Assembly: GCF_001458435.1 (NCBI RefSeq)
Contig: NZ_CYSF01000001.1
Location: forward strand, 62,001 to 126,000
Length of the DNA stretch: 64,000 bases
Source of the DNA: Thalassovita mediterranea
GTDB lineage: Bacteria > Pseudomonadota > Alphaproteobacteria > Rhodobacterales > Rhodobacteraceae
Direction: 5' to 3'
In this document: positions 1 through 64,000 of the stretch, piece after piece
Position numbering within the stretch: the stretch's first letter is position 1
Layout of the letters: each line of letters starts with the position of its first letter
Translations under genes and position numbers: made by a program
Notes under the pieces: model-generated
What the model was told of the DNA's origin: nothing
The model's input: only the letters and a program-made list of their open reading frames with translations
The model's database searches: none

Positions 1-363
1 ACGCTGGAACGGTTTGGCGATCGATTCCGCAACCGCGTTTTTACCGATCTGGAACAGGCCAAGGCCGAACGCCGCCGCGATGTGGCGGGCACCTATGCTA
101 AACGCTGGGCCGCGAAAGAGGCCTGTTCCAAGGCGCTTGGAACAGGTCTGGCGATGGGCATCGCGTGGAAGGATATGTCGGTTAAAAACCTTTCCACCGG
201 GCAGCCGGTGATGGAGGTGACGGGCTGGGCGCGCGAGCGGCTGGATGAAATGACTCCGCCGGGGCATGAGGCGATTATTCATGTCACCCTGACCGATGAT
301 CATCCTTGGGCGCAGGCCTTTGTGGTGATCGAAGCGCGGCCAATCGTTCCGTCAGAGGGTTGA
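1..363 (+). CDS. acpS: Holo-[acyl-carrier-protein] synthase, 5' truncated by window edge
   Basis: Transfers 4'-phosphopantetheine from CoA to a conserved serine of apo-acyl carrier protein, switching on fatty acid synthesis. The frame is open from base 1 and encodes the last 120 residues. The family motif [14 protein letters not shown], which carries a magnesium-binding glutamate, is visible near residues 35-48, followed by the usual GWARERL and [19 protein letters not shown] beta-strand region at the C-terminus. The N-terminal metal-binding aspartate lies outside the window. It is followed after about 100 bases by lepB, the order usual in Rhodobacterales (pdxJ-acpS-lepB-rnc-era-recO). Identification is strong; only the start is missing. 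Confidence 0.93.
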
Positions 364-462
364 AAGCGGGCGGTTCACCGCCTGTTGCCTTGACAGCACT
401 GGCGCAACCGCTCATCTACCAAACAGCTAATCTATTCAGTTGTTTTGCAGGAGTGAGCACAG

Positions 463-1284
463 ATGGCATCAGAGGCCAAAAAGGGCAACGCGGTGGTTGA
501 GACCATCAAAACGGTGGTCTGGGCGCTGGTCATCGCCGGTGTGTTCCGCACACTGTTCTTTCAGCCATTCTGGATCCCATCGGGTTCGATGAAATCGACG
601 CTGCTGATCGGTGACTTCTTGTTCGTGAACAAAATGGCCTATGGCTATTCCTATGCGTCTTGCCCGAACATCCGCCCGCTGGGCCTAGATGCGAAGAACA
701 TCTGTGGGTTTCTGGATAATGAAAATACCCGTGTCTGGGGCGCAGAGCCCGAGCGCGGTGATGTCATCGTATTCCGCCATCCGGTGTCTGGGCAGGATTA
801 CATTAAGCGTGTGATCGGTCTGCCAGGGGATACCGTGCAGGTCCAAAACGGTATCGTCTATCTGAATGGTGAAGCTCTGCCGCAGGAGCCGACTGAAGAT
901 TTCGTTGAGGTCGCCGAACTGCAGGGGCCGCACCGTTTGAGCCCGCGTTGCAACAAGCCAGTTGGTGCCGGCGGCGATTGCCACAAGGAAGCGGCGATTG
1001 AAACCATGCCCGATGGTCGTAGCTACACGGTGCTGAACATTGGCAATCGTGGTGCTGATAACACCACCGTTTTCACCGTGGGTGAAGGTGAATACTTCTT
1101 TATGGGCGACAATCGCGACAATTCCACCGACAGCCGAGTGCCGAAACTGGCTGGCGGCGTTGGCATGGTGCCTTATGAAAATCTGATCGGGCGCGCGGAT
1201 CGCATCATGTTCTCTTCTGGTGGGACGTCGATGTTTGCCTTCTGGACCTGGCGCGGGGATCGTTTCTTTAAGGCTGTGGAATGA
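463..1284 (+). CDS. lepB: Signal peptidase I
   Basis: Membrane serine protease that removes signal peptides from exported preproteins on the periplasmic face of the inner membrane. 273 residues: one N-terminal membrane segment at about 14-34, catalytic Ser42 in the IPSGSM box, catalytic general-base Lys115 in the [12 protein letters not shown] box, and the box E motif [11 protein letters not shown] at 215-225. The region around residues 68-90 and the cysteines near 163-173 fit the enlarged non-catalytic domain of proteobacterial enzymes. An AGGAG site precedes the ATG. Its last codons overlap the start of rnc by four bases (ATGA), implying translational coupling. No anomaly seen. Confidence 0.97.
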
Positions 1285-1958
1285 AGATATCAGCAGAACT
1301 AGACGCCTTTCAGGGGCGCATCGGCTATCAGTTTAAACAGCCCGAACTTCTGGTTCGGGCTGTTACCCATTCGTCCAAGTCTTCGCCCACGCGTGAGGAT
1401 AACCAGCGGCTGGAATTCCTAGGCGACCGCGTGCTGGGTCTGGTGATGTCCGAGGCGTTGTTGGCCCGTGACAAAGGCGCAAGCGAAGGCCAGCTGGCCC
1501 CGCGTTTCAACGCCTTGGTGCGCAAAGAGGCCTGCGCCGATGTGGCCAAGGCGATTGATCTGGGTGCGGTGCTGAAATTGGGCCGGTCTGAACAGATGTC
1601 GGGTGGTCGGCGCAAGCAGGCGCTGCTCGGCGACGCGATGGAGGCGGTGATTGCCGCCGTCTATCTGGATGCGGATTTCGAAACCGCCAAAGCGCTGGTG
1701 CTTCGGCTGTGGGGCGACCGGATTGATACCGTCGAATCCGATGCCCGCGACCCCAAAACCGCGCTGCAGGAATGGGCGCAGGCGCGCAAACAGACCCCGC
1801 CCAGCTATGTTGAACTGGCCCGTTCCGGCCCCGACCACGCGCCGGTCTTTACCATTGCCGTCACCCTGCAAAGCGGGGAAAGCGAACAGGCCACCGCCGC
1901 ATCGAAACGGCAGGCGCAGCAGGCCGCCGCCAAGGCGCTGCTGGACCGTTTGACCTAA
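1281..1958 (+). CDS. rnc: Ribonuclease III
   Basis: Double-strand-specific endoribonuclease that processes the rRNA precursor and many structured mRNAs. 225 residues. The signature [10 protein letters not shown] is at 43-52 with metal ligands Glu45 and Asp49; the second acidic pair is Asp118 and Glu121 in [18 protein letters not shown]-terminal double-stranded RNA-binding domain spans about 155-225 with the usual [15 protein letters not shown] end. It starts inside lepB (four-base overlap) and is followed by era after 109 bases that hold two stem-loops. In many bacteria rnc-era transcripts are autoregulated by RNase III cleavage; whether that happens here is not known. Confidence 0.97.
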
Positions 1959-1974
1959 GAAAAACGTGGTTCTG

Positions 1975-2035
1975 GCCGAATCCTACAGGATCGGCTAGAT
2001 CTGCATTCCTTGCCGGACAGACACTGAGGTCTGTC
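1975..2035 (+). other. Two tandem stem-loops between rnc and era
   Basis: Two inverted repeats can be read directly. The first pairs GCCGA..TCC (1975-1983) with GGATCGGC (1988-1995) around a four-base loop, with one bulged A. The second pairs GACAGAC (2016-2022) with GTCTGTC (2029-2035) around six bases. Neither is followed by a T-run, so they do not look like terminators. They could be RNase III targets or mRNA-end stabilisers within the lepB-rnc-era transcript; this role is inferred only. Confidence 0.45.
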
Positions 2036-2067
2036 GCGGATACTGACTACCTGAGAAAGCAACACAT

Positions 2068-2973
2068 ATGACCACACGCGCCGGATTTATCGCTCTGATC
2101 GGAGAGCCTAACGCAGGCAAATCCACCCTCACCAACGCCATGGTTGGCGCCAAGGTGTCCATCGTGACCCACAAGGTGCAGACCACTCGTGCCCGTATTC
2201 GTGGCGTGGCGATGGAAGGCGATGCGCAGCTGGTCTTTGTGGACACCCCCGGCCTGTTCAAACCGCGCCGCCGTCTGGACCGCGCGATGGTTGCCGCCGC
2301 TTGGGGCGGTGCTGCGGACGCGGATATTATCGTTCTGATGGTTGAGGCGCACCGTGGCGTGACCGAAGGGGTTGAACGCATCCTTGATGGTCTGGGTGAG
2401 ATCGGCACAGGCCGTAAGGTCGCGCTGGCGATCAACAAGATCGACCGTGTGAAGCCCGAGGTTCTACTGGCCCTCAGCGCCGATCTGAACGAACGCTATG
2501 ACTTCGTGCATACCTTCATGATTTCGGCTGAAAAGGGCCGTGGTGTGAAGGATCTGCGCCACTGGCTGGCGAAGGAGTTGCCCGAAAGCCCGTGGCTCTA
2601 CCCCGAAGATCAGATTGCTGATCTGCCGATGCGGATGATCGCGGCGGAAATGACCCGCGAAAAGCTGACCCTGCGCATGCATCAGGAACTGCCCTATCAG
2701 CTGACCGTCGAAACCGAGAGCTGGGAAGAACGCAAAGACGGCTCCGCCCGTGTGGAACAGGTGATCTACGTGGCCCGTGACGGCCACAAGGGCATCATCC
2801 TTGGCCATCGTGGGGAAACCATCAAAGCAATTTCCAAGTCCGCACGCGAAGAGCTGAGCACTTTCCTTGGCCGCAAGGTGCACCTCTTTTTGCAGATCAA
2901 AGTGCGCAGCAACTGGCTGGAAGAGAAAGAGCGCTACTCCGAGATGGGTCTCGATTTCAAAGATGGTGCCTGA
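2068..2973 (+). CDS. era: GTPase Era
   Basis: Essential ribosome-assembly GTPase that binds the 3' end of 16S rRNA. 301 residues. The GTPase domain shows the P-loop GEPNAGKST (12-20), a threonine-rich switch I at about 38-45, DTPG (59-62) and NKID (123-126). The C-terminal KH domain carries GHRGETIKAI at about 244-253 and ends LGLDFK, the family's usual end. Third gene of the lepB-rnc-era run. Its 3' end overlaps the tail of the opposing small membrane protein gene by 17 bases. Confidence 0.97.
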   Translation: MTTRAGFIALIGEPNAGKSTLTNAMVGAKVSIVTHKVQTTRARIRGVAMEGDAQLVFVDTPGLFKPRRRLDRAMVAAAWGGAADADIIVLMVEAHRGVTEGVERILDGLGEIGTGRKVALAINKIDRVKPEVLLALSADLNERYDFVHTFMISAEKGRGVKDLRHWLAKELPESPWLYPEDQIADLPMRMIAAEMTREKLTLRMHQELPYQLTVETESWEERKDGSARVEQVIYVARDGHKGIILGHRGETIKAISKSAREELSTFLGRKVHLFLQIKVRSNWLEEKERYSEMGLDFKDGA

Positions 2974-3148
2974 ATAGACCAATCGCGTGCAGATACCAGA
3001 ATGCACCGAAGAAGCTTAGCAAACCACCCAGCATCGCCTGATAGGGATCTGGCAGCAGTTCGATATGCGCATAGGCCGCGCCCAATAGGGCAACACCGAT
3101 TGTGATAAGGAAACGCGGCATGATTGTGCGTTTTCGGAAATTGGACAT
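2957..3148 (-). CDS. Small hypothetical membrane protein
   Basis: 63 residues, not recognised by name. The start at 3148 is preferred to the GTG six bases upstream because GAGG lies about five bases ahead of this ATG. Two hydrophobic segments are visible, roughly FLITIGVALLGAAYAHI and AMLGGLLSFFGAFWYL, joined by a short acidic-proline turn, so a two-helix inner-membrane protein is likely. It is transcribed toward era and overlaps its last 17 bases tail to tail. It is divergent from the DUF1491 gene. Function unknown; the good ribosome site and hydrophobic pattern favour a real gene. Confidence 0.6.
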   Translation of the reverse strand: MSNFRKRTIMPRFLITIGVALLGAAYAHIELLPDPYQAMLGGLLSFFGAFWYLHAIGLFRHHL

Positions 3149-3222
3149 GCTCACCTCAAAAATGGCGATTATACTTGTTACGTTGCTAAAACTTACGTCG
3201 TGAAATCGGGGATGTTTAATCC

Positions 3223-3552
3223 ATGCGTTTGACCGCCCGTATTTGGGTTGATGCCTACCTTACCCGTTTGCGCCTATATGACATCCCTGCTTTCGTGGTG
3301 GCGCATGGGGACGACACCGCTGGGGCGGTGCTGGTAAAGTTGAACACACTGGACGGGCAGGCGGCATGCTACCAGCGTTCGTTTGACCTGATGACGGGGC
3401 AGCGGATGTGGATGGAACTGTCTGCAGGCGAAGAGCGTGACGTGGACGCCTCAATCGCCAAACAGCGCAGTTTTGACCCTGATCTCTGGGTGGTCGAGGT
3501 AGAGGATCGTGCTGGTCGGCATCTGCTGGATGAGCCGGGTTTGGCAGATTGA
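3223..3552 (+). CDS. DUF1491 family protein
   Basis: 109-residue cytosolic protein of an alphaproteobacterial family with no assigned reaction. Family-like features are the start RLTARIWVDAYLTRL, a central GAVLVKLN strand and a C-terminal block reading FDPDLWVVEVEDRAGRHLLDEPG. In Rhodobacterales it commonly lies between era and recO, as here. The recO start follows after 54 bases, so the two are probably co-transcribed. Family assignment is from remembered pattern, not a search. Confidence 0.8.
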   Translation: MRLTARIWVDAYLTRLRLYDIPAFVVAHGDDTAGAVLVKLNTLDGQAACYQRSFDLMTGQRMWMELSAGEERDVDASIAKQRSFDPDLWVVEVEDRAGRHLLDEPGLAD

Positions 3553-3606
3553 TCCGGCTTGCGCATCCGGCCTTGCAGAGCGGGGCCTGAGAGGCAACAG
3601 TGCATC

Positions 3607-4326
3607 ATGGAATGGCGTGATCAGGGCATATTGCTGGCGGTGCGCAAGCATGGCGAAACCTCTGCGATATTAGAGGTTTTTACCCCCACGCGCGGCATTC
3701 ATGCAGGCATTATGCGCGGTGCCACCAGCCGCAAGATCGCCCCACACCTACAACCGGGCGCGCAGCTGGATGTGCAATGGCGCGCACGGCTTGAGGATCA
3801 CATTGGCAGCTACACTGTGGAGCCGCTGCGCAGCCGCGCGGCGATGGTGATGCAAGACCGTCAGGCACTGGCGGGGCTGAATGCGGTTTGTGCGCTGTTG
3901 GTGCATTCTTTGCCAGAGCGTGAGGCGCATCCCGAATTCTACGAACGCACCAAAGCGCTATTTGATATTCTGGACGAACATGAGCTGTGGCCGCTGGCCT
4001 ACCTGCGCTGGGAAGAGGCACTGCTGGAGGAGTTGGGCTATGGCTTAGACCTTAGCCAATGTGCGGTGACGGGCAAGACGCAGGATCTGGCCTACGTGTC
4101 GCCCAAAACGGGCCGCGCCGTATCGCGCGAGGGGGCGGGCGAATGGGCGGACCGGTTGCTGCCCTTGCCCTTTGCGCTCAAGGGTGGGTTGGATCCTGAC
4201 CCGCGTGAGGTGGCACTGGGCCTGCGCACCACGGGGCATTTTTTGCAAAAATCGCTGGCGTCGGGCACCCGGGGTCGTCCACTGCCAGAGGCGCGTCAGC
4301 GGTTTATTGATCGATTGCTGCGGTAG
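3607..4326 (+). CDS. recO: DNA repair protein RecO
   Basis: Recombination mediator that works with RecR to load RecA on gaps by binding SSB-coated single-stranded DNA. 239 residues from the ATG at 3607. The upstream in-frame ATG at 3559 was rejected because the family start [17 protein letters not shown] begins at 3607. An N-terminal OB-fold covers about 1-80, followed by a helical domain. The Cys4 zinc site of many RecO proteins is largely missing; a single Cys in QCAVTGK remains at about residue 145, and [11 protein letters not shown]-like sequence follows. Ends eight bases before the stop of the convergent TetR gene. Confidence 0.93.
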
Positions 4327-4333
4327 CGCGCGT

Positions 4334-4876
4334 TCAGCGCAGGGACATGACCAGGTCAATCAACGAACCCATTGGTGCGTTGTCTGTCTGCGGTAGCTCT
4401 TTCAGTCCGACAGAGGCGGCCAGAATCAGCTGCGCCCAATCAGGGTTGGAGATCCCGCTTTCCTGCAATAGGCCATTCAATAGATCCAGTCGCAGGCCGT
4501 CGACCTTGGTCAGCCGTTCTGCAACTGTTGGCGCATCTTTGGCCCACGCACGAATGAGGCGCTCGGGGTTGGTATCTGCGGTGACTGTGCTGCTGTAGTC
4601 GGTAATGCCTGCAGCTAGCCTACGTAGTCGGGCGCCTGCGTTCGGCTCTTCCTCAATGACTGTGGTGAGGGCGGTCAGCGCCTCAGCTTCCCACACATCG
4701 AGCATGGCGGACTGAAAGGCGGCGACATCAGCGAAATGCCAATAAAAAGATCCCTTGGAGGTGCCCAGCCGTCGCGCCAGCGGTTCTGCCTTCAACGCAC
4801 TGGGACCGCCTTCTGTGAGGGCGGTAAAACCGGCTTTTAACCAGTCAGCTTTGGAAAGGCGTGTTTTGCTGGTCAT
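4334..4876 (-). CDS. TetR family transcriptional regulator
   Basis: 180 residues. The N-terminal helix-turn-helix is clear: KADWLKAGFTALTEGGPSAL, then EPLARRLGTSKGSFYWHF at about 28-46, a TetR pattern. The C-terminal ligand domain is diverged, so the effector is unknown. It lies 88 bases downstream of the reductive dehalogenase-like gene on the same strand, but a GC hairpin at 4924-4948 separates them. A dyad (ATGCT-N7-AGCAT, 4883-4899) lies seven bases ahead of its start and a second (TTTTGCA-N2-TGCAGAA) is nearby, both candidate self-operators. Whether it controls the dehalogenase-like gene is open. Confidence 0.85.
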   Translation of the reverse strand: MTSKTRLSKADWLKAGFTALTEGGPSALKAEPLARRLGTSKGSFYWHFADVAAFQSAMLDVWEAEALTALTTVIEEEPNAGARLRRLAAGITDYSSTVTADTNPERLIRAWAKDAPTVAERLTKVDGLRLDLLNGLLQESGISNPDWAQLILAASVGLKELPQTDNAPMGSLIDLVMSLR

Positions 4877-4882
4877 ACCGAA

Positions 4883-4920
4883 ATGCTACGGTGCAGCATA
4901 ATATTTTGCAACTGCAGAAT
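4883..4920 (-). promoter_or_regulatory. Candidate operator dyads upstream of the TetR gene
   Basis: Two inverted repeats fill the short space upstream of the TetR start: ATGCT-N7-AGCAT (4883-4899), and TTTTGCA-AC-TGCAGAA directly beyond it (about 4904-4919). TetR proteins often repress their own promoter through such dyads. The assignment is inference from position and symmetry. Confidence 0.4.
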
Positions 4921-4923
4921 GAA

Positions 4924-4948
4924 GCCCGCGCGAAATTGTCACGCGGGC
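4924..4948 (-). terminator. Hairpin after the reductive dehalogenase-like gene
   Basis: GCCCGCG (4924-4930) pairs with CGCGGGC (4942-4948) around 11 bases. Read on the minus strand it lies 17 bases after the stop of the 1070-residue gene and is followed by TTCATT, a weak T-rich tail. It probably ends that transcript before the TetR gene. Confidence 0.5.
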
Positions 4949-4964
4949 GTCACTGTTTTGGGGC

Positions 4965-7900
4965 TCACAGATCAATTTCTACCTCGCCGCCCGCCTCAGC
5001 TGCGCGGGATTGGCACAGGATAATGCTGTTTTCACGTTGGGCGTTGGACAGGACATAGTCGCGATGCTCTACCGCGCCTGAAACCAAGCCACATTTGCAC
5101 ACGCCGCAGATGCCGTCGGCGCATTTCACATCCACATGCACGCCGTTTTCAATCAACACATCGCTGGCGGTTTTGTATGCAGGTACGTCCAGACGACGGC
5201 CATCGCGCAGTTTTAGGGTGAAGGGGTGGTTTTCATAATCTGGTTGATCAGGAACGTTGAAATATTCCAGATGGCGGGCATCCTCAGGAAAACCCTGACG
5301 CTCTGCCGCTTCCATCACGCCCGCCATGTAGCGATCCGGCCCGCAGGTGTAGACATGCCATCCATCGCTGTAACCGGACAAGATCGCGTCCAGATCAGCG
5401 CGGGTGCCTTCAGCGGAGAAGTGATAATGCACTTTGTCCGCCCATGGCATTGCGGTCAGATCCGCCAGATAGCCCGCACTGTCGCGGCTGGAGCAGGAAT
5501 AATGTAGCGCAAAATCACGCCCCAAAGCGTGCAGGCGATGGGCAAAGGCAATCATCGGCGTGATGCCGATCCCGCCGCCCATGAGGAAAGTCTTTGTCGC
5601 TTCCTCCACCAGTGGGAAGTGATTGATGGGTTTGGAGATGAAGACCTTGCGCCCTTCTTCAAAGATCCGGTGCAACAGGGCAGAGCCACCGCGCCCCTCA
5701 TCCTCTCGCAATACACCGATCTGATAGCTGGCAGTGATCGACGGATCGCCGGACATGGAATACTGACGCAAAAACTCTGGCGCGACCAAGACATCCAGAT
5801 GGGCACCAGCGGTCCAATCCGGCAGCGGCGCGCCGTCTAGGGTGGTGAACTCATACTTGGTCACATCAGCGGTCATCGCCTCCACCTTGCTGACCGCGAC
5901 GCGGATCACGGGTGCGTCGGCAGTGTCCACCTGATAACGGTGCAGCATGGTGAAATCGCCTGCCGCCAATCGCTTACGGTATTCCTCTGCCGGTATCATC
6001 GCCTGATACGCGGCAATCCCGGCCTCGCGATCCATGGGAAAGGGGTAGGGCCACGGCGGCGGGGCCAGATGGGCGGGGTAAACCGCCAGCGTCTGATCCT
6101 CATAGCGCAGGTCCAGATCGGTTTGCAGGCCACGGCGGTTCAGGGGGTGTTTGCTAGGATAATAGGCGCCATCCTCAGACAGCTCCAAATCCCACCACCA
6201 CTTCTTCACATCGTTGAGGCCGCCATTGCCAAGGCGATCATCCAGCTTCGCCAATACCGGCGCGGCAGCGGGGATGTTGGAGGCGGCCCAGCGGAACGGC
6301 GCCTCTGAAAACAGCCCCTCTAGGTTCCACGGGCAGGTTTTCATGCAGCGCCCACACATCGCCCCGCCCGGTGTGGTGATCCGGTAGGTTGCACATTTCT
6401 GGCTGTCTGATTTCCAGATCTCATAGCCGTTGAACATCAGCTTGGGTCCAGCGGTGATTGCGCCGGATGGACATTCGCGGGCGCATTTGTTGCAGCTTTC
6501 GCAGAACTTTTGCAGGCCGAAATCAATCGGCTTGTCATGCGCCATCGGCATGTCGGTGGTCACCACGCCGGATTTCAGGCGCGGGCCTAGGTAGGGGTTC
6601 AGGATCACCTCGCCAATGCGGCTGACCTCCCCCAAGCCGCTCAGCAGCAATAGTGGCGGCTGCAGCACCTCACCATCCATCACCGTGTGGGCCTTGGCCG
6701 AATAGCCAAGGTTGCGGATCTGCTGTGCGATCACCCCACCCAAGAGCGAAAAGCGCAGGTAGGCCCGCATCGACTGCGCCACCGCGATCCAGTCATCGCC
6801 CGATGATCCCTCCATCGTTTCACGGCCCTGATCAATGATCATCGAAATGGCGTTGCCGTGGCGCGGGGTGATCTCTTCGCCCGCAGCATCATGGCTGTAC
6901 CACGCAAAATCGGGACAGCGGCTCAGCCCCACCGCATCGGCGCCCAGGAAGTAGCTGGTCGCCTTGATGTTGAGCGCATTGCGTTCGGCATCTGTGGGGC
7001 GTGAGCCGTCTGGATTCGGATCGCCGTTCTGGATGACAACAAAGGCACCAAGGGCACGGCGTTGCGCAAAACTGGGCGCGGATTTGCGCACGTAATGGCC
7101 ATTTTTCGTGGCCTCCTGCACATGCTTGCCCATGTCACCAAAGAGGGCGCGGGCAAACATATCGGTACGTTTGGGCACGCGGGCCACATTGGGTTCGTCA
7201 ATATAGGTGGTCGGATCCTCCACCCGTTTCAGCCGTTCAAACGGATGGCCCCCATCGGCAAAGCGCCGTTTGGCAAAAGGATCACGGTTCAGCGCCGATT
7301 TTTCACTGCCCATCCCCAGCATCCAAGCGGGACCGGACGTGGCGCGCCATGGCTGTTGCACCATCGGGGCCAGTGGTTGATCGGTCGCGACTGGCAATGT
7401 GCAGGTCACGGCGGCCAGACCAAAGCGCCCACCCAGCCATGGCGCGATCAGTTGGCCATTTTCGACCGTGGCCAGACCGGCGGCGACGGCCATTTGGTTC
7501 AGATCCACATCCGATGATCCCCCCGAATGCGCCTTGGCCCCCCATCCCAAAAGCCGGATGTAGTTTGCCAGAACCGCCGCCGTTTCATTGGCGCGCAGGC
7601 AGGCGCGTTGCGCTTGCGCGTCCTGTATCCAATCGGTGCCCGCCTCATCTCCATCAGGATCGCGGGGATATTCATATAGAAAGACCAGCGCAAATTCGTG
7701 ATCGCTGATGGATGAGGGCGGGGCGGCCATCGCCTCTTTCAGCTCTGCCATGATCATGTCGATGCCGGAGGCCAGCGTTTTGGTCTGGCGTGTCTGCAGC
7801 GCCTCGGCCAGCCGGGCGATGTCGGGGTTCAGCACAGGCGCAGGCAGGCGCGCGCTGTCTGGCAGGCGGCAGATACCAACCATGCTGGCGTCGTTGAAAT

Positions 7901-8177
7901 AACCAAAAGCCTTCAGATGGTTGGCACGTTCCTGTGGGTCGCTGGGAATGTCGGATTGAAGCCGGTTCACCCCACCATCGCGGATCGCATCCAGCATCGC
8001 CTGGTATTCACCCATTGCGTTGACGATGCTTTCCGGCGCATCGGTGCGGCGAAAGCTGACCGGCTGCCATGTGGGTACCTTCGACAGGTCGACTTTTTCC
8101 AACCGCTTCAGTCGTTCCAAAGGGTAGGGACCAAGGTGAACTGGACGATCCTTGCCAGAGAAAAAGCGCAGTCCCAT
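4965..8177 (-). CDS. Self-sufficient (catabolic) reductive dehalogenase-like protein, RdhA fused to flavin reductase and 2Fe-2S ferredoxin
   Basis: 1070 residues. Residues 1-280 and 340-555 are two copies of a cobalamin-binding nitroreductase-like fold; the repeat is visible as LLGWGAKAH (209-217) and NLGYSAKAH (489-497). Then come two 4Fe-4S motifs, C559-x2-C562-x2-C565-x3-C569P and C595...C608-x2-C611-x3-C615P, as in RdhA and QueG. From about 750 an FNR-type reductase shows RQYS (804-807), GGGIGITPM (867-875) and YTCGPDRYM, and residues 980-1070 form a plant-type 2Fe-2S domain (C1019, C1024, C1027, C1055). This order matches cytoplasmic NAD(P)H-dependent dehalogenases such as BhbA and NpRdhA. 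Tyr427 and Lys495 are candidates for the catalytic pair. There is no Tat signal and no RdhB. AAGGAGG precedes the ATG. It is divergent from preT. The substrate is unknown and dehalogenation is inferred. Confidence 0.87.
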   Translation of the reverse strand: MGLRFFSGKDRPVHLGPYPLERLKRLEKVDLSKVPTWQPVSFRRTDAPESIVNAMGEYQAMLDAIRDGGVNRLQSDIPSDPQERANHLKAFGYFNDASMVGICRLPDSARLPAPVLNPDIARLAEALQTRQTKTLASGIDMIMAELKEAMAAPPSSISDHEFALVFLYEYPRDPDGDEAGTDWIQDAQAQRACLRANETAAVLANYIRLLGWGAKAHSGGSSDVDLNQMAVAAGLATVENGQLIAPWLGGRFGLAAVTCTLPVATDQPLAPMVQQPWRATSGPAWMLGMGSEKSALNRDPFAKRRFADGGHPFERLKRVEDPTTYIDEPNVARVPKRTDMFARALFGDMGKHVQEATKNGHYVRKSAPSFAQRRALGAFVVIQNGDPNPDGSRPTDAERNALNIKATSYFLGADAVGLSRCPDFAWYSHDAAGEEITPRHGNAISMIIDQGRETMEGSSGDDWIAVAQSMRAYLRFSLLGGVIAQQIRNLGYSAKAHTVMDGEVLQPPLLLLSGLGEVSRIGEVILNPYLGPRLKSGVVTTDMPMAHDKPIDFGLQKFCESCNKCARECPSGAITAGPKLMFNGYEIWKSDSQKCATYRITTPGGAMCGRCMKTCPWNLEGLFSEAPFRWAASNIPAAAPVLAKLDDRLGNGGLNDVKKWWWDLELSEDGAYYPSKHPLNRRGLQTDLDLRYEDQTLAVYPAHLAPPPWPYPFPMDREAGIAAYQAMIPAEEYRKRLAAGDFTMLHRYQVDTADAPVIRVAVSKVEAMTADVTKYEFTTLDGAPLPDWTAGAHLDVLVAPEFLRQYSMSGDPSITASYQIGVLREDEGRGGSALLHRIFEEGRKVFISKPINHFPLVEEATKTFLMGGGIGITPMIAFAHRLHALGRDFALHYSCSSRDSAGYLADLTAMPWADKVHYHFSAEGTRADLDAILSGYSDGWHVYTCGPDRYMAGVMEAAERQGFPEDARHLEYFNVPDQPDYENHPFTLKLRDGRRLDVPAYKTASDVLIENGVHVDVKCADGICGVCKCGLVSGAVEHRDYVLSNAQRENSIILCQSRAAEAGGEVEIDL

Positions 8178-8394
8178 CGTGGGCCTCCTTCGGGGTCAAA
8201 TGGCGTGATCCGGCCCCAAATGGTGTGCCGCTACGCGACAGTTGTTGTGGGGGCGGAATGGCTGTCTGGGACAGGCAGTAGCGACTGCGGCAAGGTGATA
8301 AAATCCTCATCAATGAGGAGGTCTTGGCCCGTGTTTGAGATGGCTGAAATAATCTAATGTTCTGATATTATTTGTTTTTCCAAAATGCCTAAAT

Positions 8395-8410
8395 TTTACC
8401 ATTTGGAAAA
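8395..8410. promoter_or_regulatory. RutR-like operator between the dehalogenase-like gene and preT
   Basis: TTTACCA-TT-TGGAAAA keeps the ACCA-N2-TGG core and the outer TT/AA of the RutR consensus TTGACCA-N2-TGGTCAA known from E. coli. It closely resembles the perfect palindrome at 13023 in the same locus. It lies in the 297-base divergent region, about 65 bases ahead of preT and 218 ahead of the dehalogenase-like gene. Binding is inferred. Confidence 0.55.
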
Positions 8411-8474
8411 AAACAAAATGAGTGCAAGCTGAGTCGCAAAAATAGAGACAAAACCAAGCTCAGTGGAGGTACAC

Positions 8475-9797
8475 ATGACTTCGAACGCGCTGACGCCAGG
8501 CATTGTTGCAGGGCGGCTTCCTTCGGGGGATCTGGCGGATAATTTTTCCGATCTTCATCCCCCTCTTGACGATCACGAGGCGCTGGTCGCTGCGGATCGT
8601 TGCTATTTTTGCCACGACGCGCCGTGCATGACGGCCTGTCCAACCGATATCGACATTCCCCTGTTTATTCGCCAGATCGCTACTGGCACGCCCGAAGCGG
8701 CGGCGAAAACGATTTTGGAACAGAACATTCTGGGCGGCATGTGTGCCCGTGTTTGTCCGACCGAAACCCTGTGTGAACAGGTCTGCGTGCGTGAAACCGC
8801 CGAAGGCAAACCGGTGGAGATCGGTAACCTGCAACGCTACGCCACCGATACGCTGATGGCAGCGGGCGTGCATCCCTTCACCCGCGCGGAGCCCACTGGC
8901 AAACACATCGCTGTTGTTGGCGCTGGCCCGGCGGGTCTGTCCTGCGCTCACCGTCTGGCAATGAAGGGACATGACGTCACCATTTACGACGCCCGCGCCA
9001 AAGCAGGTGGTCTGAACGAGTTTGGCATCGCCGCTTACAAATCCGTCGATGGGTTCGCGGAAAAAGAGGTCGCTTGGCTGATGCAGATCGGTGGTATCAC
9101 CGTGCAGCATGGCAAAGGGCTGGGCACTGGCCTGTCGCTGGATAAGCTCAAGGCGGATCATGACGCTGTTTTCCTCGGCATCGGTCTGGCAGGCGTGAAC
9201 GCATTGGGCGTTGATGGTGAGGATAAGGATGGCGTTCTGGACGCGGTCGACTTCATCGCTGAACTGCGTCAGGCGGACGATCTGGCAGAGGTCGCCATTG
9301 GCCGCGACGTTGTGGTGATCGGCGGCGGCATGACCGCTGTGGATGCAGCCGTGCAGGCCAAACTGTTGGGCGCGCTGAACGTCAGTCTGGTCTATCGCCG
9401 TGGTAAGGACCGGATGAACGCATCCGCGTTTGAACAAGAGTTGGCGGCGACCAAAGGCGTGCGCATCATCACCAATGCCTCACCCAAAGCGGTGATCGGC
9501 AATGGTGCGGTGCAAGAGATCGAATTCGACTACACCGACGACAGCCTGCAGCCCACCGGCGAAACCGTGCGCCTTGCTGCCGATCAGGTGTTCAAGGCAA
9601 TCGGTCAGCAGTTGGGCGGCGATGATCTGCCTGCGGTCGAACGTGGCAAAATCACCGTCACCGATGGCGGGCGCACCAGCCTCAAAGGTGTCTGGGCCGG
9701 GGGCGATTGTGCCTCGGGCGGGGATGACCTGACCGTGACCGCCGTGGCCGAGGGCCGCGATGCAGCCGAAGACATTCACGCCGCCCTGTCGGCGTAA
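8475..9797 (+). CDS. preT: NAD-dependent dihydropyrimidine dehydrogenase, subunit PreT
   Basis: Flavin and iron-sulfur electron-input subunit that passes electrons between NAD(P)H and PreA for reduction of uracil and thymine to the dihydro forms. 440 residues from the ATG at 8475, which has GGAGG five bases ahead; the in-frame GTG at 8463 overlaps that site and is rejected. The N-terminal 4Fe-4S ligand cysteines are C43/C46/C51/C55 and C90/C94/C100/C104. A first dinucleotide fold reads VVGAGPAGLS at about 147-156 (FAD) and a second VVVIGGGMTAVDAA near 282 (NAD). It resembles the small subunit of glutamate synthase, but linkage to preA 20 bases downstream settles the role. Confidence 0.93.
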   Translation: MTSNALTPGIVAGRLPSGDLADNFSDLHPPLDDHEALVAADRCYFCHDAPCMTACPTDIDIPLFIRQIATGTPEAAAKTILEQNILGGMCARVCPTETLCEQVCVRETAEGKPVEIGNLQRYATDTLMAAGVHPFTRAEPTGKHIAVVGAGPAGLSCAHRLAMKGHDVTIYDARAKAGGLNEFGIAAYKSVDGFAEKEVAWLMQIGGITVQHGKGLGTGLSLDKLKADHDAVFLGIGLAGVNALGVDGEDKDGVLDAVDFIAELRQADDLAEVAIGRDVVVIGGGMTAVDAAVQAKLLGALNVSLVYRRGKDRMNASAFEQELAATKGVRIITNASPKAVIGNGAVQEIEFDYTDDSLQPTGETVRLAADQVFKAIGQQLGGDDLPAVERGKITVTDGGRTSLKGVWAGGDCASGGDDLTVTAVAEGRDAAEDIHAALSA

Positions 9798-9817
9798 CCG
9801 AGGAAGGAGATAGCACA

Positions 9818-11125
9818 ATGGCCGATCTCACCAGTGAATTCATCGGGATCAAATCCCCCAATCCGTTCTGGCTGGCCTCTGCGCCGCCGACTGACAAGGA
9901 ATACAACGTTCGCCGCGCCTTTGAGGCTGGCTGGGGCGGTGTGGTCTGGAAAACCCTTGGCGCCGAAGGGCCGCCTGTCGTCAACGTAAACGGTCCGCGC
10001 TACGGCGCGATCTGGGGCGCGGATCGTCGCCTGCTGGGCCTCAACAACATCGAACTGATCACCGACCGCCCGCTGGAAACCAACCTGCGAGAGATCAAGT
10101 CGGTGAAACGCGACTACCCGGATCGCGCGGTCATCATCTCTCTCATGGTGCCCTGTGATGAGGAAAGCTGGAAAGACATCCTGCACCGCATCGAAGACAC
10201 CGGCGCTGACGGGGTAGAGCTGAACTTCGGCTGTCCGCACGGGATGGCGGAACGCGGCATGGGATCTGCCGTGGGGCAGGTGCCGGAATATATCGAGATG
10301 GTGACATCTTGGGTAAAACAGTATTCCAAAATGCCCTGCATCGTGAAGTTGACGCCAAACATCACCGACGTGCGCAAACCCGCCGAGGCCGCGCTGCGCG
10401 GTGGGGCGGACGCGGTTAGCCTGATCAACACCATTAACTCCATCACCTCGGTCGATCTGGATGATTTCGCGCCCGAACCCACCATTGACGGCAAGGGCAC
10501 CCACGGCGGCTATTGCGGCCCAGCGGTGAAACCCATTGCGCTGAACATGGTGGCCGAAATCGCCCGCAGCCCTGAAACCGCGAACCTGCCGATCTCTGGC
10601 ATCGGGGGTGTGACCACTTGGCGCGACGCGGCAGAGTTCATGGCGCTGGGCGCAGGCAACGTGCAAGTCTGTACGGCGGCGATGACCTACGGGTTCAAAG
10701 TGGTTGAGGAAATGATCTCGGGTCTTAGCGACTACATGGATCGCAAGGGCATGACCTCCACCAGCGAATTGGTGGGCCGTGCGGTGCCGAATGTGACCGA
10801 CTGGCAGTATTTGAACCTGAACTACGTGACCAAGGCCAAAATCGATCAGGACGCCTGCATCAAATGCGGCCGCTGCTACGCTGCCTGCGAGGATACCAGC
10901 CACCAGGCGATCGACATGTCAGAGGATCGCACATTCACCGTCAAAGACGACGAATGCGTGGCCTGTAACCTCTGTGTTAACGTCTGTCCGATCGAAAACT
11001 GTATCACCATGGAACAGGTCGCCGCCGGTCAATTGGACGAGCGTACCGGTGAAACAGTGCCTGAGGAATACGGCAACTGGACCCAGCATCCCAACAACCC
11101 CTCGAATGTGACAGCGGCTGAGTGA
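9818..11125 (+). CDS. preA: NAD-dependent dihydropyrimidine dehydrogenase, subunit PreA
   Basis: Catalytic FMN subunit that reduces the 5,6 double bond of uracil and thymine, the first step of reductive pyrimidine catabolism. 435 residues. An N-terminal TIM barrel of the dihydroorotate dehydrogenase type covers about 1-320, with the motifs ELNFGCPHGM and VKLTPNITD and the phosphate-binding ISGIGGVTTW. A C-terminal 2x[4Fe-4S] ferredoxin domain has C347/C350/C353/C357 and C380/C383/C386/C390. AAGGAG precedes the ATG. A strong terminator follows the stop, so preTA is a two-gene operon. The product would pass to the dihydropyrimidinase encoded at 14519. Confidence 0.96.
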   Translation: MADLTSEFIGIKSPNPFWLASAPPTDKEYNVRRAFEAGWGGVVWKTLGAEGPPVVNVNGPRYGAIWGADRRLLGLNNIELITDRPLETNLREIKSVKRDYPDRAVIISLMVPCDEESWKDILHRIEDTGADGVELNFGCPHGMAERGMGSAVGQVPEYIEMVTSWVKQYSKMPCIVKLTPNITDVRKPAEAALRGGADAVSLINTINSITSVDLDDFAPEPTIDGKGTHGGYCGPAVKPIALNMVAEIARSPETANLPISGIGGVTTWRDAAEFMALGAGNVQVCTAAMTYGFKVVEEMISGLSDYMDRKGMTSTSELVGRAVPNVTDWQYLNLNYVTKAKIDQDACIKCGRCYAACEDTSHQAIDMSEDRTFTVKDDECVACNLCVNVCPIENCITMEQVAAGQLDERTGETVPEEYGNWTQHPNNPSNVTAAE

Positions 11126-11147
11126 TCGCTGAGTGATAGAAAGATCA

Positions 11148-11178
11148 AAGCCCCCGCCTGTCATCGGTGGGGGCTTTT
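11148..11178 (+). terminator. Rho-independent terminator after preA
   Basis: GCCCCCGCC (11150-11158), seven-base loop, GGTGGGGGC (11166-11174), then TTTT. It lies 25 bases after the preA stop and also faces the convergent alcohol dehydrogenase gene. Confidence 0.85.
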
Positions 11179-11196
11179 GCGTTTAGGGATGGGATC

Positions 11197-12237
11197 TTAG
11201 AATTCTGTAATCACCGTCGCGCCGACGGATTGGAATTTGTCCATCGCCATGAGGGCATTGGGCGCCATCGCCAAGGAAATCCGGTCACCAACCAGCCGTT
11301 CGGGGGCCAATTTGCCGGACTGGATCATTGCTAGAATCGCGTCATATCTATGCGCCTGCATACCATGAGAACCGAGGATTTCCAGCTCTTGCCCGATCAC
11401 CTTGGCCATGGGCACTTGTGGTGACGTATGCTCGCCCAACATCAGACCGACTTGCACGTGTTTGCCGCGCGGACGTAGGTTAAGGATAGAATTGTAGCAT
11501 GTCGTCGGGTGTCCCAGTGCATCAAGTGACACATGCGCACCGCCACGGGTCAGTTCCATTACGGCCTCCGGCACATCGGCAACCGTTGCCCCGTTCACAC
11601 AGGCCACCGCGCCGAGGTCACGCGCCAGCGCCAGTTTTGCCTCATCGATATCCACGGCAATGACGTTCGCGCCCAGTGCATTGGCAATCATGATCGCCGA
11701 TAGTCCCACGCCGCCACAGCCATGGACCGCGACCCACTGACCTGCGCGTGTTTGCCCCTGATCGACCACCGCGCGGAAGGACGTTGCGAACCGACAGCCT
11801 AGGCTGGCTGCCGTTGCGAATTCCATCTCTTCTGGCAGTGCAACTAGATTGAGGTCTGCCTGATGGATGGCCACATACTCTGCGAAAGACCCCCAATGGG
11901 TGAACCCAGGCTGTTCTTGATTGTGGCAAACCTGCTGATGACCTGCGTGACATTCCGAACAACTGCCGCAGCCTGCGATAAAGGGCACGGTGACGCGGTC
12001 CCCAACCCGCCAATTGCGCACATCATTCCCAACGGCTGCCACTGTGCCAGCCAGTTCGTGACCGGGGACATGAGGCAGGTCGATGTCGCTGTCATGCCCC
12101 ATCCAGCCGTGCCAGTCAGACCTACACACGCCAGTTGCCTCTACCTTGATCACGACACCATGCGATTCGGGTGTTGGATCGGGCAGGGTGGTTAGTTTGG
12201 GCGCTTCAGCGAACTTTTCAAACAGCACGGCTTTCAT
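11197..12237 (-). CDS. Zinc-dependent alcohol dehydrogenase family protein
   Basis: 346 residues, medium-chain dehydrogenase. Catalytic zinc ligands are Cys38, His60 and Glu61 ([16 protein letters not shown]), and the structural zinc cysteines are C90, C93, C96 and C104. A Rossmann glycine motif GCGGVGLSA sits near residue 174. It is the downstream partner of the rutR-type gene, 20 bases apart on the same strand, so it is probably in the pyrimidine regulon. An attractive but unproven role is reduction of a semialdehyde from beta-alanine or beta-aminoisobutyrate, comparable to the malonic semialdehyde reductase step of the Rut pathway. Substrate cannot be read from sequence. Confidence 0.88.
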
Positions 12238-12257
12238 TGGGCGGATCCTTTGGTAAA

Positions 12258-12908
12258 TCAGGGCGTCAGCAATTTTCGGAACAACGTGTCCAGATAGGCA
12301 TCAGCACCCTCGAATGGGTCTTCGTCACTAGGGCTAAGGACATCAATCTGCACCTCGAAATCCGCATAATGCTGCGTGGTCGCCCAGATTGAATAGAGCA
12401 GGTGACGCGGGTCCACGGCAGCCAGCTTACCCTCGTCCATCCATTGACGCAGCAGGGCGGTTTTTTCATCGACCAAAGGTTTCAGCCCGCTTTCCAGATG
12501 CGGTTTCATCCGTGGGGCGCCTTGCAGGATCTCATTCGCAAACAGGCGGGATTCGCGGGGAAACTCGCGGCTCATCTGCACTTTGCGATGGATGTAGCCC
12601 ATCACCTCTTCCAGCGGGTCGCCGTTTGGATCCAACTCTTGCAGCGGGTTCAGCCATGTCTCCATCAGACGGTTCAGCAACATCACATGGATCGCTTCCT
12701 TGCCGTCGAAATAATAAAGCAGGTTCGGCTTTGACAGCCCCGCCGCTTTGGCGATCTGATCCAGTGTTGCGCCGCGAAATCCGTGGGCGGAAAACACGTC
12801 CAGCGCTGCCTCCATAATGCGGGTGCGATTGCGCTGTTGAATGCGGCTCAGCTTCTTTTCGCCGCTCTGTTCTGCGGGGGCGGCAATGGGTGTTTCGCTC
12901 TGCGTCAT
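12258..12908 (-). CDS. rutR: RutR-type TetR family regulator of pyrimidine catabolism
   Basis: 216 residues. The HTH reads [27 protein letters not shown] and is followed by NLLYYF and, later, [42 protein letters not shown], a pattern remembered from E. coli RutR, whose ligands are uracil and thymine. The ATG at 12908 is preferred (GAGG seven bases ahead) over a TTG 27 bases upstream. It is divergent from the amidohydrolase-dihydropyrimidinase genes, whose promoter holds a perfect RutR-like palindrome at 13023. It is co-directional with the alcohol dehydrogenase. Uracil sensing is inferred from similarity and context. Confidence 0.85.
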
Positions 12909-12990
12909 CGGGACCTCGGATTGCTGTGCCAACAAAATGATCTTGCGCTGATTAGTTGGTCATCTTGGCACAGTCGATGGAAGAGTTTTC

Positions 12991-13038
12991 TTGACAGGTG
13001 CCCTTACGTTGGCAATCGTCAATTTACCAAGTGGTAAA
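12991..13038 (+). promoter_or_regulatory. Promoter with overlapping RutR palindrome for the amidohydrolase gene
   Basis: TTGACA (12991-12996) is a consensus -35 box; 17 bases later AATCGT (13014-13019) is a poor -10. The perfect 7-2-7 palindrome TTTACCA-AG-TGGTAAA (13023-13038) covers the expected start point, a classic repressor position. Its ACCA-N2-TGGT core equals the RutR consensus core. Function is inferred. Confidence 0.65.
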
Positions 13039-13166
13039 AATTCAGCAAGAGGGCGCCGCTCTCCAGCCAGAAAAGGCCGAGAAACAAGGTCTATGATCAA
13101 AGCCCGTCAGAGGTTGCATAGACTAGCGGCGTCCCTCTTCACCCACCAATGGAGAGGGAGAACGGC

Positions 13167-14417
13167 ATGTCTGCGCCGGGTGAAAATCTAAAAATTAATG
13201 GCGACCGTCTGTGGGACAGTCTGATGGAGATGGCCAAAATCGGCCCCGGTATCGCCGGTGGCAACAATCGCCAGACCCTGACCGATGAAGATGCCGCAGG
13301 TCGCGTCCTGTTCCAAAGCTGGTGCGAGGCGGCGGGTATGACCATGGGTGTGGATACGATGGGCAACATGTTTGCCACCCGCGCCGGCACTGATCCCGAC
13401 GCCTTGCCGGTCTATATGGGCAGCCATCTGGACACCCAGCCGACAGGCGGAAAATACGACGGTGTTCTGGGCGTCCTTGGTGGGTTGGAGGTGATCCGCA
13501 CCCTGAACGATCTGGATATCAAGACGAAACACCCCATCGTGGTCACCAACTGGACCAACGAAGAAGGCACACGTTTTGCCCCAGCGATGCTGGCATCGGG
13601 CGTGTTTACAGGCCGCCACACGCAGGATTGGGCCTATGACCGCGTGGACGCAGAGGGTAAACGCTTTGGGGATGAGTTGCAGCGCATCGGTTGGGTTGGT
13701 GACGAAGAGGTCGGCGCGCGCAAGATGCACGCGATGTTTGAGCTGCATATCGAACAGGGCCCGATCCTGGAGGCCGAGGGTAAGGATATCGGTGTCGTCA
13801 CCCACGGTCAGGGCCTGCGGTGGATCGAATGCACCGTGACCGGCAAGGAGAGCCACACCGGGTCCACCCCGATGCCAATGCGCAAGAACGCCGGGCGCGG
13901 TTTGGCCCGCATCACCGAACTGGTGCATGAGATCGCGATGAAACATCAGCCCAATGCGGTGGGCGCGATCGGTCATGTGGATGTCTACCCGAACTCGCGC
14001 AACATCATTCCGGGCAAGGTGGTTTTCACCATCGACTTCCGCTCTCACCTGCAAGAGGTGATTGACGCGATGCTGGCCGAGTTTTCTGAGAAGGCGCCGA
14101 AGCTCTGTGAAGAGATCGAGGTCGGTCTGGAGTGGGAGATTGTCGGCCAGTTCGATCCGCCCGCGTTCGATGAGGGCTGTGTAAGTGCCGTGCGCGACGC
14201 GGCGGAGCGGTTGGGCTATTCGCACATGGATATCGTATCCGGCGCGGGCCATGACGCCTGCTGGATCAATGATGTGGCACCCACCGCGATGATCATGTGC
14301 CCCTGTGTGGATGGCCTCAGCCACAATGAGGCCGAAGAGATCAGCAAGCCATGGGCGGCAGCGGGCACTGATGTGATGTTGCACGCGGTTCTGGAAACCG
14401 CGCAGGTGGTTGAGTGA
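13167..14417 (+). CDS. N-carbamoyl-beta-alanine amidohydrolase (beta-ureidopropionase), M20 family
   Basis: Hydrolyses N-carbamoyl-beta-alanine or its methyl homologue to the beta-amino acid, CO2 and ammonia, the last step of the reductive pyrimidine pathway. 416 residues from the ATG at 13167, which has GGAGAGGGA eight bases ahead; an ATG at 13149 overlaps that site. Metal-site motifs of the hydantoinase/carbamoylase group are visible: GSHLDTQPTGGKYDG, NEEGTRF, ELHIEQGP and a distal GAGHDA. Members also act on allantoate or N-carbamoyl amino acids, but the preTA/dihydropyrimidinase context favours ureidopropionase. Dihydropyrimidinase follows after 101 bases. Confidence 0.88.
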   Translation: MSAPGENLKINGDRLWDSLMEMAKIGPGIAGGNNRQTLTDEDAAGRVLFQSWCEAAGMTMGVDTMGNMFATRAGTDPDALPVYMGSHLDTQPTGGKYDGVLGVLGGLEVIRTLNDLDIKTKHPIVVTNWTNEEGTRFAPAMLASGVFTGRHTQDWAYDRVDAEGKRFGDELQRIGWVGDEEVGARKMHAMFELHIEQGPILEAEGKDIGVVTHGQGLRWIECTVTGKESHTGSTPMPMRKNAGRGLARITELVHEIAMKHQPNAVGAIGHVDVYPNSRNIIPGKVVFTIDFRSHLQEVIDAMLAEFSEKAPKLCEEIEVGLEWEIVGQFDPPAFDEGCVSAVRDAAERLGYSHMDIVSGAGHDACWINDVAPTAMIMCPCVDGLSHNEAEEISKPWAAAGTDVMLHAVLETAQVVE

Positions 14418-14518
14418 TCAGTACGCAGTGATCAGTTGAAAAGGCCGGGGGCGCTGCCCCCGGACCCCCGGGATATTTAAGAACGATGAAACCGGGGCAG
14501 TTTCAGGGAGAAAGACAA

Positions 14519-15982
14519 ATGACAACCAAAGTGATCAAAGGCGGCACAGTCTGTACCGCAGACCGCACTTGGAAAGCCGATGTGCTGATCGAGGGTGAAG
14601 TGATCAAACAGATCGGTGAGGATCTGAAGGGCGATGAATATATCGACGCCGAAGGTGCCTATGTGATCCCCGGCGGGATTGATCCGCACACCCACCTTGA
14701 GATGCCCTTCATGGGCACCACTGCTGCTGAGACGTTCGAGAGTGGCACATGGGCGGCAGCGACGGGCGGCACCACCATGCTGGTCGATTTCTGCCTGCCG
14801 GGTGAAGACGGATCGATCAAGAACGCGATCAACGAATGGCACCGCAAATCCGCGCCACAGATTTGTGCCGACATTGGCTACCACATGGCGATCACCGGCT
14901 GGAACGAGACCATCTTTAACGAGATGAAAGATGCGGTCGATATGGGCGTCAACTCGTTCAAGCACTTCATGGCCTACAAAGGCGCGCTGATGATCGAGGA
15001 TGACGAAATGTACGCCTCCTTCAAGCGCTGTAAGGAGCTGGGCGCGCTGCCGATGGTGCATGCGGAAAACGGCGATCTGGTGGCCGATCTGCAGCAGGAA
15101 ATGCTGGCCAAGGGGATCACCGGCCCCGAAGGCCACGCCTATTCCCGCCCGCCGGAGTTTGAGGGCGAGGCCGCGAACCGCGCGATCACAATTGCCGATG
15201 CCGCCGGAACCCCCCTCTACATTGTGCATGTCAGCTGCGAACAGGCGCATGAGGCGATCCGGCGCGCCCGTCAGAAGGGGATGCGCGTCTATGGGGAACC
15301 GCTGATCCAATTCCTGACATTGGATGAGAGCGAGTATTTCAAAGGTGACTGGATGCATTCCGCGCGCCGCGTGATGTCGCCGCCGTTCCGGTCCAAGGAT
15401 CATCAGGACAGCCTGTGGGCCGGTCTGCAATCGGGCAGCCTGCAGGTGGTGGCGACGGATCATGCCGCCTTTACCTCGGAGCAAAAACTGATGGGCAAGG
15501 ACAACTTCTGCCTGATCCCCAACGGATCAAACGGGCTGGAGGAACGGTTGGCCGTGCTGTGGACCGAAGGGGTGGAAACCGGCCGTTTGACGCCGAACGA
15601 ATTTGTTGCCGCGACCTCCACCAATGTTGCGAAGATCCTCAACATCTACCCCAAGAAGGGTGCGATCGTTGAAGGGGCGGATGCCGATATCGTGGTGTGG
15701 GATCCGAAAATCAGCAAAACCATTTCGGCATCGAACCACCATTCTGTCCTTGATTACAACGTGTTCGAGGATTTCCAGGTCAAGGCGCAGGCGCGCTATA
15801 CCCTCAGCCGTGGTGAGGTGATCTGGGCCTGGGGCCAAAACAGCCAGCCGCAGCCCGGTCGTGGCCGTTTTGTGCCGCGCCCTGCCTTCAACTCGGCCTC
15901 GGTTGCGCTGTCCAAGTGGAAAGAGACAACCGCGCCCAAGCAGATCAACCGCGATCCGATGAATATTCCCGCAGGGATCTAA
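14519..15982 (+). CDS. hydA: Dihydropyrimidinase
   Basis: Opens the ring of dihydrouracil or dihydrothymine to the N-carbamoyl beta-amino acid. 487 residues from the ATG at 14519, preceded by AGGGAG; the upstream ATG at 14486 lacks a site. Amidohydrolase metal ligands are visible: DPHTHLEMP, the carboxylated lysine region FKHFMAYKG, MVHAENGD, YIVHVSCEQAHEA and VATDHAAF. Length and motifs fit D-hydantoinase/dihydropyrimidinase. Between it and the amidohydrolase gene the 101-base gap holds a GC-rich run but no clear terminator, so the two are likely co-transcribed. A strong terminator follows. Confidence 0.94.
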   Translation: MTTKVIKGGTVCTADRTWKADVLIEGEVIKQIGEDLKGDEYIDAEGAYVIPGGIDPHTHLEMPFMGTTAAETFESGTWAAATGGTTMLVDFCLPGEDGSIKNAINEWHRKSAPQICADIGYHMAITGWNETIFNEMKDAVDMGVNSFKHFMAYKGALMIEDDEMYASFKRCKELGALPMVHAENGDLVADLQQEMLAKGITGPEGHAYSRPPEFEGEAANRAITIADAAGTPLYIVHVSCEQAHEAIRRARQKGMRVYGEPLIQFLTLDESEYFKGDWMHSARRVMSPPFRSKDHQDSLWAGLQSGSLQVVATDHAAFTSEQKLMGKDNFCLIPNGSNGLEERLAVLWTEGVETGRLTPNEFVAATSTNVAKILNIYPKKGAIVEGADADIVVWDPKISKTISASNHHSVLDYNVFEDFQVKAQARYTLSRGEVIWAWGQNSQPQPGRGRFVPRPAFNSASVALSKWKETTAPKQINRDPMNIPAGI

Positions 15983-15990
15983 AATTGACC

Positions 15991-16018
15991 ACGCCCCGAA
16001 CCCTGTTCGGGGCGTTTA
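15991..16018 (+). terminator. Rho-independent terminator after the dihydropyrimidinase gene
   Basis: A ten-base stem, ACGCCCCGAA (15991-16000) with TTCGGGGCGT (16006-16015), five-base loop, followed by TTATC. It lies eight bases after the stop. Confidence 0.8.
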
Positions 16019-16075
16019 TCGTTGACCCTTACGGCTAAGAAAACGTGTGCTGAGCACATGAATGGAGATACTTGA

Positions 16076-16873
16076 ATGGAGCACGGGGACGTGACCAATA
16101 ATACCGTGATCAGCGCCAAAGATCTGTCGCTGACCTTTCAGACCAATGATGGTCCCGTGCATGCCTTGAAGGATGTGAACCTCGACATTCAGAAGGGGGA
16201 CTTTGTCAGCTTCATCGGCCCGTCGGGCTGCGGCAAAACCACCTTTCTGCGCTGTATGGCGGATCTGGAACATCCAACAGCTGGCAGCATCACAGTAAAC
16301 GGCGTCAGCGCCGCCGAGGCACGCAAGGCCCGCGCCTATGGCTATGTGTTCCAGCACGCAGGCCTTTACCCGTGGCGCACGATCGGCGGCAACATCTCCC
16401 TCCCGCTGGAGATTATGGGCTACGACAAGGCCGACCAACAGGACCGGATCAAACGGGTGCTGGAGCTGGTTGAGCTGGAAGGGTTTGAGAAGAAGTTTCC
16501 ATGGCAGCTGTCCGGTGGGATGCAGCAGCGGGCGTCAATTGCCCGCGCGCTGGCCTTTGATGCGGACATTCTGTTGATGGATGAACCTTTCGGCGCGCTG
16601 GATGAGATTGTGCGCGACCACCTGAATGAACAATTGCTGCACCTCTGGGCGCGGACCGAAAAGACGATTGGGTTTGTCACCCACTCGATCCCCGAAGCGG
16701 TTTACCTGTCGACCAGAATCGTGGTGATGAGCCCGCGGCCGGGCCGGATCACCGATGTGATCGAAAGCACTCTGCCCAAGGAACGTCCCTTGGACATTCG
16801 CGACACACCCGAGTTTTTGGACATCGCCCATCGCGTCCGCGAGGGCCTGCGCGCGGGGCATGCCTATGACTGA
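16076..16873 (+). CDS. ABC transporter ATP-binding protein (NitT/TauT/ThiZ type)
   Basis: 265-residue ATPase of an importer. Walker A GPSGCGKTT is near residues 43-51, the Q-loop region YVFQHAGLYPWRT follows, then the signature LSGGMQQR, Walker B ILLMDEPFGALD and the switch histidine in FVTHSIPEA. The subfamily (with FGALD and the proline-rich arms) includes taurine, nitrate, riboflavin and thiamine-precursor importers. First gene of an operon with a GNAT gene, two permeases and a binding protein; the GNAT start overlaps its end. The context beside pyrimidine catabolism suggests uptake of a pyrimidine or related ring compound. Confidence 0.92.
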   Translation: MEHGDVTNNTVISAKDLSLTFQTNDGPVHALKDVNLDIQKGDFVSFIGPSGCGKTTFLRCMADLEHPTAGSITVNGVSAAEARKARAYGYVFQHAGLYPWRTIGGNISLPLEIMGYDKADQQDRIKRVLELVELEGFEKKFPWQLSGGMQQRASIARALAFDADILLMDEPFGALDEIVRDHLNEQLLHLWARTEKTIGFVTHSIPEAVYLSTRIVVMSPRPGRITDVIESTLPKERPLDIRDTPEFLDIAHRVREGLRAGHAYD

Positions 16874-17309
16874 GGTGTTGATCAGACGCGCCACCAGCAG
16901 TGACGTGCCCGCCATGGCGGACATCGTCTGCAGCTGGGAGGCGGAAACGGAGTGGATGCCAACCCTCTACGGGGCGGAAAAGATCGCCGGTTTCATCCGC
17001 GACGCCCTGTCAGAGCGTGAGATCTGGGTTGCTGAAGAGCCCGCAACAAGGGCCGTGCAGGGATATCTGTCTTTTGATCCGGCGCAGGGGCGCATCGGCG
17101 GGCTGTACTGCGCGCGCCGTGGCAGCGGATTGGGCAAGGCGTTGATGGACAAAGTGAAAGAGGGGCGCAGCGCGCTGTGGCTGCACACCCACGCCCCGAA
17201 TCTGCGCGCCCAAGAGTTCTACCGCCGCGAAGGGTTTGTTGAGGTCAGCCGTCACACGCCAGAGCCGCCGGAGACCGTCGAAGAAATCAGGATGGAGTGG
17301 GCGTCATGA
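16860..17309 (+). CDS. GNAT family N-acetyltransferase
   Basis: 149 residues, probably acetyl-CoA dependent. The N-terminal TEVLIRRATSSDVPAMADIV and the acetyl-CoA loop region RRGSGLGKALMDKVKEG, then FYRREGFVEVSR near the C-terminus, are typical GNAT strands and helices. Two starts six bases apart are possible. It overlaps the ATPase gene by 14 bases upstream and the first permease gene by four bases downstream, so it is translated with the transporter. The substrate is unknown; it might modify the imported compound or an amine made in the pathway. Confidence 0.85.
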   Translation: MPMTEVLIRRATSSDVPAMADIVCSWEAETEWMPTLYGAEKIAGFIRDALSEREIWVAEEPATRAVQGYLSFDPAQGRIGGLYCARRGSGLGKALMDKVKEGRSALWLHTHAPNLRAQEFYRREGFVEVSRHTPEPPETVEEIRMEWAS

Positions 17310-18181
17310 GAAACCTCTTTCCCATCCTTACCGTCGTCGCGGCGATATTTGTGATCTGGTACGGGGCTGCGGTGGCGCTGAATGCGCCCTGGGCCAAGGA
17401 TCAGGCCAAACGCGCCGGTGTTGAACTGACGTTCTCAGAACTGGTTGCGGATACGTGGAGCCAGAAGAAACCGAAGCTGCCCGCGCCGCATCAGGTGACC
17501 GCAGAGATCTGGAAAACCACTGGCGAAATGGTCGCCAAAGGCCGCGCCTTTTCGAAACGCAGCCTGATCTATCACAGCTGGATCACTCTGTCGGCGACGA
17601 TGCTGGGGTTTGTCATGGGAACGGGCTTTGGCATCCTGCTCGCGATCGGGATTGTCTATAATCGGGTGATGGATATGTCGGTGATGCCGTGGGTCATTGC
17701 CAGTCAGACCATTCCCATTCTTGCCATCGCGCCGATGATTATTGTGGTTCTGAATGCAGTGGGCATTTCTGGGCTGCTGCCGAAGGCGATGATTTCGATG
17801 TATCTGTCTTTCTTCCCTGTGGTGGTGGGCATGGTGAAGGGGCTGCGTAGCCCCGATCAAATGCAGCTTGACCAAATGCGCACGTGGAATGCCACGGCGG
17901 GACAACAGTTCTGGCGCCTGCGTTTGCCGTCGTCGATGCCGTTCCTCTTTGCCTCGCTCAAGGTGGCGATGGCGGCGTCGCTTGTCGGGGCCATTGTGGG
18001 CGAATTGCCGACGGGTGCGGTGGCGGGCCTCGGCGCGCGTCTGCTGGCGGGCAGCTATTATGGCCAGACTATCCAGATCTGGAGTGCGCTGATTATGGCG
18101 GCGGCTTTGGCGGCCTGTCTGGTGGCGATGATCGGGATGATCCAGCGCATGACGCTGAAAAGAATGGGGATGGCGCAATGA
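17306..18181 (+). CDS. ABC transporter permease 1
   Basis: 291 residues from the ATG at 17306 that overlaps the GNAT stop (ATGA). An N-terminal membrane segment (LFPILTVVAAIFVIWYGAAVAL) is followed by a soluble stretch and then about five helices. The binding-protein-dependent permease EAA-like loop, around MVKGLRSPDQMQLDQMRTWNATAGQQFWRLRLPSSMPFLFASLK, identifies the family. It pairs with the second permease, starting four bases before the end of this one, to form a heterodimeric channel of the NitT/TauT type. Confidence 0.9.
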   Translation: MRNLFPILTVVAAIFVIWYGAAVALNAPWAKDQAKRAGVELTFSELVADTWSQKKPKLPAPHQVTAEIWKTTGEMVAKGRAFSKRSLIYHSWITLSATMLGFVMGTGFGILLAIGIVYNRVMDMSVMPWVIASQTIPILAIAPMIIVVLNAVGISGLLPKAMISMYLSFFPVVVGMVKGLRSPDQMQLDQMRTWNATAGQQFWRLRLPSSMPFLFASLKVAMAASLVGAIVGELPTGAVAGLGARLLAGSYYGQTIQIWSALIMAAALAACLVAMIGMIQRMTLKRMGMAQ

Positions 18182-19017
18182 TGTGGATTGCGATTGGTGT
18201 GATCAGCTGGCTTATCGGCTGGCGGGCAAATGTCTGGCTGGCGGCGCAGCCAACCAGCCGTTTCACGACGTTGATGGTGCCGGTGATCTTTGGCCTGACA
18301 TTGGTTATGATATGGGAGGCTGCGGTGCGCGGCTTCGAAATTTCGCCCGTTCTTTTGCCCGCGCCTTCGGTCATTGCGGTGACTTTTGTGCAGTCGCTGG
18401 ACATCCTGTGGCAGGATTTTGTGCAGACGGTCATCAAGGGCGCGCTGTCGGGCTATATCCTCGGCTGCGGCTCGGCCTTCTTGATTGCGATTGTAATCGA
18501 CCGCTTTCCGTTTCTGCAACGTGGGCTGTTGCCGGTGGGCAACTTCGTCGCCGCGCTGCCGATTGTGGGCATGGCGCCCATTTTGGTGATGTGGTTCGGC
18601 TTTGATTGGCAGTCGAAGGCGGCGGTTGTGGTTGTCATGGTCTTCTTCCCCATGTTGGTGAACACGGTGGAAGGGCTGCAAGCGACCGACAAGATGCAGC
18701 GCGATCTGATGCGGACCTATGCGTCCAGCTACATGCAGACACTGCTCAAACTGCGCCTGCCCGCCGCGATGCCGTTCATTTTCAACGGGCTGAAAATCAC
18801 CACCACGCTGGCGCTGATCGGTGCCATTGTGGCCGAATTTTTCGGATCTCCCATCAAGGGCATGGGGTTCCGGATTTCAACCAGTGTCGGGCAACTGGCA
18901 TTGGATCTGGTCTGGGCAGAGATTGTGGTCGCCGCAATCGTCGGCTCGGCCTTTTATGGCGGGGTCGCCAAGTTAGAGAAGGCGCTGACCTTCTGGCATC
19001 CCTCCCAACGTGGCTAA
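18178..19017 (+). CDS. ABC transporter permease 2
   Basis: 279 residues from the ATG at 18178, which overlaps the previous stop; longer in-frame starts lie inside permease 1 and are rejected. About six hydrophobic segments are present. The EAA-like coupling loop (LMRTYASSYMQTLLKLRLPAAMPFIFNGLK) sits near residue 185. The sequence ISPVLLPAPSVIAVTF and the closing KLEKALTFWHP are usual for NitT/TauT permeases. It forms the second half of the importer channel. The binding-protein gene follows after 55 bases. Confidence 0.9.
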   Translation: MMWIAIGVISWLIGWRANVWLAAQPTSRFTTLMVPVIFGLTLVMIWEAAVRGFEISPVLLPAPSVIAVTFVQSLDILWQDFVQTVIKGALSGYILGCGSAFLIAIVIDRFPFLQRGLLPVGNFVAALPIVGMAPILVMWFGFDWQSKAAVVVVMVFFPMLVNTVEGLQATDKMQRDLMRTYASSYMQTLLKLRLPAAMPFIFNGLKITTTLALIGAIVAEFFGSPIKGMGFRISTSVGQLALDLVWAEIVVAAIVGSAFYGGVAKLEKALTFWHPSQRG

Positions 19018-19072
19018 ATCAACAAAAAACCAAAGCCATAACCAACAAGGGAAACAACAAGGAGTGTATGAG

Positions 19073-20061
19073 ATGAAAACCATGATCAAATCCCTAAGCG
19101 TTGCAGCCATGGGTGTTTGGGCCGGTATGGCTCAGGCGGCTGACGATGTGACGCTGCAGCTGAAGTGGGTCACGCAGGCGCAGTTCGCGGGCTACTATGT
19201 GGCACAGGATAAAGGGTCTACGAAGAAGAAGGCCTGAACGTCACCATCAAACCCGGTGGCCCCGATATCGCACCCGCGCAGGTGATCGCCGGTGGCGGTG
19301 CTGACGTTGTGCTGGACTGGATGCCCTCTGCCCTCGCCAGCCGTGAAAAGGGTCTGCCGTTGGTCAACATCGCGCAGCCGTTCAAATCGTCCGGCATGAT
19401 GCTGACCTGCCGCAAGGATGCGGGTGTTTCCAGCCCCGAAGATTTTGCCGGCAAAACACTGGGCGTCTGGTTTTTCGGCAACGAATATCCCTTCCTCAGC
19501 TGGATGAACAAACTGGGCCTTGGCACCGATGGTGGTGATGCGGGTGTGACTGTGTTGAAACAGGGCTTCAACGTGGATCCGATCCTGCAGGGTCAGGCAG
19601 CTTGTGTGTCGACCATGACCTATAACGAATACTGGCAGATCATTGATGCGGGCCTGACGCCGGATGATCTGGTGGTCTTCAAGTATGAGGATCAGGGCGT
19701 CGCCACGCTGGAAGATGGCATGTATGTGCTGGAAGAGAACCTGAAAGATCCCGCGTTTGAGGATAAGATGGTTCGCTTTGTCCGCGCCTCGATGAAAGGA
19801 TGGAAATGGGCGGAAGAAAACGCCGAAGAGGCGGCGTTGATCGTGCTGGATAACGATGCTTCCGGCGCCCAGACCGAAGAGCACCAGATCCGCATGATGG
19901 GTGAGGTGGCCAAGCTGACCGCAGGCAGCAACGGCGCACTGGATCCGGCGGACTATGAACGCACCGTGGCCAGTCTGATGTCGGGTGGGTCTGATCCGGT
20001 CATCACAGCGGCACCGACGGGCGCGTGGACCCACGCGATCACTGATAAGGCGCTGAAATAA
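19073..20061 (+). pseudogene. ABC transporter substrate-binding protein (NMT1/ThiY-like), frameshifted
   Basis: The reading frame opens at 19073 (AAGGAG ahead) with a signal peptide ending MAQAADD and mature sequence VTLQLKWVTQAQFAGYYVAQDKG, typical of NMT1/ThiY-type binding proteins. It then leaves frame at about 19217 and stops at 19237. The next frame (from about 19218 to 20061) continues the protein without loss: YEEEGLNVTIKPGGPDIAPA and on to the end. Adding one base in GGGTCTACG restores GFYEEEG. So one base is missing. It is either a real mutation that disables the importer or a sequencing error. The intact product would be about 329 residues and capture the solute in the periplasm. 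Confidence 0.85.
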
Positions 20062-20099
20062 GCGCGACAGAACGCGCTGGGCCTCCGTAAAGCTGCCTC

Positions 20100-20128
20100 A
20101 AGGGCCGGTCGTTTGACCGGCCCTTTTT
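20100..20128 (+). terminator. Rho-independent terminator after the binding-protein gene
   Basis: AAGGGCCGGTC (20100-20110), four-base loop, GACCGGCCC (20115-20123), then TTTTT. It ends the importer operon 38 bases after the stop. Confidence 0.9.
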
Positions 20129-20293
20129 CGTGATGCGGTGACTAACCAGCAGATTGTGAAGAGATGAGAGGACAGCAAAGGTTGCTTTTGTCGCAATCTG
20201 CGTGCCTTGATCTGGCACAGGTCTTGCGGCACAAAGCGGACTAGAAATATTCGATTTGCGGAATGTCACCTGCAGATCAAAGGAAGGGCTGAC

Positions 20294-21268
20294 ATGACGG
20301 ACCAAAGAGCAGAGTTGCAGCACAGCAATCTGGAACATTTTCCGATTACCATTTTTGCGACCATCATGGGTATGTCTGGCCTGACGCTGGCAGTGCAGGC
20401 TGGATCTTATCACTACGGTCTGGGGCTGGGCGCGGCGAACACGCTGTACTACCTGACCTGTTTTGCCTTCTTCTTGTTGCTCATGGGCTATCTGGCGAAG
20501 CTGCTGCAATATCCCCGCGCGGTGCAGGCCGAATGGTGCCATCCGGTGAAAATGGCCTTCTTCTCGGCGATCCCCATTTCGCTGTTGTTGCTGGGCGTTG
20601 CCAGCATGACCCGCAATATTGTGCTGGCGGAATGGCTGTGGCGCATTGGTATGGTGCTGCAGGGCGGCGCGACGCTGGCGGTGATCTCTGGCTGGATATC
20701 GGCGCGCTCGTTTCAGGCGGGGCAGCTGAGCCCCGCGTGGTTTATTCCGGCGGTTGGCAATGTCTTTGTCCCCATTGCGGGCGTGTCGCTGGGGTATGTT
20801 GAGATCAGCTGGTATTTCTGGTCCGTCGGCGTGCTGTTCTGGATCGTGCTGCTGGCGCTGGTGATGAACCGCCTGATCTTTCACGACCCGTTGCCAGGGC
20901 GTTTGCAGCCCACGTTGGTCATCCTGATCGCCCCGCCGGCGGTTGCTTTCCTTGCATGGCTGCGCCTGTCGGGTGAGGTGGACGCGGTTGCACGCTTCCT
21001 GATCAATGCGGCCTATTTCTTCACCTTACTGGTGGCACTGCAATTGCCACGCATCCTGCGGCTGCCCTTTGTGCTCAGCTTCTGGGCGCTGAGCTTTCCG
21101 TTTGCCGCTGTGACACTCGCCAGCTTCGCCTTTGCCTCTGGAACCGGCAGCATGGCGCATGCGGTTTTTGGCACCGCCCTGTTGGCGATCCTGTGCGTCA
21201 TCATCGCAGGACTGCTGATACGCACCACACAGGCTGCGCTTAAGGGACAGATTTGCGTGCCGGACTAA
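20294..21268 (+). CDS. TDT/SLAC1 family transporter (TehA-like)
   Basis: 324 residues from the ATG at 20294 with AGGAAGG ahead; an ATG at 20207 is in frame but has no site. About ten hydrophobic segments cover the whole protein. The N-terminal FPITIFATIMGMSGLTLAV and the central PAWFIPAVGNVFVPIAG are hallmarks of the tellurite-resistance/dicarboxylate transporter (SLAC1) family of anion channels. It has its own upstream region after the importer terminator, so it is probably separate. Substrate not determinable; anion or weak-acid efflux is plausible. Confidence 0.85.
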   Translation: MTDQRAELQHSNLEHFPITIFATIMGMSGLTLAVQAGSYHYGLGLGAANTLYYLTCFAFFLLLMGYLAKLLQYPRAVQAEWCHPVKMAFFSAIPISLLLLGVASMTRNIVLAEWLWRIGMVLQGGATLAVISGWISARSFQAGQLSPAWFIPAVGNVFVPIAGVSLGYVEISWYFWSVGVLFWIVLLALVMNRLIFHDPLPGRLQPTLVILIAPPAVAFLAWLRLSGEVDAVARFLINAAYFFTLLVALQLPRILRLPFVLSFWALSFPFAAVTLASFAFASGTGSMAHAVFGTALLAILCVIIAGLLIRTTQAALKGQICVPD

Positions 21269-21301
21269 CCGCGCCCCTTTCAATGTTCCAAAAATACTCA
21301 A

Positions 21302-21332
21302 AATAAAAACGGCGCCACAGAGGGCGCCGTTT
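21302..21332 (-). terminator. Bidirectional terminator between the TDT gene and mcd
   Basis: CGGCGCC (21310-21316) pairs with GGCGCCG (21323-21329) around six bases. Read on the minus strand it is followed by a run of T (complement of AAATAAAAA), giving a good terminator for mcd; on the plus strand the tail is only TTT. Confidence 0.75.
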
Positions 21333-21357
21333 CCAATTCTAGTGCAAGTCGGGCTGT

Positions 21358-23046
21358 TTAGCCCAGCAGGCGGCGGGCGATCACCTGCGCCTGAATCTCC
21401 GCGGCACCTTCAAAGATGTTGAGGATACGCGCGTCACACAGGATGCGGCTGATCTGATATTCCAGCGCAAAGCCGTTGCCGCCGTGGATCTGCAGCGCGT
21501 TGTCTGCCGATGCCCAGGCCACACGGGCGCCCAACAGTTTCGCCATGCCGGCCTCTAGGTCGCAGCGCTGATCGTGATCCTTTTCCCAAGCGGAGAAGTA
21601 GGTCAGCTGACGCGCAACCATGATCTCAACCGCCATCATCGCCAGTTTGCCCGACACACGGGGGAAGTTGATCAGCGATTTACCGAACTGCTTACGGTCG
21701 TTGGCGTATTGCATGCCGACCTCTAGCGCGTTCTGGGCCACACCGATGGCGCGGGCGGCGGTTTGGATGCGGGCCGCTTCAAAGGTTTTCATCAGCTGCT
21801 TGAAACCCTGACCTTCGACGCCACCCAGCAGGTTTTCACCCTTCACCTTGAAGCCGTCAAAGCCCAGTTCGTATTCCTTCATGCCGCGATACCCCAGCAC
21901 TTCGATCTCACCGCCGGTCATGCCTTCGGTGGGGAAGGGGTTTTCGTCGGTGCCCGGGGTCTTTTCCGCCAGGAACATCGACAGACCCTTGTGATCGTCG
22001 GTTTCAGGGTTGGTACGGGCCAGCAGGGTCATCACATGCGTCCGCGCCGCGTGGGTGATCCATGTTTTGTTGCCGGTGATAGTGTAATCGCCATCTTCGC
22101 CCTTCACCGCGCGGGTGCGCAGGGAACCGAGGTCAGAGCCGGTGTTCGGCTCGGTGAACACGGCGGTTGGCAGGGTTTCACCGCTGGACAGTTTCGGCAG
22201 CCACTGCGCCTTCTGCTCATCCGTGCCGCCGGCCAGGATCAGTTCAGCCGCGATCTCGGACCGGGTGCCGAGGGAGCCAACACCGATATAGCCGCGCGAC
22301 AGTTCTTCGGACACAACCACCATCGACGCTTTGGACATGCCCAGGCCGCCGAACTCTTCGGGGATGGTCAGACCAAAGACGCCCATTTCGGCCAGTTCTT
22401 CGATGACCTCCATCGGGATCAGCTCGTCATTCAGGTGCCATTCGTGGGCATTGGGCGCCACACGTTCGTCGGCGTAGCGACGGAACTGGTCGCGGATCAT
22501 TTCCAGATCTTCGTCCAGACCGGTGGCGCCGAAGGTGGCGAAACCGGCGTTTTCCTGCATTAGGTCAACCAGCGCCACACGCGCCGCTTGCGAGTTGCCG
22601 CCGTCGCACAGTGTCATCACCTCGGGCGTCATCAACCCGCGCATTTCGTCTTGGGTCAGACCTAGATCCTGCAGGCGGATGATTTCGTTCTGGCTCATCG
22701 GGATGCCGCCGTAGACCTGCCACAGGTATTCCCCAAAGGCGATCTGGTGGATCAGCTGTTCCATCTTGCCGAACTTGCCCTCGTCGGACAGTTTTTCAGC
22801 CCAAGCCTGCATCTGTTTCAGCGAGAATGCGTAGGTCGCCAGCCACGCCAGACCATGCGCGGCTGTCTGGTTTTCCTCCAGCAGCGCACCAGAGACGCGG
22901 CCATCCTTGGAAACGGTTTCGCGCACACGGGCGGTCGCGGTTTCCAGCAGGTTTTCAACCGGGGCTACTGCCGCGCCGGTCAGTTTCAACAGATCGGGGA
23001 GGAGGGCAGATTGCGTCATCGTCAGGTCCTGTCCATCATGAGCCAT
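21358..23046 (-). CDS. mcd: (2S)-methylsuccinyl-CoA dehydrogenase
   Basis: FAD enzyme that oxidises (2S)-methylsuccinyl-CoA to mesaconyl-CoA in the ethylmalonyl-CoA pathway, used by Rhodobacterales to assimilate acetyl-CoA without isocitrate lyase. 562 residues, about 170 longer at the N-terminus than ordinary acyl-CoA dehydrogenases, which is the hallmark of Mcd. The acyl-CoA dehydrogenase core runs from about 175: FTEPNTGSDLGSLRTRA, then AARTIGVAQ-like AARAIGVAQNALEVGMQYANDRKQFGK, and the C-terminal QIHGGNGFALEYQISRILCDARILNIFEGAAEIQ. Its start could be MAHDGQ or MTQSAL nine residues later. Other acyl-CoA dehydrogenase roles are possible but less likely. Confidence 0.85.
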   Translation of the reverse strand: MAHDGQDLTMTQSALLPDLLKLTGAAVAPVENLLETATARVRETVSKDGRVSGALLEENQTAAHGLAWLATYAFSLKQMQAWAEKLSDEGKFGKMEQLIHQIAFGEYLWQVYGGIPMSQNEIIRLQDLGLTQDEMRGLMTPEVMTLCDGGNSQAARVALVDLMQENAGFATFGATGLDEDLEMIRDQFRRYADERVAPNAHEWHLNDELIPMEVIEELAEMGVFGLTIPEEFGGLGMSKASMVVVSEELSRGYIGVGSLGTRSEIAAELILAGGTDEQKAQWLPKLSSGETLPTAVFTEPNTGSDLGSLRTRAVKGEDGDYTITGNKTWITHAARTHVMTLLARTNPETDDHKGLSMFLAEKTPGTDENPFPTEGMTGGEIEVLGYRGMKEYELGFDGFKVKGENLLGGVEGQGFKQLMKTFEAARIQTAARAIGVAQNALEVGMQYANDRKQFGKSLINFPRVSGKLAMMAVEIMVARQLTYFSAWEKDHDQRCDLEAGMAKLLGARVAWASADNALQIHGGNGFALEYQISRILCDARILNIFEGAAEIQAQVIARRLLG

Positions 23047-23191
23047 GAATCAAATCCTTATTTTGCTGCACTGTGCATATCTATTTCGCAGTTGCAGCGC
23101 AACAAAAATACCGAACGTCATTTTGCAACTTTCCTAAAGTTACCCTCTCGATTTTCTCTGCGATCACGCTAACAACATGTTATCAGGCGGC

Positions 23192-23962
23192 ATGGACAGC
23201 CTTTTTTCTCTTCTCAGTTTTGAAACTTACCTTCTGGCCTTTGTGATCGCACTGGGTGCAGGGGTGATTAAGGGCATGGTGGGGTTTGCCATGCCGATGA
23301 TCCTAATTTCCGGCCTCAGCAGCGTGATATCACCTGAATTGGCGCTGGCCGGTCTGATGCTGCCGACGCTGGCCACGAACGGTTGGCAGGCGCTACGTCA
23401 GGGGCGTGCGGCGGCGTGGGAGTCGATGAAACGATTCCGTATCTTCATGTTGGTCGGGGGTGTCGCGATTGTGCTGAGTGCGCAGTTGGTCAGCTTGGTG
23501 GATCCTGACACGCTGCTGCTGCTAATTGCGGTGCCGGTCACCGCCTTTGCGGTGATCCAACTGGCAGGCGTGCAATTGCGGCTGCCTGCCAAGGGGCGCA
23601 CGCTGATTGAGGCACTGATTGCGCTGGTCGCGGGTGCGATCGGTGGTGTCTCGGGCGTCTGGGGACCGCCGACGGTGATGTACCTGACCGCGCTGGAAAC
23701 CCCCAAAGGGGAACAGCTGCGCATTCAGGGGGTGATCTACGGTCTGGGGGCGTTGGTTCTGTTTCTGGCGCACATCAAATCAGGCGTGGTGCGTGCAGAT
23801 ACGGTGGTGTTTTCCGCTAGCCTGTTGGTGCCTGCGCTGCTCGGCACCTGGGTTGGGTTCCAACTGCACGAACGGATTGATCAGGCGGCGTTCAAAAAGG
23901 TGACGCTGGTGGTCCTGCTGATCGCGGCGCTTAACCTGATGCGTCGGGCGCTGTTAGGGTAA
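23192..23962 (+). CDS. TauE/SafE family sulfite/anion exporter-like protein
   Basis: 256 residues from the ATG at 23192 (weak AGGCGG ahead); 23177 is an alternative. Seven to eight hydrophobic segments are visible. The duplicated motif of the family appears as GAGVIKGMVGFAMPMIL near the start and GAIGGVSGVWGPPTVMYL in the second half, with G-F/W-G-P features. Family members export sulfite, sulfoacetate or similar organic anions. No sulfonate genes are adjacent, so the substrate cannot be inferred. Confidence 0.85.
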   Translation: MDSLFSLLSFETYLLAFVIALGAGVIKGMVGFAMPMILISGLSSVISPELALAGLMLPTLATNGWQALRQGRAAAWESMKRFRIFMLVGGVAIVLSAQLVSLVDPDTLLLLIAVPVTAFAVIQLAGVQLRLPAKGRTLIEALIALVAGAIGGVSGVWGPPTVMYLTALETPKGEQLRIQGVIYGLGALVLFLAHIKSGVVRADTVVFSASLLVPALLGTWVGFQLHERIDQAAFKKVTLVVLLIAALNLMRRALLG

Positions 23963-23963
23963 C

Positions 23964-23997
23964 AAAAAACCGGACAGACGCCCCACCGTCTGTCCGG
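23964..23997 (-). terminator. Terminator between the TauE/SafE gene and the XRE gene
   Basis: An 11-base stem, CCGGACAGACG (23970-23980) with CGTCTGTCCGG (23987-23997). On the minus strand the stem is followed by six T, so it ends the XRE transcript; it may also stop the convergent exporter gene. Confidence 0.85.
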
Positions 23998-24023
23998 CAT
24001 AAACAGCCTCGGCTGTTTGCGAT

Positions 24024-24398
24024 TTAGCTGTTCGTCGCGTTCTCTGCGGGAACGTAGCCAGCAACCGCGTCGATGAACGAGCGGATCTGTGCCTTCAGGC
24101 GGTCGTCCTGAATCTTACCGAACACAGCTGCAATGCGCGCTGTTTCTTCGTCGATGACTGGACCCGCTGCATCAGCGGTCTGATCCAGACCTTCAAAGAA
24201 ATACGCCGGGGGGACATTCAGGATGTTTGCGATTTCATACAGTTTGCTGGCCGAAATACGGTTGCGACCCAACTCGTACTTCTGCACTTGTTGGAAGGAT
24301 ATGTTCAGGCCTTTGGCAACGTCGGTCTGGGTCTGACCGCGGAGAACACGCAGGTTCTTCAGCTTTTTGCCAACGTGGATATCTACTGGGTGTGACAT
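24024..24398 (-). CDS. XRE family helix-turn-helix regulator
   Basis: 124 residues. The HTH spans about 10-65: VGKKLKNLRVLRGQTQTDVAKGLNISFQQVQKYELGRNRISASKLYEIANILNVPPAYFFEG, a Cro/C1 type. The C-terminal tail of about 55 residues is charged (EETARIAAVFGKIQDDRLKAQI) and probably helps dimerise. This is a common single-gene regulator in Rhodobacterales, similar to SinR-like proteins. The upstream 230 bases are relatively AT-rich and shared with the divergent LysR-like gene. Target genes unknown. Confidence 0.9.
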   Translation of the reverse strand: MSHPVDIHVGKKLKNLRVLRGQTQTDVAKGLNISFQQVQKYELGRNRISASKLYEIANILNVPPAYFFEGLDQTADAAGPVIDEETARIAAVFGKIQDDRLKAQIRSFIDAVAGYVPAENATNS

Positions 24399-24539
24399 TT
24401 CTATATTCCTGTGAGTGGACTACCGTAAGAAGTATTCATTCCATGGAATTTCAATCAATTGATTAGAAATACTCGGATAGGTTATGAAAATCACCCCTTG
24501 ATGTATGATTTATTTACCCCTAACCTAACGGCATAAAAA

Positions 24540-24606
24540 ACAGGTGTTTTGGCCTGTAGGGGGCGTGCCTCGGATCGCCTGTTAACGATATTCGGGAATG
24601 CCCGAA
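24540..24606. promoter_or_regulatory. Inverted repeats upstream of the LysR-type HTH gene
   Basis: ACAGG-N8-CCTGT (about 24540-24557) and TTCGGG-AATG-CCCGAA (about 24591-24606) both lie in the divergent XRE/LysR-like region. On the minus strand the first is followed by TTTTTT, resembling a terminator for a short antisense RNA. The second, 26 bases ahead of the start codon, could be an operator or an mRNA hairpin. No function is established. Confidence 0.4.
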
Positions 24607-24631
24607 CGGAACTGCAACTAAAAGGTTTGCT

Positions 24632-25534
24632 ATGGCTGAGCTGAAGAATCACCCATTGCTGTTTGAAATGTTGCGTTCTTTTACAACCCTTGCAGCCACC
24701 TTGAATCTGTCACGGGCGGTGGAGCAACTGGGCTCAACGCGGCAAACCGTGCGCCGCCATATTTCTACACTGGAAGAGATTAAGAACGAACGCCTTTTTA
24801 TCGTCGATGATCGCCAATACCATCTGACAGAGGCGGGGCGCCACGCCCTGCAAGAAGCACAGGACCTGCAAGAACGCGGGCTGGCTTGGCTGAACAATGA
24901 GGCGGGCCATATGGATGGCCTTTATCATATCGCCAAGTCAGAGAAGAACGATTGGTACTTTCATCTACAGCAGCATTCGCTGGAAAAGCTTTGGGCGGAT
25001 CAGTCGAAGCTGCTGCGCGCGGGCATTCAGGCGTGGGCTGCGGCCTGTGGTGAAATTACGCATGATGCGTTTGCTCCGGTGCGGGACTATCTGATGGTGT
25101 TTCGACGCGCTTCGGTCGGTTGGGTCTGTTCAGGGGTCGGCAGCAAAAGCTCTTACGCCAGCTGGTATGGGCAGCGCTGGGAATACAGCGCCATCGGCCG
25201 AGAGGTGCCATTGCTGCCCGGTGGGCAATCTCATGCAGCGCAGTTGCACCAGCCGTTCGAAGAGGTTCGTGCCTCGGGTGGTGTGCGTTTTGATCATATT
25301 CATACGCGGATGGATCGCGGTGAAAATGGTGGCCCGGAACCGATTAGCTTTAAGCGCCTGCTGATGGGGTGCCGTTATCCAGACGGTAGTTTTGCACTGG
25401 CGTCTTTGGTGGTGCGCAGTCACGGATTGACCATTCATGGTGTCTCTCAGTCTCATATTGAGCGTATGCCCAGTGATCTGATTATGGATCATTTGACCCC
25501 CGATGTGATCTTGGGGGCAGGCGACTCAACCTAA
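24632..25534 (+). CDS. LysR-type HTH protein with unusual C-terminal domain
   Basis: 300 residues. Residues 10-65 form a LysR-like winged helix: EMLRSFTTLAATLNLSRAVEQLGSTRQTVRRHISTLEEIKNERLF, followed by the wing YHLTEAGRHALQEAQDLQERG. The remaining 220 residues do not show the usual LysR periplasmic-binding fold; they are rich in Trp, His and Ser (WYFHLQQHSLEKLW, SYASWYGQRWEYSAIG) and may be a different sensor domain. The next gene begins 42 bases later on the same strand, suggesting a two-gene unit. A DNA-binding regulator is likely; signal and targets are unknown. Confidence 0.7.
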   Translation: MAELKNHPLLFEMLRSFTTLAATLNLSRAVEQLGSTRQTVRRHISTLEEIKNERLFIVDDRQYHLTEAGRHALQEAQDLQERGLAWLNNEAGHMDGLYHIAKSEKNDWYFHLQQHSLEKLWADQSKLLRAGIQAWAAACGEITHDAFAPVRDYLMVFRRASVGWVCSGVGSKSSYASWYGQRWEYSAIGREVPLLPGGQSHAAQLHQPFEEVRASGGVRFDHIHTRMDRGENGGPEPISFKRLLMGCRYPDGSFALASLVVRSHGLTIHGVSQSHIERMPSDLIMDHLTPDVILGAGDST

Positions 25535-25575
25535 GGTTTTTATTGTTCTCCTTTCTATTCCAAAAGGAGAAACAG

Positions 25576-26283
25576 ATGAAAATCCAAGATGTCTTTGATG
25601 GCGCTATCTATCTGTCTGATGTTGTTCAGAAAACGTATGCACATAAGCTAACTATGACTGTCGGTGACGACTTTTCCGTTTATTCCGATCTGGTCGCTCA
25701 GTACCGCCCGACACAACCACTGGGGCGGCCTTTCGATCCGACGCATACAGTGCTGACAGGGGCCAATGCGATCTGGATTGTGGGGCGCAACGCCGAAGGT
25801 GCGGTTGTTCATACTCAGGCAATGCGCATGATTGATTTATGTGATCAGTCACTGGCGCAGTATTTGGCGCATCGTTACGTGGATTTTCCGCCACCGGGGG
25901 TGACGATTGATGCCGCAGCGTCCTGGTTTCGTGCAGGGCCTGGCGCAGAGCAGATCACAGGTCGCTCAGTCTATCATGGCGAAATGTGGCTGGCGGATGA
26001 TCCAGCTTATCGTGGTTCGGGGTTGATTGACGCCTTGGCGCGCTTTGCTTTCCTGACCGCAGCGTTGCACTGGCAGCCCGACTTTCTGTTCGGTTTTATT
26101 GTTCGCAGCATTGCGCGCCGCGGTTTGGCCGAACGCGAAGGCTATATGCACAGTGATCCCTACTGTCTGAGCTGGGCTGTTGCAGAAAAAGGCGCGCCAA
26201 TTGATTGTAACATGGTCTGGATGGCCCTGCGGGATATGTGCCACATCATGCATGTCCCGCTTGTGGATCGTCTGTCCGCTTAG
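25576..26283 (+). CDS. Hypothetical protein, possibly GNAT-like
   Basis: 235 residues from the ATG at 25576 (AAAGGAG six bases ahead); the ORF extends upstream without a good site. Not recognised. The segment WLADDPAYRGSGLIDALARFAFLTAA resembles the acetyl-CoA-binding loop and helix of GNAT proteins, and SIARRGLAEREGYMHSDP resembles the distal GNAT strand, but this is weak. No signal peptide or membrane helix. It probably forms an operon with the LysR-type HTH gene, so the pair may be a regulator and its effector enzyme. Confidence 0.6.
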   Translation: MKIQDVFDGAIYLSDVVQKTYAHKLTMTVGDDFSVYSDLVAQYRPTQPLGRPFDPTHTVLTGANAIWIVGRNAEGAVVHTQAMRMIDLCDQSLAQYLAHRYVDFPPPGVTIDAAASWFRAGPGAEQITGRSVYHGEMWLADDPAYRGSGLIDALARFAFLTAALHWQPDFLFGFIVRSIARRGLAEREGYMHSDPYCLSWAVAEKGAPIDCNMVWMALRDMCHIMHVPLVDRLSA

Positions 26284-26294
26284 TGTGGCACATA

Positions 26295-26328
26295 AAAAAC
26301 GCCCCGGACCTAGATCCGGGGCGTTTCT
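26295..26328. terminator. Bidirectional terminator before pckA
   Basis: ACGCCCCGGA (26299-26308), six-base loop, TCCGGGGCGT (26315-26324), with TTT after it on the plus strand and TTTTTTA after it on the minus strand. It serves both the hypothetical gene and the convergent pckA. Confidence 0.85.
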
Positions 26329-26351
26329 ATCTGTGAGCAGTTGATGCTGTA

Positions 26352-27950
26352 TCAGCCGATGGCTGCTGCTTTCACATCATCGTCGATGTGGGGCAGATAC
26401 TGTTCAAAGTTATCGGCAAACATGCCAACCAGCTTCGCGGCTTGCGCGTCATAGGCTGCCTGATCTGCCCAGGTCTGGCGTGGGTCCAGCAGGGCAGTTT
26501 CTACGCCGGGTACGGACACAGGCACATCAAAGCCAAAGTTTTCGTCCTTGCGGAATTCAACTTCGTTCAGGGTGCCTTCCAGTGCAGCGGTCAGCAGGCC
26601 ACGGGTTGCCTTGATCGGCATACGCGAACCAGTGCCGAAGGCGCCGCCGGTCCAGCCGGTGTTCACCAGCCAGCAGGTCGCGCCGTGCTTGGCGATCTTT
26701 TCACGCAGCAGGTTGCCGTACTCTTCCGGACGACGGGGCATGAAGGGCGCGCCGAAGCAGGTCGAGAAGGTCGGTTCAGGCTCAACCACACCACGTTCGG
26801 TGCCGGGGGTCTTCGAGGTGAAGCCGGACAGGAAGTGGTACATGGCCTGTGCCGGGGTCAGACGCGCGATCGGAGGCAGAACGCCATACGCATCACAGGT
26901 CAGCAGGATCACGTTTTTCGGGTGACCACCCAGTGCCGATTCGGACGAGTTCGAGATGTACTCCAGCGGGTAGGCACAACGCATGTTCTGCGTCAGGCTG
27001 GAATCTTCGAAGTCCAGTTCGAAGGTCTCTTCGTCGTAGACCATGTTTTCGATCACGGTACCAAACTTCGAGGTGGTGGCGTAGATCTCTGGCTCCGCCT
27101 CGGGGTTCAGACCGATGGTCTTGGCGTAGCAGCCGCCTTCGAAGTTGAAGGTGCCACGATCCGACCAGCCATGTTCGTCGTCACCGATCAGGGTGCGCGA
27201 CGGATCGGCGGACAGGGTGGTTTTGCCGGTGCCGGACAGACCAAAGAAGATCGCGGTGTCGACAGGGTTGCCGATCGCGTGGTTGGCCGAACAGTGCATC
27301 GGCATGATGCCTTTTTCGGGCAGCAGGTAGTTCAGCAGGGTGAAGACCGATTTCTTGTTTTCACCAGCATACTGGGTGCCACCGATCAGGATCAGTTTCT
27401 TTTCGAAGTTCATCGCGATCACGGTTTCCGAACGGCAGTTGTGACGCTCAGGATTCGCGCTGAAGCTGGGGCAGTTGATGACGGTGAAGTCCGACACAAA
27501 GCTGTCCAGCGCCTCACGCTCGGGGCGGCGCAGCAGGTGACGGATGAAAAGGTTGTGCCAGGCCAGTTCGGTGACCATACGCACGTTGATCGAATGCTCG
27601 GGGTCTGCACCACCAACCAGATCCTGTACGTAGTAGTCTTTGCCTTTCATATGCTCCAGCATATCGGCGTGCAGCGCGTCAAAGCCTTCGGGCGACATCG
27701 CTTTGTTGTTTTCCCACCAGATTTTGTCTGCGACATCGGCGGTCTTAACGACGTGTTTGTCTTTGGGCGAACGACCGGTGAACTTACCGGTGGTGACCAG
27801 AAACGCCCCGCCTTGTCCCAGTTTGCCTTCGCCATTCTTCAGGGCTGCCTCGATAAGGGCCGGCTCCATCAGGTTGTAATAGACATCGCCCAGCCCAGTG
27901 ATCCCCTGATCTTCTAGCTGGAACTGCGGGTTTACCCGTCCAAATGTCAT
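26352..27950 (-). CDS. pckA: Phosphoenolpyruvate carboxykinase (ATP)
   Basis: Converts oxaloacetate and ATP to phosphoenolpyruvate, CO2 and ADP; the entry step of gluconeogenesis. 532 residues from the ATG at 27950, with AGGAG ahead; the ORF extends upstream but the family begins MTFGRVNPQ. Motifs seen: [12 protein letters not shown], the kinase-1a P-loop [11 protein letters not shown], kinase-2 LIGDDEHGW and the adenine-binding NTGWTGG. It is divergent from chvI. In Agrobacterium and Sinorhizobium pckA is adjacent to and influenced by ChvG-ChvI, and the same arrangement appears here. Confidence 0.97.
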
Positions 27951-28345
27951 GTTGCTAAGCTCCTGTATCCGCGCGTAGGGCGTGGAATTTTTTGCCACCG
28001 GGCACGAAACTCCACTTTCGTGCCAGACCGGGCGACACACACCCGATGAGGCGTCCTTTAACATGTCGTTTATGTGAAGGAACAGGTTGCTTTTGTCCAG
28101 TTAGCGCAACCATGTCCAGTTTAGCGCAATCAGCGCTTCTGAGCGTTGCGGAAAGTTTCCTATCTGCGCGGTCCGTTAACCAGGCGCAAACCTGAATGTG
28201 AGACAAATTAGCCATCTATTGAGGAAAACACCGTGAAATCGAATCCCCTGACGGCGTGATTCGCCGATTTCGATTGATTGCCTCGGCCAAGTTTGGGCAT
28301 AATGTGTCAAAAAACAGGCAAGAAAAGCAGTAGAGGATAACTCCG
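27951..28345. other. Divergent pckA-chvI regulatory region with a phased direct repeat
   Basis: 395 bases without a convincing gene. It must hold both promoters. A near-exact direct repeat is visible: TGTCCAGTTAGCGCAA at 28094-28109 and TGTCCAGTTTAGCGCAA at 28113-28129, about two helical turns apart. Such phasing suits an OmpR-type regulator such as ChvI, or a catabolic regulator of pckA. Small ORFs here lack ribosome sites and were not accepted. Confidence 0.5.
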
Positions 28346-29047
28346 ATGTCCAAGATCGCCCTTGTGGACGATGACAGGAATATTCTGACATCCGTCGCCA
28401 TGACCCTCGAAGCAGAAGGGTTTGAGGTAGAAACCTATAACGACGGCCAATCGGCGCTGGACGCTTTTAACAAAAAGCTCCCCGATATGGCTGTTCTCGA
28501 TATCAAAATGCCGCGCATGGATGGTATGGATCTGTTGCAGCGTCTGCGCCAGAAAACCAGCATGCCGGTGATTTTCCTCACCTCCAAAGATGACGAAATT
28601 GACGAGGTGCTGGGTCTGCGCATGGGCGCAGATGACTATGTAAAAAAACCCTTTTCTCAGCGCCTTCTCGTAGAGCGTATCCGCGCGCTGCTGCGCCGTC
28701 AGGATGCGGTCAGCGGCAATGTGGTTGCCGAAACCGAAGAGACCAAGGTGATGGAACGTGGCGAATTGCGGATGGATCCGCTGCGCCATTCGGTCAGCTG
28801 GAAAGGACAGGATGTCACCCTGACCGTGACCGAATTTTTGCTGCTGCAGGCGCTGGCACAGCGCCCCGGTTTCGTGAAATCGCGCGATCAGTTGATGGAT
28901 GTGGCCTATGACGATCAGGTCTATGTGGATGACCGTACCATCGACAGCCACATCAAGCGTTTGCGCAAAAAGATGCGCACGGTCGACAGTGACTTTGCCG
29001 CGATCGAAACACTTTATGGTATTGGTTACCGGTATAACGAAGAGTAA
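28346..29047 (+). CDS. chvI: Response regulator ChvI
   Basis: OmpR-type transcription factor of the alphaproteobacterial ChvG-ChvI system that responds to acidity and envelope stress. 233 residues. The receiver domain (about 1-120) has the acidic pocket DDD at 8-10, phospho-acceptor Asp52 in [12 protein letters not shown], and Lys in YVKKPF near 104. The C-terminal winged helix contains [27 protein letters not shown] and [17 protein letters not shown]. It overlaps the chvG start by one base, and lies opposite pckA, the conserved order. Confidence 0.95.
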
Positions 29048-30756
29048 TGGCACTGGTTGAAGGAATGAGCTTGCCCCACCGAGCGGCGCGTCAGGACGGA
29101 GATCTTGTTCTGGGGGACGATTTCGTCGCCCCAGAGGCAATTGTGGAAAAGGAAATGCAGGCGCGGCGCAATCGCCGCGGATTGCTGTCATTGAACCGCT
29201 CACCGTTGACGCGCAAGATCATCTTTTTCAATCTGATCGCTCTCAACTTCCTTGTTGTTGGCGTGCTGATGCTTTCCACGTCGCAGGACAACCTGTTGGT
29301 GGAACGTCGCAACGCGCTGGTGGCCGAGGCAGAACTGATCGCGGATGTGGTTGAGGCGCAGCTGCCAGATGTTGCGTCCCCGCTGCAGCGTGGCGGCGCG
29401 CCCGATGTGACCCGCACGCTGGACGGTCTGGATTTGCGCTCGGGCGTGGCGCTATTTGTCTTGGATGTGGATGCGCAGGTGATTGCCACCACTCAAGGCG
29501 CCGGCCTGTCGCAAACTGCGCCGCTAGCCGAACCGGGATCAACGGTTATTGTCGACAGCCTGTCCTGGGTCTGGGGTAAATTGGCGGCACCATTCCAACC
29601 AGAACCGGCCGCATTGCCCAGCGTTGCTGAACGAGCGGTTGCGCTTGGCGATAACGCTCTGACAGGCAGCACAGTTGTATCTGGCGGTGGAACCACGGAT
29701 GGCGGGACGGTGTTCACGGTTGCCACACCTATTGAACAAAATGGCCGCGTTCTGGGTGTCGTCGCGTTGAGTTCTGCAGCGGGTGAAGTTGACCAGCAGC
29801 AACGCGAAGAGCTGGAGCGCGTGCTGCAGATGTTTCTGATCGCCACGCTGATGTCTATCGGCCTCAGTCTTGTGCTGGCCTCAACCATCGCGAACCCGCT
29901 GTCCGATCTGGCCGCCGCTGCCGAACTGGGCCGTGCGCGTGATGACAAAAAGGCTGCTGGCGGTCGCATCCGCATTCCCGATCTAACCGCGCGTCCTGAT
30001 GAAATCAGCCGCCTGTCTGGCGCCCTGCGCGGCATGGTGTCTGCGCTGTATGACCGGATCGATAGTAACGAACAGTTCGCCGCTGACGTTGCGCATGAGA
30101 TTAAGAACCCGCTGGCCTCTCTCCGGTCTGCCGTGGGCAGCCTGCGTATGGTCAAGAAGGAAGAGCATCGCGAAAAACTGCTCGACGTGATTGACCATGA
30201 TGTGCGCCGTCTGGACCGTCTGGTCAGCGACATCTCTAACGCCTCGCGTCTGGATAGCGAACTGGTCAAGGAAGAACAGGAAGCCTTTGATCTGATGAAG
30301 ATGATGGGCAACCTCAGCGAATATCTGGGCCAGCAGGCTGGTGAGGATGGCATCGACTTCATTACCGATCTGCCGAAAGAGCCGATCGAAATGATGGGGC
30401 TAGAAGCGCGACTGGCGCAGGTGTTTGTGAACCTGATCACCAATGCGATTTCGTTCTGCGAAGAGGGTGACGCAATTCGTGTCTGGGCCCGTCAGCGTGA
30501 CAGTCGGGTGTTGATCGTGGTCGAAGATACCGGCCCCGGCATCCCCGAACAGGCGCTGACCAAGGTGTTCAAACGTTTCTACTCGGAACGGCCCGAAAAC
30601 CAGTTTGGCAACAACTCTGGTCTTGGACTGGCGATCTCTAAACAGATTGTTGAGGCTCATGGCGGCGTGATCTGGGCGGAAAACATTCGTCCGACCGATG
30701 CTGATCCGATGTCTGAACCTCTGGGCGCCCGTTTCGTGGTCGGCCTGCCGATCTAA
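29047..30756 (+). CDS. chvG: Sensor histidine kinase ChvG
   Basis: 569 residues. A basic N-terminus precedes a first membrane segment (about 56-78, IIFFNLIALNFLVVGVLML), a periplasmic sensor domain to about 255, a second segment (MFLIATLMSIGLSLVLAS) and a HAMP linker. The kinase core shows the H-box VAHEIKNPLASLRSAVG (His near 351), N-box VNLITNAISF, G1 VEDTGPGIP and G2 SGLGLAI. It partners ChvI, whose gene overlaps by one base, and continues into hprK after five bases. In Agrobacterium the periplasmic repressor ExoR gates ChvG; no exoR is in this window. Confidence 0.95.
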   Translation: MALVEGMSLPHRAARQDGDLVLGDDFVAPEAIVEKEMQARRNRRGLLSLNRSPLTRKIIFFNLIALNFLVVGVLMLSTSQDNLLVERRNALVAEAELIADVVEAQLPDVASPLQRGGAPDVTRTLDGLDLRSGVALFVLDVDAQVIATTQGAGLSQTAPLAEPGSTVIVDSLSWVWGKLAAPFQPEPAALPSVAERAVALGDNALTGSTVVSGGGTTDGGTVFTVATPIEQNGRVLGVVALSSAAGEVDQQQREELERVLQMFLIATLMSIGLSLVLASTIANPLSDLAAAAELGRARDDKKAAGGRIRIPDLTARPDEISRLSGALRGMVSALYDRIDSNEQFAADVAHEIKNPLASLRSAVGSLRMVKKEEHREKLLDVIDHDVRRLDRLVSDISNASRLDSELVKEEQEAFDLMKMMGNLSEYLGQQAGEDGIDFITDLPKEPIEMMGLEARLAQVFVNLITNAISFCEEGDAIRVWARQRDSRVLIVVEDTGPGIPEQALTKVFKRFYSERPENQFGNNSGLGLAISKQIVEAHGGVIWAENIRPTDADPMSEPLGARFVVGLPI

Positions 30757-30761
30757 CGCCT

Positions 30762-31196
30762 GTGCGGCCTGCGGACACAGAATGTCTTATAGAACACGCC
30801 AGCGCGGTGGCGCTGGCGGACAGGGCACTGGTTATCACGGGGCCATCGGGTAGCGGCAAGTCTGCGCTGTGCCTGCAACTGATGGCTATGGGGGCCGGTC
30901 TGGTCGCGGATGACCGCTGTTGCCTTTGGGTGGCAGGGGGGCATTTGATGACAGATGCCCCGGAAACGATCCGCGGACGGATCGAGGCGCGCTCTCTCGG
31001 AATTTTGAACGCTGATGCCGTTGGGCCTGCACGGGTCGCGGCTTATGTGGATTTAGGCACGCCCGAAGATCAGCGCCTGCCGCCCATGCGTATGTGTACA
31101 GTACTGGGCGTCACAATGCCGTTGATACACGGTGTGGATGCGCCGCATTTTGCGGCTGCGTTGTTTCAGTTTCTAAAGGCGGGTAGGTGGGCCTGA
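30762..31196 (+). CDS. hprK: HPr kinase/phosphorylase, short alphaproteobacterial form
   Basis: 144 residues, starting at GTG 30762. It lacks the N-terminal domain of the approximately 310-residue firmicute enzyme, as is usual in Alphaproteobacteria. Walker A GPSGSGKSALCLQLM starts near residue 27; ADDRCCLW holds the conserved aspartates, and PETIRGRIEARSLGIL is the family signature after the P-loop. It phosphorylates a serine of HPr, encoded four genes down (Ser44 there). Its place between chvG and rapZ is conserved. Confidence 0.92.
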   Translation: MRPADTECLIEHASAVALADRALVITGPSGSGKSALCLQLMAMGAGLVADDRCCLWVAGGHLMTDAPETIRGRIEARSLGILNADAVGPARVAAYVDLGTPEDQRLPPMRMCTVLGVTMPLIHGVDAPHFAAALFQFLKAGRWA

Positions 31197-31199
31197 CGC

Positions 31200-32099
31200 A
31201 TGACAGATCAACATCAACGTATCATTTTGCTGACTGGCCCCTCTGGAGCAGGTCGTTCCACCGCCATCCGCGCGATGGAGGATTTAGGGTTCGAGGCGAT
31301 TGATAACTTGCCCCTCAGCCTGCTGCCACGCTTGCTGGATGGGCCGCCGATTGGGCGGGATTTGGTGTTGGGCTTGGATGTGCGCAACCGGGATTTTTCG
31401 GCAAATGCGCTGATCGAAACGCTGGATAGTCTGCAGGCACATCCGGGGGTGCGGCCAGAACTGCTGTATATCGACTGTCGTGCTGATGTTTTGTTGCGGC
31501 GGTTTTCGGAAACCCGCCGTCGCCATCCATTGGCCCCGGCCGAAAGCCCGGATCAGGGTGTGGGGCTGGAACTGGACCTGTTGGTGCCGATTCGCGCCCG
31601 TGCTGATATCTTAATTGATAGCTCGGAATTGACCCCGCATGACCTGAAAACAGAAGTTGAACGCTTAATCACCCCGCAGGTGGGTGCGCGTTTGGCCGTG
31701 TCAGTGAATAGCTTCAGCTATAAACGTGGTCTGCCCCGTGGCGTGGATATGGTGTTGGATTGCCGTTTTTTGCGTAACCCTTATTGGGAGCCAGCCCTGC
31801 GAAGCCTGAACGGAACCAGTGCCAAGGTGGCTGAATATGTTGGGGCAGATTCGCGATTTTTGCCATTTTTTGAGCAAACACTCAGCATGGCAGAGCTGCT
31901 ACTGCCAGCCTACCGCGAAGAGGGTAAGGCGCATTTCGCGATAGGGTTTGGCTGCACGGGCGGTCAGCACCGTTCGGTTGCAATTGCGGAAAAGATGGCG
32001 CAAGCTCTTGCAGACCGGGGCTGGCAGGTGTCAACTAGACACCGCGAGTTGGAACGCGCCTCGTCGCAGGGCACTCGTGCGACCGGGGATAAAGGATAA
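31200..32099 (+). CDS. rapZ: RapZ-family nucleotide-binding protein (YvcJ/YhbJ)
   Basis: 299 residues. The N-terminal P-loop is [26 protein letters not shown] (about 13-38); the C-terminal domain contains [11 protein letters not shown] and [17 protein letters not shown], the RapZ signature. In E. coli it is an RNase adapter that presents the small RNA GlmZ to RNase E to tune glucosamine-6-phosphate synthesis; in other groups GTPase activity was described. Its role in Alphaproteobacteria is not settled. It sits within the nitrogen-PTS block, three bases after hprK. Confidence 0.92.
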
Positions 32100-32109
32100 G
32101 GACGCCAAG

Positions 32110-32505
32110 GTGATCGGTATCGTCATCGTTGCGCATGGGGGATTGGCCAGGGAATATCTGGCGGCCATTGAACATGTTGTAGGCCACCAGCCGGGTATTG
32201 TGGCCATTTCCATCGAAGCAGACCACGACCGCGCGGGTAAACAGGGTGAAATCTGTTCTGCGGCTGATAGCGTGGATACAGGTCACGGTGTGGTGGTCGT
32301 GACCGATATGTTCGGTGGGTCGCCCTCGAACCTGTCGCTTCGGGCCTGTCAGCCGGACAATCGTCGGATCATGTATGGCGCCAATCTACCGATGCTGATC
32401 AAGCTGGCCAAAACGCGCCATCTGCCTGTTGCTGACGCAGTGCGCACCGCTACAGAAGCAGGGCGCAAGTACATAGACAGCCAAATTGTCAGAAAAGACC
32501 ACTAA
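32110..32505 (+). CDS. PTS system mannose-type EIIA component
   Basis: 131 residues from the GTG at 32110, after an AAGGA-like site; longer in-frame starts lie within rapZ and lack family similarity. The phospho-accepting histidine is His9 in IVIVAHGGLAREYL, and the second motif VVVVTDMFGGSPSNLSL is typical of EIIA-Man/DhaM domains. No EIIB/EIIC permease is nearby. In Alphaproteobacteria this is a regulatory EIIA in the PTS-Ntr chain (PtsP, HPr, EIIA), sensing nitrogen or carbon state rather than carrying sugar. Confidence 0.92.
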   Translation: MIGIVIVAHGGLAREYLAAIEHVVGHQPGIVAISIEADHDRAGKQGEICSAADSVDTGHGVVVVTDMFGGSPSNLSLRACQPDNRRIMYGANLPMLIKLAKTRHLPVADAVRTATEAGRKYIDSQIVRKDH

Positions 32506-32534
32506 GCGATTGCTGAGCAGGGGAGGCGAAGCAC

Positions 32535-32798
32535 ATGCGGCAGCATGAGATTATCAATGTAAAAGGGTTGCATGCCCGTGCCTCGGCCAAATTGGTTGAG
32601 GTGGTCGAAGGGTTTGACGCCACGGCAGAGGTGTCAAAGGATGGCATGTCTGCATCAGGTGACAGCATCATGGGCCTTTTGATGTTGGCAGCTTCTAAGG
32701 GAACCACTATTGAGGTCCAGACCTCTGGCGCGGATGCGGATGCGCTGGCGGATGCGATCGAGGCCTTGGTGGCGGATCGTTTTGGCGAAGATATGTAA
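32535..32798 (+). CDS. HPr family phosphocarrier protein
   Basis: 87 residues. His13 in NVKGLHARASAKL is the EI-dependent phosphorylation site and Ser44 in SGDSIMGLLML the HprK target. It relays phosphate from PtsP to the EIIA upstream. GGGAGG lies ahead of the ATG. Placement after hprK-rapZ-EIIA is the standard alphaproteobacterial set, so this HPr is likely regulatory. Confidence 0.95.
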   Translation: MRQHEIINVKGLHARASAKLVEVVEGFDATAEVSKDGMSASGDSIMGLLMLAASKGTTIEVQTSGADADALADAIEALVADRFGEDM

Positions 32799-32839
32799 GG
32801 ACGCCACACTGCGTCCGCAAAAGACGTAAGAGGCCTATT

Positions 32840-33718
32840 TTGGTCGACAGCTCTCAAAATAACGGGATCACAACTGCAGCGTCGGATGAGGCGCCGATCA
32901 CCTATGACCGCCGTTCACTGACCTATGCCAACTCTTTTGACAGCGGTTTTCAGACCTTGGCGATCAAGACGATTGAATGGTTCACTGGCAAGCTAACTAT
33001 TCTGCGCATGGTGCGTCGTTTCGAAAAAGCGGGCGCGCCTGAAGGGCAGGCGTTCTGGAAGGCGGCGCTGGATGTGATGGGCATCCCGCTGCAAACCCCG
33101 CAAGAAGAGATTAACCGCATCCCTGAAACGGGTCCTGTTGTGGTGGTGGCGAACCATCCGCATGGTCTGGTTGACGGTATGGTTCTGGCGGAATTGATTG
33201 GTCGTCGTCGCCCTGACTACCGCATTCTGACCCGCGCGCTGCTGACCGGCATTGATGAGGTCGCATCGTCCTACTTGATCCCCGTGCCCTTCCCGCATGA
33301 GGAAGATGCGCAGCGCAAAAGCGTGGAAATGCGTGCCGCTGCAATGGCCTACCTAAAGGCGGGCGGCGTTGTGACGGTATTCCCTTCGGGTGTTGTTGCC
33401 TCGTCAGATACGATGTTCGGCACGGTGCATGAACGTGAATGGAACGTCTTTACCGCGCAGTTGATCCGCCGGTCTGGGGCCAAGGTGGTGCCAATCCGGT
33501 TTCAGGGCCAAAACTCGCGCTGGTATCAGATTGCCAACCGTTTGTCGGCCACCTTGCGTCAGGGCCTGCTGCTGCATGAGATCGTGCACAGCTGCAATAA
33601 ACCGCAGCGTCCCATTGTGGGCGAAGTGCTGGATGACCAACAGATGGAACGTCTGGCATCCGATCCGCGCGGTTTTATTGCGTGGCTTAGGGAGCATACA
33701 CTGTCGTTGAAGGGCTGA
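32840..33718 (+). CDS. Lysophospholipid acyltransferase family protein
   Basis: 292 residues, starting at TTG 32840. The acyltransferase motif reads VVVANHPHGLVDGMVL; the spacing of His to Asp is one longer than the classic H-x4-D, as in the hemolysin-like branch of the family. The second block VVTVFPSGVVASSDTMFGTVHEREWN fits the FPEG-like motif. A hydrophobic, membrane-associated enzyme that acylates a lysophospholipid or lyso-ornithine lipid is likely, but the acceptor is unknown. It follows HPr by 41 bases, possibly in the same transcript. Confidence 0.82.
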   Translation: MVDSSQNNGITTAASDEAPITYDRRSLTYANSFDSGFQTLAIKTIEWFTGKLTILRMVRRFEKAGAPEGQAFWKAALDVMGIPLQTPQEEINRIPETGPVVVVANHPHGLVDGMVLAELIGRRRPDYRILTRALLTGIDEVASSYLIPVPFPHEEDAQRKSVEMRAAAMAYLKAGGVVTVFPSGVVASSDTMFGTVHEREWNVFTAQLIRRSGAKVVPIRFQGQNSRWYQIANRLSATLRQGLLLHEIVHSCNKPQRPIVGEVLDDQQMERLASDPRGFIAWLREHTLSLKG

Positions 33719-33739
33719 CTGCCGGCCCCAGAAAACACA

Positions 33740-33768
33740 AACGCCCCGAACCGGATGGTCGGGGCGTT
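33740..33768. terminator. Bidirectional terminator between the acyltransferase and hydroxyacyl-CoA dehydrogenase genes
   Basis: AACGCCCCGA (33740-33749) pairs with TCGGGGCGTT (33759-33768) around nine bases. The tail on the plus strand is GTTGTGTC, on the minus strand TGTGTTTTC, both modest. Confidence 0.7.
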
Positions 33769-33790
33769 GTTGTGTCTAGTAACGCGTAGA

Positions 33791-34666
33791 TCAGCGCGTC
33801 GGCACGGGGGTTTCACCGCGATAGTCATAGAACCCACGGCCTGATTTGCGACCTAGCCAGCCTGCTTCGACATACTTCACCAACAGCGGGCAGGGGCGAT
33901 ATTTAGTATCTGCCAGACCATCGTGAAGCACGTTCATAATCGCCAGACAGGTATCCAGTCCGATGAAGTCCGCCAGCTGCAGCGGACCCATTGGATGGTT
34001 GGCGCCCAGCTTCATTGCGCTGTCGATGGAGGCCACGTTGCCCACCCCTTCGTAAAGGGTATAGCACGCTTCGTTGATCATCGGGATCAGGATGCGGTTC
34101 ACGATAAAGGCAGGGAAATCTTCGGCGCTGGCGGCGGTTTTGCCCAGACGCTCAACGATGCCCAAACAGGCTTTGTAGGTCGGTTCATCTGTAGCGATAC
34201 CGCGAATCAACTCTACCAGTTTCATCAGTGGCACCGGGTTCATGAAGTGGAAGCCCATGAACTTCTCCGGTCGGTCGGTGCGGCTGGCCAGACGGGTGAT
34301 CGAAATCGAAGAGGTGTTCGAGGTCAGGATCGTATGCGGCTGCAAATGCGGCCCCAGTTGATCAAAGATCGCCTGCTTCACCGTTTCGCGTTCGGTGGCC
34401 GCCTCGATCACCAGATCGGTTTGGCCCAGATCGGGCAATTGCAGCGTGGTCTTGATACGGGCCATCGCCGCATCCTTGGCCTCAGCGCTTAGTTGATCCT
34501 TGCTGACCTGACGATCCAGATTGCGCGAAATTGTTGCGACGGCTTTGTCCAATGCGTCCTGGTTGATGTCGTTCAGCAGAACATCGTAGCCCGCAACCGC
34601 CATCACATGTGCAATCCCGTTGCCCATCTGACCGGCGCCAATCACGCCGATTTTCTGAATCTCCAT
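33791..34666 (-). CDS. 3-hydroxybutyryl-CoA dehydrogenase
   Basis: 291 residues, NAD-dependent oxidation of (3S)-hydroxyacyl-CoA. The dinucleotide fold reads IGVIGAGQMGNGIAHVMAVAGY (5-26); ILTSNTSSISITRLA and the signature MGFHFMNPVPLMKLVELIRG with the catalytic His follow; the C-terminal helical domain holds NHPMGPLQLADFIGLD and ends KSGRGFYDY. Length and single-domain form match Hbd/PaaH enzymes. A separate transcription unit. The substrate may be hydroxybutyryl-CoA or a beta-oxidation intermediate. Confidence 0.93.
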   Translation of the reverse strand: MEIQKIGVIGAGQMGNGIAHVMAVAGYDVLLNDINQDALDKAVATISRNLDRQVSKDQLSAEAKDAAMARIKTTLQLPDLGQTDLVIEAATERETVKQAIFDQLGPHLQPHTILTSNTSSISITRLASRTDRPEKFMGFHFMNPVPLMKLVELIRGIATDEPTYKACLGIVERLGKTAASAEDFPAFIVNRILIPMINEACYTLYEGVGNVASIDSAMKLGANHPMGPLQLADFIGLDTCLAIMNVLHDGLADTKYRPCPLLVKYVEAGWLGRKSGRGFYDYRGETPVPTR

Positions 34667-34851
34667 AGATCCACCCTTTTGTATCTGTTGGCCAAACCAT
34701 AGGCGCGATGCACCTTGACCTGCAAGGGTAGAGCCGTCGCAGGGAAAGGCATTTTTAACCAGTAGGCGAAAGCAGGTGGCAAGGTTAGGGATTTGGCAAG
34801 GGAATCGCGTGAAAACCCATAAATGAGATGTGTGGATTGAGGTGGGTCATT

Positions 34852-35688
34852 ATGTCTGTTTTTCCCCAACGGGTTTCTCCTCCGCGGGAGGCCGGGCTTT
34901 CTCTACGGGGCAGCGCGCTGCGGTTTCGTGGGCCATTGGGCGGTGTTGAAGCCAGTCCCGGCCCTTTGGCACAAGGCGCCAGAGGATCGGTTTTGTTTAT
35001 TGGCGGCAGTGAGACATTCGGCGGCTATGTCGCGCGCCCGTTTGTCCAGAGATTTGCACATCAATCAGGTCTGGAAACGGGTAATCTCGGTGCCTTTTGC
35101 GCAGGATGGGAGGCATTGGGCCGTGATCCGGTGGTGCTGAAATACGCACGTACGGCGGGGTTAATCGTGTTGCAGCTGATGGGCCCGCAATATCGTACGA
35201 ACCCCTATTTTCAGGTACACCCGCGCCGCAATGACCGATTTGTGGCACCCTATGCACCGCTTCGGCAGCTGTTCCCACAGGTCGATTTCACCCGTTTTTC
35301 GTTTGTTGGCCATTTGATGCGCAGTCTCCAGCAGCAGGATGTGTATGCGCATCGGCGTTTGCAGCGCGGATTGCAACAGGCGTGGCGACAGCACATCGCT
35401 GGTTTGGCGCGACTCTATCGGACACCGATCGCTTTCCTGTGGGTCGATCATGGCATGGACCCCGGTCTGGGAGAGGCAGTGGCAGGTCTGACCCAGCACC
35501 GTCTGGCAGAGCTGGATCTGACAGATGTGCCACTGTTGCAGGTGCAGCCGGATCTGCTGGGTCAGCGCCCGATGTTCATCCGCCCAGAGGGGCAGATTAC
35601 AGTGATTTCAGGCGCATATCATCAAAAGGTCGCTGATGCGTTGGCGCAATGGTTGCCATCAGTGCTTGCAGACGCCCGGTTGAATTAA
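34852..35688 (+). CDS. DUF6473 family protein
   Basis: 278 residues from the ATG at 34852 with GAGGTGGG ahead. The pattern LRGSALRFRGPLG, then VLFIGGSETFGGYVARPFVQRFA and TGNLGAFCAGWEAL matches a domain common in Roseobacter genomes and remembered as DUF6473. GGSETFG resembles the nucleophile elbow of SGNH hydrolases, and a later VDHGMDP could carry a partner residue, so a hydrolase fold is possible. Function is unknown. The next gene is a lipase-like hydrolase on the same strand, 107 bases away. Confidence 0.7.
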   Translation: MSVFPQRVSPPREAGLSLRGSALRFRGPLGGVEASPGPLAQGARGSVLFIGGSETFGGYVARPFVQRFAHQSGLETGNLGAFCAGWEALGRDPVVLKYARTAGLIVLQLMGPQYRTNPYFQVHPRRNDRFVAPYAPLRQLFPQVDFTRFSFVGHLMRSLQQQDVYAHRRLQRGLQQAWRQHIAGLARLYRTPIAFLWVDHGMDPGLGEAVAGLTQHRLAELDLTDVPLLQVQPDLLGQRPMFIRPEGQITVISGAYHQKVADALAQWLPSVLADARLN

Positions 35689-35795
35689 GGGTGCGCATGG
35701 CAGACGTGTGTGGATTTCGGCCAACTTGTGCGCATTCCGTTCCGTTTCTAGCATTGCCCCTTCAATAGATGTCGGGGACCTCTTATCTGACAGAC

Positions 35796-36554
35796 ATGTT
35801 GAACAGGATACTCCGCTGGATGCTGGCACCTACTGTGGTGCTGATGACGACACTGCCCGCCCGCGCCGATTGCGTGGTGCTGCTGCACGGTTTGGCGCGC
35901 ACTGATGCGTCCTTCATCGTGATGGAGGCTGTGCTGGACCGCCATGGGTATCAGGTGGTGAACCCCGGCTACCCGTCGACCGAGGAAACGATTGCCAATC
36001 TCGCGACCAATACTCTGCCGCAGGCTATGGCGGCCTGTGAGGCCAAGGCCCCCGGCGAGCGGGTGCATGTGGTGACCCATTCTATGGGCGGCATTTTGGT
36101 GCAAGTTTGGCTGGCGGCGCATCCGCAACCCGATCTGGGTCGCGTGGTTATGCTGTCCCCACCGAACAAGGGGACGGAACTGGTGGACGTGCTGGGCGAG
36201 TTGGACGCGTTCGAGTGGTTCAATGGTCCTGCGGGCCTGCAATTGCGAACTGGCGAACGCGGTTTGCCTTCGCACCTGCCACCGGTGGAGTTTGAGCTGG
36301 GCGTTATCGCCGGCAACCAGTCGATCAACCCTGTCTTTTCAGCCCTGATTGATGGTGAAGATGACGGAAAGGTGTCTGTCGAATCGACCCGTATCGCGGG
36401 GATGAGCGACCATATGGTGCTGCCGGTGACCCATACCTTTATGATGAACAACCCGATGGTCCTTGCCCAGACGCTGGAATTCATCGAAAACGGGGCGTTC
36501 GATCGGGCGATGACGTGGTCCGAGGCGGTGGGCCGTCTGCCTGAGAAAGGCTAA
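35796..36554 (+). CDS. Lipase-like alpha/beta hydrolase, exported
   Basis: 252 residues from the ATG at 35796; an ATG at 35769 is an alternative. A signal peptide ([24 protein letters not shown]) precedes the mature protein. The oxyanion-loop motif [13 protein letters not shown] and the nucleophile elbow VTHSMGG are clear; the family is the esterase/PGAP1-like group. A secreted or periplasmic lipase/esterase is likely. [12 protein letters not shown] after the elbow is typical of the family. No chaperone gene is adjacent. Confidence 0.83.
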
Positions 36555-36587
36555 GCCCCGCGAACGCGACGCGTAAAGGGGGCAGAG

Positions 36588-37706
36588 ATGCAGCTGACAT
36601 TGACTGGGGCCGAGGTGTTGCGCCCTGAAGGATTGCAGGTCTCGCCGCTGGCGATGCACGATGGATTGCTCGTGGCGGATCCGGTCGGGCGTCATGTTGA
36701 TCTGAGCGGGTATCGCATTTTGCCCGGCATCGTGGACATGCACGGCGACGGGTTTGAACGCCACCTTGCCCCCCGTCGTGGCGCGATGAAGGATCTGTCA
36801 CAGGGTCTGGCGAGTGCCGAGGCAGAGCTGGCCGCAAACGGCATCACCACCGCAACGCTGGCGCAGTTCTGGTCATGGGAAGGCGGCATGCGCGGGCGCG
36901 ACTTCGCCCTGCGGTTTCTGGAGGCGTTGCAGGCATATCAGGGTGTTGGCACTGATCTGCGGGTTCAACTGCGGTTTGAATATTCGATGCTGGCCGATTA
37001 CGCGGATTTTGAACAGGCCGTGGTCGATCATGCAGTGCCCTATGTCGTGTTCAATGATCACCTGCCGCACAAGGCTTTGGCCAAGGGGAAAAAGCCGCCG
37101 CGCCTGACAGGGCAAGCCCTGAAAGGTGGACGCAGCCCCGAGGCGCATTTGGCATTGATGCAGGGGCTGCACGATGCAATGGCACAGGCGGAGGAGGCGG
37201 TTGCAGGTCTTGCTGCCCGGCTGGCAGCAAAGGGCGTTATCTTGGGCAGTCATGACGACAACACGATTGAGGGTCGCGCGTTGTGGCAATCGCGTGGGGT
37301 GACGATCAGCGAGTTTCCTGAAACGCGCGAAGCGGCAGAGGCGGCAACGGATGGCGCTGTGCTGGGTGCACCGAATGTGGTGCGTGGCGGCAGCCATTCC
37401 GGCAACGTCAGCGCAGCGGACCTGATCCGCGCAGGGCTGGGCGATGCACTAGCGTCGGATTACCACTACCCCGCGCCGCGACAGGCGGCATTGATGTTGG
37501 CGGAAGAGATCGGGTTGCAACGGGCTTGGGCGCTGGTGTCGTCCGGTCCGGCTGCTCTACTTGGCCTGCAGGATCGGGGGGAGTTGAACGTTGGTAAACG
37601 AGCCGATCTGGTGGTGCTGGATGAGCAGGGCCGCATTGGTGCAACGATAGCGGCGGGGCGGATCACTTACCTAAGTGGCGCTGTAGCTGAAGCGTTTATG
37701 CGCTGA
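36588..37706 (+). CDS. phnM: Alpha-D-ribose 1-methylphosphonate 5-triphosphate diphosphatase
   Basis: 372-residue amidohydrolase-fold enzyme that removes pyrophosphate in the carbon-phosphorus lyase pathway. The PhnM signature metal motif IVDMHGDGFERH replaces the usual HxH, and VFNDHLP, SHDDNT and ASDYHYPAP supply other ligands. It lies alone: no other phn genes are within this window. Either the C-P lyase operon is elsewhere, or this enzyme serves a different phosphate-ester substrate. The identification from motifs is good; the physiological role is less certain. Confidence 0.87.
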   Translation: MQLTLTGAEVLRPEGLQVSPLAMHDGLLVADPVGRHVDLSGYRILPGIVDMHGDGFERHLAPRRGAMKDLSQGLASAEAELAANGITTATLAQFWSWEGGMRGRDFALRFLEALQAYQGVGTDLRVQLRFEYSMLADYADFEQAVVDHAVPYVVFNDHLPHKALAKGKKPPRLTGQALKGGRSPEAHLALMQGLHDAMAQAEEAVAGLAARLAAKGVILGSHDDNTIEGRALWQSRGVTISEFPETREAAEAATDGAVLGAPNVVRGGSHSGNVSAADLIRAGLGDALASDYHYPAPRQAALMLAEEIGLQRAWALVSSGPAALLGLQDRGELNVGKRADLVVLDEQGRIGATIAAGRITYLSGAVAEAFMR

Positions 37707-37742
37707 AGCACGCAGCTTTGCGAAAGGGCAGCGACTGCCTGG

Positions 37743-37804
37743 GTAGGCGCGAATGCGCCTGCCAATGGGGCAGGCAGGCGCAGCCCGACCTAACGGTCGG
37801 GCGA
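37743..37804. repeat. Cluster of hairpins between phnM and purK
   Basis: Three inverted repeats follow closely: GGCGC-GAAT-GCGCC (about 37745-37758), TGCC-N7-GGCA and GCCCGACC-TAAC-GGTCGGGC (37783-37802). None has a T-run, so this looks like a REP-like or structured 3' region shared by two convergent genes rather than a simple terminator. Confidence 0.5.
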
Positions 37805-37824
37805 TACGTTTATGTTTAAGAGCT

Positions 37825-38904
37825 TTAACCCTTCACCGCGCCTTGCACGCGGTTCACGTGGCCCATCTTGCGGCCTGCTTTCACCTCGGCCTTGCCGTAA
37901 AGGTGCAGTGCGGCGTTGGGTTCCAGTGCGATGTCACCCACACGGTCCATATCGTCACCGATCAGGTTTTCCATCACCACATCGCTGTGACGCTTGCCAT
38001 CGCCCAGCGGCCAGCCTGCAACCGCACGGATGTGCTGTTCAAACTGATCCACCGCGCAGCCGTTCTGCGTCCAGTGACCGGAGTTGTGCACGCGCGGCGC
38101 GATCTCGTTCACGATCAGCCCTTCGGGCGTCACGAACAGCTCCACCCCCATAGTGCCGACATAATCCAGCGCGTTGAGGATGTTGGCAGTCAGCAAAACC
38201 GCATCCATCCGCTGCGATGCGTTCAGGCGTGCAGGCACAGTGGTGGTGTGCAGGATGCCATCACGGTGCACGTTTTCGCCGGGATCAAAACAGGCGACCT
38301 GCCCATCCGCGCTGCGGGTGCCAATGACAGACACCTCATGGCTGAAGTTCACGAACCCCTCCAGCACCGCAGGCGCACCAGCCATATCAGCCAGCGCTTG
38401 CGCCGCATCCTCAGCCGATTTCAGGCGCGACTGGCCCTTGCCGTCATAGCCAAAGCGACGGGTTTTCAGGATCGACGGCGCACCTATCGTGCTGAGCGCC
38501 TGTTCCAGATCCTCCGCACTTTCGACATTGGCGAAAGGTGCGGTTTTCAGGCCCAATGCGGCCAGATAGGTCTTTTCCGTTAGGCGATCCTGACTGACGC
38601 GCAGCGCCTCGCGGCCCGGACGGATCGGGCGCAGCGATTCCAACATATCAAGGGCCGAGGTGGGAATGTTCTCAAACTCGTAAGTGATCACATCCACAGT
38701 CTCGGCAAAGGCACGCAGGGCGGCCTCATCCTCATAGCTGGCGGTGGTCAGCTGGTGGGCCACATCCGCCGCAGGTGGGTTGGCGCTGGGTTCATACACA
38801 TGGGTGCGCAGCCCTAGGCGAGAGGCGGCTACAGACAGCATCCGACCCAGTTGCCCACCGCCCAGAATGCCAATGGTGGCACCAGTTTTCAGCATATCAC
38901 TCAT
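37825..38904 (-). CDS. purK: 5-(carboxyamino)imidazole ribonucleotide synthase
   Basis: ATP-grasp enzyme that joins bicarbonate to AIR in purine synthesis. 359 residues from the ATG at 38904; upstream ATGs in frame lie inside purE. The N-terminal [20 protein letters not shown]-grasp [12 protein letters not shown] and [13 protein letters not shown] are diagnostic. Its start overlaps the purE stop by a few bases, so the two are translationally coupled, with PurE transcribed first. Confidence 0.95.
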
Positions 38905-39385
38905 CGACAGGTTCATCCGGGATCGAGGCCGACAGCGCATCGCGCCAGGCGTCCAGCCGTGCAGCGATATCGGCGTTGTTATTGGCCAGAATGCCAGCGG
39001 CCATCAGGCCTGCGTTCTTTGCACCTGCAGCCCCGATGGCCATGGTGGCAACAGGAAAACCACGCGGCATTTGCAGGATGGAGTAGAGGCTATCCACACC
39101 AGACAGCGCTTTGGTCTGAACCGGCACGCCGATCACCGGCACGCGGGTTTTGCTGGCCATCATGCCTGGCAGGTGCGCCGCACCGCCTGCGCCCGCGATG
39201 ATCACGTGCAGGCCACGGTCCACGGCTTTCTTGCCGTAGTCCCACAGCCGGTCAGGCGTCCGGTGGGCCGAGACGATCTTCGCCTCGTAAGGAATGTTCA
39301 ATTCGTCGAGAATATCAGCGGCTTCTTTCATGGTGGGCCAGTCAGATTGGCTGCCCATGATGATGCCTACTTGGATCTGTGTCAT
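38897..39385 (-). CDS. purE: 5-(carboxyamino)imidazole ribonucleotide mutase
   Basis: Converts N5-CAIR to CAIR. 162 residues. [42 protein letters not shown] near the N-terminus and [28 protein letters not shown] are the substrate-binding blocks; SIPDEPVDE closes the protein. First gene of purE-purK. Nothing unusual. Confidence 0.96.
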
Positions 39386-39433
39386 TTAGCGTCCCCAGAT
39401 GAAGGAAGCGCGCACCATAGAGGGTTTGGTGAA

Positions 39434-39658
39434 TTATGCAATGATATCCGGGGTCAAACGGTCCTCAATTATGGCAATCATGTCCTTGAGGCGCAGTTTC
39501 TTCTTCTTCAGCCGCTGGATTGTCAGCTGATCGGCGGTGCCCACCTCTTGCAAGGCCTTGATAGCCACGTCCAGATCGCGGTGTTCCTGACGAAAAACCT
39601 CTAGCTCTACGCGCAGAACATCGTCGGTTTTCATGGAAATGTCGGCGGTGATATTCAT
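39434..39658 (-). CDS. DUF465 (YdcH-like) protein
   Basis: 74 residues from the ATG at 39658 with GAGG ahead; two longer or shorter starts are possible. A mostly helical, charged protein: VELEVFRQEHRDLDVAIKALQ, then the family core LTIQRLKKKKLRLKDMIAIIEDRL. DUF465 proteins are short coiled-coil proteins of unknown role common in Proteobacteria. It is divergent from the hsp20 gene. Confidence 0.8.
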   Translation of the reverse strand: MNITADISMKTDDVLRVELEVFRQEHRDLDVAIKALQEVGTADQLTIQRLKKKKLRLKDMIAIIEDRLTPDIIA

Positions 39659-39721
39659 GGCCGGGCCTCGCAATCGGGGTTGGAATGCAATGATACCGGA
39701 AATCTGCTGCTAGGCAAAGGC

Positions 39722-39750
39722 CTTGCGCAGGCTCACTTGCCTCCCCATAT
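39722..39750 (+). promoter_or_regulatory. Sigma-32 (RpoH)-type heat-shock promoter of the hsp20 gene
   Basis: CTTGCGC (39722-39728), 14-base spacer, CCCCATAT (39743-39750) matches the E. coli sigma-32 pattern (CTTGAAA, N13-14, CCCCATNT) and the alphaproteobacterial RpoH boxes. The predicted start near 39757 leaves an 85-base leader before the gene. Confidence 0.75.
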
Positions 39751-39773
39751 TCGTAGAAAGGTCGCCGAAATGG

Positions 39774-39842
39774 GGCCTGATTCAGGTGGTTGGCACTATG
39801 CGTGCAACCCGCTCACAGTCGCTTGATCGTAAGGACGTGTCG
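39774..39842 (+). promoter_or_regulatory. ROSE-like RNA thermometer in the hsp20 leader
   Basis: Three hairpins fit the leader. The last one pairs GTCGCTT (39818-39824) with AAGGAC (39831-39836), hiding the ribosome site. It carries the ROSE hallmark UYGCU (39819-39823) opposite AGGA (39832-39835), with a G opposite G and an extra C. An upstream hairpin spans 39788-39809 (GGTTG..CAC with GTGCAACC). ROSE elements are known in heat-shock gene leaders of Alphaproteobacteria; here it is identified by eye. Confidence 0.7.
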
Positions 39843-40256
39843 ATGACAAAGCTCACCTTGGGGACGCACCCCTATCTTCTGGGATTTGACCAGCTGGAAC
39901 GCCTGCTGGAACGCAATGCGAAATCCGGAAACGAAGGCTATCCGCCCTTCAATATCGAACAAACTTCACAGAATTCTTATCGCATCACGCTTGCCGTGGC
40001 CGGTTTTGGCGAAGATGATCTTGCTATCACCGTCGAGGATCAGCAGCTGGTCATCCGCGGCCGTCAGTCGGACGACAGCGAAGGGCGCGTGTTCCTGCAT
40101 CGTGGGATTGCGGCGCGTCAGTTCCAGCGCTCCTTCGTTCTGGCCGATGGCGTCGAAGTGGGCGAGGCGGTGATGGAAAATGGCCTGCTGCATGTGGATC
40201 TGTCCCGCATTCAGCCGGAAACAGTGGTGCAGACGATTAACATTCGGAAAGGGTAA
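39843..40256 (+). CDS. Hsp20/alpha-crystallin small heat-shock protein
   Basis: 137 residues from the ATG at 39843, with AAGGA seven bases ahead. The upstream in-frame starts lie in the thermometer leader and are rejected. The alpha-crystallin domain covers about 30-130: PPFNIEQTSQNSYRITLAVAGFGEDDLAITVEDQQLVIRGR, then MENGLLHVDLSRIQPE. IbpA-type holdase that binds unfolding proteins during heat stress. Expression probably has two controls seen in sequence, an RpoH promoter and an RNA thermometer. The DUF1150 gene follows after three bases. Confidence 0.93.
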   Translation: MTKLTLGTHPYLLGFDQLERLLERNAKSGNEGYPPFNIEQTSQNSYRITLAVAGFGEDDLAITVEDQQLVIRGRQSDDSEGRVFLHRGIAARQFQRSFVLADGVEVGEAVMENGLLHVDLSRIQPETVVQTINIRKG

Positions 40257-40259
40257 CAT

Positions 40260-40496
40260 ATGGATAGCAAGTATCTGCCAGAAACAGTCGCGGGCGACCG
40301 TGCAGCGCAACTGGTCTATGTGCGTGCCGTCCGTGTGGCCGACCTGCCCCCAGAGGTGCAGGATCAGGCCGGTTCGCGCGATGTCCTATATGAGGTGTCG
40401 CGCCCAACCGGTGAACAGCTGGCCTTGGTCGGGGATCGTGAGCTGGCCTTTGATCTGGCGCGCAAAAACGATCTGGATCCGGTGACGCTGCACTAG
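40260..40496 (+). CDS. DUF1150 family protein
   Basis: 78 residues, acidic. The family is restricted to Alphaproteobacteria and usually follows an hsp20 gene, as here, three bases apart, so it should be heat-induced with it. The core reads YVRAVRVADLPPEVQDQ and LYEVSRPTGEQLALVGDRELAFDLARKNDL. No membrane helix or catalytic motif is visible; function unknown. Confidence 0.85.
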   Translation: MDSKYLPETVAGDRAAQLVYVRAVRVADLPPEVQDQAGSRDVLYEVSRPTGEQLALVGDRELAFDLARKNDLDPVTLH

Positions 40497-40568
40497 CAGT
40501 GACCAGCGTGACAGATTTTGGGGCATTGCCCCTGTCTTTGAGAAAGCAGACTTTGTGAGGAGGCGGGC

Positions 40569-40985
40569 CTAGTGCTCGCCTTTGCAGTGTTTATGGCTGG
40601 CGAGGGAGGCCAGAACATAGCAATCCGCGCTGGATCCATCGCCGCAGGGGCCGTGGGTGATGCGCTGCAGTTCTTCCTCCAGCCGTTTGAGGCGGGCGAT
40701 TTTTTCCTGCACGGCGACCAGTTGTTTGGCGGCGATTTCATTGGCGGAGGTGCAGGACCGGTCGGGGTGATCCTGTAGGTCAATCAGCGCCTCAATCGCT
40801 TCAATCGAAAACCCCAGATCGCGGGCATGTTTGATAAAGCCCAGTCGCTCCAACTCCGCATGCCCATAGCGGCGTTGGTTGCCTGCTGTGCGCAGGGGCG
40901 CGTCGATCAGGCCGCGCTCTTCGTAGTAGCGAATCGTGGGCACTTTGACGCCGGTTTCACGGCTGAGGGCACCAATAGAAAACAT
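40569..40985 (-). CDS. MerR family heavy-metal-responsive regulator (ZntR/CadR-like)
   Basis: 138 residues. The MerR winged helix is IGALSRETGVKVPTIRYYEERGLI (4-27), and RRYGHAELERLGFIKHARDLGFSIEAI follows, then a dimerisation helix. Metal ligands are suggested by Cys78 in PDRSCTSANEIA, and by the C-terminal HGPCGDGSSADC and HKHCKGEH, a ZntR/CadR/PbrR-type pattern for Zn, Cd or Pb rather than Cu or Hg. It is divergent from a cation transporter gene whose promoter has the expected MerR geometry. Confidence 0.9.
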   Translation of the reverse strand: MFSIGALSRETGVKVPTIRYYEERGLIDAPLRTAGNQRRYGHAELERLGFIKHARDLGFSIEAIEALIDLQDHPDRSCTSANEIAAKQLVAVQEKIARLKRLEEELQRITHGPCGDGSSADCYVLASLASHKHCKGEH

Positions 40986-40998
40986 CTTGAGAAACCTC

Positions 40999-41029
40999 TT
41001 GAACCTCTAGCTACTAGAGAAATTATGTT
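40999..41029 (+). promoter_or_regulatory. MerR-type promoter and operator of the cation transporter gene
   Basis: TTGAAC (-35, 40999-41004) and TATGTT (-10, 41024-41029) are separated by 19 bases, the long spacer that MerR proteins correct by DNA distortion. The spacer holds the dyad CTCTAG-CTA-CTAGAG (41005-41019), centred as in zntA and copA promoters. Confidence 0.85.
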
Positions 41030-41058
41030 GAGACGGTGAGAGTTTCAAGGAGGCAGAG

Positions 41059-41676
41059 ATGGCAGGGTGTTGTGGGCAAGGGGCCAAGTTTGATGGCATG
41101 TCGTTGGCGTATAAGCGGCGTTTGTGGATTGTGATCCTCCTCAACGCGGCGATGTTTGCGGTGGAGATGACCGCCGGTCACATGGCTAAATCGCAGGCCC
41201 TGCAGGCGGATGCGCTGGATTTCTTTGGCGATGCGCTGACCTATGGGATTTCGCTGGCCGTGATCGGGGCGTCCATACGGGTGCGTACACTGGCGGCACT
41301 GGGTAAGGGCATCAGCCTGATGGTGATGGGCGCCTGGGTCTTTGGATCGACGGCTTACCGCGTGCTGTATCTGGGTGTGCCAGAGGCCGAGATTATGGGG
41401 GTTGTTGGCCTGATGGCGCTTGCGGTGAACCTTGCATCGGTCTTGTTGTTGATGCGCTACAAGGATGGCGATGCCAACGTGCGGTCGGTCTGGCTGTGTT
41501 CGCGCAATGATGCGATTGGCAATGTGGCGGTGATGTTTGCAGCCCTTGGCGTTTGGGGCAGCGGCACCGGCTGGCCGGATGTGATCGTCGCGGGCGTAAT
41601 GGCTGCGCTGTTCCTATCCTCGTCAGTGCAGATCATCCGGCAGGCCTTGGCCGAGCGGCGGGAGGTCATGGCCTAG
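41059..41676 (+). CDS. Cation diffusion facilitator-like metal transporter
   Basis: 205 residues, an efflux carrier for divalent metal. Residues 1-8 (MAGCCGQG) include two adjacent cysteines, which may bind metal. Six hydrophobic segments fit the CDF membrane domain: FAVEMTAGHMAKSQALQADALDFFGDALTYG has the HxxxD-like site (ADALDFFGD, SRNDAIGN). The long C-terminal cytosolic domain of many CDF proteins is missing. Expression is probably induced by metal through the divergent MerR-type gene. Confidence 0.87.
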   Translation: MAGCCGQGAKFDGMSLAYKRRLWIVILLNAAMFAVEMTAGHMAKSQALQADALDFFGDALTYGISLAVIGASIRVRTLAALGKGISLMVMGAWVFGSTAYRVLYLGVPEAEIMGVVGLMALAVNLASVLLLMRYKDGDANVRSVWLCSRNDAIGNVAVMFAALGVWGSGTGWPDVIVAGVMAALFLSSSVQIIRQALAERREVMA

Positions 41677-41683
41677 CGCAACA

Positions 41684-41714
41684 AAAAAGCCCCGCCAAAA
41701 TGGCGGGGCTTTTT
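41684..41714. terminator. Bidirectional terminator between the cation transporter and sat-cysC genes
   Basis: AGCCCCGCCA (41688-41697), three-base loop, TGGCGGGGCT (41701-41710), flanked by AAAAAA before and TTTTT after, so it works on both strands. Confidence 0.92.
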
Positions 41715-41733
41715 AGTGTCTATATCAGGCGAA

Positions 41734-43836
41734 TTAGCCCCAAGTGCCGGAGATCAGGCCCATGGATTCCAGCTTCAGCAGAACCTGATGGGCGCAGTTG
41801 TCCACCTCGACGTTTTCAGTTTCGACCGACAGTTCGGGGTTGGCAGGCACGTCATAGGGATCCGAAATGCCGGTGAATTCCTTGATCTTGCCTTCGCGCG
41901 CCAGCTTGTAGAGGCCTTTGCGGTCACGGCGTTCGCATTCCTCGATCGAGGTGGCAACGTGTACCTCAACAAAGGCACCGAACTGCTCGATCTCTTCGCG
42001 TACGTGACGGCGGGTGGTCGCATAGGGGGCGATGGGGGCGCAGATCGCGATGCCACCGTTTTTGGTGATCTCGGATGCCACATAACCGATGCGTTTGATG
42101 TTGAGGTCGCGGTGCTCTTTGGAGAAGCCCAGCTCGCTCGACAGGTTTTTACGCACGATGTCACCATCCAGCAGGGTCACGGGACGACCGCCCATTTCCA
42201 TCAGCTTCACCATCAGTGCGTTGGCGATGGTGGATTTGCCGGAGCCGGAGAAGCCGGTGAAGAACACGGTGAAGCCCTGCTTGGACCGCGGCGGCTTGGT
42301 GCGGCGCAGTTCACGCACAACTTCGGGGAAGGAGAACCATTCAGGGATTTCCAGACCTTCGGCCAAACGGCGGCGCAGTTCGGTGCCGGAAATGTTCAGG
42401 ATGGTGACGTCATCCTTATCGACGATCTCATCAGCTGGTTCGTACTGGGCGCGTTCCTGCACGTAGACCATGTGTTTGAAATCGACCATTTCGATGCCGA
42501 TTTCATCCTGATACTCGCGGAACAGATCCTGCGCGTCATAAGGACCATAGAAGTCTTCACCGGCAGAGTTTTTGCCGGGGCCAGCGTGGTCGCGGCCAAC
42601 GATGAAGTGGGTGCAGCCGTGGTTGGCGCGGATCAGGCCGTGCCATACCGCTTCGCGCGGGCCAGCCATACGCATAGCGAGGTTCAAGAGGCTCATCGAG
42701 GTGGTGGCCTGCGGGTATTTGTCCAGAACCGCCTCGTAACAGCGCACGCGGGTGAAGTGGTCAACGTCGCCCGGTTTGGTCATGCCCACAACGGGGTGGA
42801 TCAGCAGGTTTGCCTGTGCTTCACGTGCGGCGCGGAAGGTCAGTTCCTGGTGGGCGCGGTGCAGCGGGTTGCGGGTTTGGAACGCAACCACTTTGCGCCA
42901 GCCCATTTTACGGAAGTAGGCGCGCAGCTCGTTCGGGGTGTCGCGACGGGCGCGGAAGTCGTAGTGAACGGGCTGTTGGATGCCGGTCACGGGGCCGCCC
43001 AGATAAACCTTGCCTGCGGTGTTGTGCAGGTAGTTCACCGCGGGGTGCGCATCGTCATCGGCGCCGAAGACTTTTTCAGCTTCGCGTGCTTTGTTCGGGA
43101 CCCAGTTGTCGGTGACGGTCATGGTGGCGAGGATCACGCCCTCTTGGTCGCGCAGGGCGATGTCCTGACCTTCTTTCAGAGAGCTGGCAAACTCTTCGCT
43201 TACGTCGAGGTTGATCGGCATCGGCCACAGGCTGCCGTCGGCCAGACGCATATTTTCGACCACGCCGTTGTAGTCTTCTTCGGTCAAGAAACCCTTCAGC
43301 GGGTTGAAGCCGCCGTTCATCAGCAGTTCCAGATCGCAGATCTGGCGCGGGGTCAGATCCCAGCTGACCAGATCAGCTGCTTCGATTTTCAGTTTCTGGG
43401 CGCTGTCGTATGAAACGTAGAGCTCTGGGATGGGGGCCAGATTGTTTTGCATGATTTGCATCCTACTCTTGAATGGGACCAGGCCGCTGGTGGTGCCTGT
43501 TAGTTCTGCATGCAGAGCTTCGTACTCTGCAAATTTCCGCTTTAGGAATTGATCCGTCAGCCTGTTCTTGGTTGCTGCGCCGCGTGCGGTGATTGCGTAG
43601 GCGAAGCGTTGTCTTTTGTCAGGGCCGTCACGGGCAGAGATTTGGATCAGCCCCTGTTCGGCGGTGGTGCGCAGTAGGGTGTTCAACCGGCCCAGCGAAA
43701 TTCCCAAAGCCTCTGCCGTGGCGCGCTGGGTGGCATCTGGGGCGATGTCCAGCTGGCGCAGCAGGCGGAACAGCATGTCCTCCTCGGCGGCGGTGGGTTG
43801 GGATTGCAGGGCGGTCATACGGGCGACTCTACTCAC
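41734..43836 (-). CDS. Winged-helix regulator fused to bifunctional sulfate adenylyltransferase/APS kinase
   Basis: One 700-residue frame. Residues 1-115 are a MarR-like winged helix of the EPS-associated type (ATAEALGISLGRLNTLL, then RLTDQFLKRKFAEYEALHAEL). From about 126 comes ATP sulfurylase: FQTRNPLHRAH, GRDHAGP; then from about 515 APS kinase with GFSGSGKSTIA and LDGDIVR. The enzyme activates sulfate to APS and then PAPS. The enzyme part has its own possible start at Met126 (43461) or Met129 (43452), preceded by AGTAGG, so it may be made both alone (about 572 residues, the usual size) and as a fusion. There is no stop between. A strong dyad lies upstream. Fusion versus two overlapping products is unresolved. 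Confidence 0.85.
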   Translation of the reverse strand: MSRVARMTALQSQPTAAEEDMLFRLLRQLDIAPDATQRATAEALGISLGRLNTLLRTTAEQGLIQISARDGPDKRQRFAYAITARGAATKNRLTDQFLKRKFAEYEALHAELTGTTSGLVPFKSRMQIMQNNLAPIPELYVSYDSAQKLKIEAADLVSWDLTPRQICDLELLMNGGFNPLKGFLTEEDYNGVVENMRLADGSLWPMPINLDVSEEFASSLKEGQDIALRDQEGVILATMTVTDNWVPNKAREAEKVFGADDDAHPAVNYLHNTAGKVYLGGPVTGIQQPVHYDFRARRDTPNELRAYFRKMGWRKVVAFQTRNPLHRAHQELTFRAAREAQANLLIHPVVGMTKPGDVDHFTRVRCYEAVLDKYPQATTSMSLLNLAMRMAGPREAVWHGLIRANHGCTHFIVGRDHAGPGKNSAGEDFYGPYDAQDLFREYQDEIGIEMVDFKHMVYVQERAQYEPADEIVDKDDVTILNISGTELRRRLAEGLEIPEWFSFPEVVRELRRTKPPRSKQGFTVFFTGFSGSGKSTIANALMVKLMEMGGRPVTLLDGDIVRKNLSSELGFSKEHRDLNIKRIGYVASEITKNGGIAICAPIAPYATTRRHVREEIEQFGAFVEVHVATSIEECERRDRKGLYKLAREGKIKEFTGISDPYDVPANPELSVETENVEVDNCAHQVLLKLESMGLISGTWG

Positions 43837-43937
43837 GACTCAATTTGTGTTCACGAATGAACGCATCGCACAGACCTGCGGCGCAACAAAGAGTAAAATG
43901 TGCAATTTTTGGGGAAAAAGGCCAGTTAAGGCAGGTT

Positions 43938-43963
43938 TCCCACACCTTTTGGCAGGTGTGGGA
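43938..43963. promoter_or_regulatory. Perfect ten-base inverted repeat upstream of the winged-helix/sat gene
   Basis: TCCCACACCT (43938-43947), six bases, AGGTGTGGGA (43954-43963). It lies between the end of the RraB-like gene and the start of the winged-helix/sat gene, both on the minus strand. No T-run follows on either strand, so an operator is as likely as a terminator of the upstream gene. Confidence 0.5.
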
Positions 43964-43978
43964 CACTGTTCCGACAAA

Positions 43979-44314
43979 TCAGTCTGCGGCAAAACCCCAG
44001 CCGTCGGGGGTGAAACCGTTTTCAATCGCAGCGCGCGTTGCCAGCTCTTCGACCATCCAAATAGATGAGGCAGAGAGAGGCTGATCCTCCATCACGGCGA
44101 GTAATGTGGCCGGATCATCGCCATCGGCGTCGATCCATTCGCAGGCAAAGCCCAGATCGGCTAACGCATTGGCCAGCAGTTGCCAGTCTTGCGCAGGTTT
44201 CGCGGGCAGAAAAAACAGTTCCAGATCCGCCACATCGGGCAGGGTGTTGGCCGCCTGTAGATCCGCGAAGGCCGAAAGTGTTTCGGCCTTCTGCTGGGCG
44301 TAATCATGCGCCAC
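43979..44314 (-). CDS. RraB-like ribonuclease E inhibitor family protein
   Basis: 111 residues. The FF-containing start LELFFLPAKPAQDWQLLANALADLGFACEWIDAD, and the C-terminal AAIENGFTPDGWGFAAD, resemble RraB (DGWG near the end is conserved). RraB binds and limits RNase E in enterics; whether this protein does so is unknown. It lies five bases after trxB on the same strand, so probably is co-transcribed with it. Confidence 0.7.
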   Translation of the reverse strand: MAHDYAQQKAETLSAFADLQAANTLPDVADLELFFLPAKPAQDWQLLANALADLGFACEWIDADGDDPATLLAVMEDQPLSASSIWMVEELATRAAIENGFTPDGWGFAAD

Positions 44315-44319
44315 GGTGC

Positions 44320-45261
44320 TTACTCCTGCTCGGCGAGGAAGCGTTCCGCATCCAGCGCCGCCATACAGCCCATACCGGCCGAGGTTACAGCCTGACGGTA
44401 TTTGTGATCCGTCAGATCGCCCGCCGCAAAGATACCGGGGATGGAGGTTTCGGTGGTGCCGGGGGTTACCTGAACGTAGCCGCCGTTGTGCAGTTCCAGG
44501 ACATCCTTCACCAGTTCGTTCGCCGGTGCGTGGCCGATGGCGATGAAGACGCCTTTACATGGCACCTCGGAAATCTCGCCGGTCTGGGTGTGTTTCACCT
44601 TCACGCCGGTCACGCCTTTGGGGTTGTCGTCGCCGACAACCTCTTCCAGCTCGTGGAACCAAAGGGTTTCAATCTTTTCGTTCTTCATCAGGCGATCTTG
44701 CAGGATCTTTTCCGCGCGCAGTTCATCGCGGCGGTGGATCAGCGTCACCTTGGAGGCAAAGTTCGTCAGGAACAGCGCCTCTTCGACAGCGGTGTTGCCG
44801 CCGCCGACCACGACGATTTCCTGACCACGGTAGAAGAAGCCGTCACAGGTCGCACAGGCCGAAACGCCGAAACCTTTGAAGGCCTCTTCGCTTTCCAGAC
44901 CCAGCCATTTGGCGCGCGCGCCGGTGGCCAGAATAACCGCATCGGCGGTGTAGACGGTGCCGCTGTCGCCCTTGGCGGTGAAGGGGCGGGTGGTGGTGTC
45001 CAAATCGGTGATGATGTCGCCGATCACCTCGGTGCCCATGGCGCGGGCATGCTCTTCCATCTTCATCATCAGCTCGGGGCCCTGAACCTCAACGAAGGAG
45101 GGGTAGTTTTCCACCTCGGTCGTGGTGGTCAGCTGACCGCCCGGTTCGATCCCTTGGACGAGGATCGGCGACAGCATGGCGCGCGCGGCGTAAACGCCAG
45201 CGGTATAGCCCGCCGGACCCGACCCAATGATCAGTACCTTGGTGTGACGTGTTTCGGCCAT
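44320..45261 (-). CDS. trxB: Thioredoxin-disulfide reductase
   Basis: FAD enzyme that reduces thioredoxin with NADPH. 313 residues from the ATG at 45261; the ORF extends upstream but the family begins [21 protein letters not shown]. The redox pair is in [12 protein letters not shown] (Cys near 143 and 146), followed by the NADPH fold [16 protein letters not shown], and the FAD end motif [21 protein letters not shown]. The gene is divergent from lrp, an arrangement common in Rhodobacteraceae. Confidence 0.96.
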
Positions 45262-45501
45262 ATCTGGGCCCTCTCGTATCAGTAATTCAGTCCCAAACGC
45301 ATATAGACAAGGCACCCGCACCAGAAAAGCCCCCTGTCACGGAATGTCGGCTGCAGGGCGATCAAATCCCTGAAAGCACCAGAATGCACGATGTTAGCGC
45401 AGGAAATTTCAAAGATTCGCAAAGGTGCATTCCGGTGCGCGAAATAATGTTGCGCGTGATTTGGCGGGTGCTATAAGAATGCCATCAAAGGAGAGTGCTT
45501 T

Positions 45502-46002
45502 ATGTCTGCTGCGCGGCTGGACCCGATCGACCGTAAAATCCTGGCTGAATTGCAGGCGGATGGCCGCATGACCAACGTAGAGTTGGCCAAGCGCGTCGGC
45601 ATTTCTGCTCCGCCTTGCCTGCGCCGTGTGCGCACGCTGGAAGAGGCGGGCTATATCAAAGGTTACCATGCAGAGGTGGATTCGCGCGAACTGGGCTTTG
45701 AGGTTCAGGTCTACGCGATGGTGGGTCTGCAGTCGCAGGCCGAAAGCGATCTGAGCGAGTTTGAAGCGCGTTGTCGCGATTGGCCGCTGGTTCGTGAATG
45801 CAACATGCTGAACGGCGAGGTGGATTTCATCCTGAAATGCGTGGCGCCTGACCTCAGCACGTTCCAAACCTTCCTCACTGGTGATCTGCTGAAAGCACCA
45901 AACGTGGCGTCGGTCAAAACCTCGCTGGTGATCCGCAGCGCCAAGGATGAACCCGGTGTGCCCTTCGAGGTACTAGAGGAGCGCCTGAGCCGTATGGCCT
46001 AA
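45502..46002 (+). CDS. Lrp/AsnC family transcriptional regulator
   Basis: 166 residues. N-terminal HTH: LDPIDRKILAELQADGRMTNVELAKRVGISAPPCLRRVRTLEEAGYIKGY (7-56). The C-terminal RAM domain (about 70-150) is the effector site and contains VRECNMLNGEVDFILKCVAPDL. AAGGAG lies ahead of the ATG. The 240-base divergent region with trxB contains near-repeats of GTGCGCG/TTGCGCG around 45434-45457 that could be binding sites. Effector probably an amino acid, unidentified. Confidence 0.93.
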   Translation: MSAARLDPIDRKILAELQADGRMTNVELAKRVGISAPPCLRRVRTLEEAGYIKGYHAEVDSRELGFEVQVYAMVGLQSQAESDLSEFEARCRDWPLVRECNMLNGEVDFILKCVAPDLSTFQTFLTGDLLKAPNVASVKTSLVIRSAKDEPGVPFEVLEERLSRMA

Positions 46003-46025
46003 GGCGTCCCACATTTCCTAAATAT

Positions 46026-46784
46026 TTAAGCCCAGTTTAGATCCGCGTCCCGTGACGAGGATTTTTCGTTGCGTAGGGCAGGACCGAAATCCTCCGGCCG
46101 TTTGATATGTGGGAAGAAGGACATGAACAGTTGTTTCATATTCGGTCCCAGCAGGCGCACCCGTTCCAGCGGCGGATGATAGCTGGCCAACTGCACCCCG
46201 TTGGCGATCAACCCACATTGGCGCGGCAACATCAGGTGGAACACCTGCACGCTTGATGGCGGCGATGTGCGGAACACCGAGTGATCATCGACCAGATCCG
46301 CCGCAGGGCTGAGGTTCGGTGTGTTGTCGGGTGATGCAGGGCGCACGATTTCAGCTGCGGGGCCCAGCATCAGGTCCGACTCTGGTCGGGCAAACCCGAA
46401 GGAACCTTGCATCACTCGGGTCAATTGCTGGCTTTCGGGGTGATCGGTGGGGGTGTTCGGCACGATGTTCATCATCCCGCGCCACACTAACGGCTGCAGC
46501 CCGTGATCAACCGTGTCCAGCATCATGCCCGGCATCAGATCTTCGACTGGGCAGGGACCGTTGCTGGTTTTGAATACAGTGCCACGGGCGAATGCGGAAA
46601 AAGCTGCCTCAAGCAGGGGCAGCGCGGGGGCGATTAGGGGGTTGGTAGAGCGTGCTGTCAGGCATTCGTATCGGCGCATCAGCGGTGGGCGTTTCGCTGC
46701 AGCCTGTGGTTTCAGAATGCGAGATTTGGTAGTTGTTGGGGGATAGGGCGCGCGGATCATGTCCGCTGGTGTGATACTGTTCAA
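46026..46784 (-). CDS. Hint (hedgehog/intein-like) domain protein
   Basis: 252 residues. The Hint_2 domain begins FARGTVFKTSNGPCPVEDLMPGMMLDTVDHGLQPLVWRGMM (about 66-106), and is typical of Roseobacter proteins often linked to secreted repeats. The catalytic Cys/Thr expected after a splicing junction cannot be confirmed; a Cys at about residue 78 follows NGP. No autoprocessing partner or secretion signal is seen. Proline-rich N-terminus. The C-terminal half (VQVFHLMLPRQCGLIANGVQLASYHPP) is a conserved tail of the family. Function unknown. Confidence 0.78.
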   Translation of the reverse strand: MNSITPADMIRAPYPPTTTKSRILKPQAAAKRPPLMRRYECLTARSTNPLIAPALPLLEAAFSAFARGTVFKTSNGPCPVEDLMPGMMLDTVDHGLQPLVWRGMMNIVPNTPTDHPESQQLTRVMQGSFGFARPESDLMLGPAAEIVRPASPDNTPNLSPAADLVDDHSVFRTSPPSSVQVFHLMLPRQCGLIANGVQLASYHPPLERVRLLGPNMKQLFMSFFPHIKRPEDFGPALRNEKSSSRDADLNWA

Positions 46785-46885
46785 AACGACAACTCTTTAC
46801 ATAGAACCAACGTTCCCTTGGTGCGAACGCCAGGTGGATGGGGCCCCGAAACAACAGAGGGGTGCCGATCCGTGAAGGGAAGAGA

Positions 46886-46910
46886 CCGCCCCAGTTGGGG
46901 CGGCCCTTTA
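46886..46910. terminator. GC hairpin downstream of the 42-residue peptide gene
   Basis: CCGCCCC (46886-46892), AGTT loop, GGGGCGG (46897-46903), then CCCTTTA on the plus strand and TCTCTTCCCTT on the minus strand. Probably a weak terminator for the small peptide gene. Confidence 0.5.
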
Positions 46911-46997
46911 CTTGGGTACTTACATCACTCGTTACAAAAGCTTGTGACAGGAGAGATGGGGGTCAGCTAAGTACATGAGCAGGGCTCAAGGGGGCAC

Positions 46998-47126
46998 TTA
47001 GGCGGCTTTCTTGGTCACCGTTTTGGGCGCCGCTGAAGTTGCCTTGCGCGCGGCCCAAGGCAGCGTGGGCAGGTCGGTTTGCGACGTGGCGATTACGGAT
47101 TTCATCCAGCGTTTCTGACGTTTCAT
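46998..47126 (-). CDS. Small basic protein, 42 residues
   Basis: Found by reading the minus strand between the Hint gene and pgeF. AGGAG lies eight bases ahead of the ATG at 47126. The peptide starts MKRQKRWMKSVIATSQTD, continues LPTLPWAARKATSAAPKT and ends VTKKAA. It is strongly basic at both ends, with a conserved-looking LPWA block in the middle. Short basic proteins of this pattern are widespread in Rhodobacteraceae and annotated hypothetical. It may be a nucleic-acid or ribosome-associated protein, but this is a guess. No signal peptide or membrane helix. Confidence 0.7.
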   Translation of the reverse strand: MKRQKRWMKSVIATSQTDLPTLPWAARKATSAAPKTVTKKAA

Positions 47127-47378
47127 CTTGGTTACTCCTGCTCACTCGAATTTGTGGGCGGTGCGGGTTTGTTCCGCGCCTTGGTTGAGCCCAATATGGC
47201 GATCCATTGGGGCCAAGATGGGGCAGGTGTCGGGGCAAATGGGGCAATTTTGTGATTGCGAAATTTGTTGGTGCGTTTCTGCTATTGCACTGGGAAGTAT
47301 GTGAAAATTTAGCGTGCTGCCTAAGGTTGCAGCACGTTGCATGGCTAAAATGTGGTTGGATGTTTCACTTTTCCGCCC

Positions 47379-48134
47379 TCAAAGGCGGATGCAGGAAATC
47401 AGCCGGCCGTAATCAGCCTGCTCGCGGTGCGTGGCGAGTCGGTAGGAATAGAATCGCATCGGGTCGCTATATGTACAGTGGCCGGACCATTGGGCCTGCC
47501 CCACGCCAGCAGCGCGCAGCTTGGCTAAACCCAGGGCAGGCAGGTCAAACTGGTGACGATCACCACGACCGGGGGCGAAGAAGCGGGCGTTTGCTGCGTC
47601 CTGTGCGATGAATTGATCGCGCAGTTCTGGCCCGACCTCATAGGCACGCTGGCTGATGCAGGGGCCGACAACCGCATGGATGTTTTCGCGTTTCGCGCCA
47701 AGGCTCTCCATCGCGGCTACGGTGTTTTCCAGCACCCCCTCGACCGCACCGCGCCACCCTGCATGCGCTGCCCCAATGACGCCAGCATGGGCATCGCTGA
47801 ACAGGACCGGCTGGCAATCCGCGGTCAGAATCCCCAGCGCCAGACCGGGGGTGGCGGTGACGATGGCGTCTGCCTTGGGCTTTTCGTCCTGCGGACCTTC
47901 GACAATGGCAACATCTGCCGAATGCACCTGATGCACTGTCACCAGATGGCTCAACGGGACATCCATCGCCTCGGCCACACGGGCGCGGTTGATTTCGACA
48001 ATTTCGGTCTGATCGCTGGATCCTTGGCCGCAGTTTAGCCCTTCAAACACGCCGGAGGATGCGCCGCCGCGACGGGTGAAGAAGCCATGCTGCATCGGCG
48101 CCAGCAGGTCAGAGGTCAGAATGTCCAGTGTCAT
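47379..48134 (-). CDS. pgeF: Purine nucleoside phosphorylase/polyphenol oxidase family protein (PgeF/YfiH)
   Basis: 251-residue laccase-domain protein. Copper/zinc-site blocks are visible: FFTRRGGASSGVFEGLNCG, DCQPVLFSDAHAGVIGAAHAGWRGAVEGVLENTVAAM and VGPCISQRAYEVGPE. Homologues edit peptidoglycan precursors (PgeF) and cleave adenosine or oxidise phenolics in vitro. It is the last gene of lgt-midA-pgeF; its start overlaps the midA stop by four bases. Confidence 0.9.
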   Translation of the reverse strand: MTLDILTSDLLAPMQHGFFTRRGGASSGVFEGLNCGQGSSDQTEIVEINRARVAEAMDVPLSHLVTVHQVHSADVAIVEGPQDEKPKADAIVTATPGLALGILTADCQPVLFSDAHAGVIGAAHAGWRGAVEGVLENTVAAMESLGAKRENIHAVVGPCISQRAYEVGPELRDQFIAQDAANARFFAPGRGDRHQFDLPALGLAKLRAAGVGQAQWSGHCTYSDPMRFYSYRLATHREQADYGRLISCIRL

Positions 48135-49195
48135 ACGTCAAATCCCGGTAGGGGTGTCTTCGTCGCTGGATACAGGCCCAGCACCTTAAAGAGCGTCCCC
48201 ATTTCATCAGGGTGCGTCAAGCGGCGATGTGCCGCCACCAGATCATCCAGCGCAGCGTCTGTTGCGCGTGCCGCCAGTGCCTGCGCCCGCCCAGTGATGC
48301 CAAGGCGTTCCAGAAAAACGCCCTGTGTGGTCAGGCCTGTATGGGCGGCAGGCGCTGCCGCCTTGGCCAGTGTTTCAAAATCCACATGAGCGGTCAGGTC
48401 CGCCTCACCGGGGCCAGCAAGCGGGTTCACCTTTTGGTGTGCTTTCACCGCCTGTAGCGTGTCGCCCTGGCTGCGCCAGCCGCCATAATCGAAAATCAGC
48501 GCCGCGCCGCCGTGGTCTGCGATTCGACGACCCAGTTCGGCGGCCAGTGGCGCGGCGGGGGTACAGACCTCGACCATGTCGCCGGTTTCTGTGTCGTCCA
48601 GACGGTGTTCCAGCGCTGCAACCGGTGCGATGCCGCCAAGGGCAAAGCCCAGATCGCCATCCTGCGCGATCACTCGCTTTTCGCGCCAACCCTCACCATC
48701 ACGGATGAACTGGCGGATCGGTAGGGCGTCAAAAAACTCGTTTGCAACGAACCACAGCGGTGCTTCGGGTAGGTCAGCGATACTGTCGTGCCATGTGACG
48801 CTGTGGCCTGCCAGCATCTCTTGCTGCTTGGCGCGCAGAATGGGTGACGCTTCTACCAGATGTACGCTCAGCGCGGCATGAAACCCCGGCACTGCGCGGG
48901 TGGCGCGCAGTATATCGGCCATCAAGGTGCCGCGCCCCGGTCCGGCCTCGGCCAGAACAATCTGATTGGGTGCGCCTTGATCCAGCCAGCTTTGTGCCAG
49001 CGCCAGACCGACCAACTCGCCAAACATCTGGCTAATCTCTGGCGCGGTGGTGAAATCGCCGGTGACGCCCAAGGGATCGCGGGTGGTGTAATAGCCAAGG
49101 GTCGGGTGCAGCAGGCAGTCCGCCATGAAATCAGCGACGGTTAGCGGACCGGTGTCGTTGATCCGTTCCAGCAGATGACCCAGCATTGCACTCAT
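48131..49195 (-). CDS. SAM-dependent methyltransferase, MidA/NDUFAF7 family
   Basis: 354 residues. The N-terminal MTVADFM-like block (GPLTVADFMADCLLHPTLGYYTTRDPLG) and GDFTTAPEISQMFGELVGL are the family signature; the SAM-binding motif is IVLAEAGPGRGTLMADILR, and LWFVANEFFDALPIRQF follows. In mitochondria the homologue methylates an arginine of complex I subunit NDUFS2 during assembly; a role in respiratory complex I maturation is plausible here. The gene overlaps lgt and pgeF by four bases each. Confidence 0.92.
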   Translation of the reverse strand: MSAMLGHLLERINDTGPLTVADFMADCLLHPTLGYYTTRDPLGVTGDFTTAPEISQMFGELVGLALAQSWLDQGAPNQIVLAEAGPGRGTLMADILRATRAVPGFHAALSVHLVEASPILRAKQQEMLAGHSVTWHDSIADLPEAPLWFVANEFFDALPIRQFIRDGEGWREKRVIAQDGDLGFALGGIAPVAALEHRLDDTETGDMVEVCTPAAPLAAELGRRIADHGGAALIFDYGGWRSQGDTLQAVKAHQKVNPLAGPGEADLTAHVDFETLAKAAAPAAHTGLTTQGVFLERLGITGRAQALAARATDAALDDLVAAHRRLTHPDEMGTLFKVLGLYPATKTPLPGFDV

Positions 49196-50094
49196 GCGAT
49201 TGCCCCTGTGCGGGCACGCTTGCGGGCCCAGATCATGATCGCGATTCCGCCCAGCAACATCGGCAGCGAAAAGAGCTGCCCCATGGTGACGCCCGCAGGC
49301 CCCATCTGGATCACATAGCCCATCGGATTATCCAACGTGATGAACTGATCATCGGCCTGACGGAAAAATTCAACGATGAACCGCGACAGCCCATAGCCTG
49401 CCACAAACAGCCCCATCAACTGACCCGGCACCTTCAGCGCGCCACGGCGGAAGGCAAGGACCAGTAGCAGCGTGCCAAGGATCAAACCCTCCAGCGCCGC
49501 CTCGTATAGTTGCGACGGGTGGCGTGCACATAGCCCAACCACCCCTTCGCAGGTTTGTGCTGATGGTCCGGGGAAGGCGACGCCCCACGGCACATCCGTC
49601 GGGCGGCCCCACAATTCACCATTGATGAAGTTGGCCACACGGCCCAGCAGCAACCCCGTTGGCACCGCCAGCGCCAGACTGTCCCCAAGGCTGAGGCGAT
49701 TGACCCCCTGGCGTCCGGCCCAAATCCACGCAGCGACCACAACGCCTAGGAAACCACCATGAAACGCCATGCCGCCCTGCCAGACCATCAGGATCTCGCT
49801 GGGATTGTCGATGTAATAGGCGGGTCGGTAAAACAGCACATAGCCCAGACGTCCGCCCAAAATGACGCCAAGGATGATCCACGTCAGCAAATCCTCGACC
49901 TGCGATTTGGTCATCGGCGCGGCGTCACCCGGCCACAGATGTGGACGCGACACCGCCATGTTGATCAGCCGCCAGCCGACCAGAATGCCCGCGATATAGG
50001 CCAGTGCATACCAGCGCAGCGCGAAGGTGATGCCAAAGAGGGAGATTGAAAAAATCTCGGGCGAGAGGTTCGGGAAATGGATCATTGCCTGCAT
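49192..50094 (-). CDS. lgt: Phosphatidylglycerol-prolipoprotein diacylglyceryl transferase
   Basis: 300 residues, integral membrane enzyme that transfers diacylglycerol to the lipobox cysteine of prolipoproteins, first step of lipoprotein maturation. About seven hydrophobic segments. The signature is GRVANFINGELWGRPTDVPWGVAFP near residue 150, and ILGGRLGYVLFYRPAYY precedes it. Starts could be Met1 or Met4. First gene of lgt-midA-pgeF. Confidence 0.96.
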   Translation of the reverse strand: MQAMIHFPNLSPEIFSISLFGITFALRWYALAYIAGILVGWRLINMAVSRPHLWPGDAAPMTKSQVEDLLTWIILGVILGGRLGYVLFYRPAYYIDNPSEILMVWQGGMAFHGGFLGVVVAAWIWAGRQGVNRLSLGDSLALAVPTGLLLGRVANFINGELWGRPTDVPWGVAFPGPSAQTCEGVVGLCARHPSQLYEAALEGLILGTLLLVLAFRRGALKVPGQLMGLFVAGYGLSRFIVEFFRQADDQFITLDNPMGYVIQMGPAGVTMGQLFSLPMLLGGIAIMIWARKRARTGAIA

Positions 50095-50220
50095 GTGCGT
50101 CTCTGTGCCTCTGGGGGGTGGGTGAAGTCAACCTTGTGAACCGCCGCGTTCCGTCCCATATAGGGGGAAATTCTACACGTCCCATAACCCAAGGGACAAT
50201 TGGTAACGGTGGAGAGCCAG

Positions 50221-50466
50221 ATGCAGACCCGCAACAAGTTTCTTGATGATATGTCGCAGCTGATGACCAACGCGATGGGCGTGGCCCAAGGCGCGAAGGA
50301 CGAAGCGGAAAACGCGATGAAAAGCATGATGGATCGCTGGCTGGCAGACCGCGATTTCGTCACCCGCGAAGAGTTCGACGCCGTGCGCGCCATGGCGCAG
50401 AAAGCCCGTGAGGAAAACGAGGCGCTGAAGGCGCGTCTGGATGCGCTGGAAGCGGCTCAGAAATAA
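50221..50466 (+). CDS. ubiK: UbiK family accessory factor (YqiC-like)
   Basis: 81 residues from the ATG at 50221 with GGTGGAG ahead; the ORF opens 21 bases earlier. The N-terminal amphipathic helix reads FLDDMSQLMTNAMGVAQGAKDEAENAMKSMMDRWLADRDFV, followed by a coiled coil ending ALKARLDALEA, typical of the trimeric UbiK/BMFP family. UbiK assists the ubiquinone biosynthesis complex in Proteobacteria. It is divergent from lgt. Confidence 0.87.
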   Translation: MQTRNKFLDDMSQLMTNAMGVAQGAKDEAENAMKSMMDRWLADRDFVTREEFDAVRAMAQKAREENEALKARLDALEAAQK

Positions 50467-50773
50467 ACGCCGCCTGTTTCGGTGTTAAGAATATAGGGCG
50501 CGCCCGACCTTTCGGGGGCGCCTTTACTTTGTGCATTGGCGGGTCTTTGCCCAAATACCCACAGCTTATCGCGCTTAGATTCAATTCATCCACAACTTAT
50601 TGCGGTTATCCCCAAGGGTGGGGGTTTACAGGATTCACCATCACAGGCACCATATCTGGTAATGTCGGGGGCTATTCACCGACCATTTAGAACAGGCATC
50701 AAACAACCGTGCGCCGTCAGGCCCGCAGCGAAGTAGCTGGTTTGTATGTCGAGCAGTTGCGTGAGGTGAAAAG
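50467..50773. other. 307-base gap between ubiK and the YbjN gene
   Basis: No gene seen. A hairpin at 50497-50522 (GGCGCGCCCG with CGGGGGCGCC, one mismatch) probably terminates ubiK. Beyond it are DnaA-box-like words, TCATCCACA (50586-50594) and TTATCCCCA (50606-50614), each one mismatch from TTATCCACA. The region is not AT-rich. The promoter of the YbjN gene should lie in the last 150 bases. Confidence 0.5.
50497..50526 (+). terminator. Terminator after ubiK
   Basis: GGCGC.CCCG (50497-50506) pairs with CGGG.GCGCC (50513-50522) around six bases with one mismatch, followed by TTTACTTT. Confidence 0.65.
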
Positions 50774-51274
50774 ATGGCTTTGACAGAGCAGTTCATCGGT
50801 GAAGATATGCACCCGATCGACCTCGTCGAATATATCGCGGAACATCACCAGTGGGATTTTGACCGCATTGCCGAAGATCAGATCGCTATGGCGGTCGAAG
50901 GGCAATGGCGCACCTACACATTGACCCTTGCGTGGTCTGAACAAGAAGAGGCGCTGCGCCTTATCTGCACGTTCGAGATGGAACCGCCCAAGGACAAATT
51001 GCCCGCGATCTACGAAATGCTGAATGCGATCAATGATCAGATCTGGTCCGGCAGCTTTACTTTCTGGGAAGAGCAGAACCTGATGGTGTTCCGCTATGGT
51101 CTGCTGTTGGCCGGTGGTCAGGATGCCAGCGCGGAACAGGTAGATATGATGATCGGCGCCGCCGTGGCGAACGCCGAGCGCTATTACCCGGCTATGCAGT
51201 TGTTGGTCTGGGGCGGGCGGACGCCACAGGACGCGATCCAAGTCGCCATTGCAGAGGCCTTTGGTCGCGCGTAA
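50774..51274 (+). CDS. YbjN domain-containing protein
   Basis: 166 residues. The family core is visible: LVEYIAEHHQWDFDRIAEDQIAMAVEGQWRTYTLTLAW, then LRLICTFEMEPPKDKLPAIYEMLNAINDQIWSGSFTF and YYPAMQLLVWGGRTPQDAIQVAIAEAFG. YbjN proteins are found in many Proteobacteria and may act as chaperone-like or sensory proteins; the function is unclear. In Rhodobacterales it precedes proC, as here, 36 bases apart. Confidence 0.85.
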   Translation: MALTEQFIGEDMHPIDLVEYIAEHHQWDFDRIAEDQIAMAVEGQWRTYTLTLAWSEQEEALRLICTFEMEPPKDKLPAIYEMLNAINDQIWSGSFTFWEEQNLMVFRYGLLLAGGQDASAEQVDMMIGAAVANAERYYPAMQLLVWGGRTPQDAIQVAIAEAFGRA

Positions 51275-51310
51275 CACTTCGCCCCAAGACATCTGATCAA
51301 AGGGGCAATC

Positions 51311-52126
51311 ATGGATATGCAGCATCTGGCCGATAAGGGCCTCGTACTCTTGGGCTGTGGCAAGATGGGGTCGGCGATGCTGGCCGGTTGGCTGAAGGAT
51401 GGGCTGCCCGCCACCTCAGTTCATGTGCTGGACCCTTACCCGTCGGACTGGCTGCAAGGCACGGGCGTTCACATCAACACTGACCTGCCTGCAGATCCCG
51501 CCATCGTTCTGGTGGCCGTGAAACCTCAAATGATGGGCGAGGCACTGCCGACACTGGCGGCGATGGGCAATGGCAATACGGTCTTTGTCTCGGTTGCGGC
51601 AGGCACACCGATTGCGCAGTTTGAAGCGGTGTTGGGCGAACAAACACCGATCGTGCGCGCGATGCCCAACACACCCGCTGCGATTGGCCGTGGCATCACC
51701 GCGATCATCGGAAACCCCCATGTCAGCGCCTCCGCGCTTGACTTGGCGGATCAACTGCTGGCCGCCATCGGTCAGGTGGTACGTCTGGAAACCGAGGATC
51801 AGATTGATGCAGTGACCGGCGTTTCCGGCTCTGGCCCCGCCTATGTGTTCCACCTGATTGAAACGCTGGCACAGGCGGGGCAGGCACAGGGCCTGCCTGC
51901 CGATCTGGCAATGCAGTTGGCCAAGGCCACCGTCGGCGGCGCAGGTGCACTGGCCGAGGTGGCGGAGGAAGATCCGACGCAACTGCGCATCAACGTGACC
52001 AGCCCCAATGGCACCACGCAGGCCGCGCTGGAGGTGTTGATGGACGAAGGTAACGGCTTCCCTAATCTGCTGGCCCGTGCGGTCGATGCCGCGGTCAAAC
52101 GATCAAAGGAGCTGGCCCGTGGCTGA
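51311..52126 (+). CDS. proC: Pyrroline-5-carboxylate reductase
   Basis: Last step of proline synthesis: reduces P5C with NAD(P)H. 271 residues. The N-terminal fold reads VLLGCGKMGSAMLAGWL (11-27), followed by VAVKPQMMGEAL, VRAMPNTPAAIGRGI, and the family signature VTGVSGSGPAYVFHLIETLAQAG. The C-terminus TSPNGTTQAALEVLMDEG is conserved. Its end overlaps the csaA start by eight bases. Confidence 0.95.
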   Translation: MDMQHLADKGLVLLGCGKMGSAMLAGWLKDGLPATSVHVLDPYPSDWLQGTGVHINTDLPADPAIVLVAVKPQMMGEALPTLAAMGNGNTVFVSVAAGTPIAQFEAVLGEQTPIVRAMPNTPAAIGRGITAIIGNPHVSASALDLADQLLAAIGQVVRLETEDQIDAVTGVSGSGPAYVFHLIETLAQAGQAQGLPADLAMQLAKATVGGAGALAEVAEEDPTQLRINVTSPNGTTQAALEVLMDEGNGFPNLLARAVDAAVKRSKELARG

Positions 52127-52460
52127 TGACATCACGTTCGACGACTTCCTCAAGGTGGATATCCGCGCCGGTCGTGTGACCCGCGCTGAGCCGTACCCAG
52201 AGGCGCGCAAGCCCGCGATCAAGATGTGGATCGATTTCGGCCCCGAAATTGGCGAGAAGAAGACATCGGCACAGGTCACGGCGCACTACACGCCAGAGGC
52301 GTTGGTCGGCAAACAGGTGATGGCGGTGGTAAACTTCCCACCGCGTCAGATCGGGCGGTTCATGTCCGAGGTGTTGGTTCTGGGTGTTTCAGATGCTGAG
52401 GGCGGGATTGTGCTGTTGTCGCCCGATCAGGAAGTGCCGCTGGGCGGGAGGATGCACTGA
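52119..52460 (+). CDS. csaA: tRNA-binding protein CsaA
   Basis: 113 residues from a GTG at 52119, eight bases before the end of proC, with AAAGGA ahead; the ORF extends upstream within proC. OB-fold tRNA-binding domain like the methionyl-tRNA synthetase C-terminal part: FDDFLKVDIRAGRVTRAEPYPEARKPAIKMWIDFG and VMAVVNFPPRQIGRFMSEVLVLGV. Chaperone-like tRNA-binding role proposed for the Bacillus homologue. Its stop overlaps the next start by one base. Confidence 0.93.
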   Translation: MADDITFDDFLKVDIRAGRVTRAEPYPEARKPAIKMWIDFGPEIGEKKTSAQVTAHYTPEALVGKQVMAVVNFPPRQIGRFMSEVLVLGVSDAEGGIVLLSPDQEVPLGGRMH

Positions 52461-53440
52461 TGACTGCCACAACCCGCGCCCGCGCCAATCCGCCCCGTGT
52501 ATTGATCGCCCGCCCAATGCCCGCCGCTGTGCGTGCGCGGGCAGAGGAATTGTTTGACGTGGAATGGCGCGACAGCAATGCGCCAATGTCAGATGCGGAA
52601 ATGCGCTCCGCACTTGCGCTTTATGATGGGATCATGCCCACCCTCGGTGATCGGTTCAGTGCCGAGATTTTTGCCGAATTTGGCCGTCCGCGCTGCCGCA
52701 TTCTGGCAAACTTCGGCGTTGGATATAATCATATCGACGTGGAGGCTGCCCGCGGGCATGGGGTGACGGTCACCAACACGCCGGGGGCTGTGACGGACGC
52801 CACTGCGGATGTGGCGATGACCCTGATGCTGATGTCCGCCCGCCGCGCTGGCGAAGGTGAACGGTTGGTGCGCGCGGGCCTGTGGACTGGCTGGCATCCC
52901 ACCCAGATGCTGGGCCTGCATGTCAGTGGCAAAACCGTTGGCATCATCGGCATGGGCCGCATCGGTCAGGCGATTGCGCGGCGGTGTCACTACGGATTTG
53001 GCATGAATGTGCTCTACGCCAACAGATCCGCCAAAACGGTGGATTTCCCCGCTCAACAGCTTCCGTTGCATGAACTCGCGGCGCAGGCCGATGTGGTTAT
53101 CGTCGCGGTTCCGGGCGGGCCAGATACACATCATATGATCGGTGCAGATGTCTTTGGCGCGATGCAGCCGCACGCACATTTCATCAATATCGCCCGTGGT
53201 GATGTGGTGGATGAGGCGGCATTGATTGTGGCACTGCAACAGGGGCAGATCGCTGGTGCAGGCCTGGATGTCTATGAATTTGAACCCAAGGTGCCAGAGG
53301 CATTGCGCCAATTGGAAAACGTCACCCTGCTGCCGCATCTGGGCACCGCTGCCGAAGAGGTGCGGTCTGATATGGGGCTGATGGCATTGAACAATCTGCA
53401 GGCGTTTTTTGCCGGAGAAACCCCCGCAAATGCTGTTTAG
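52460..53440 (+). CDS. D-2-hydroxyacid dehydrogenase (glyoxylate/hydroxypyruvate reductase-like)
   Basis: 326 residues, NAD(P)-dependent. Rossmann motif VGIIGMGRIGQAIARR is near residue 160; catalytic Arg lies in INIARGDVVDEAAL, Glu in DVYEFEP and His in LLPHLGTA, the Arg-Glu-His set of the D-isomer-specific family. Closest in pattern to D-glycerate dehydrogenase / glyoxylate reductase. It follows csaA, sharing one base, so is probably part of proC-csaA. Substrate not certain. Confidence 0.9.
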   Translation: MTATTRARANPPRVLIARPMPAAVRARAEELFDVEWRDSNAPMSDAEMRSALALYDGIMPTLGDRFSAEIFAEFGRPRCRILANFGVGYNHIDVEAARGHGVTVTNTPGAVTDATADVAMTLMLMSARRAGEGERLVRAGLWTGWHPTQMLGLHVSGKTVGIIGMGRIGQAIARRCHYGFGMNVLYANRSAKTVDFPAQQLPLHELAAQADVVIVAVPGGPDTHHMIGADVFGAMQPHAHFINIARGDVVDEAALIVALQQGQIAGAGLDVYEFEPKVPEALRQLENVTLLPHLGTAAEEVRSDMGLMALNNLQAFFAGETPANAV

Positions 53441-53533
53441 ACAGGCCGAATAGAGCCGAAGTTCCCCAGCGGCAACTCTTGACCATTTGGTGCCGTTGGG
53501 GTGATCTATAACCCAGTTTTTTCGGGGGATCCC

Positions 53534-54655
53534 ATGTATACGCCAGCCATTACCGGAAGCGGGGTTTTCACCCCGTCCAACGTCATCACCAATGACGAAC
53601 TTGTCGAGAGCTTCAACGCCTACGTTGACCTTTACAATGCCGAAAACGCAGAGGCGATTGCAGCGGGTGAGCTGGAGGCCAAGGCGCATTCCTCGAGCGA
53701 GTTTATCGTTAAGGCATCCGGCATCGAACAACGTTACGTACTGGACAAAGAGGGCGTGCTGGATCCCACCCGCATGTACCCGAAGTTCCGTCAGCGTAGC
53801 GATGATGAACCGGGCATCATGACCGAGATTGCCATGGACGCCTGCAACAAGGCGCTGGCGGCTGCGGGCCGTACGGGGGCGGATGTGGATCTGGTGATCT
53901 GTGCCTGTTCCAACATGGAACGCGCCTATCCCGCGATTGCGGTTGAGATTCAGCAGGCGCTGGGCGCGGGCGGCTTTGGCTTTGACATGAACGTTGCGTG
54001 TTCCTCGGCCACCTTTGGCATTCAGGCGGCGGCGGACATGGTGCGCTCTGGCTCGGTGAAATGCGCGATTGTTGTGAACCCCGAGATTACCTCGGGCCAC
54101 TTGGAATGGCGCGACCGCGACTGCCATTTCATCTTTGGTGATGTGGCGACCGCCGTGGTGATTGAGCGGGCCGAGGATGCGCAGGGTGATCATTTCATCG
54201 TGCATTCGACCCGTTGTGCGACCGAATTTTCCAACAACATCCGCAACAACAACGGCTTCCTGCGTCGCACCCGCCCTGATGGTGTTGCTGATCGCCGCGA
54301 TATGCAGTTCATGCAGAACGGCCGCAAAGTGTTCAAAGAGGTGGTGCCGATGGTATCCGCCCACATCCTGCAACACATGAGCGAGGAAGGCCGCAAGCCT
54401 GAGGATCTGCGCCGTATGTGGCTGCATCAGGCGAACAAGGGCATGAATGATTTCATTGGTCGCAAGGTGCTGGGCCGCGTGCCGGAAGAGGGTGAACAGC
54501 CCAACATTCTGCAGGATTACGCCAACACCTCTTCGGCTGGCTCGATCATCGCGTTTTCGAAATACTCCGACGATATGGAAAAGGGCGATATCGGCCTGAT
54601 CTGTTCCTTTGGCGCAGGCTATTCGGTCGGTTCGGTGATCGTCGAGAAAGCCTGA
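53534..54655 (+). CDS. Beta-ketoacyl-ACP synthase III-like protein
   Basis: 373 residues from the ATG at 53534; longer start at 53501 lacks a ribosome site. FabH-type thiolase fold. Catalytic Cys is in NVACSSATFG (about residue 158), the His in MWLHQANKGMNDF and the Asn in ANTSSAGS, a complete triad. It is longer than typical FabH (about 320) and belongs to the FabH2-like branch common in Rhodobacteraceae. It may start fatty acid or secondary chain synthesis with acetyl- or acyl-CoA. A single-gene unit with a terminator. Confidence 0.85.
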   Translation: MYTPAITGSGVFTPSNVITNDELVESFNAYVDLYNAENAEAIAAGELEAKAHSSSEFIVKASGIEQRYVLDKEGVLDPTRMYPKFRQRSDDEPGIMTEIAMDACNKALAAAGRTGADVDLVICACSNMERAYPAIAVEIQQALGAGGFGFDMNVACSSATFGIQAAADMVRSGSVKCAIVVNPEITSGHLEWRDRDCHFIFGDVATAVVIERAEDAQGDHFIVHSTRCATEFSNNIRNNNGFLRRTRPDGVADRRDMQFMQNGRKVFKEVVPMVSAHILQHMSEEGRKPEDLRRMWLHQANKGMNDFIGRKVLGRVPEEGEQPNILQDYANTSSAGSIIAFSKYSDDMEKGDIGLICSFGAGYSVGSVIVEKA

Positions 54656-54675
54656 TCAATCTGATTTGAACGCAG

Positions 54676-54702
54676 AAACGGCGCCCTTGGGGCGCCGTTT
54701 TC
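54676..54702 (+). terminator. Terminator after the FabH-like gene
   Basis: ACGGCGCCC (about 54678-54686), TTG loop, GGGCGCCGT (54690-54698), followed by TTTTCGTTT. It is 20 bases after the stop and faces tdk, which is convergent. Confidence 0.85.
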
Positions 54703-54762
54703 GTTTGTGGCAGGACACATTGGTGCCAATGTGTGGCTGCGTTTTCTGGGCTAGAAAACGCC

Positions 54763-55356
54763 TCAGCCGACAATCGGTTCGCCATCCATCGCCGATCGCC
54801 AATGGCGACGGCACAGGCTGACATAGGTTTCATTGCCGCCGATCTGTACCTGTGCGCCCTCGTGCAGCGCTTTGCCGTCAGACCCCATGCGGACCACCAT
54901 CGTGGCCTTCTTGCCGCAATGACAGATGGTGCGCACCTCGCGCATTTCATCTGCCAGCGCCAGCAGCGCGGCGGAGCCGGGGAACAGCTCGCCGCGGAAA
55001 TCGACGCGCAGACCGTAGCACATCACCGGCACTTTCAGGTCGTCGACCACGCGGGCCAATTGCCAGACCTGGTCCTTTTCCAGAAACTGTGCCTCATCAA
55101 TGAAGATGCAGGCGACTTTCTGCTCCGCCAGACGCGCCGACAGCTTGGCGTAAAGGTCTTCGCCCGGAGCGAATGTGTCCGCTTTGTCGCTGATGCCGAT
55201 GCGGCTGGCGATGCAGCCTTCGCCAGCACGATTGTCGAATTGTGCGGTCATCAGATAGGTCTGCATGCCGCGTTCGCGGTAGTTGTGCGACGCTTGCAGT
55301 AGCACCGTCGACTTGCCCGCATTCATGGTGGAATAGTTGAAATACAGCTTGGCCAT
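54763..55356 (-). CDS. tdk: Thymidine kinase
   Basis: Phosphorylates thymidine in the salvage pathway. 197 residues from the ATG at 55356; the upstream extension of the ORF is not homologous. P-loop YSTMNAGKST (8-17), lasso/acid motif FIDEAQF, zinc-binding cysteines in ICHCGKKA and a final SLCRRHW. It shares pyrimidine chemistry with the catabolic locus at 8-20 kb but is 40 kb away and is constitutively placed. Confidence 0.95.
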   Translation of the reverse strand: MAKLYFNYSTMNAGKSTVLLQASHNYRERGMQTYLMTAQFDNRAGEGCIASRIGISDKADTFAPGEDLYAKLSARLAEQKVACIFIDEAQFLEKDQVWQLARVVDDLKVPVMCYGLRVDFRGELFPGSAALLALADEMREVRTICHCGKKATMVVRMGSDGKALHEGAQVQIGGNETYVSLCRRHWRSAMDGEPIVG

Positions 55357-55789
55357 GACAGGTTCTATCGCCGTCCGTCGCTGCGGTTTCAAGCGGCTTT
55401 TGATCGTGCCCGCGCAACCGTGGCAAGACAGACCCATATCGCAGAGAAATTTCGATAATTCGGGTCTGCCCGACCGGGGCGCGGAACGTGGCCGCATTGG
55501 GGATGATCCCCGGTCGATTGCCAACACGCTTTGCCGCTCTCGTGGACGAAAGAGCGCATACTGGTTACTCCGGCAGCACATGAAACAAAAAATCAGCCAC
55601 CACTGGTTACGCACAAACCGACACAGCGTTGGTTACGACCCAAGCGAGGGAGAGGCGTAACGTTCCGGCAGGGCCGCCTTGCGTGCATTAATAAATGACA
55701 AAATCCGGTGGGCGGTTTAATGGGAAAGGAACGTGGGTTTTCCCCGATATGCATGGGTACATGTATGACGGGCAGTAAAAGGGGCAGTC
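55357..55789. other. 433-base gap between tdk and the helical hypothetical gene
   Basis: No convincing gene; ORFs here lack ribosome sites. TGGTTAC occurs three times in the same direction at 55562-55568, 55604-55610 and 55630-55636. These may be operator half-sites for the gene at 55790 or a divergent promoter for tdk. Beyond them ATTAATAAATGAC and GTTTAATGGG make a short AT-rich stretch ahead of that gene. Confidence 0.4.
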
Positions 55790-56248
55790 ATGTCAGTCGT
55801 TTCCGGGTATCTGAAGAAACACACCGAAGCCTTGGTTAAGGACGTCGGGATCGAGGCCGCTTGCCAACTGACGGGCAAATCCAAGGCCACGCTGGGCCGC
55901 TACTATTCCGACCATGCTGAACACGCGGATCGCTTCATGCCGGTGGATGCAGTTGCCGCATTGGAAGAGGCTGCGTCCTTCCCTCATGTGACCAGTGCCT
56001 TGGCTGAGTTGAATGGCATCACCCTGTCACTGAACGAAGAGCGGCGTAATTCCGAAGGTTCCGGTGGGATCAATTCCGATGTGATCCTGCTGAGCCAGCG
56101 TTTTGCGATGCTGATGGCGGAATACAATCAATCGATTGAGGACGGGGTGATCAGCATCAACGAGGCCAAGCGCATGCTGCGCGAAACGCTGGCCTTGCAG
56201 CAGGTGCTGATCAAGATGAAGCTGCATCTGGAAGAAGAGAGCGTCTGA
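55790..56248 (+). CDS. Hypothetical protein, phage CII-like regulator pattern
   Basis: 152 residues with AAGGGG ahead of the ATG. Residues 1-70 resemble phage regulatory CII-type/Rha-like proteins: KDVGIEAACQLTGKSKATLGRYYSDHAEHADRFMPVDAVAALEEAASFPHVTSALAELNGI, which reads as a helix-turn-helix with an Arg-Tyr turn. The C-terminal half is helical (LLSQRFAMLMAEYNQSIEDGVISINEAKRMLRETLALQQVLIKMKLHLEEE). No phage genes are adjacent, so it may be a domesticated regulator. Function unknown. Confidence 0.6.
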   Translation: MSVVSGYLKKHTEALVKDVGIEAACQLTGKSKATLGRYYSDHAEHADRFMPVDAVAALEEAASFPHVTSALAELNGITLSLNEERRNSEGSGGINSDVILLSQRFAMLMAEYNQSIEDGVISINEAKRMLRETLALQQVLIKMKLHLEEESV

Positions 56249-56310
56249 ACTGACGCGCAGCAGGCCATACGGCAGCGTCTGTTTCCTACAGTGCCGCGCC
56301 TTGAACGCAA

Positions 56311-56341
56311 AAGCCCCCGCCGATTTGGCGGGGGCTTTGTT
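56311..56341. terminator. Bidirectional terminator between the CII-like gene and carB
   Basis: AAGCCCCCGCC (56311-56321), five-base loop, GGCGGGGGCTT (56327-56337), then TGTTGTTTT on the plus strand; on the minus strand it follows the carB stop by 21 bases. Confidence 0.88.
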
Positions 56342-56361
56342 GTTTTAGCCCTTAGGGCCGA

Positions 56362-59748
<3,387 letters not shown>

Positions 59749-59989
59749 GGCGGACCTCATTGTTTCGCGGGGCAAAGTCGCGGGCAGCTGGGGACGCTGG
59801 CGGTGACTCGCCAACGCGCAAATTGTCGTGGGTTATAGACATCGCGGGCCAAGGCGCAAGAGGGTTCGGAAAACTAGTGTAATGTGCCGCATACGCGCCC
59901 TGTCAAATTGCAGTGCTTGCCCTATACCTGTAGGGGGAGGCCACAGAGGGCACCTTGGGCGTGACCAAGGCACAAAACCGAGACGCAAA

Positions 59990-61129
59990 ATGCAGATCAG
60001 AATGGACAAAGGGCCGGATGCAACGCCGGTTTGGTTTCAAAACCCCAGCGCGGTGATTACCGCGCTGAACGCAGATGATGTGCCTACCGCCCTTGCAGCT
60101 GTTGATTCTGCGCTGGCTGCAGGCAAATGGGTTGCGGGCTATGCCTCCTATGAACTGGGCTGCGCGCTTGAGGATCGGCTGGCACCAATGATGCCCGACG
60201 TCCGGGAACTCCCGCTGCTTAGCTTCGGTGTCTATGACGGCCCTCAGGTGGCTGGACCCTTGGCCACTGGCGGGCAGCTGACGGAACTGACACCTCGTTG
60301 GGATGCAGACCGCTACGCGCAGGCGTTTCATACGGTGCATGACTACATCGGCGCAGGCGACATTTATCAGGCCAACCTGACCTTCCCGATTGATGCAGTT
60401 GCAACCGGATCCGCTGAGGCGATTTATGGCACGCTGGCGGCGCAGCAGCCTGTGGGCTACGGCGCCTTGGTGCTGCCGGAACGTGGACCGGCGATTCTGT
60501 CGCGGTCGCCGGAACTGTTTTTCCGTACCTCGGCAGAAGGCCGGATTGAAACCCGTCCGATGAAGGGCACCCAACCGCGCAGTTCCGATCCGGTAGAGGA
60601 TCAGCGGCGCAAGGCGTTCCTAAGCTCGGATGAAAAGAACCGTGCCGAAAACCTGATGATCGTCGATCTGTTGCGCAACGACATTTCCCGTGTCGCACAG
60701 GCGGGCAGCGTCAAGGTGCCCGAACTGTTCAAGGTCGAAAGCTACGCAACCGTGCATCAGATGGTATCCCATGTGATCGCTGATCTGCGCCCCGACGCCA
60801 CCCTGTCGCAGATTTTTGAGGCGCTGTTTCCCTGTGGGTCGATCACCGGCGCACCCAAACTGCGTTCGATGCAGATCCTGCGGGATCTGGAACCCTGGGC
60901 GCGTGATATTTACTGCGGCTCTATCGGCTGGGCGGCACCGGATGGGCGGTCCGAATTTAACGTGGCGATCCGCACCGTGATGCTGGACGGTGACAAAGCA
61001 CGGCTGAACGTTGGTGGTGGCCTTGTATGGGACAGCACCGCCGCATCGGAATATGAGGAAGCCCTATGGAAAAGCCGCTTCGCCCAGACGCAGGACATGG
61101 TGCAGCCTTCGATCCCGAATGTCGCCTGA
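59990..61129 (+). CDS. pabB: Aminodeoxychorismate synthase component I
   Basis: Makes 4-amino-4-deoxychorismate from chorismate for folate synthesis. 379 residues from the ATG at 59990, after the ORF's upstream non-family extension. Shorter than E. coli PabB (453); it lacks part of the N-terminal domain. Chorismate-binding blocks: GAGDIYQANLTF, GTQPRSSDPVEDQRRKAFLSSDEKNRAENLMIVDLLRND, PCGSITGAPKLRSM and GWAAPDGRSEFNVAIRTV. No glutaminase (PabA) is adjacent. It overlaps pabC by 64 bases. Confidence 0.93.
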   Translation: MQIRMDKGPDATPVWFQNPSAVITALNADDVPTALAAVDSALAAGKWVAGYASYELGCALEDRLAPMMPDVRELPLLSFGVYDGPQVAGPLATGGQLTELTPRWDADRYAQAFHTVHDYIGAGDIYQANLTFPIDAVATGSAEAIYGTLAAQQPVGYGALVLPERGPAILSRSPELFFRTSAEGRIETRPMKGTQPRSSDPVEDQRRKAFLSSDEKNRAENLMIVDLLRNDISRVAQAGSVKVPELFKVESYATVHQMVSHVIADLRPDATLSQIFEALFPCGSITGAPKLRSMQILRDLEPWARDIYCGSIGWAAPDGRSEFNVAIRTVMLDGDKARLNVGGGLVWDSTAASEYEEALWKSRFAQTQDMVQPSIPNVA

Positions 61130-61752
61130 TTGAAACCTTCGGGTTCCGACCTGGTCAGGGTATCGCGCGGCGTGCGTTGCACATCGCGCGGCTTGCCGCC
61201 TCGGCACAGGCATTGGGGTTTCACTTCGATGAGGCCGCGCTCATCGCGAAACTGGATGCGCTTGCCAGCGATGCCCCCCTCCGCTGCCGCCTCACCCTGG
61301 CGCAGGATGGCACGCTTGATCTGACAACCGCGCCGTTGCCGGATCCGTGGCGCGTCGCAACATTCATCATATCGGACATCCGCCTGCCCTCGGACGATCC
61401 GCTGCTGCGCCACAAGACCACCCGCCGCGACCTCTACGATCAGGCCCGCGCTGCATTGCCTGAGGGTGTGCAAGAGGCGGTGATGCTGAACGAACGAGGC
61501 GAGGTGTGCGAGGGCACGATCACCAATATTTCCATCACCACCCCAGACGGCGACCGTCTGACGCCGCCGCTATCATCCGGTCTGCTGGCGGGTGTGTATC
61601 GGCAAAGCCGCCTGAACAGGGGGCTGTTGCAAGAGGCGACGCTGACCCTCACTGATCTGGCAGAGGCCACGTCGATCAACCTGATCAACTCACTCCGTGG
61701 CTCAACACAAGCGATCTGGGCGCCTGAGTGTGCGCATTTCCCTCAACAATAG
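61066..61752 (+). CDS. pabC: Aminotransferase class IV, aminodeoxychorismate lyase-like
   Basis: PLP enzyme that probably cleaves aminodeoxychorismate to 4-aminobenzoate and pyruvate. 228 residues, shorter than E. coli PabC (269). The PLP lysine is in LLRHKTTRRDLYD, and EAVMLNERGEVCEGTITNISI is the class IV signature. LSSGLLAGVYRQ follows. The start at 61066 lies 64 bases inside pabB in another frame; no later ATG or GTG fits. This overlap suggests translational coupling and possibly a complex with PabB. Confidence 0.87.
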   Translation: MEKPLRPDAGHGAAFDPECRLIETFGFRPGQGIARRALHIARLAASAQALGFHFDEAALIAKLDALASDAPLRCRLTLAQDGTLDLTTAPLPDPWRVATFIISDIRLPSDDPLLRHKTTRRDLYDQARAALPEGVQEAVMLNERGEVCEGTITNISITTPDGDRLTPPLSSGLLAGVYRQSRLNRGLLQEATLTLTDLAEATSINLINSLRGSTQAIWAPECAHFPQQ

Positions 61753-61901
61753 CGGCAATTCCCCCACATCGCTTGACAACGCGGTCGCAACCTAGTGTAT
61801 CGGCCTAGATGAATTCCGTGTGCCCGTGGGCGCACCCTATACGCCACGACGCACATACTAAGATTGTCCGAAAAGACGACCCGATCACGAAAGGTCACAC
61901 C

Positions 61902-63683
61902 ATGCACGCATATCGCAGCCACACCTGCGCTGAGCTGAACAAATCCAACGTGGGCGAAACCGTCCGCCTGTCGGGCTGGGTCCACCGCGTCCGCGACCAC
62001 GGCGGCCTGCTGTTTATCGACCTGCGCGACCACTATGGCATCACTCAGGTGATGGCAGACCCCGACAGCCCCGTTTTCAGTGAGCTGGAAAAGGTCCGTT
62101 CCGAGTGGTGCATCAAGATCGAAGGCAACGTCATGGCCCGTGACGAAAGCCTGGTGAACCCCGCGATCCCCACCGGTGAGATCGAAGTGTTCATTCGTGA
62201 CCTCGACGTGCTGGGCAAAGCCGAAGAGCTGCCGCTGATGGTCTTTGGTGATCAGGAATACCCTGAAGAAACCCGTCTGAAATACCGCTTCCTCGACCTG
62301 CGCCGTGAGGCGATGCAGGAAAACATGAAGATGCGTTCCGATGTTGTGATGTCCATGCGCAAGCGTATGTGGGATCTGAACTTCCGCGAATACCAGACGC
62401 CGATCATCACCGCGTCCAGCCCCGAAGGTGCGCGCGACTTCCTCGTGCCGTCGCGTCTGCACCCAGGCAAGTTCTACGCCCTGCCGCAGGCGCCGCAGCA
62501 GTTCAAACAGCTGATGATGGTTGCAGGCTACGACAAATACTTCCAGATCGCGCCCTGCTTCCGTGACGAAGACCCGCGCGCTGACCGTTCGCCGACCGAC
62601 TTCTACCAGCTGGACCTGGAAATGTCGTTTGTCGAACAGCAGGACGTGTTCGACACCATCGCGCCCGTTCTGGCCGGTGTGTTCGAAGAGTTTGGTGGTG
62701 GCCGCAAGGTTGACGCGCCGCAGGACTGGCCGCAGATCAGCTACCGCGATGCCGCCCTGTGGTATGGAAGCGACAAGCCCGACCTGCGTAACCCGATCAA
62801 GATGCAGATCGTGTCCGAGCATTTCGCCGGGTCCGGCTTTGCCATCTTTGCCAAACTGCTGGAGCAGGAAGGCACTGAGATTCGTGCAATCCCGGCCCCG
62901 ACCGGTGGCAGCCGCAAGTTCTGTGACCGCATGAACAAGTTCGCCCAAGGCGAAGGCCTGCCGGGCATGGGCTACATCTTCTGGCGCGAAGGCGCGGACG
63001 GTATGGAAGCGGCTGGTCCGCTGGCCAAAAACATCGGCCCCGAGCGTACCGAAGCGATCCGTCAACAGCTGGGTCTGGGTGTGGGCGATGCGGCCTTCTT
63101 CCTGGGTGGCAAGCCCAAGGCGTTTGAAGCGGTGGCCGGTCGTGCCCGCAACGTCATCGGCGAAGAGCTGGGCCTGATCGACAAAGACCGCTTTGCCTTT
63201 GCATGGATCGTGGACTTCCCGATTTACGAACAGGACGAAGAATCGGGCAAGATCGACTTTGAACACAACCCCTTCTCGATGCCGCAGGGTGGTCTGGACG
63301 CACTGAACGGCGATCCGCTGCAGGTGCTGGGCTATCAATACGATCTGGCCTGTAACGGCTACGAACTGGTGTCGGGCGCGATCCGTAACCACAAGCCTGA
63401 GGTGATGCTGAAAGCCTTTGAAATCGCCGGCTATGGTGAGGAAGAGGTGAAGAGTCGCTTTGGCGCGCTCTACAAGGCGTTCCAATACGGCGCCCCACCG
63501 CACGGTGGCTGTGCCGCAGGTGTGGACCGCATCGTGATGCTGCTGGCCGATCAACAGAACATCCGCGAAGTGGTGATGTTCCCGATGAACCAGCGCGCCG
63601 AAGACCTGATGATGAACGCGCCGTCTGATCCGACCAGCGACCAGCTGATGGAACTGGGCCTGCGCGTGATCCCGCAGGACTGA
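61902..63683 (+). CDS. aspS: Aspartyl-tRNA synthetase
   Basis: Class IIb synthetase; many Alphaproteobacteria use a nondiscriminating form that also charges tRNA-Asn. 593 residues from the ATG at 61902, AAAGG ahead. The OB-fold anticodon domain is [33 protein letters not shown]. Motif 2 is [30 protein letters not shown] and motif 3 [14 protein letters not shown] near 560; the bacterial GAD insert lies between them. No anomaly. Confidence 0.97.
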
Positions 63684-63685
63684 TC

Positions 63686-64000
63686 ATGAAGGGTGTTTTA
63701 TCCCTTTTTGTCGGCGCGCTCCTTTGGGGCGCGCCGTTTGTTTTGGCTGACGCAATCCCTGCTGGCTTTAACGACGAACAGATTGTCTGGCATAATCTAA
63801 AGCAGGGCCGCGAGCGCGCCGAACAGCAAGGCAAACCTGTTTTCGTTCTCGTGCATGCGACCTGGTGCCCAGTTTGTGGCGAGTATAAATCCGTTTTCTT
63901 TGACCCAGAAATTGTGCGGTTAAGTCAGTCGTTTGTGTTCATTCTGATCGACAAGGATGCAGAGGCTGATGCCGCGAGCACTTTGGCACCAGATGGAAAT
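63686..64000 (+). CDS. Periplasmic thioredoxin-like protein, 3' truncated by window edge
   Basis: Open from the ATG at 63686, two bases after the aspS stop, to the end of the window (105 residues). The N-terminus MKGVLSLFVGALLWGAPFVLA is a signal peptide. The mature part reads EQQGKPVFVLVHATWCPVCGEYKSVFF, with the redox CPVC motif of thioredoxin_7/DsbD-C-like proteins. Probably a periplasmic disulfide-handling protein, transcribed with aspS. Not listed among complete frames because its end is outside the window. Confidence 0.8.
   Translation, partial: MKGVLSLFVGALLWGAPFVLADAIPAGFNDEQIVWHNLKQGRERAEQQGKPVFVLVHATWCPVCGEYKSVFFDPEIVRLSQSFVFILIDKDAEADAASTLAPDGN

Follow-up and report, generated by a model that had tools for sequence, protein, structure and literature searches.

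The window, the whole stretch of 64,000 nucleotides that was analysed, contains an open reading frame that runs without interruption from an ATG at 8177 and encodes a protein of 1070 residues, RdhA, divergent from preT and preA (Table 1). PreA exceeds the cut-off of its family model, as do the products of two further genes near RdhA, a dihydropyrimidinase (TIGR02033, 584 bits against a cut-off of 393) and an amidase of the hydantoinase/carbamoylase family (TIGR01879, 378.7 bits, cut-off 204). These matches bear out the first-pass annotation in placing RdhA divergent to preTA and near pyrimidine genes.

Table 1. Features at the rdhA–preTA locus, with positions in the window and the basis of each assignment.
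Feature	Position	Strand	Basis
TetR-type regulator	4334..4876	-	Weak model matches only; retained where RdhA is absent
Predicted self-sufficient catabolic RdhA fused to phthalate-dioxygenase-type reductase, 1070 aa	4965..8177	-	Domain and relative matches
Plant-type 2Fe-2S domain, residues 986-1059, Cys1019/1024/1027/1055	5001..5222	-	Motif and alignment
FMN/NAD(P) reductase part, residues 759-975	5253..5903	-	Matches to 2pia, 6laa, 6kbh
Two 4Fe-4S motifs, Cys559/562/565/569 and Cys595/608/611/615	6333..6503	-	All eight Cys in 132/132 rows
Arg599 codon (NpRdhA Arg552, phenol oxygen contact)	6381..6383	-	NpRdhA alignment
Cobalamin-binding core module (predicted), residues 302-553	6519..7274	-	TIGR02486, NpRdhA alignment, hhalign
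Lys535 codon (NpRdhA Lys488)	6573..6575	-	NpRdhA alignment; chain 6zy0, with K488Q, departs in this column
Tyr473 codon (NpRdhA Tyr426, proton donor)	6759..6761	-	Ungapped offset of 47 in NpRdhA alignment; 132/132 rows
First copy of duplicated module, residues 9-271, presumed vestigial as in NpRdhA	7365..8153	-	hhalign
Putative RutR-like palindromic site, TTTACCAnnTGGTAAA, 1 mismatch, beside preT	8395..8410		Conserved with or without RdhA
preT	8463..9797	+	ORF list start GTG 8463; ATG at 8475 preceded by GGAGG
preA	9818..11125	+	NF006183 PreA 734 bits, cut-off 335
RutR-like TetR regulator	12258..12935	-	TIGR03613 214 bits, below 368 cut-off
Putative RutR-like site, perfect copy, between RutR-like gene and amidase gene	13023..13038		Motif search

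RdhA exceeds the cut-off of the NCBIfam reductive dehalogenase model (TIGR02486, 212.5 bits against 160.35). Chains 4ras and 6zxu of NpRdhA, the enzyme of Nitratireductor pacificus, align to residues 2–108 and 159–738 (E 7e-163 to 9e-163), and the C-terminal reductase part resembles phthalate dioxygenase reductase (2pia) over residues 758–1062. The 2Fe-2S domain match itself spans residues 993–1059. Comparison of residues 1–300 with residues 301–650 by hhalign shows a genuine duplication of the module (residues 9–271 against 302–553, probability 99.7, E 6.6e-26), and a BLASTP alignment of the N-terminal with the C-terminal part has an E of 1e-16 and 26% identity. In NpRdhA the first copy is described as binding no cobalamin (PMC10463259, in the text available). 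The first 42 residues of RdhA, judged by eye in the translation, hold no Arg-Arg pair and thus no twin-arginine signal. The same genome has a CobN gene (1626 bits, cut-off 822). The domain searches uphold the duplicated cobalamin-type module, the two 4Fe-4S motifs, the reductase and the 2Fe-2S domain first read from the 1070-residue translation, and the domain order, with the inspected N-terminus, agrees with the proposal of a self-sufficient, BhbA-like catabolic RdhA that has no signal peptide.

On this pattern the ORF is predicted to be a full-length catabolic reductive dehalogenase–reductase fusion of the BhbA/JtRdhA type, a kind of enzyme that is already known. BhbA, from plasmid pBHB of Comamonas sp. 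7D-2 (WP_015585978), is said in the accessible text to act in bromoxynil degradation (PMC10463259); it has the same full-length domain order at 50.3% identity, and every catalytic, pocket and cluster residue tested is the same in the two proteins. The bhbA gene is carried by a conjugative plasmid of the IncP type, where protocatechuate 4,5-dioxygenase and transport genes are its neighbours; the neighbours of RdhA, on a contig of 263 kb, are preTA and housekeeping genes, the latter identified by their translations. JtRdhA of Jhaorihella thermophila, compared by its description rather than by sequence identity, is likewise an RdhA-PDOR fusion that keeps Y426, K488 and R552; it is reported there to be NADPH-driven and to debrominate and deiodinate phenols, chlorinated phenols merely inhibiting it (PMC10463259). 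NpRdhA (4ras, 6zxu, 6zy0; phmmer 547 bits) shares the duplicated module, the clusters and the catalytic residues, with Ala419 where RdhA has Val466, but the same source describes it as naturally lacking the fused reductase (PMC10463259). The domain order that the first-pass annotation had ascribed to both BhbA and NpRdhA therefore holds for BhbA, and also for JtRdhA, but not for the naturally truncated NpRdhA.

In the text seen of PMC7565698, the phenol oxygen in NpRdhA is contacted by S422, K488 and R552, and the proton comes from Y426. Mapping onto this enzyme, with its residue numbers obtained by counting along the alignment, places the predicted catalytic pair at Tyr473 and Lys535, together with Arg599 and Ser469. 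F341, S469, M470, Y473, K535, R599 and all 12 cluster cysteines are invariant across 132/132 alignment rows, BhbA included. Tyr427 and Lys495, earlier picked out by position as catalytic, are not the equivalents of NpRdhA Tyr426 and Lys488: Tyr427, although conserved in 132/132 rows, aligns with Tyr379, and Lys495 aligns with Arg448 in a variable column (114 Lys, 15 Arg, 3 Thr). An AlphaFold2 model of RdhA from 24 sequences has a mean pLDDT of 59.6, and residues 413–472, 499–536 and 548–634 fall below 50.

The best explanation, to which we give a probability of about 0.85, is that RdhA uses NAD(P)H to dehalogenate ortho-halophenols (bromo/iodo) and that preTA is its chance neighbour. Domains, residues, distribution, synteny and purifying selection come from the analysis itself; the electron path, cofactors and substrate class are taken by analogy from characterised relatives, and the catabolic RdhAs characterised to date are all described, in the text available, as specific for ortho-halogenated phenols (PMC10463259). 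NAD(P)H would reduce the FMN of the C-terminal reductase, and the electrons would travel over the 2Fe-2S cluster and both 4Fe-4S clusters to the second module, where they would reach base-off cob(II)alamin. The substrate, a phenol halogenated in the ortho position, would sit with its halogen on the cobalt while Lys535, Arg599 and Ser469 hold its oxygen, and reductive cleavage of the carbon–halogen bond would follow, Tyr473 supplying the proton. Bromo- and iodophenols would be the likeliest substrates. A related marine bacterium, Roseobacter sp. MED193, has a 2,6-dibromophenol debrominase, Ros_A3X954, according to the portion available of PMC13101508. This enzyme is probably not the RdhA orthologue, because its mass is about 50 kDa (our own arithmetic from kcat over specific activity in that source) and the MED193 orthologue (L144/L177; 74% identity) is a fusion of roughly 1070 residues, a judgement made by size rather than by comparison of accessions. 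A further RdhA ORF in MED193 is shorter, at 537 residues.

RdhA matches occur in 115 of the 295 genomes sampled from the family, at many different chromosomal places, and adjoin preTA solely in Thalassovita. Seven of the nine genomes of this genus carry RdhA, in all seven divergent from preTA; the other two (G004/G005) keep recO-tetR-preT-preA with the site between them empty, which is compatible with gain or loss and does not tell which. The TetR-type regulator beside RdhA thus belongs to the chromosomal site rather than to RdhA. Outside the genus, preTA lies within 8 kb of RdhA at none of 110 loci, a set which leaves out three partial matches of the 115 (G041, G103, G167) and two genus members, and for which a mean of 14.5 kb of the 16-kb flank was searched, some loci stopping at contig ends. 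On the tree the linkage corresponds to a single change, confined to one genus. Recurrence in other Rhodobacterales had been put forward as a check on a pyrimidine role; the linkage stops at the genus boundary, close to the confinement to a single genome that the first-pass annotation had counted against its own idea. The adjacency probably goes back to one insertion, or one rearrangement, in the tetR–preT interval, and two members would either have lost RdhA or never received it. The position of the genus clade is unsure, with G204 adjacent in one tree (97) and G191 in another (40).

Other neighbours of RdhA vary. Among the next genes on either side no Pfam family recurs; the most frequent matches, MarR among them, reach 6/126 (126 of the 194 prepared neighbour proteins were used, second upstream genes being omitted). 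Neighbour genes were our own codon-scored calls, unchecked; loci L073 and L074 were miscalled, and tblastn was used there. A molybdenum hydroxylase cluster follows RdhA in 22/105 loci, mostly in Ruegeria by the examples seen. N-heterocycle hydroxylases and aromatic CoA reductases both belong to this enzyme family.

Linkage of RdhA to aromatic genes recurs at a few loci. The pobA gene lies 90–365 bp from RdhA in three of 110 genomes, with three origins on the tree, where about 0.3 cases would be expected across the flanks covered (P 0.004, post hoc, the cases having been noticed before testing), and hmgA adjoins RdhA at one locus of 110. These four loci are the only such adjacencies, and at most loci none of the genes tested is a recognised aromatic partner. 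On a plasmid of Nitratireductor OM-1, pobA and ring-cleavage genes lie near RdhA. Across genomes, and uncorrected for phylogeny or genome size, hmgA occurs in 100/115 with RdhA against 98/180 without (p 3e-9), pobA in 90/115 against 108/180 (p 0.0014), and preA in 96/115 against 143/180 (p 0.45), so that preA shows no association and its match is absent from 19 RdhA genomes. Excluding the three partial matches gives p values of 1e-8, 0.0013 and 0.22, respectively.

The genome analysed here (G000) and its sibling G006 have no hmgA, intradiol dioxygenase (PF00775) or PobA at the thresholds used, and therefore no product sink is seen among these. RdhA is nevertheless under strong purifying selection in these two genomes (dN/dS 0.038 against the nearest sibling). 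This combination speaks for a reading in which the chemistry is the same but the enzyme serves this lineage by detoxifying natural bromo- or iodophenols, or by releasing a phenol that is used along another route, rather than by supplying carbon through the usual pathways. Against it, hmgA is kept in 7/9 genus genomes, and the search spanned the usual pathways and not the meta-cleavage, gentisate, phenylacetyl-CoA or phenol hydroxylase routes. We regard this reading, which overlaps the best explanation, as possible but tentative.

That RdhA performs some other reductive cleavage on a phenolic ring is very unlikely. The class III cobalamin family does take in the non-dehalogenating epoxyqueuosine reductases, and a broad spread of the gene names no substrate by itself, but the QueG model (TIGR00276) scores just 24 bits against a cut-off of 200, and the phenol-binding and proton-donor residues match those of NpRdhA.

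The remaining idea is that RdhA removes halogen from pyrimidines such as 5-halouracils and feeds PreTA. The halogen of a 5-halouracil lies next to the C4 oxygen and could therefore mimic an ortho-halophenol in the pocket. The divergent arrangement with preTA in all RdhA-bearing genus genomes, the molybdenum hydroxylase clusters, and the hmgA and intradiol dioxygenase genes missing from G000 and G006 speak for this idea, as does the putative RutR-like site in the gap between RdhA and preT, which lies 218 bp from the start of RdhA in this genome and closer to it in siblings with shorter gaps. The site, however, is also present where RdhA is absent, and it shows no enrichment upstream of 124 RdhA genes unlinked to preTA, where searches for the motif, for palindromes and for 8-mers gave no nameable common operator. 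Fixed positions specific to the RdhA of the genus number only six, mostly conservative (genus against others, the window's own second copy, L001, excluded from the others), and none falls on the known pocket residues, the residues compared. Dihydropyrimidine dehydrogenase itself can free bromide or iodide from 5-halouracils, which also counts against a pyrimidine role, and among the papers searched none joined bromouracil with reductive dehalogenation. Pyrimidine dehalogenation, proposed by the first-pass annotation, is thus rejected as the best explanation on single-genus synteny, empty sites, the null co-occurrence with preA and residue conservation, and is very improbable; recruitment of RdhA to a preTA regulon in the small-genome lineage of G000 and G006, acting on 5-halouracils or related ortho-halophenol-like N-heterocycles, is equally so.

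A neighbourhood found in one genus can point to the wrong substrate. The presence of RdhA in over a third of the sampled genomes, with a few loci beside aromatic-acid genes, fits a wide role in bromophenol and iodophenol turnover for ordinary aerobic marine bacteria. Catabolism could be tested directly against detoxification in genomes that have RdhA but not the usual genes for ring cleavage.

The product of the ORF divergent from preT and preA, RdhA, is most likely a dehalogenase of bromo- and iodophenols driven by NAD(P)H (a probability of about 0.85 for this chemistry), and preTA, the dihydropyrimidine dehydrogenase gene pair, is most likely its neighbour by chance. The first-pass annotation described a dehalogenase-like ORF with a duplicated module and a reductase, and this observation stands because the protein matches the TIGR02486 reductive dehalogenase model (212.5 bits; cut-off 160.35), the NpRdhA crystal chains match residues 2–108 and 159–738, residues ~758–1062 match both phthalate dioxygenase reductase and the reductases of self-sufficient P450s, one module is present twice (residues 9–271 and 302–553), and the gene is divergent from preT-preA. 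RdhA is 50.3% identical across its entire length to BhbA of Comamonas sp. 7D-2 and has the domain order of JtRdhA from Jhaorihella thermophila. According to PMC10463259, JtRdhA with NADPH debrominates and deiodinates phenols and is merely inhibited by chlorinated ones, ortho-halogenated phenols are substrates of all catabolic RdhAs characterised to date, and NpRdhA naturally lacks the reductase. Given these relatives and the putative bhbA homologues widespread in the Roseobacter clade (PMC13101508), this kind of RdhA is already known; a literature search, including Thalassovita with dehalogenase, found no paper on this particular member. Roseobacter sp. MED193 (L178) carries a further, shorter RdhA (537 aa ORF; 32% over residues 389–620), which, judged by size, is likelier the published Ros_A3X954.

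From RdhA residue 463 onward the alignment with 4ras runs without gaps at an offset of 47 and recovers the published numbering: NpRdhA A419, S422, M423 and Y426 correspond to V466, S469, M470 and Y473, K488 to K535 and R552 to R599, with the K488Q chain 6zy0 deviating at the K488 column. According to PMC7565698, Lys, Arg and Ser lie at hydrogen-bond distance from the phenol oxygen in NpRdhA and Tyr is the proposed proton donor. All 132 aligned rows (131 distinct, the window's own gene occurring twice; 47–100% identity to it) keep F341, S469, M470, Y473, K535, R599 and twelve cluster cysteines. Tyr427 and Lys495, earlier proposed as catalytic, align instead with NpRdhA Tyr379 and Arg448, the catalytic counterparts being Y473 and K535; Tyr427 is invariant in the 132 rows, and the Lys495 column holds K 114, R 15 and T 3.

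Across 295 family genomes, RdhA (E ≤ 1e-100) was matched in 115 and preA in 239. Ignoring kinship and genome size, raw counts placed preA in 96/115 genomes with RdhA and 143/180 without (p 0.45), hmgA in 100/115 versus 98/180 (p 3e-9) and pobA in 90/115 versus 108/180 (p 0.0014); the 19 RdhA genomes lacking a preA match (threshold 1e-100) include incomplete assemblies. Outside the genus, pobA neighbours RdhA at distances of 90–365 bp in G204, G234 and G081, which amounts to three changes on the tree. Assuming 4-Mb genomes, about 0.3 pobA matches would be expected by chance in all the flanks searched (P 0.004 in a post hoc test). In G301, hmgA lies 631 bp from RdhA. The Nitratireductor OM-1 plasmid has pobA and ring-cleavage genes near RdhA, and the Comamonas plasmid protocatechuate 4,5-dioxygenase; on other plasmids, MarR is a neighbour in Jannaschia and Aminobacter and TRAP genes are neighbours in Aminobacter and Yoonia, and Ruegeria TM1040 has an FAD-binding oxidoreductase. 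A MarR-type gene 15–153 bp from RdhA in 16/110 genomes (e.g. L085, L059, L057) is likelier than the RutR-like protein to be its own regulator. Taken together, the neighbours show no dominant family, and RdhA therefore seems to have moved frequently.

Several further loci were recorded. A molybdenum hydroxylase cluster (FAD, 2Fe-2S, Mo subunits, MoaD-like) follows RdhA in 22/105 loci (e.g. L098, L100, L103, L108), mostly Ruegeria going by the examples looked at; 22 loci have a LysR gene upstream of RdhA in divergent orientation. RdhA was matched as two separate pieces in G276 (L088) and G106 (L258), and a second copy on G200:C12 is partial with two stops; these represent decay in some lineages. 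A Rhodobacteraceae-like RdhA (L172, 71% identical) on a contig titled uncultured Flavobacteriales is perhaps a binning error.

In the window's genome and its nearest sibling (G006), both smaller genomes within the genus, hmgA and PF00775 dioxygenase gave zero matches and PobA none at the thresholds applied. hmgA occurs in the other seven of nine genus genomes, and PF00775 (intradiol dioxygenase) in six, G001 also lacking it. Between the two, dN/dS is 0.038 for RdhA and 0.030 for preT, indicating strong purifying selection on RdhA. Detoxification or another route are the first candidates for the fate of the product there, and these gaps beside a conserved RdhA are the single point that leaves room for an altered role. 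A detoxifying RdhA is possible, if rather unlikely, and would overlap with the bromo/iodophenol reading, the chemistry being the same.

Full-length RdhA occurs in 7/9 genus genomes and adjoins preA in 7/7; in the window, more pyrimidine genes lie past preA. The seven proteins form a single clade (support 99–100), the linkage being one change on the tree. G004 and G005, without RdhA, retain recO-tetR-preT-preA with tetR-preT spacings of 288 bp and 280 bp, an empty site that is intact even in the 83% complete G005 assembly; either RdhA was lost there after a single gain, or it arrived later. Recurrence of the linkage in other Rhodobacterales was not borne out: at 110 loci outside the genus (≤8 kb per side, 1.60 Mb of flank), no preTA was found within 8 kb, the nearest being in G277 (preT 12.6 kb and preA 14.0 kb away). 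A pyrimidine substrate for RdhA, proposed from the adjacency seen within the genus, is thus highly improbable. In a sibling genome, a second fused RdhA (L070 on G001:C65; also L012), 54% identical, lies on a contig other than that of preTA.

Features of the RdhA-preTA region (window positions)
Feature	Position	Strand	Remark
RdhA ORF	4965..8177	-	1070 aa
Palindrome CCTCATcaATGAGG	8305-8318		RdhA-preT gap
RutR-like palindrome TTTACCAnnTGGTAAA	8395-8410		upstream of preT; one mismatch
Zn-dependent alcohol dehydrogenase	11197-12237		between preA and RutR-like gene
RutR-like palindrome TTTACCAnnTGGTAAA	13023-13038		between RutR-like gene and amidase gene; perfect
ABC transporter genes	16076-20061		after dihydropyrimidinase
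GNAT-like ORF	16866-17309		within ABC transporter stretch

By gene-order comparison, the alcohol dehydrogenase is an extra unclustered gene only in the window and G006. The ABC transporter (ATPase by model match, permeases and binding protein by reading) is a candidate pyrimidine uptake system. The palindrome TTTACCAnnTGGTAAA, which resembles the RutR consensus, is a candidate pyrimidine operator of the genus. Its preT copy aligns in 9/9 genus members, including the two without RdhA, and upstream of 124 RdhA genes unlinked to preTA such sites are not enriched, their frequency being near that in shuffled sequence (best matches: 3 mismatches once, 4 five times, 5 in 23 cases); it is therefore a preT site by history. 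Where the gap is short, as in some siblings, it could affect RdhA transcription too. A repeat like CCTCATcaATGAGG (CCTCA-N4-TGAGG) is confined to the closest genomes: the window, G006, G002 and G007. RdhA adds another member to an already known kind of dehalogenase.
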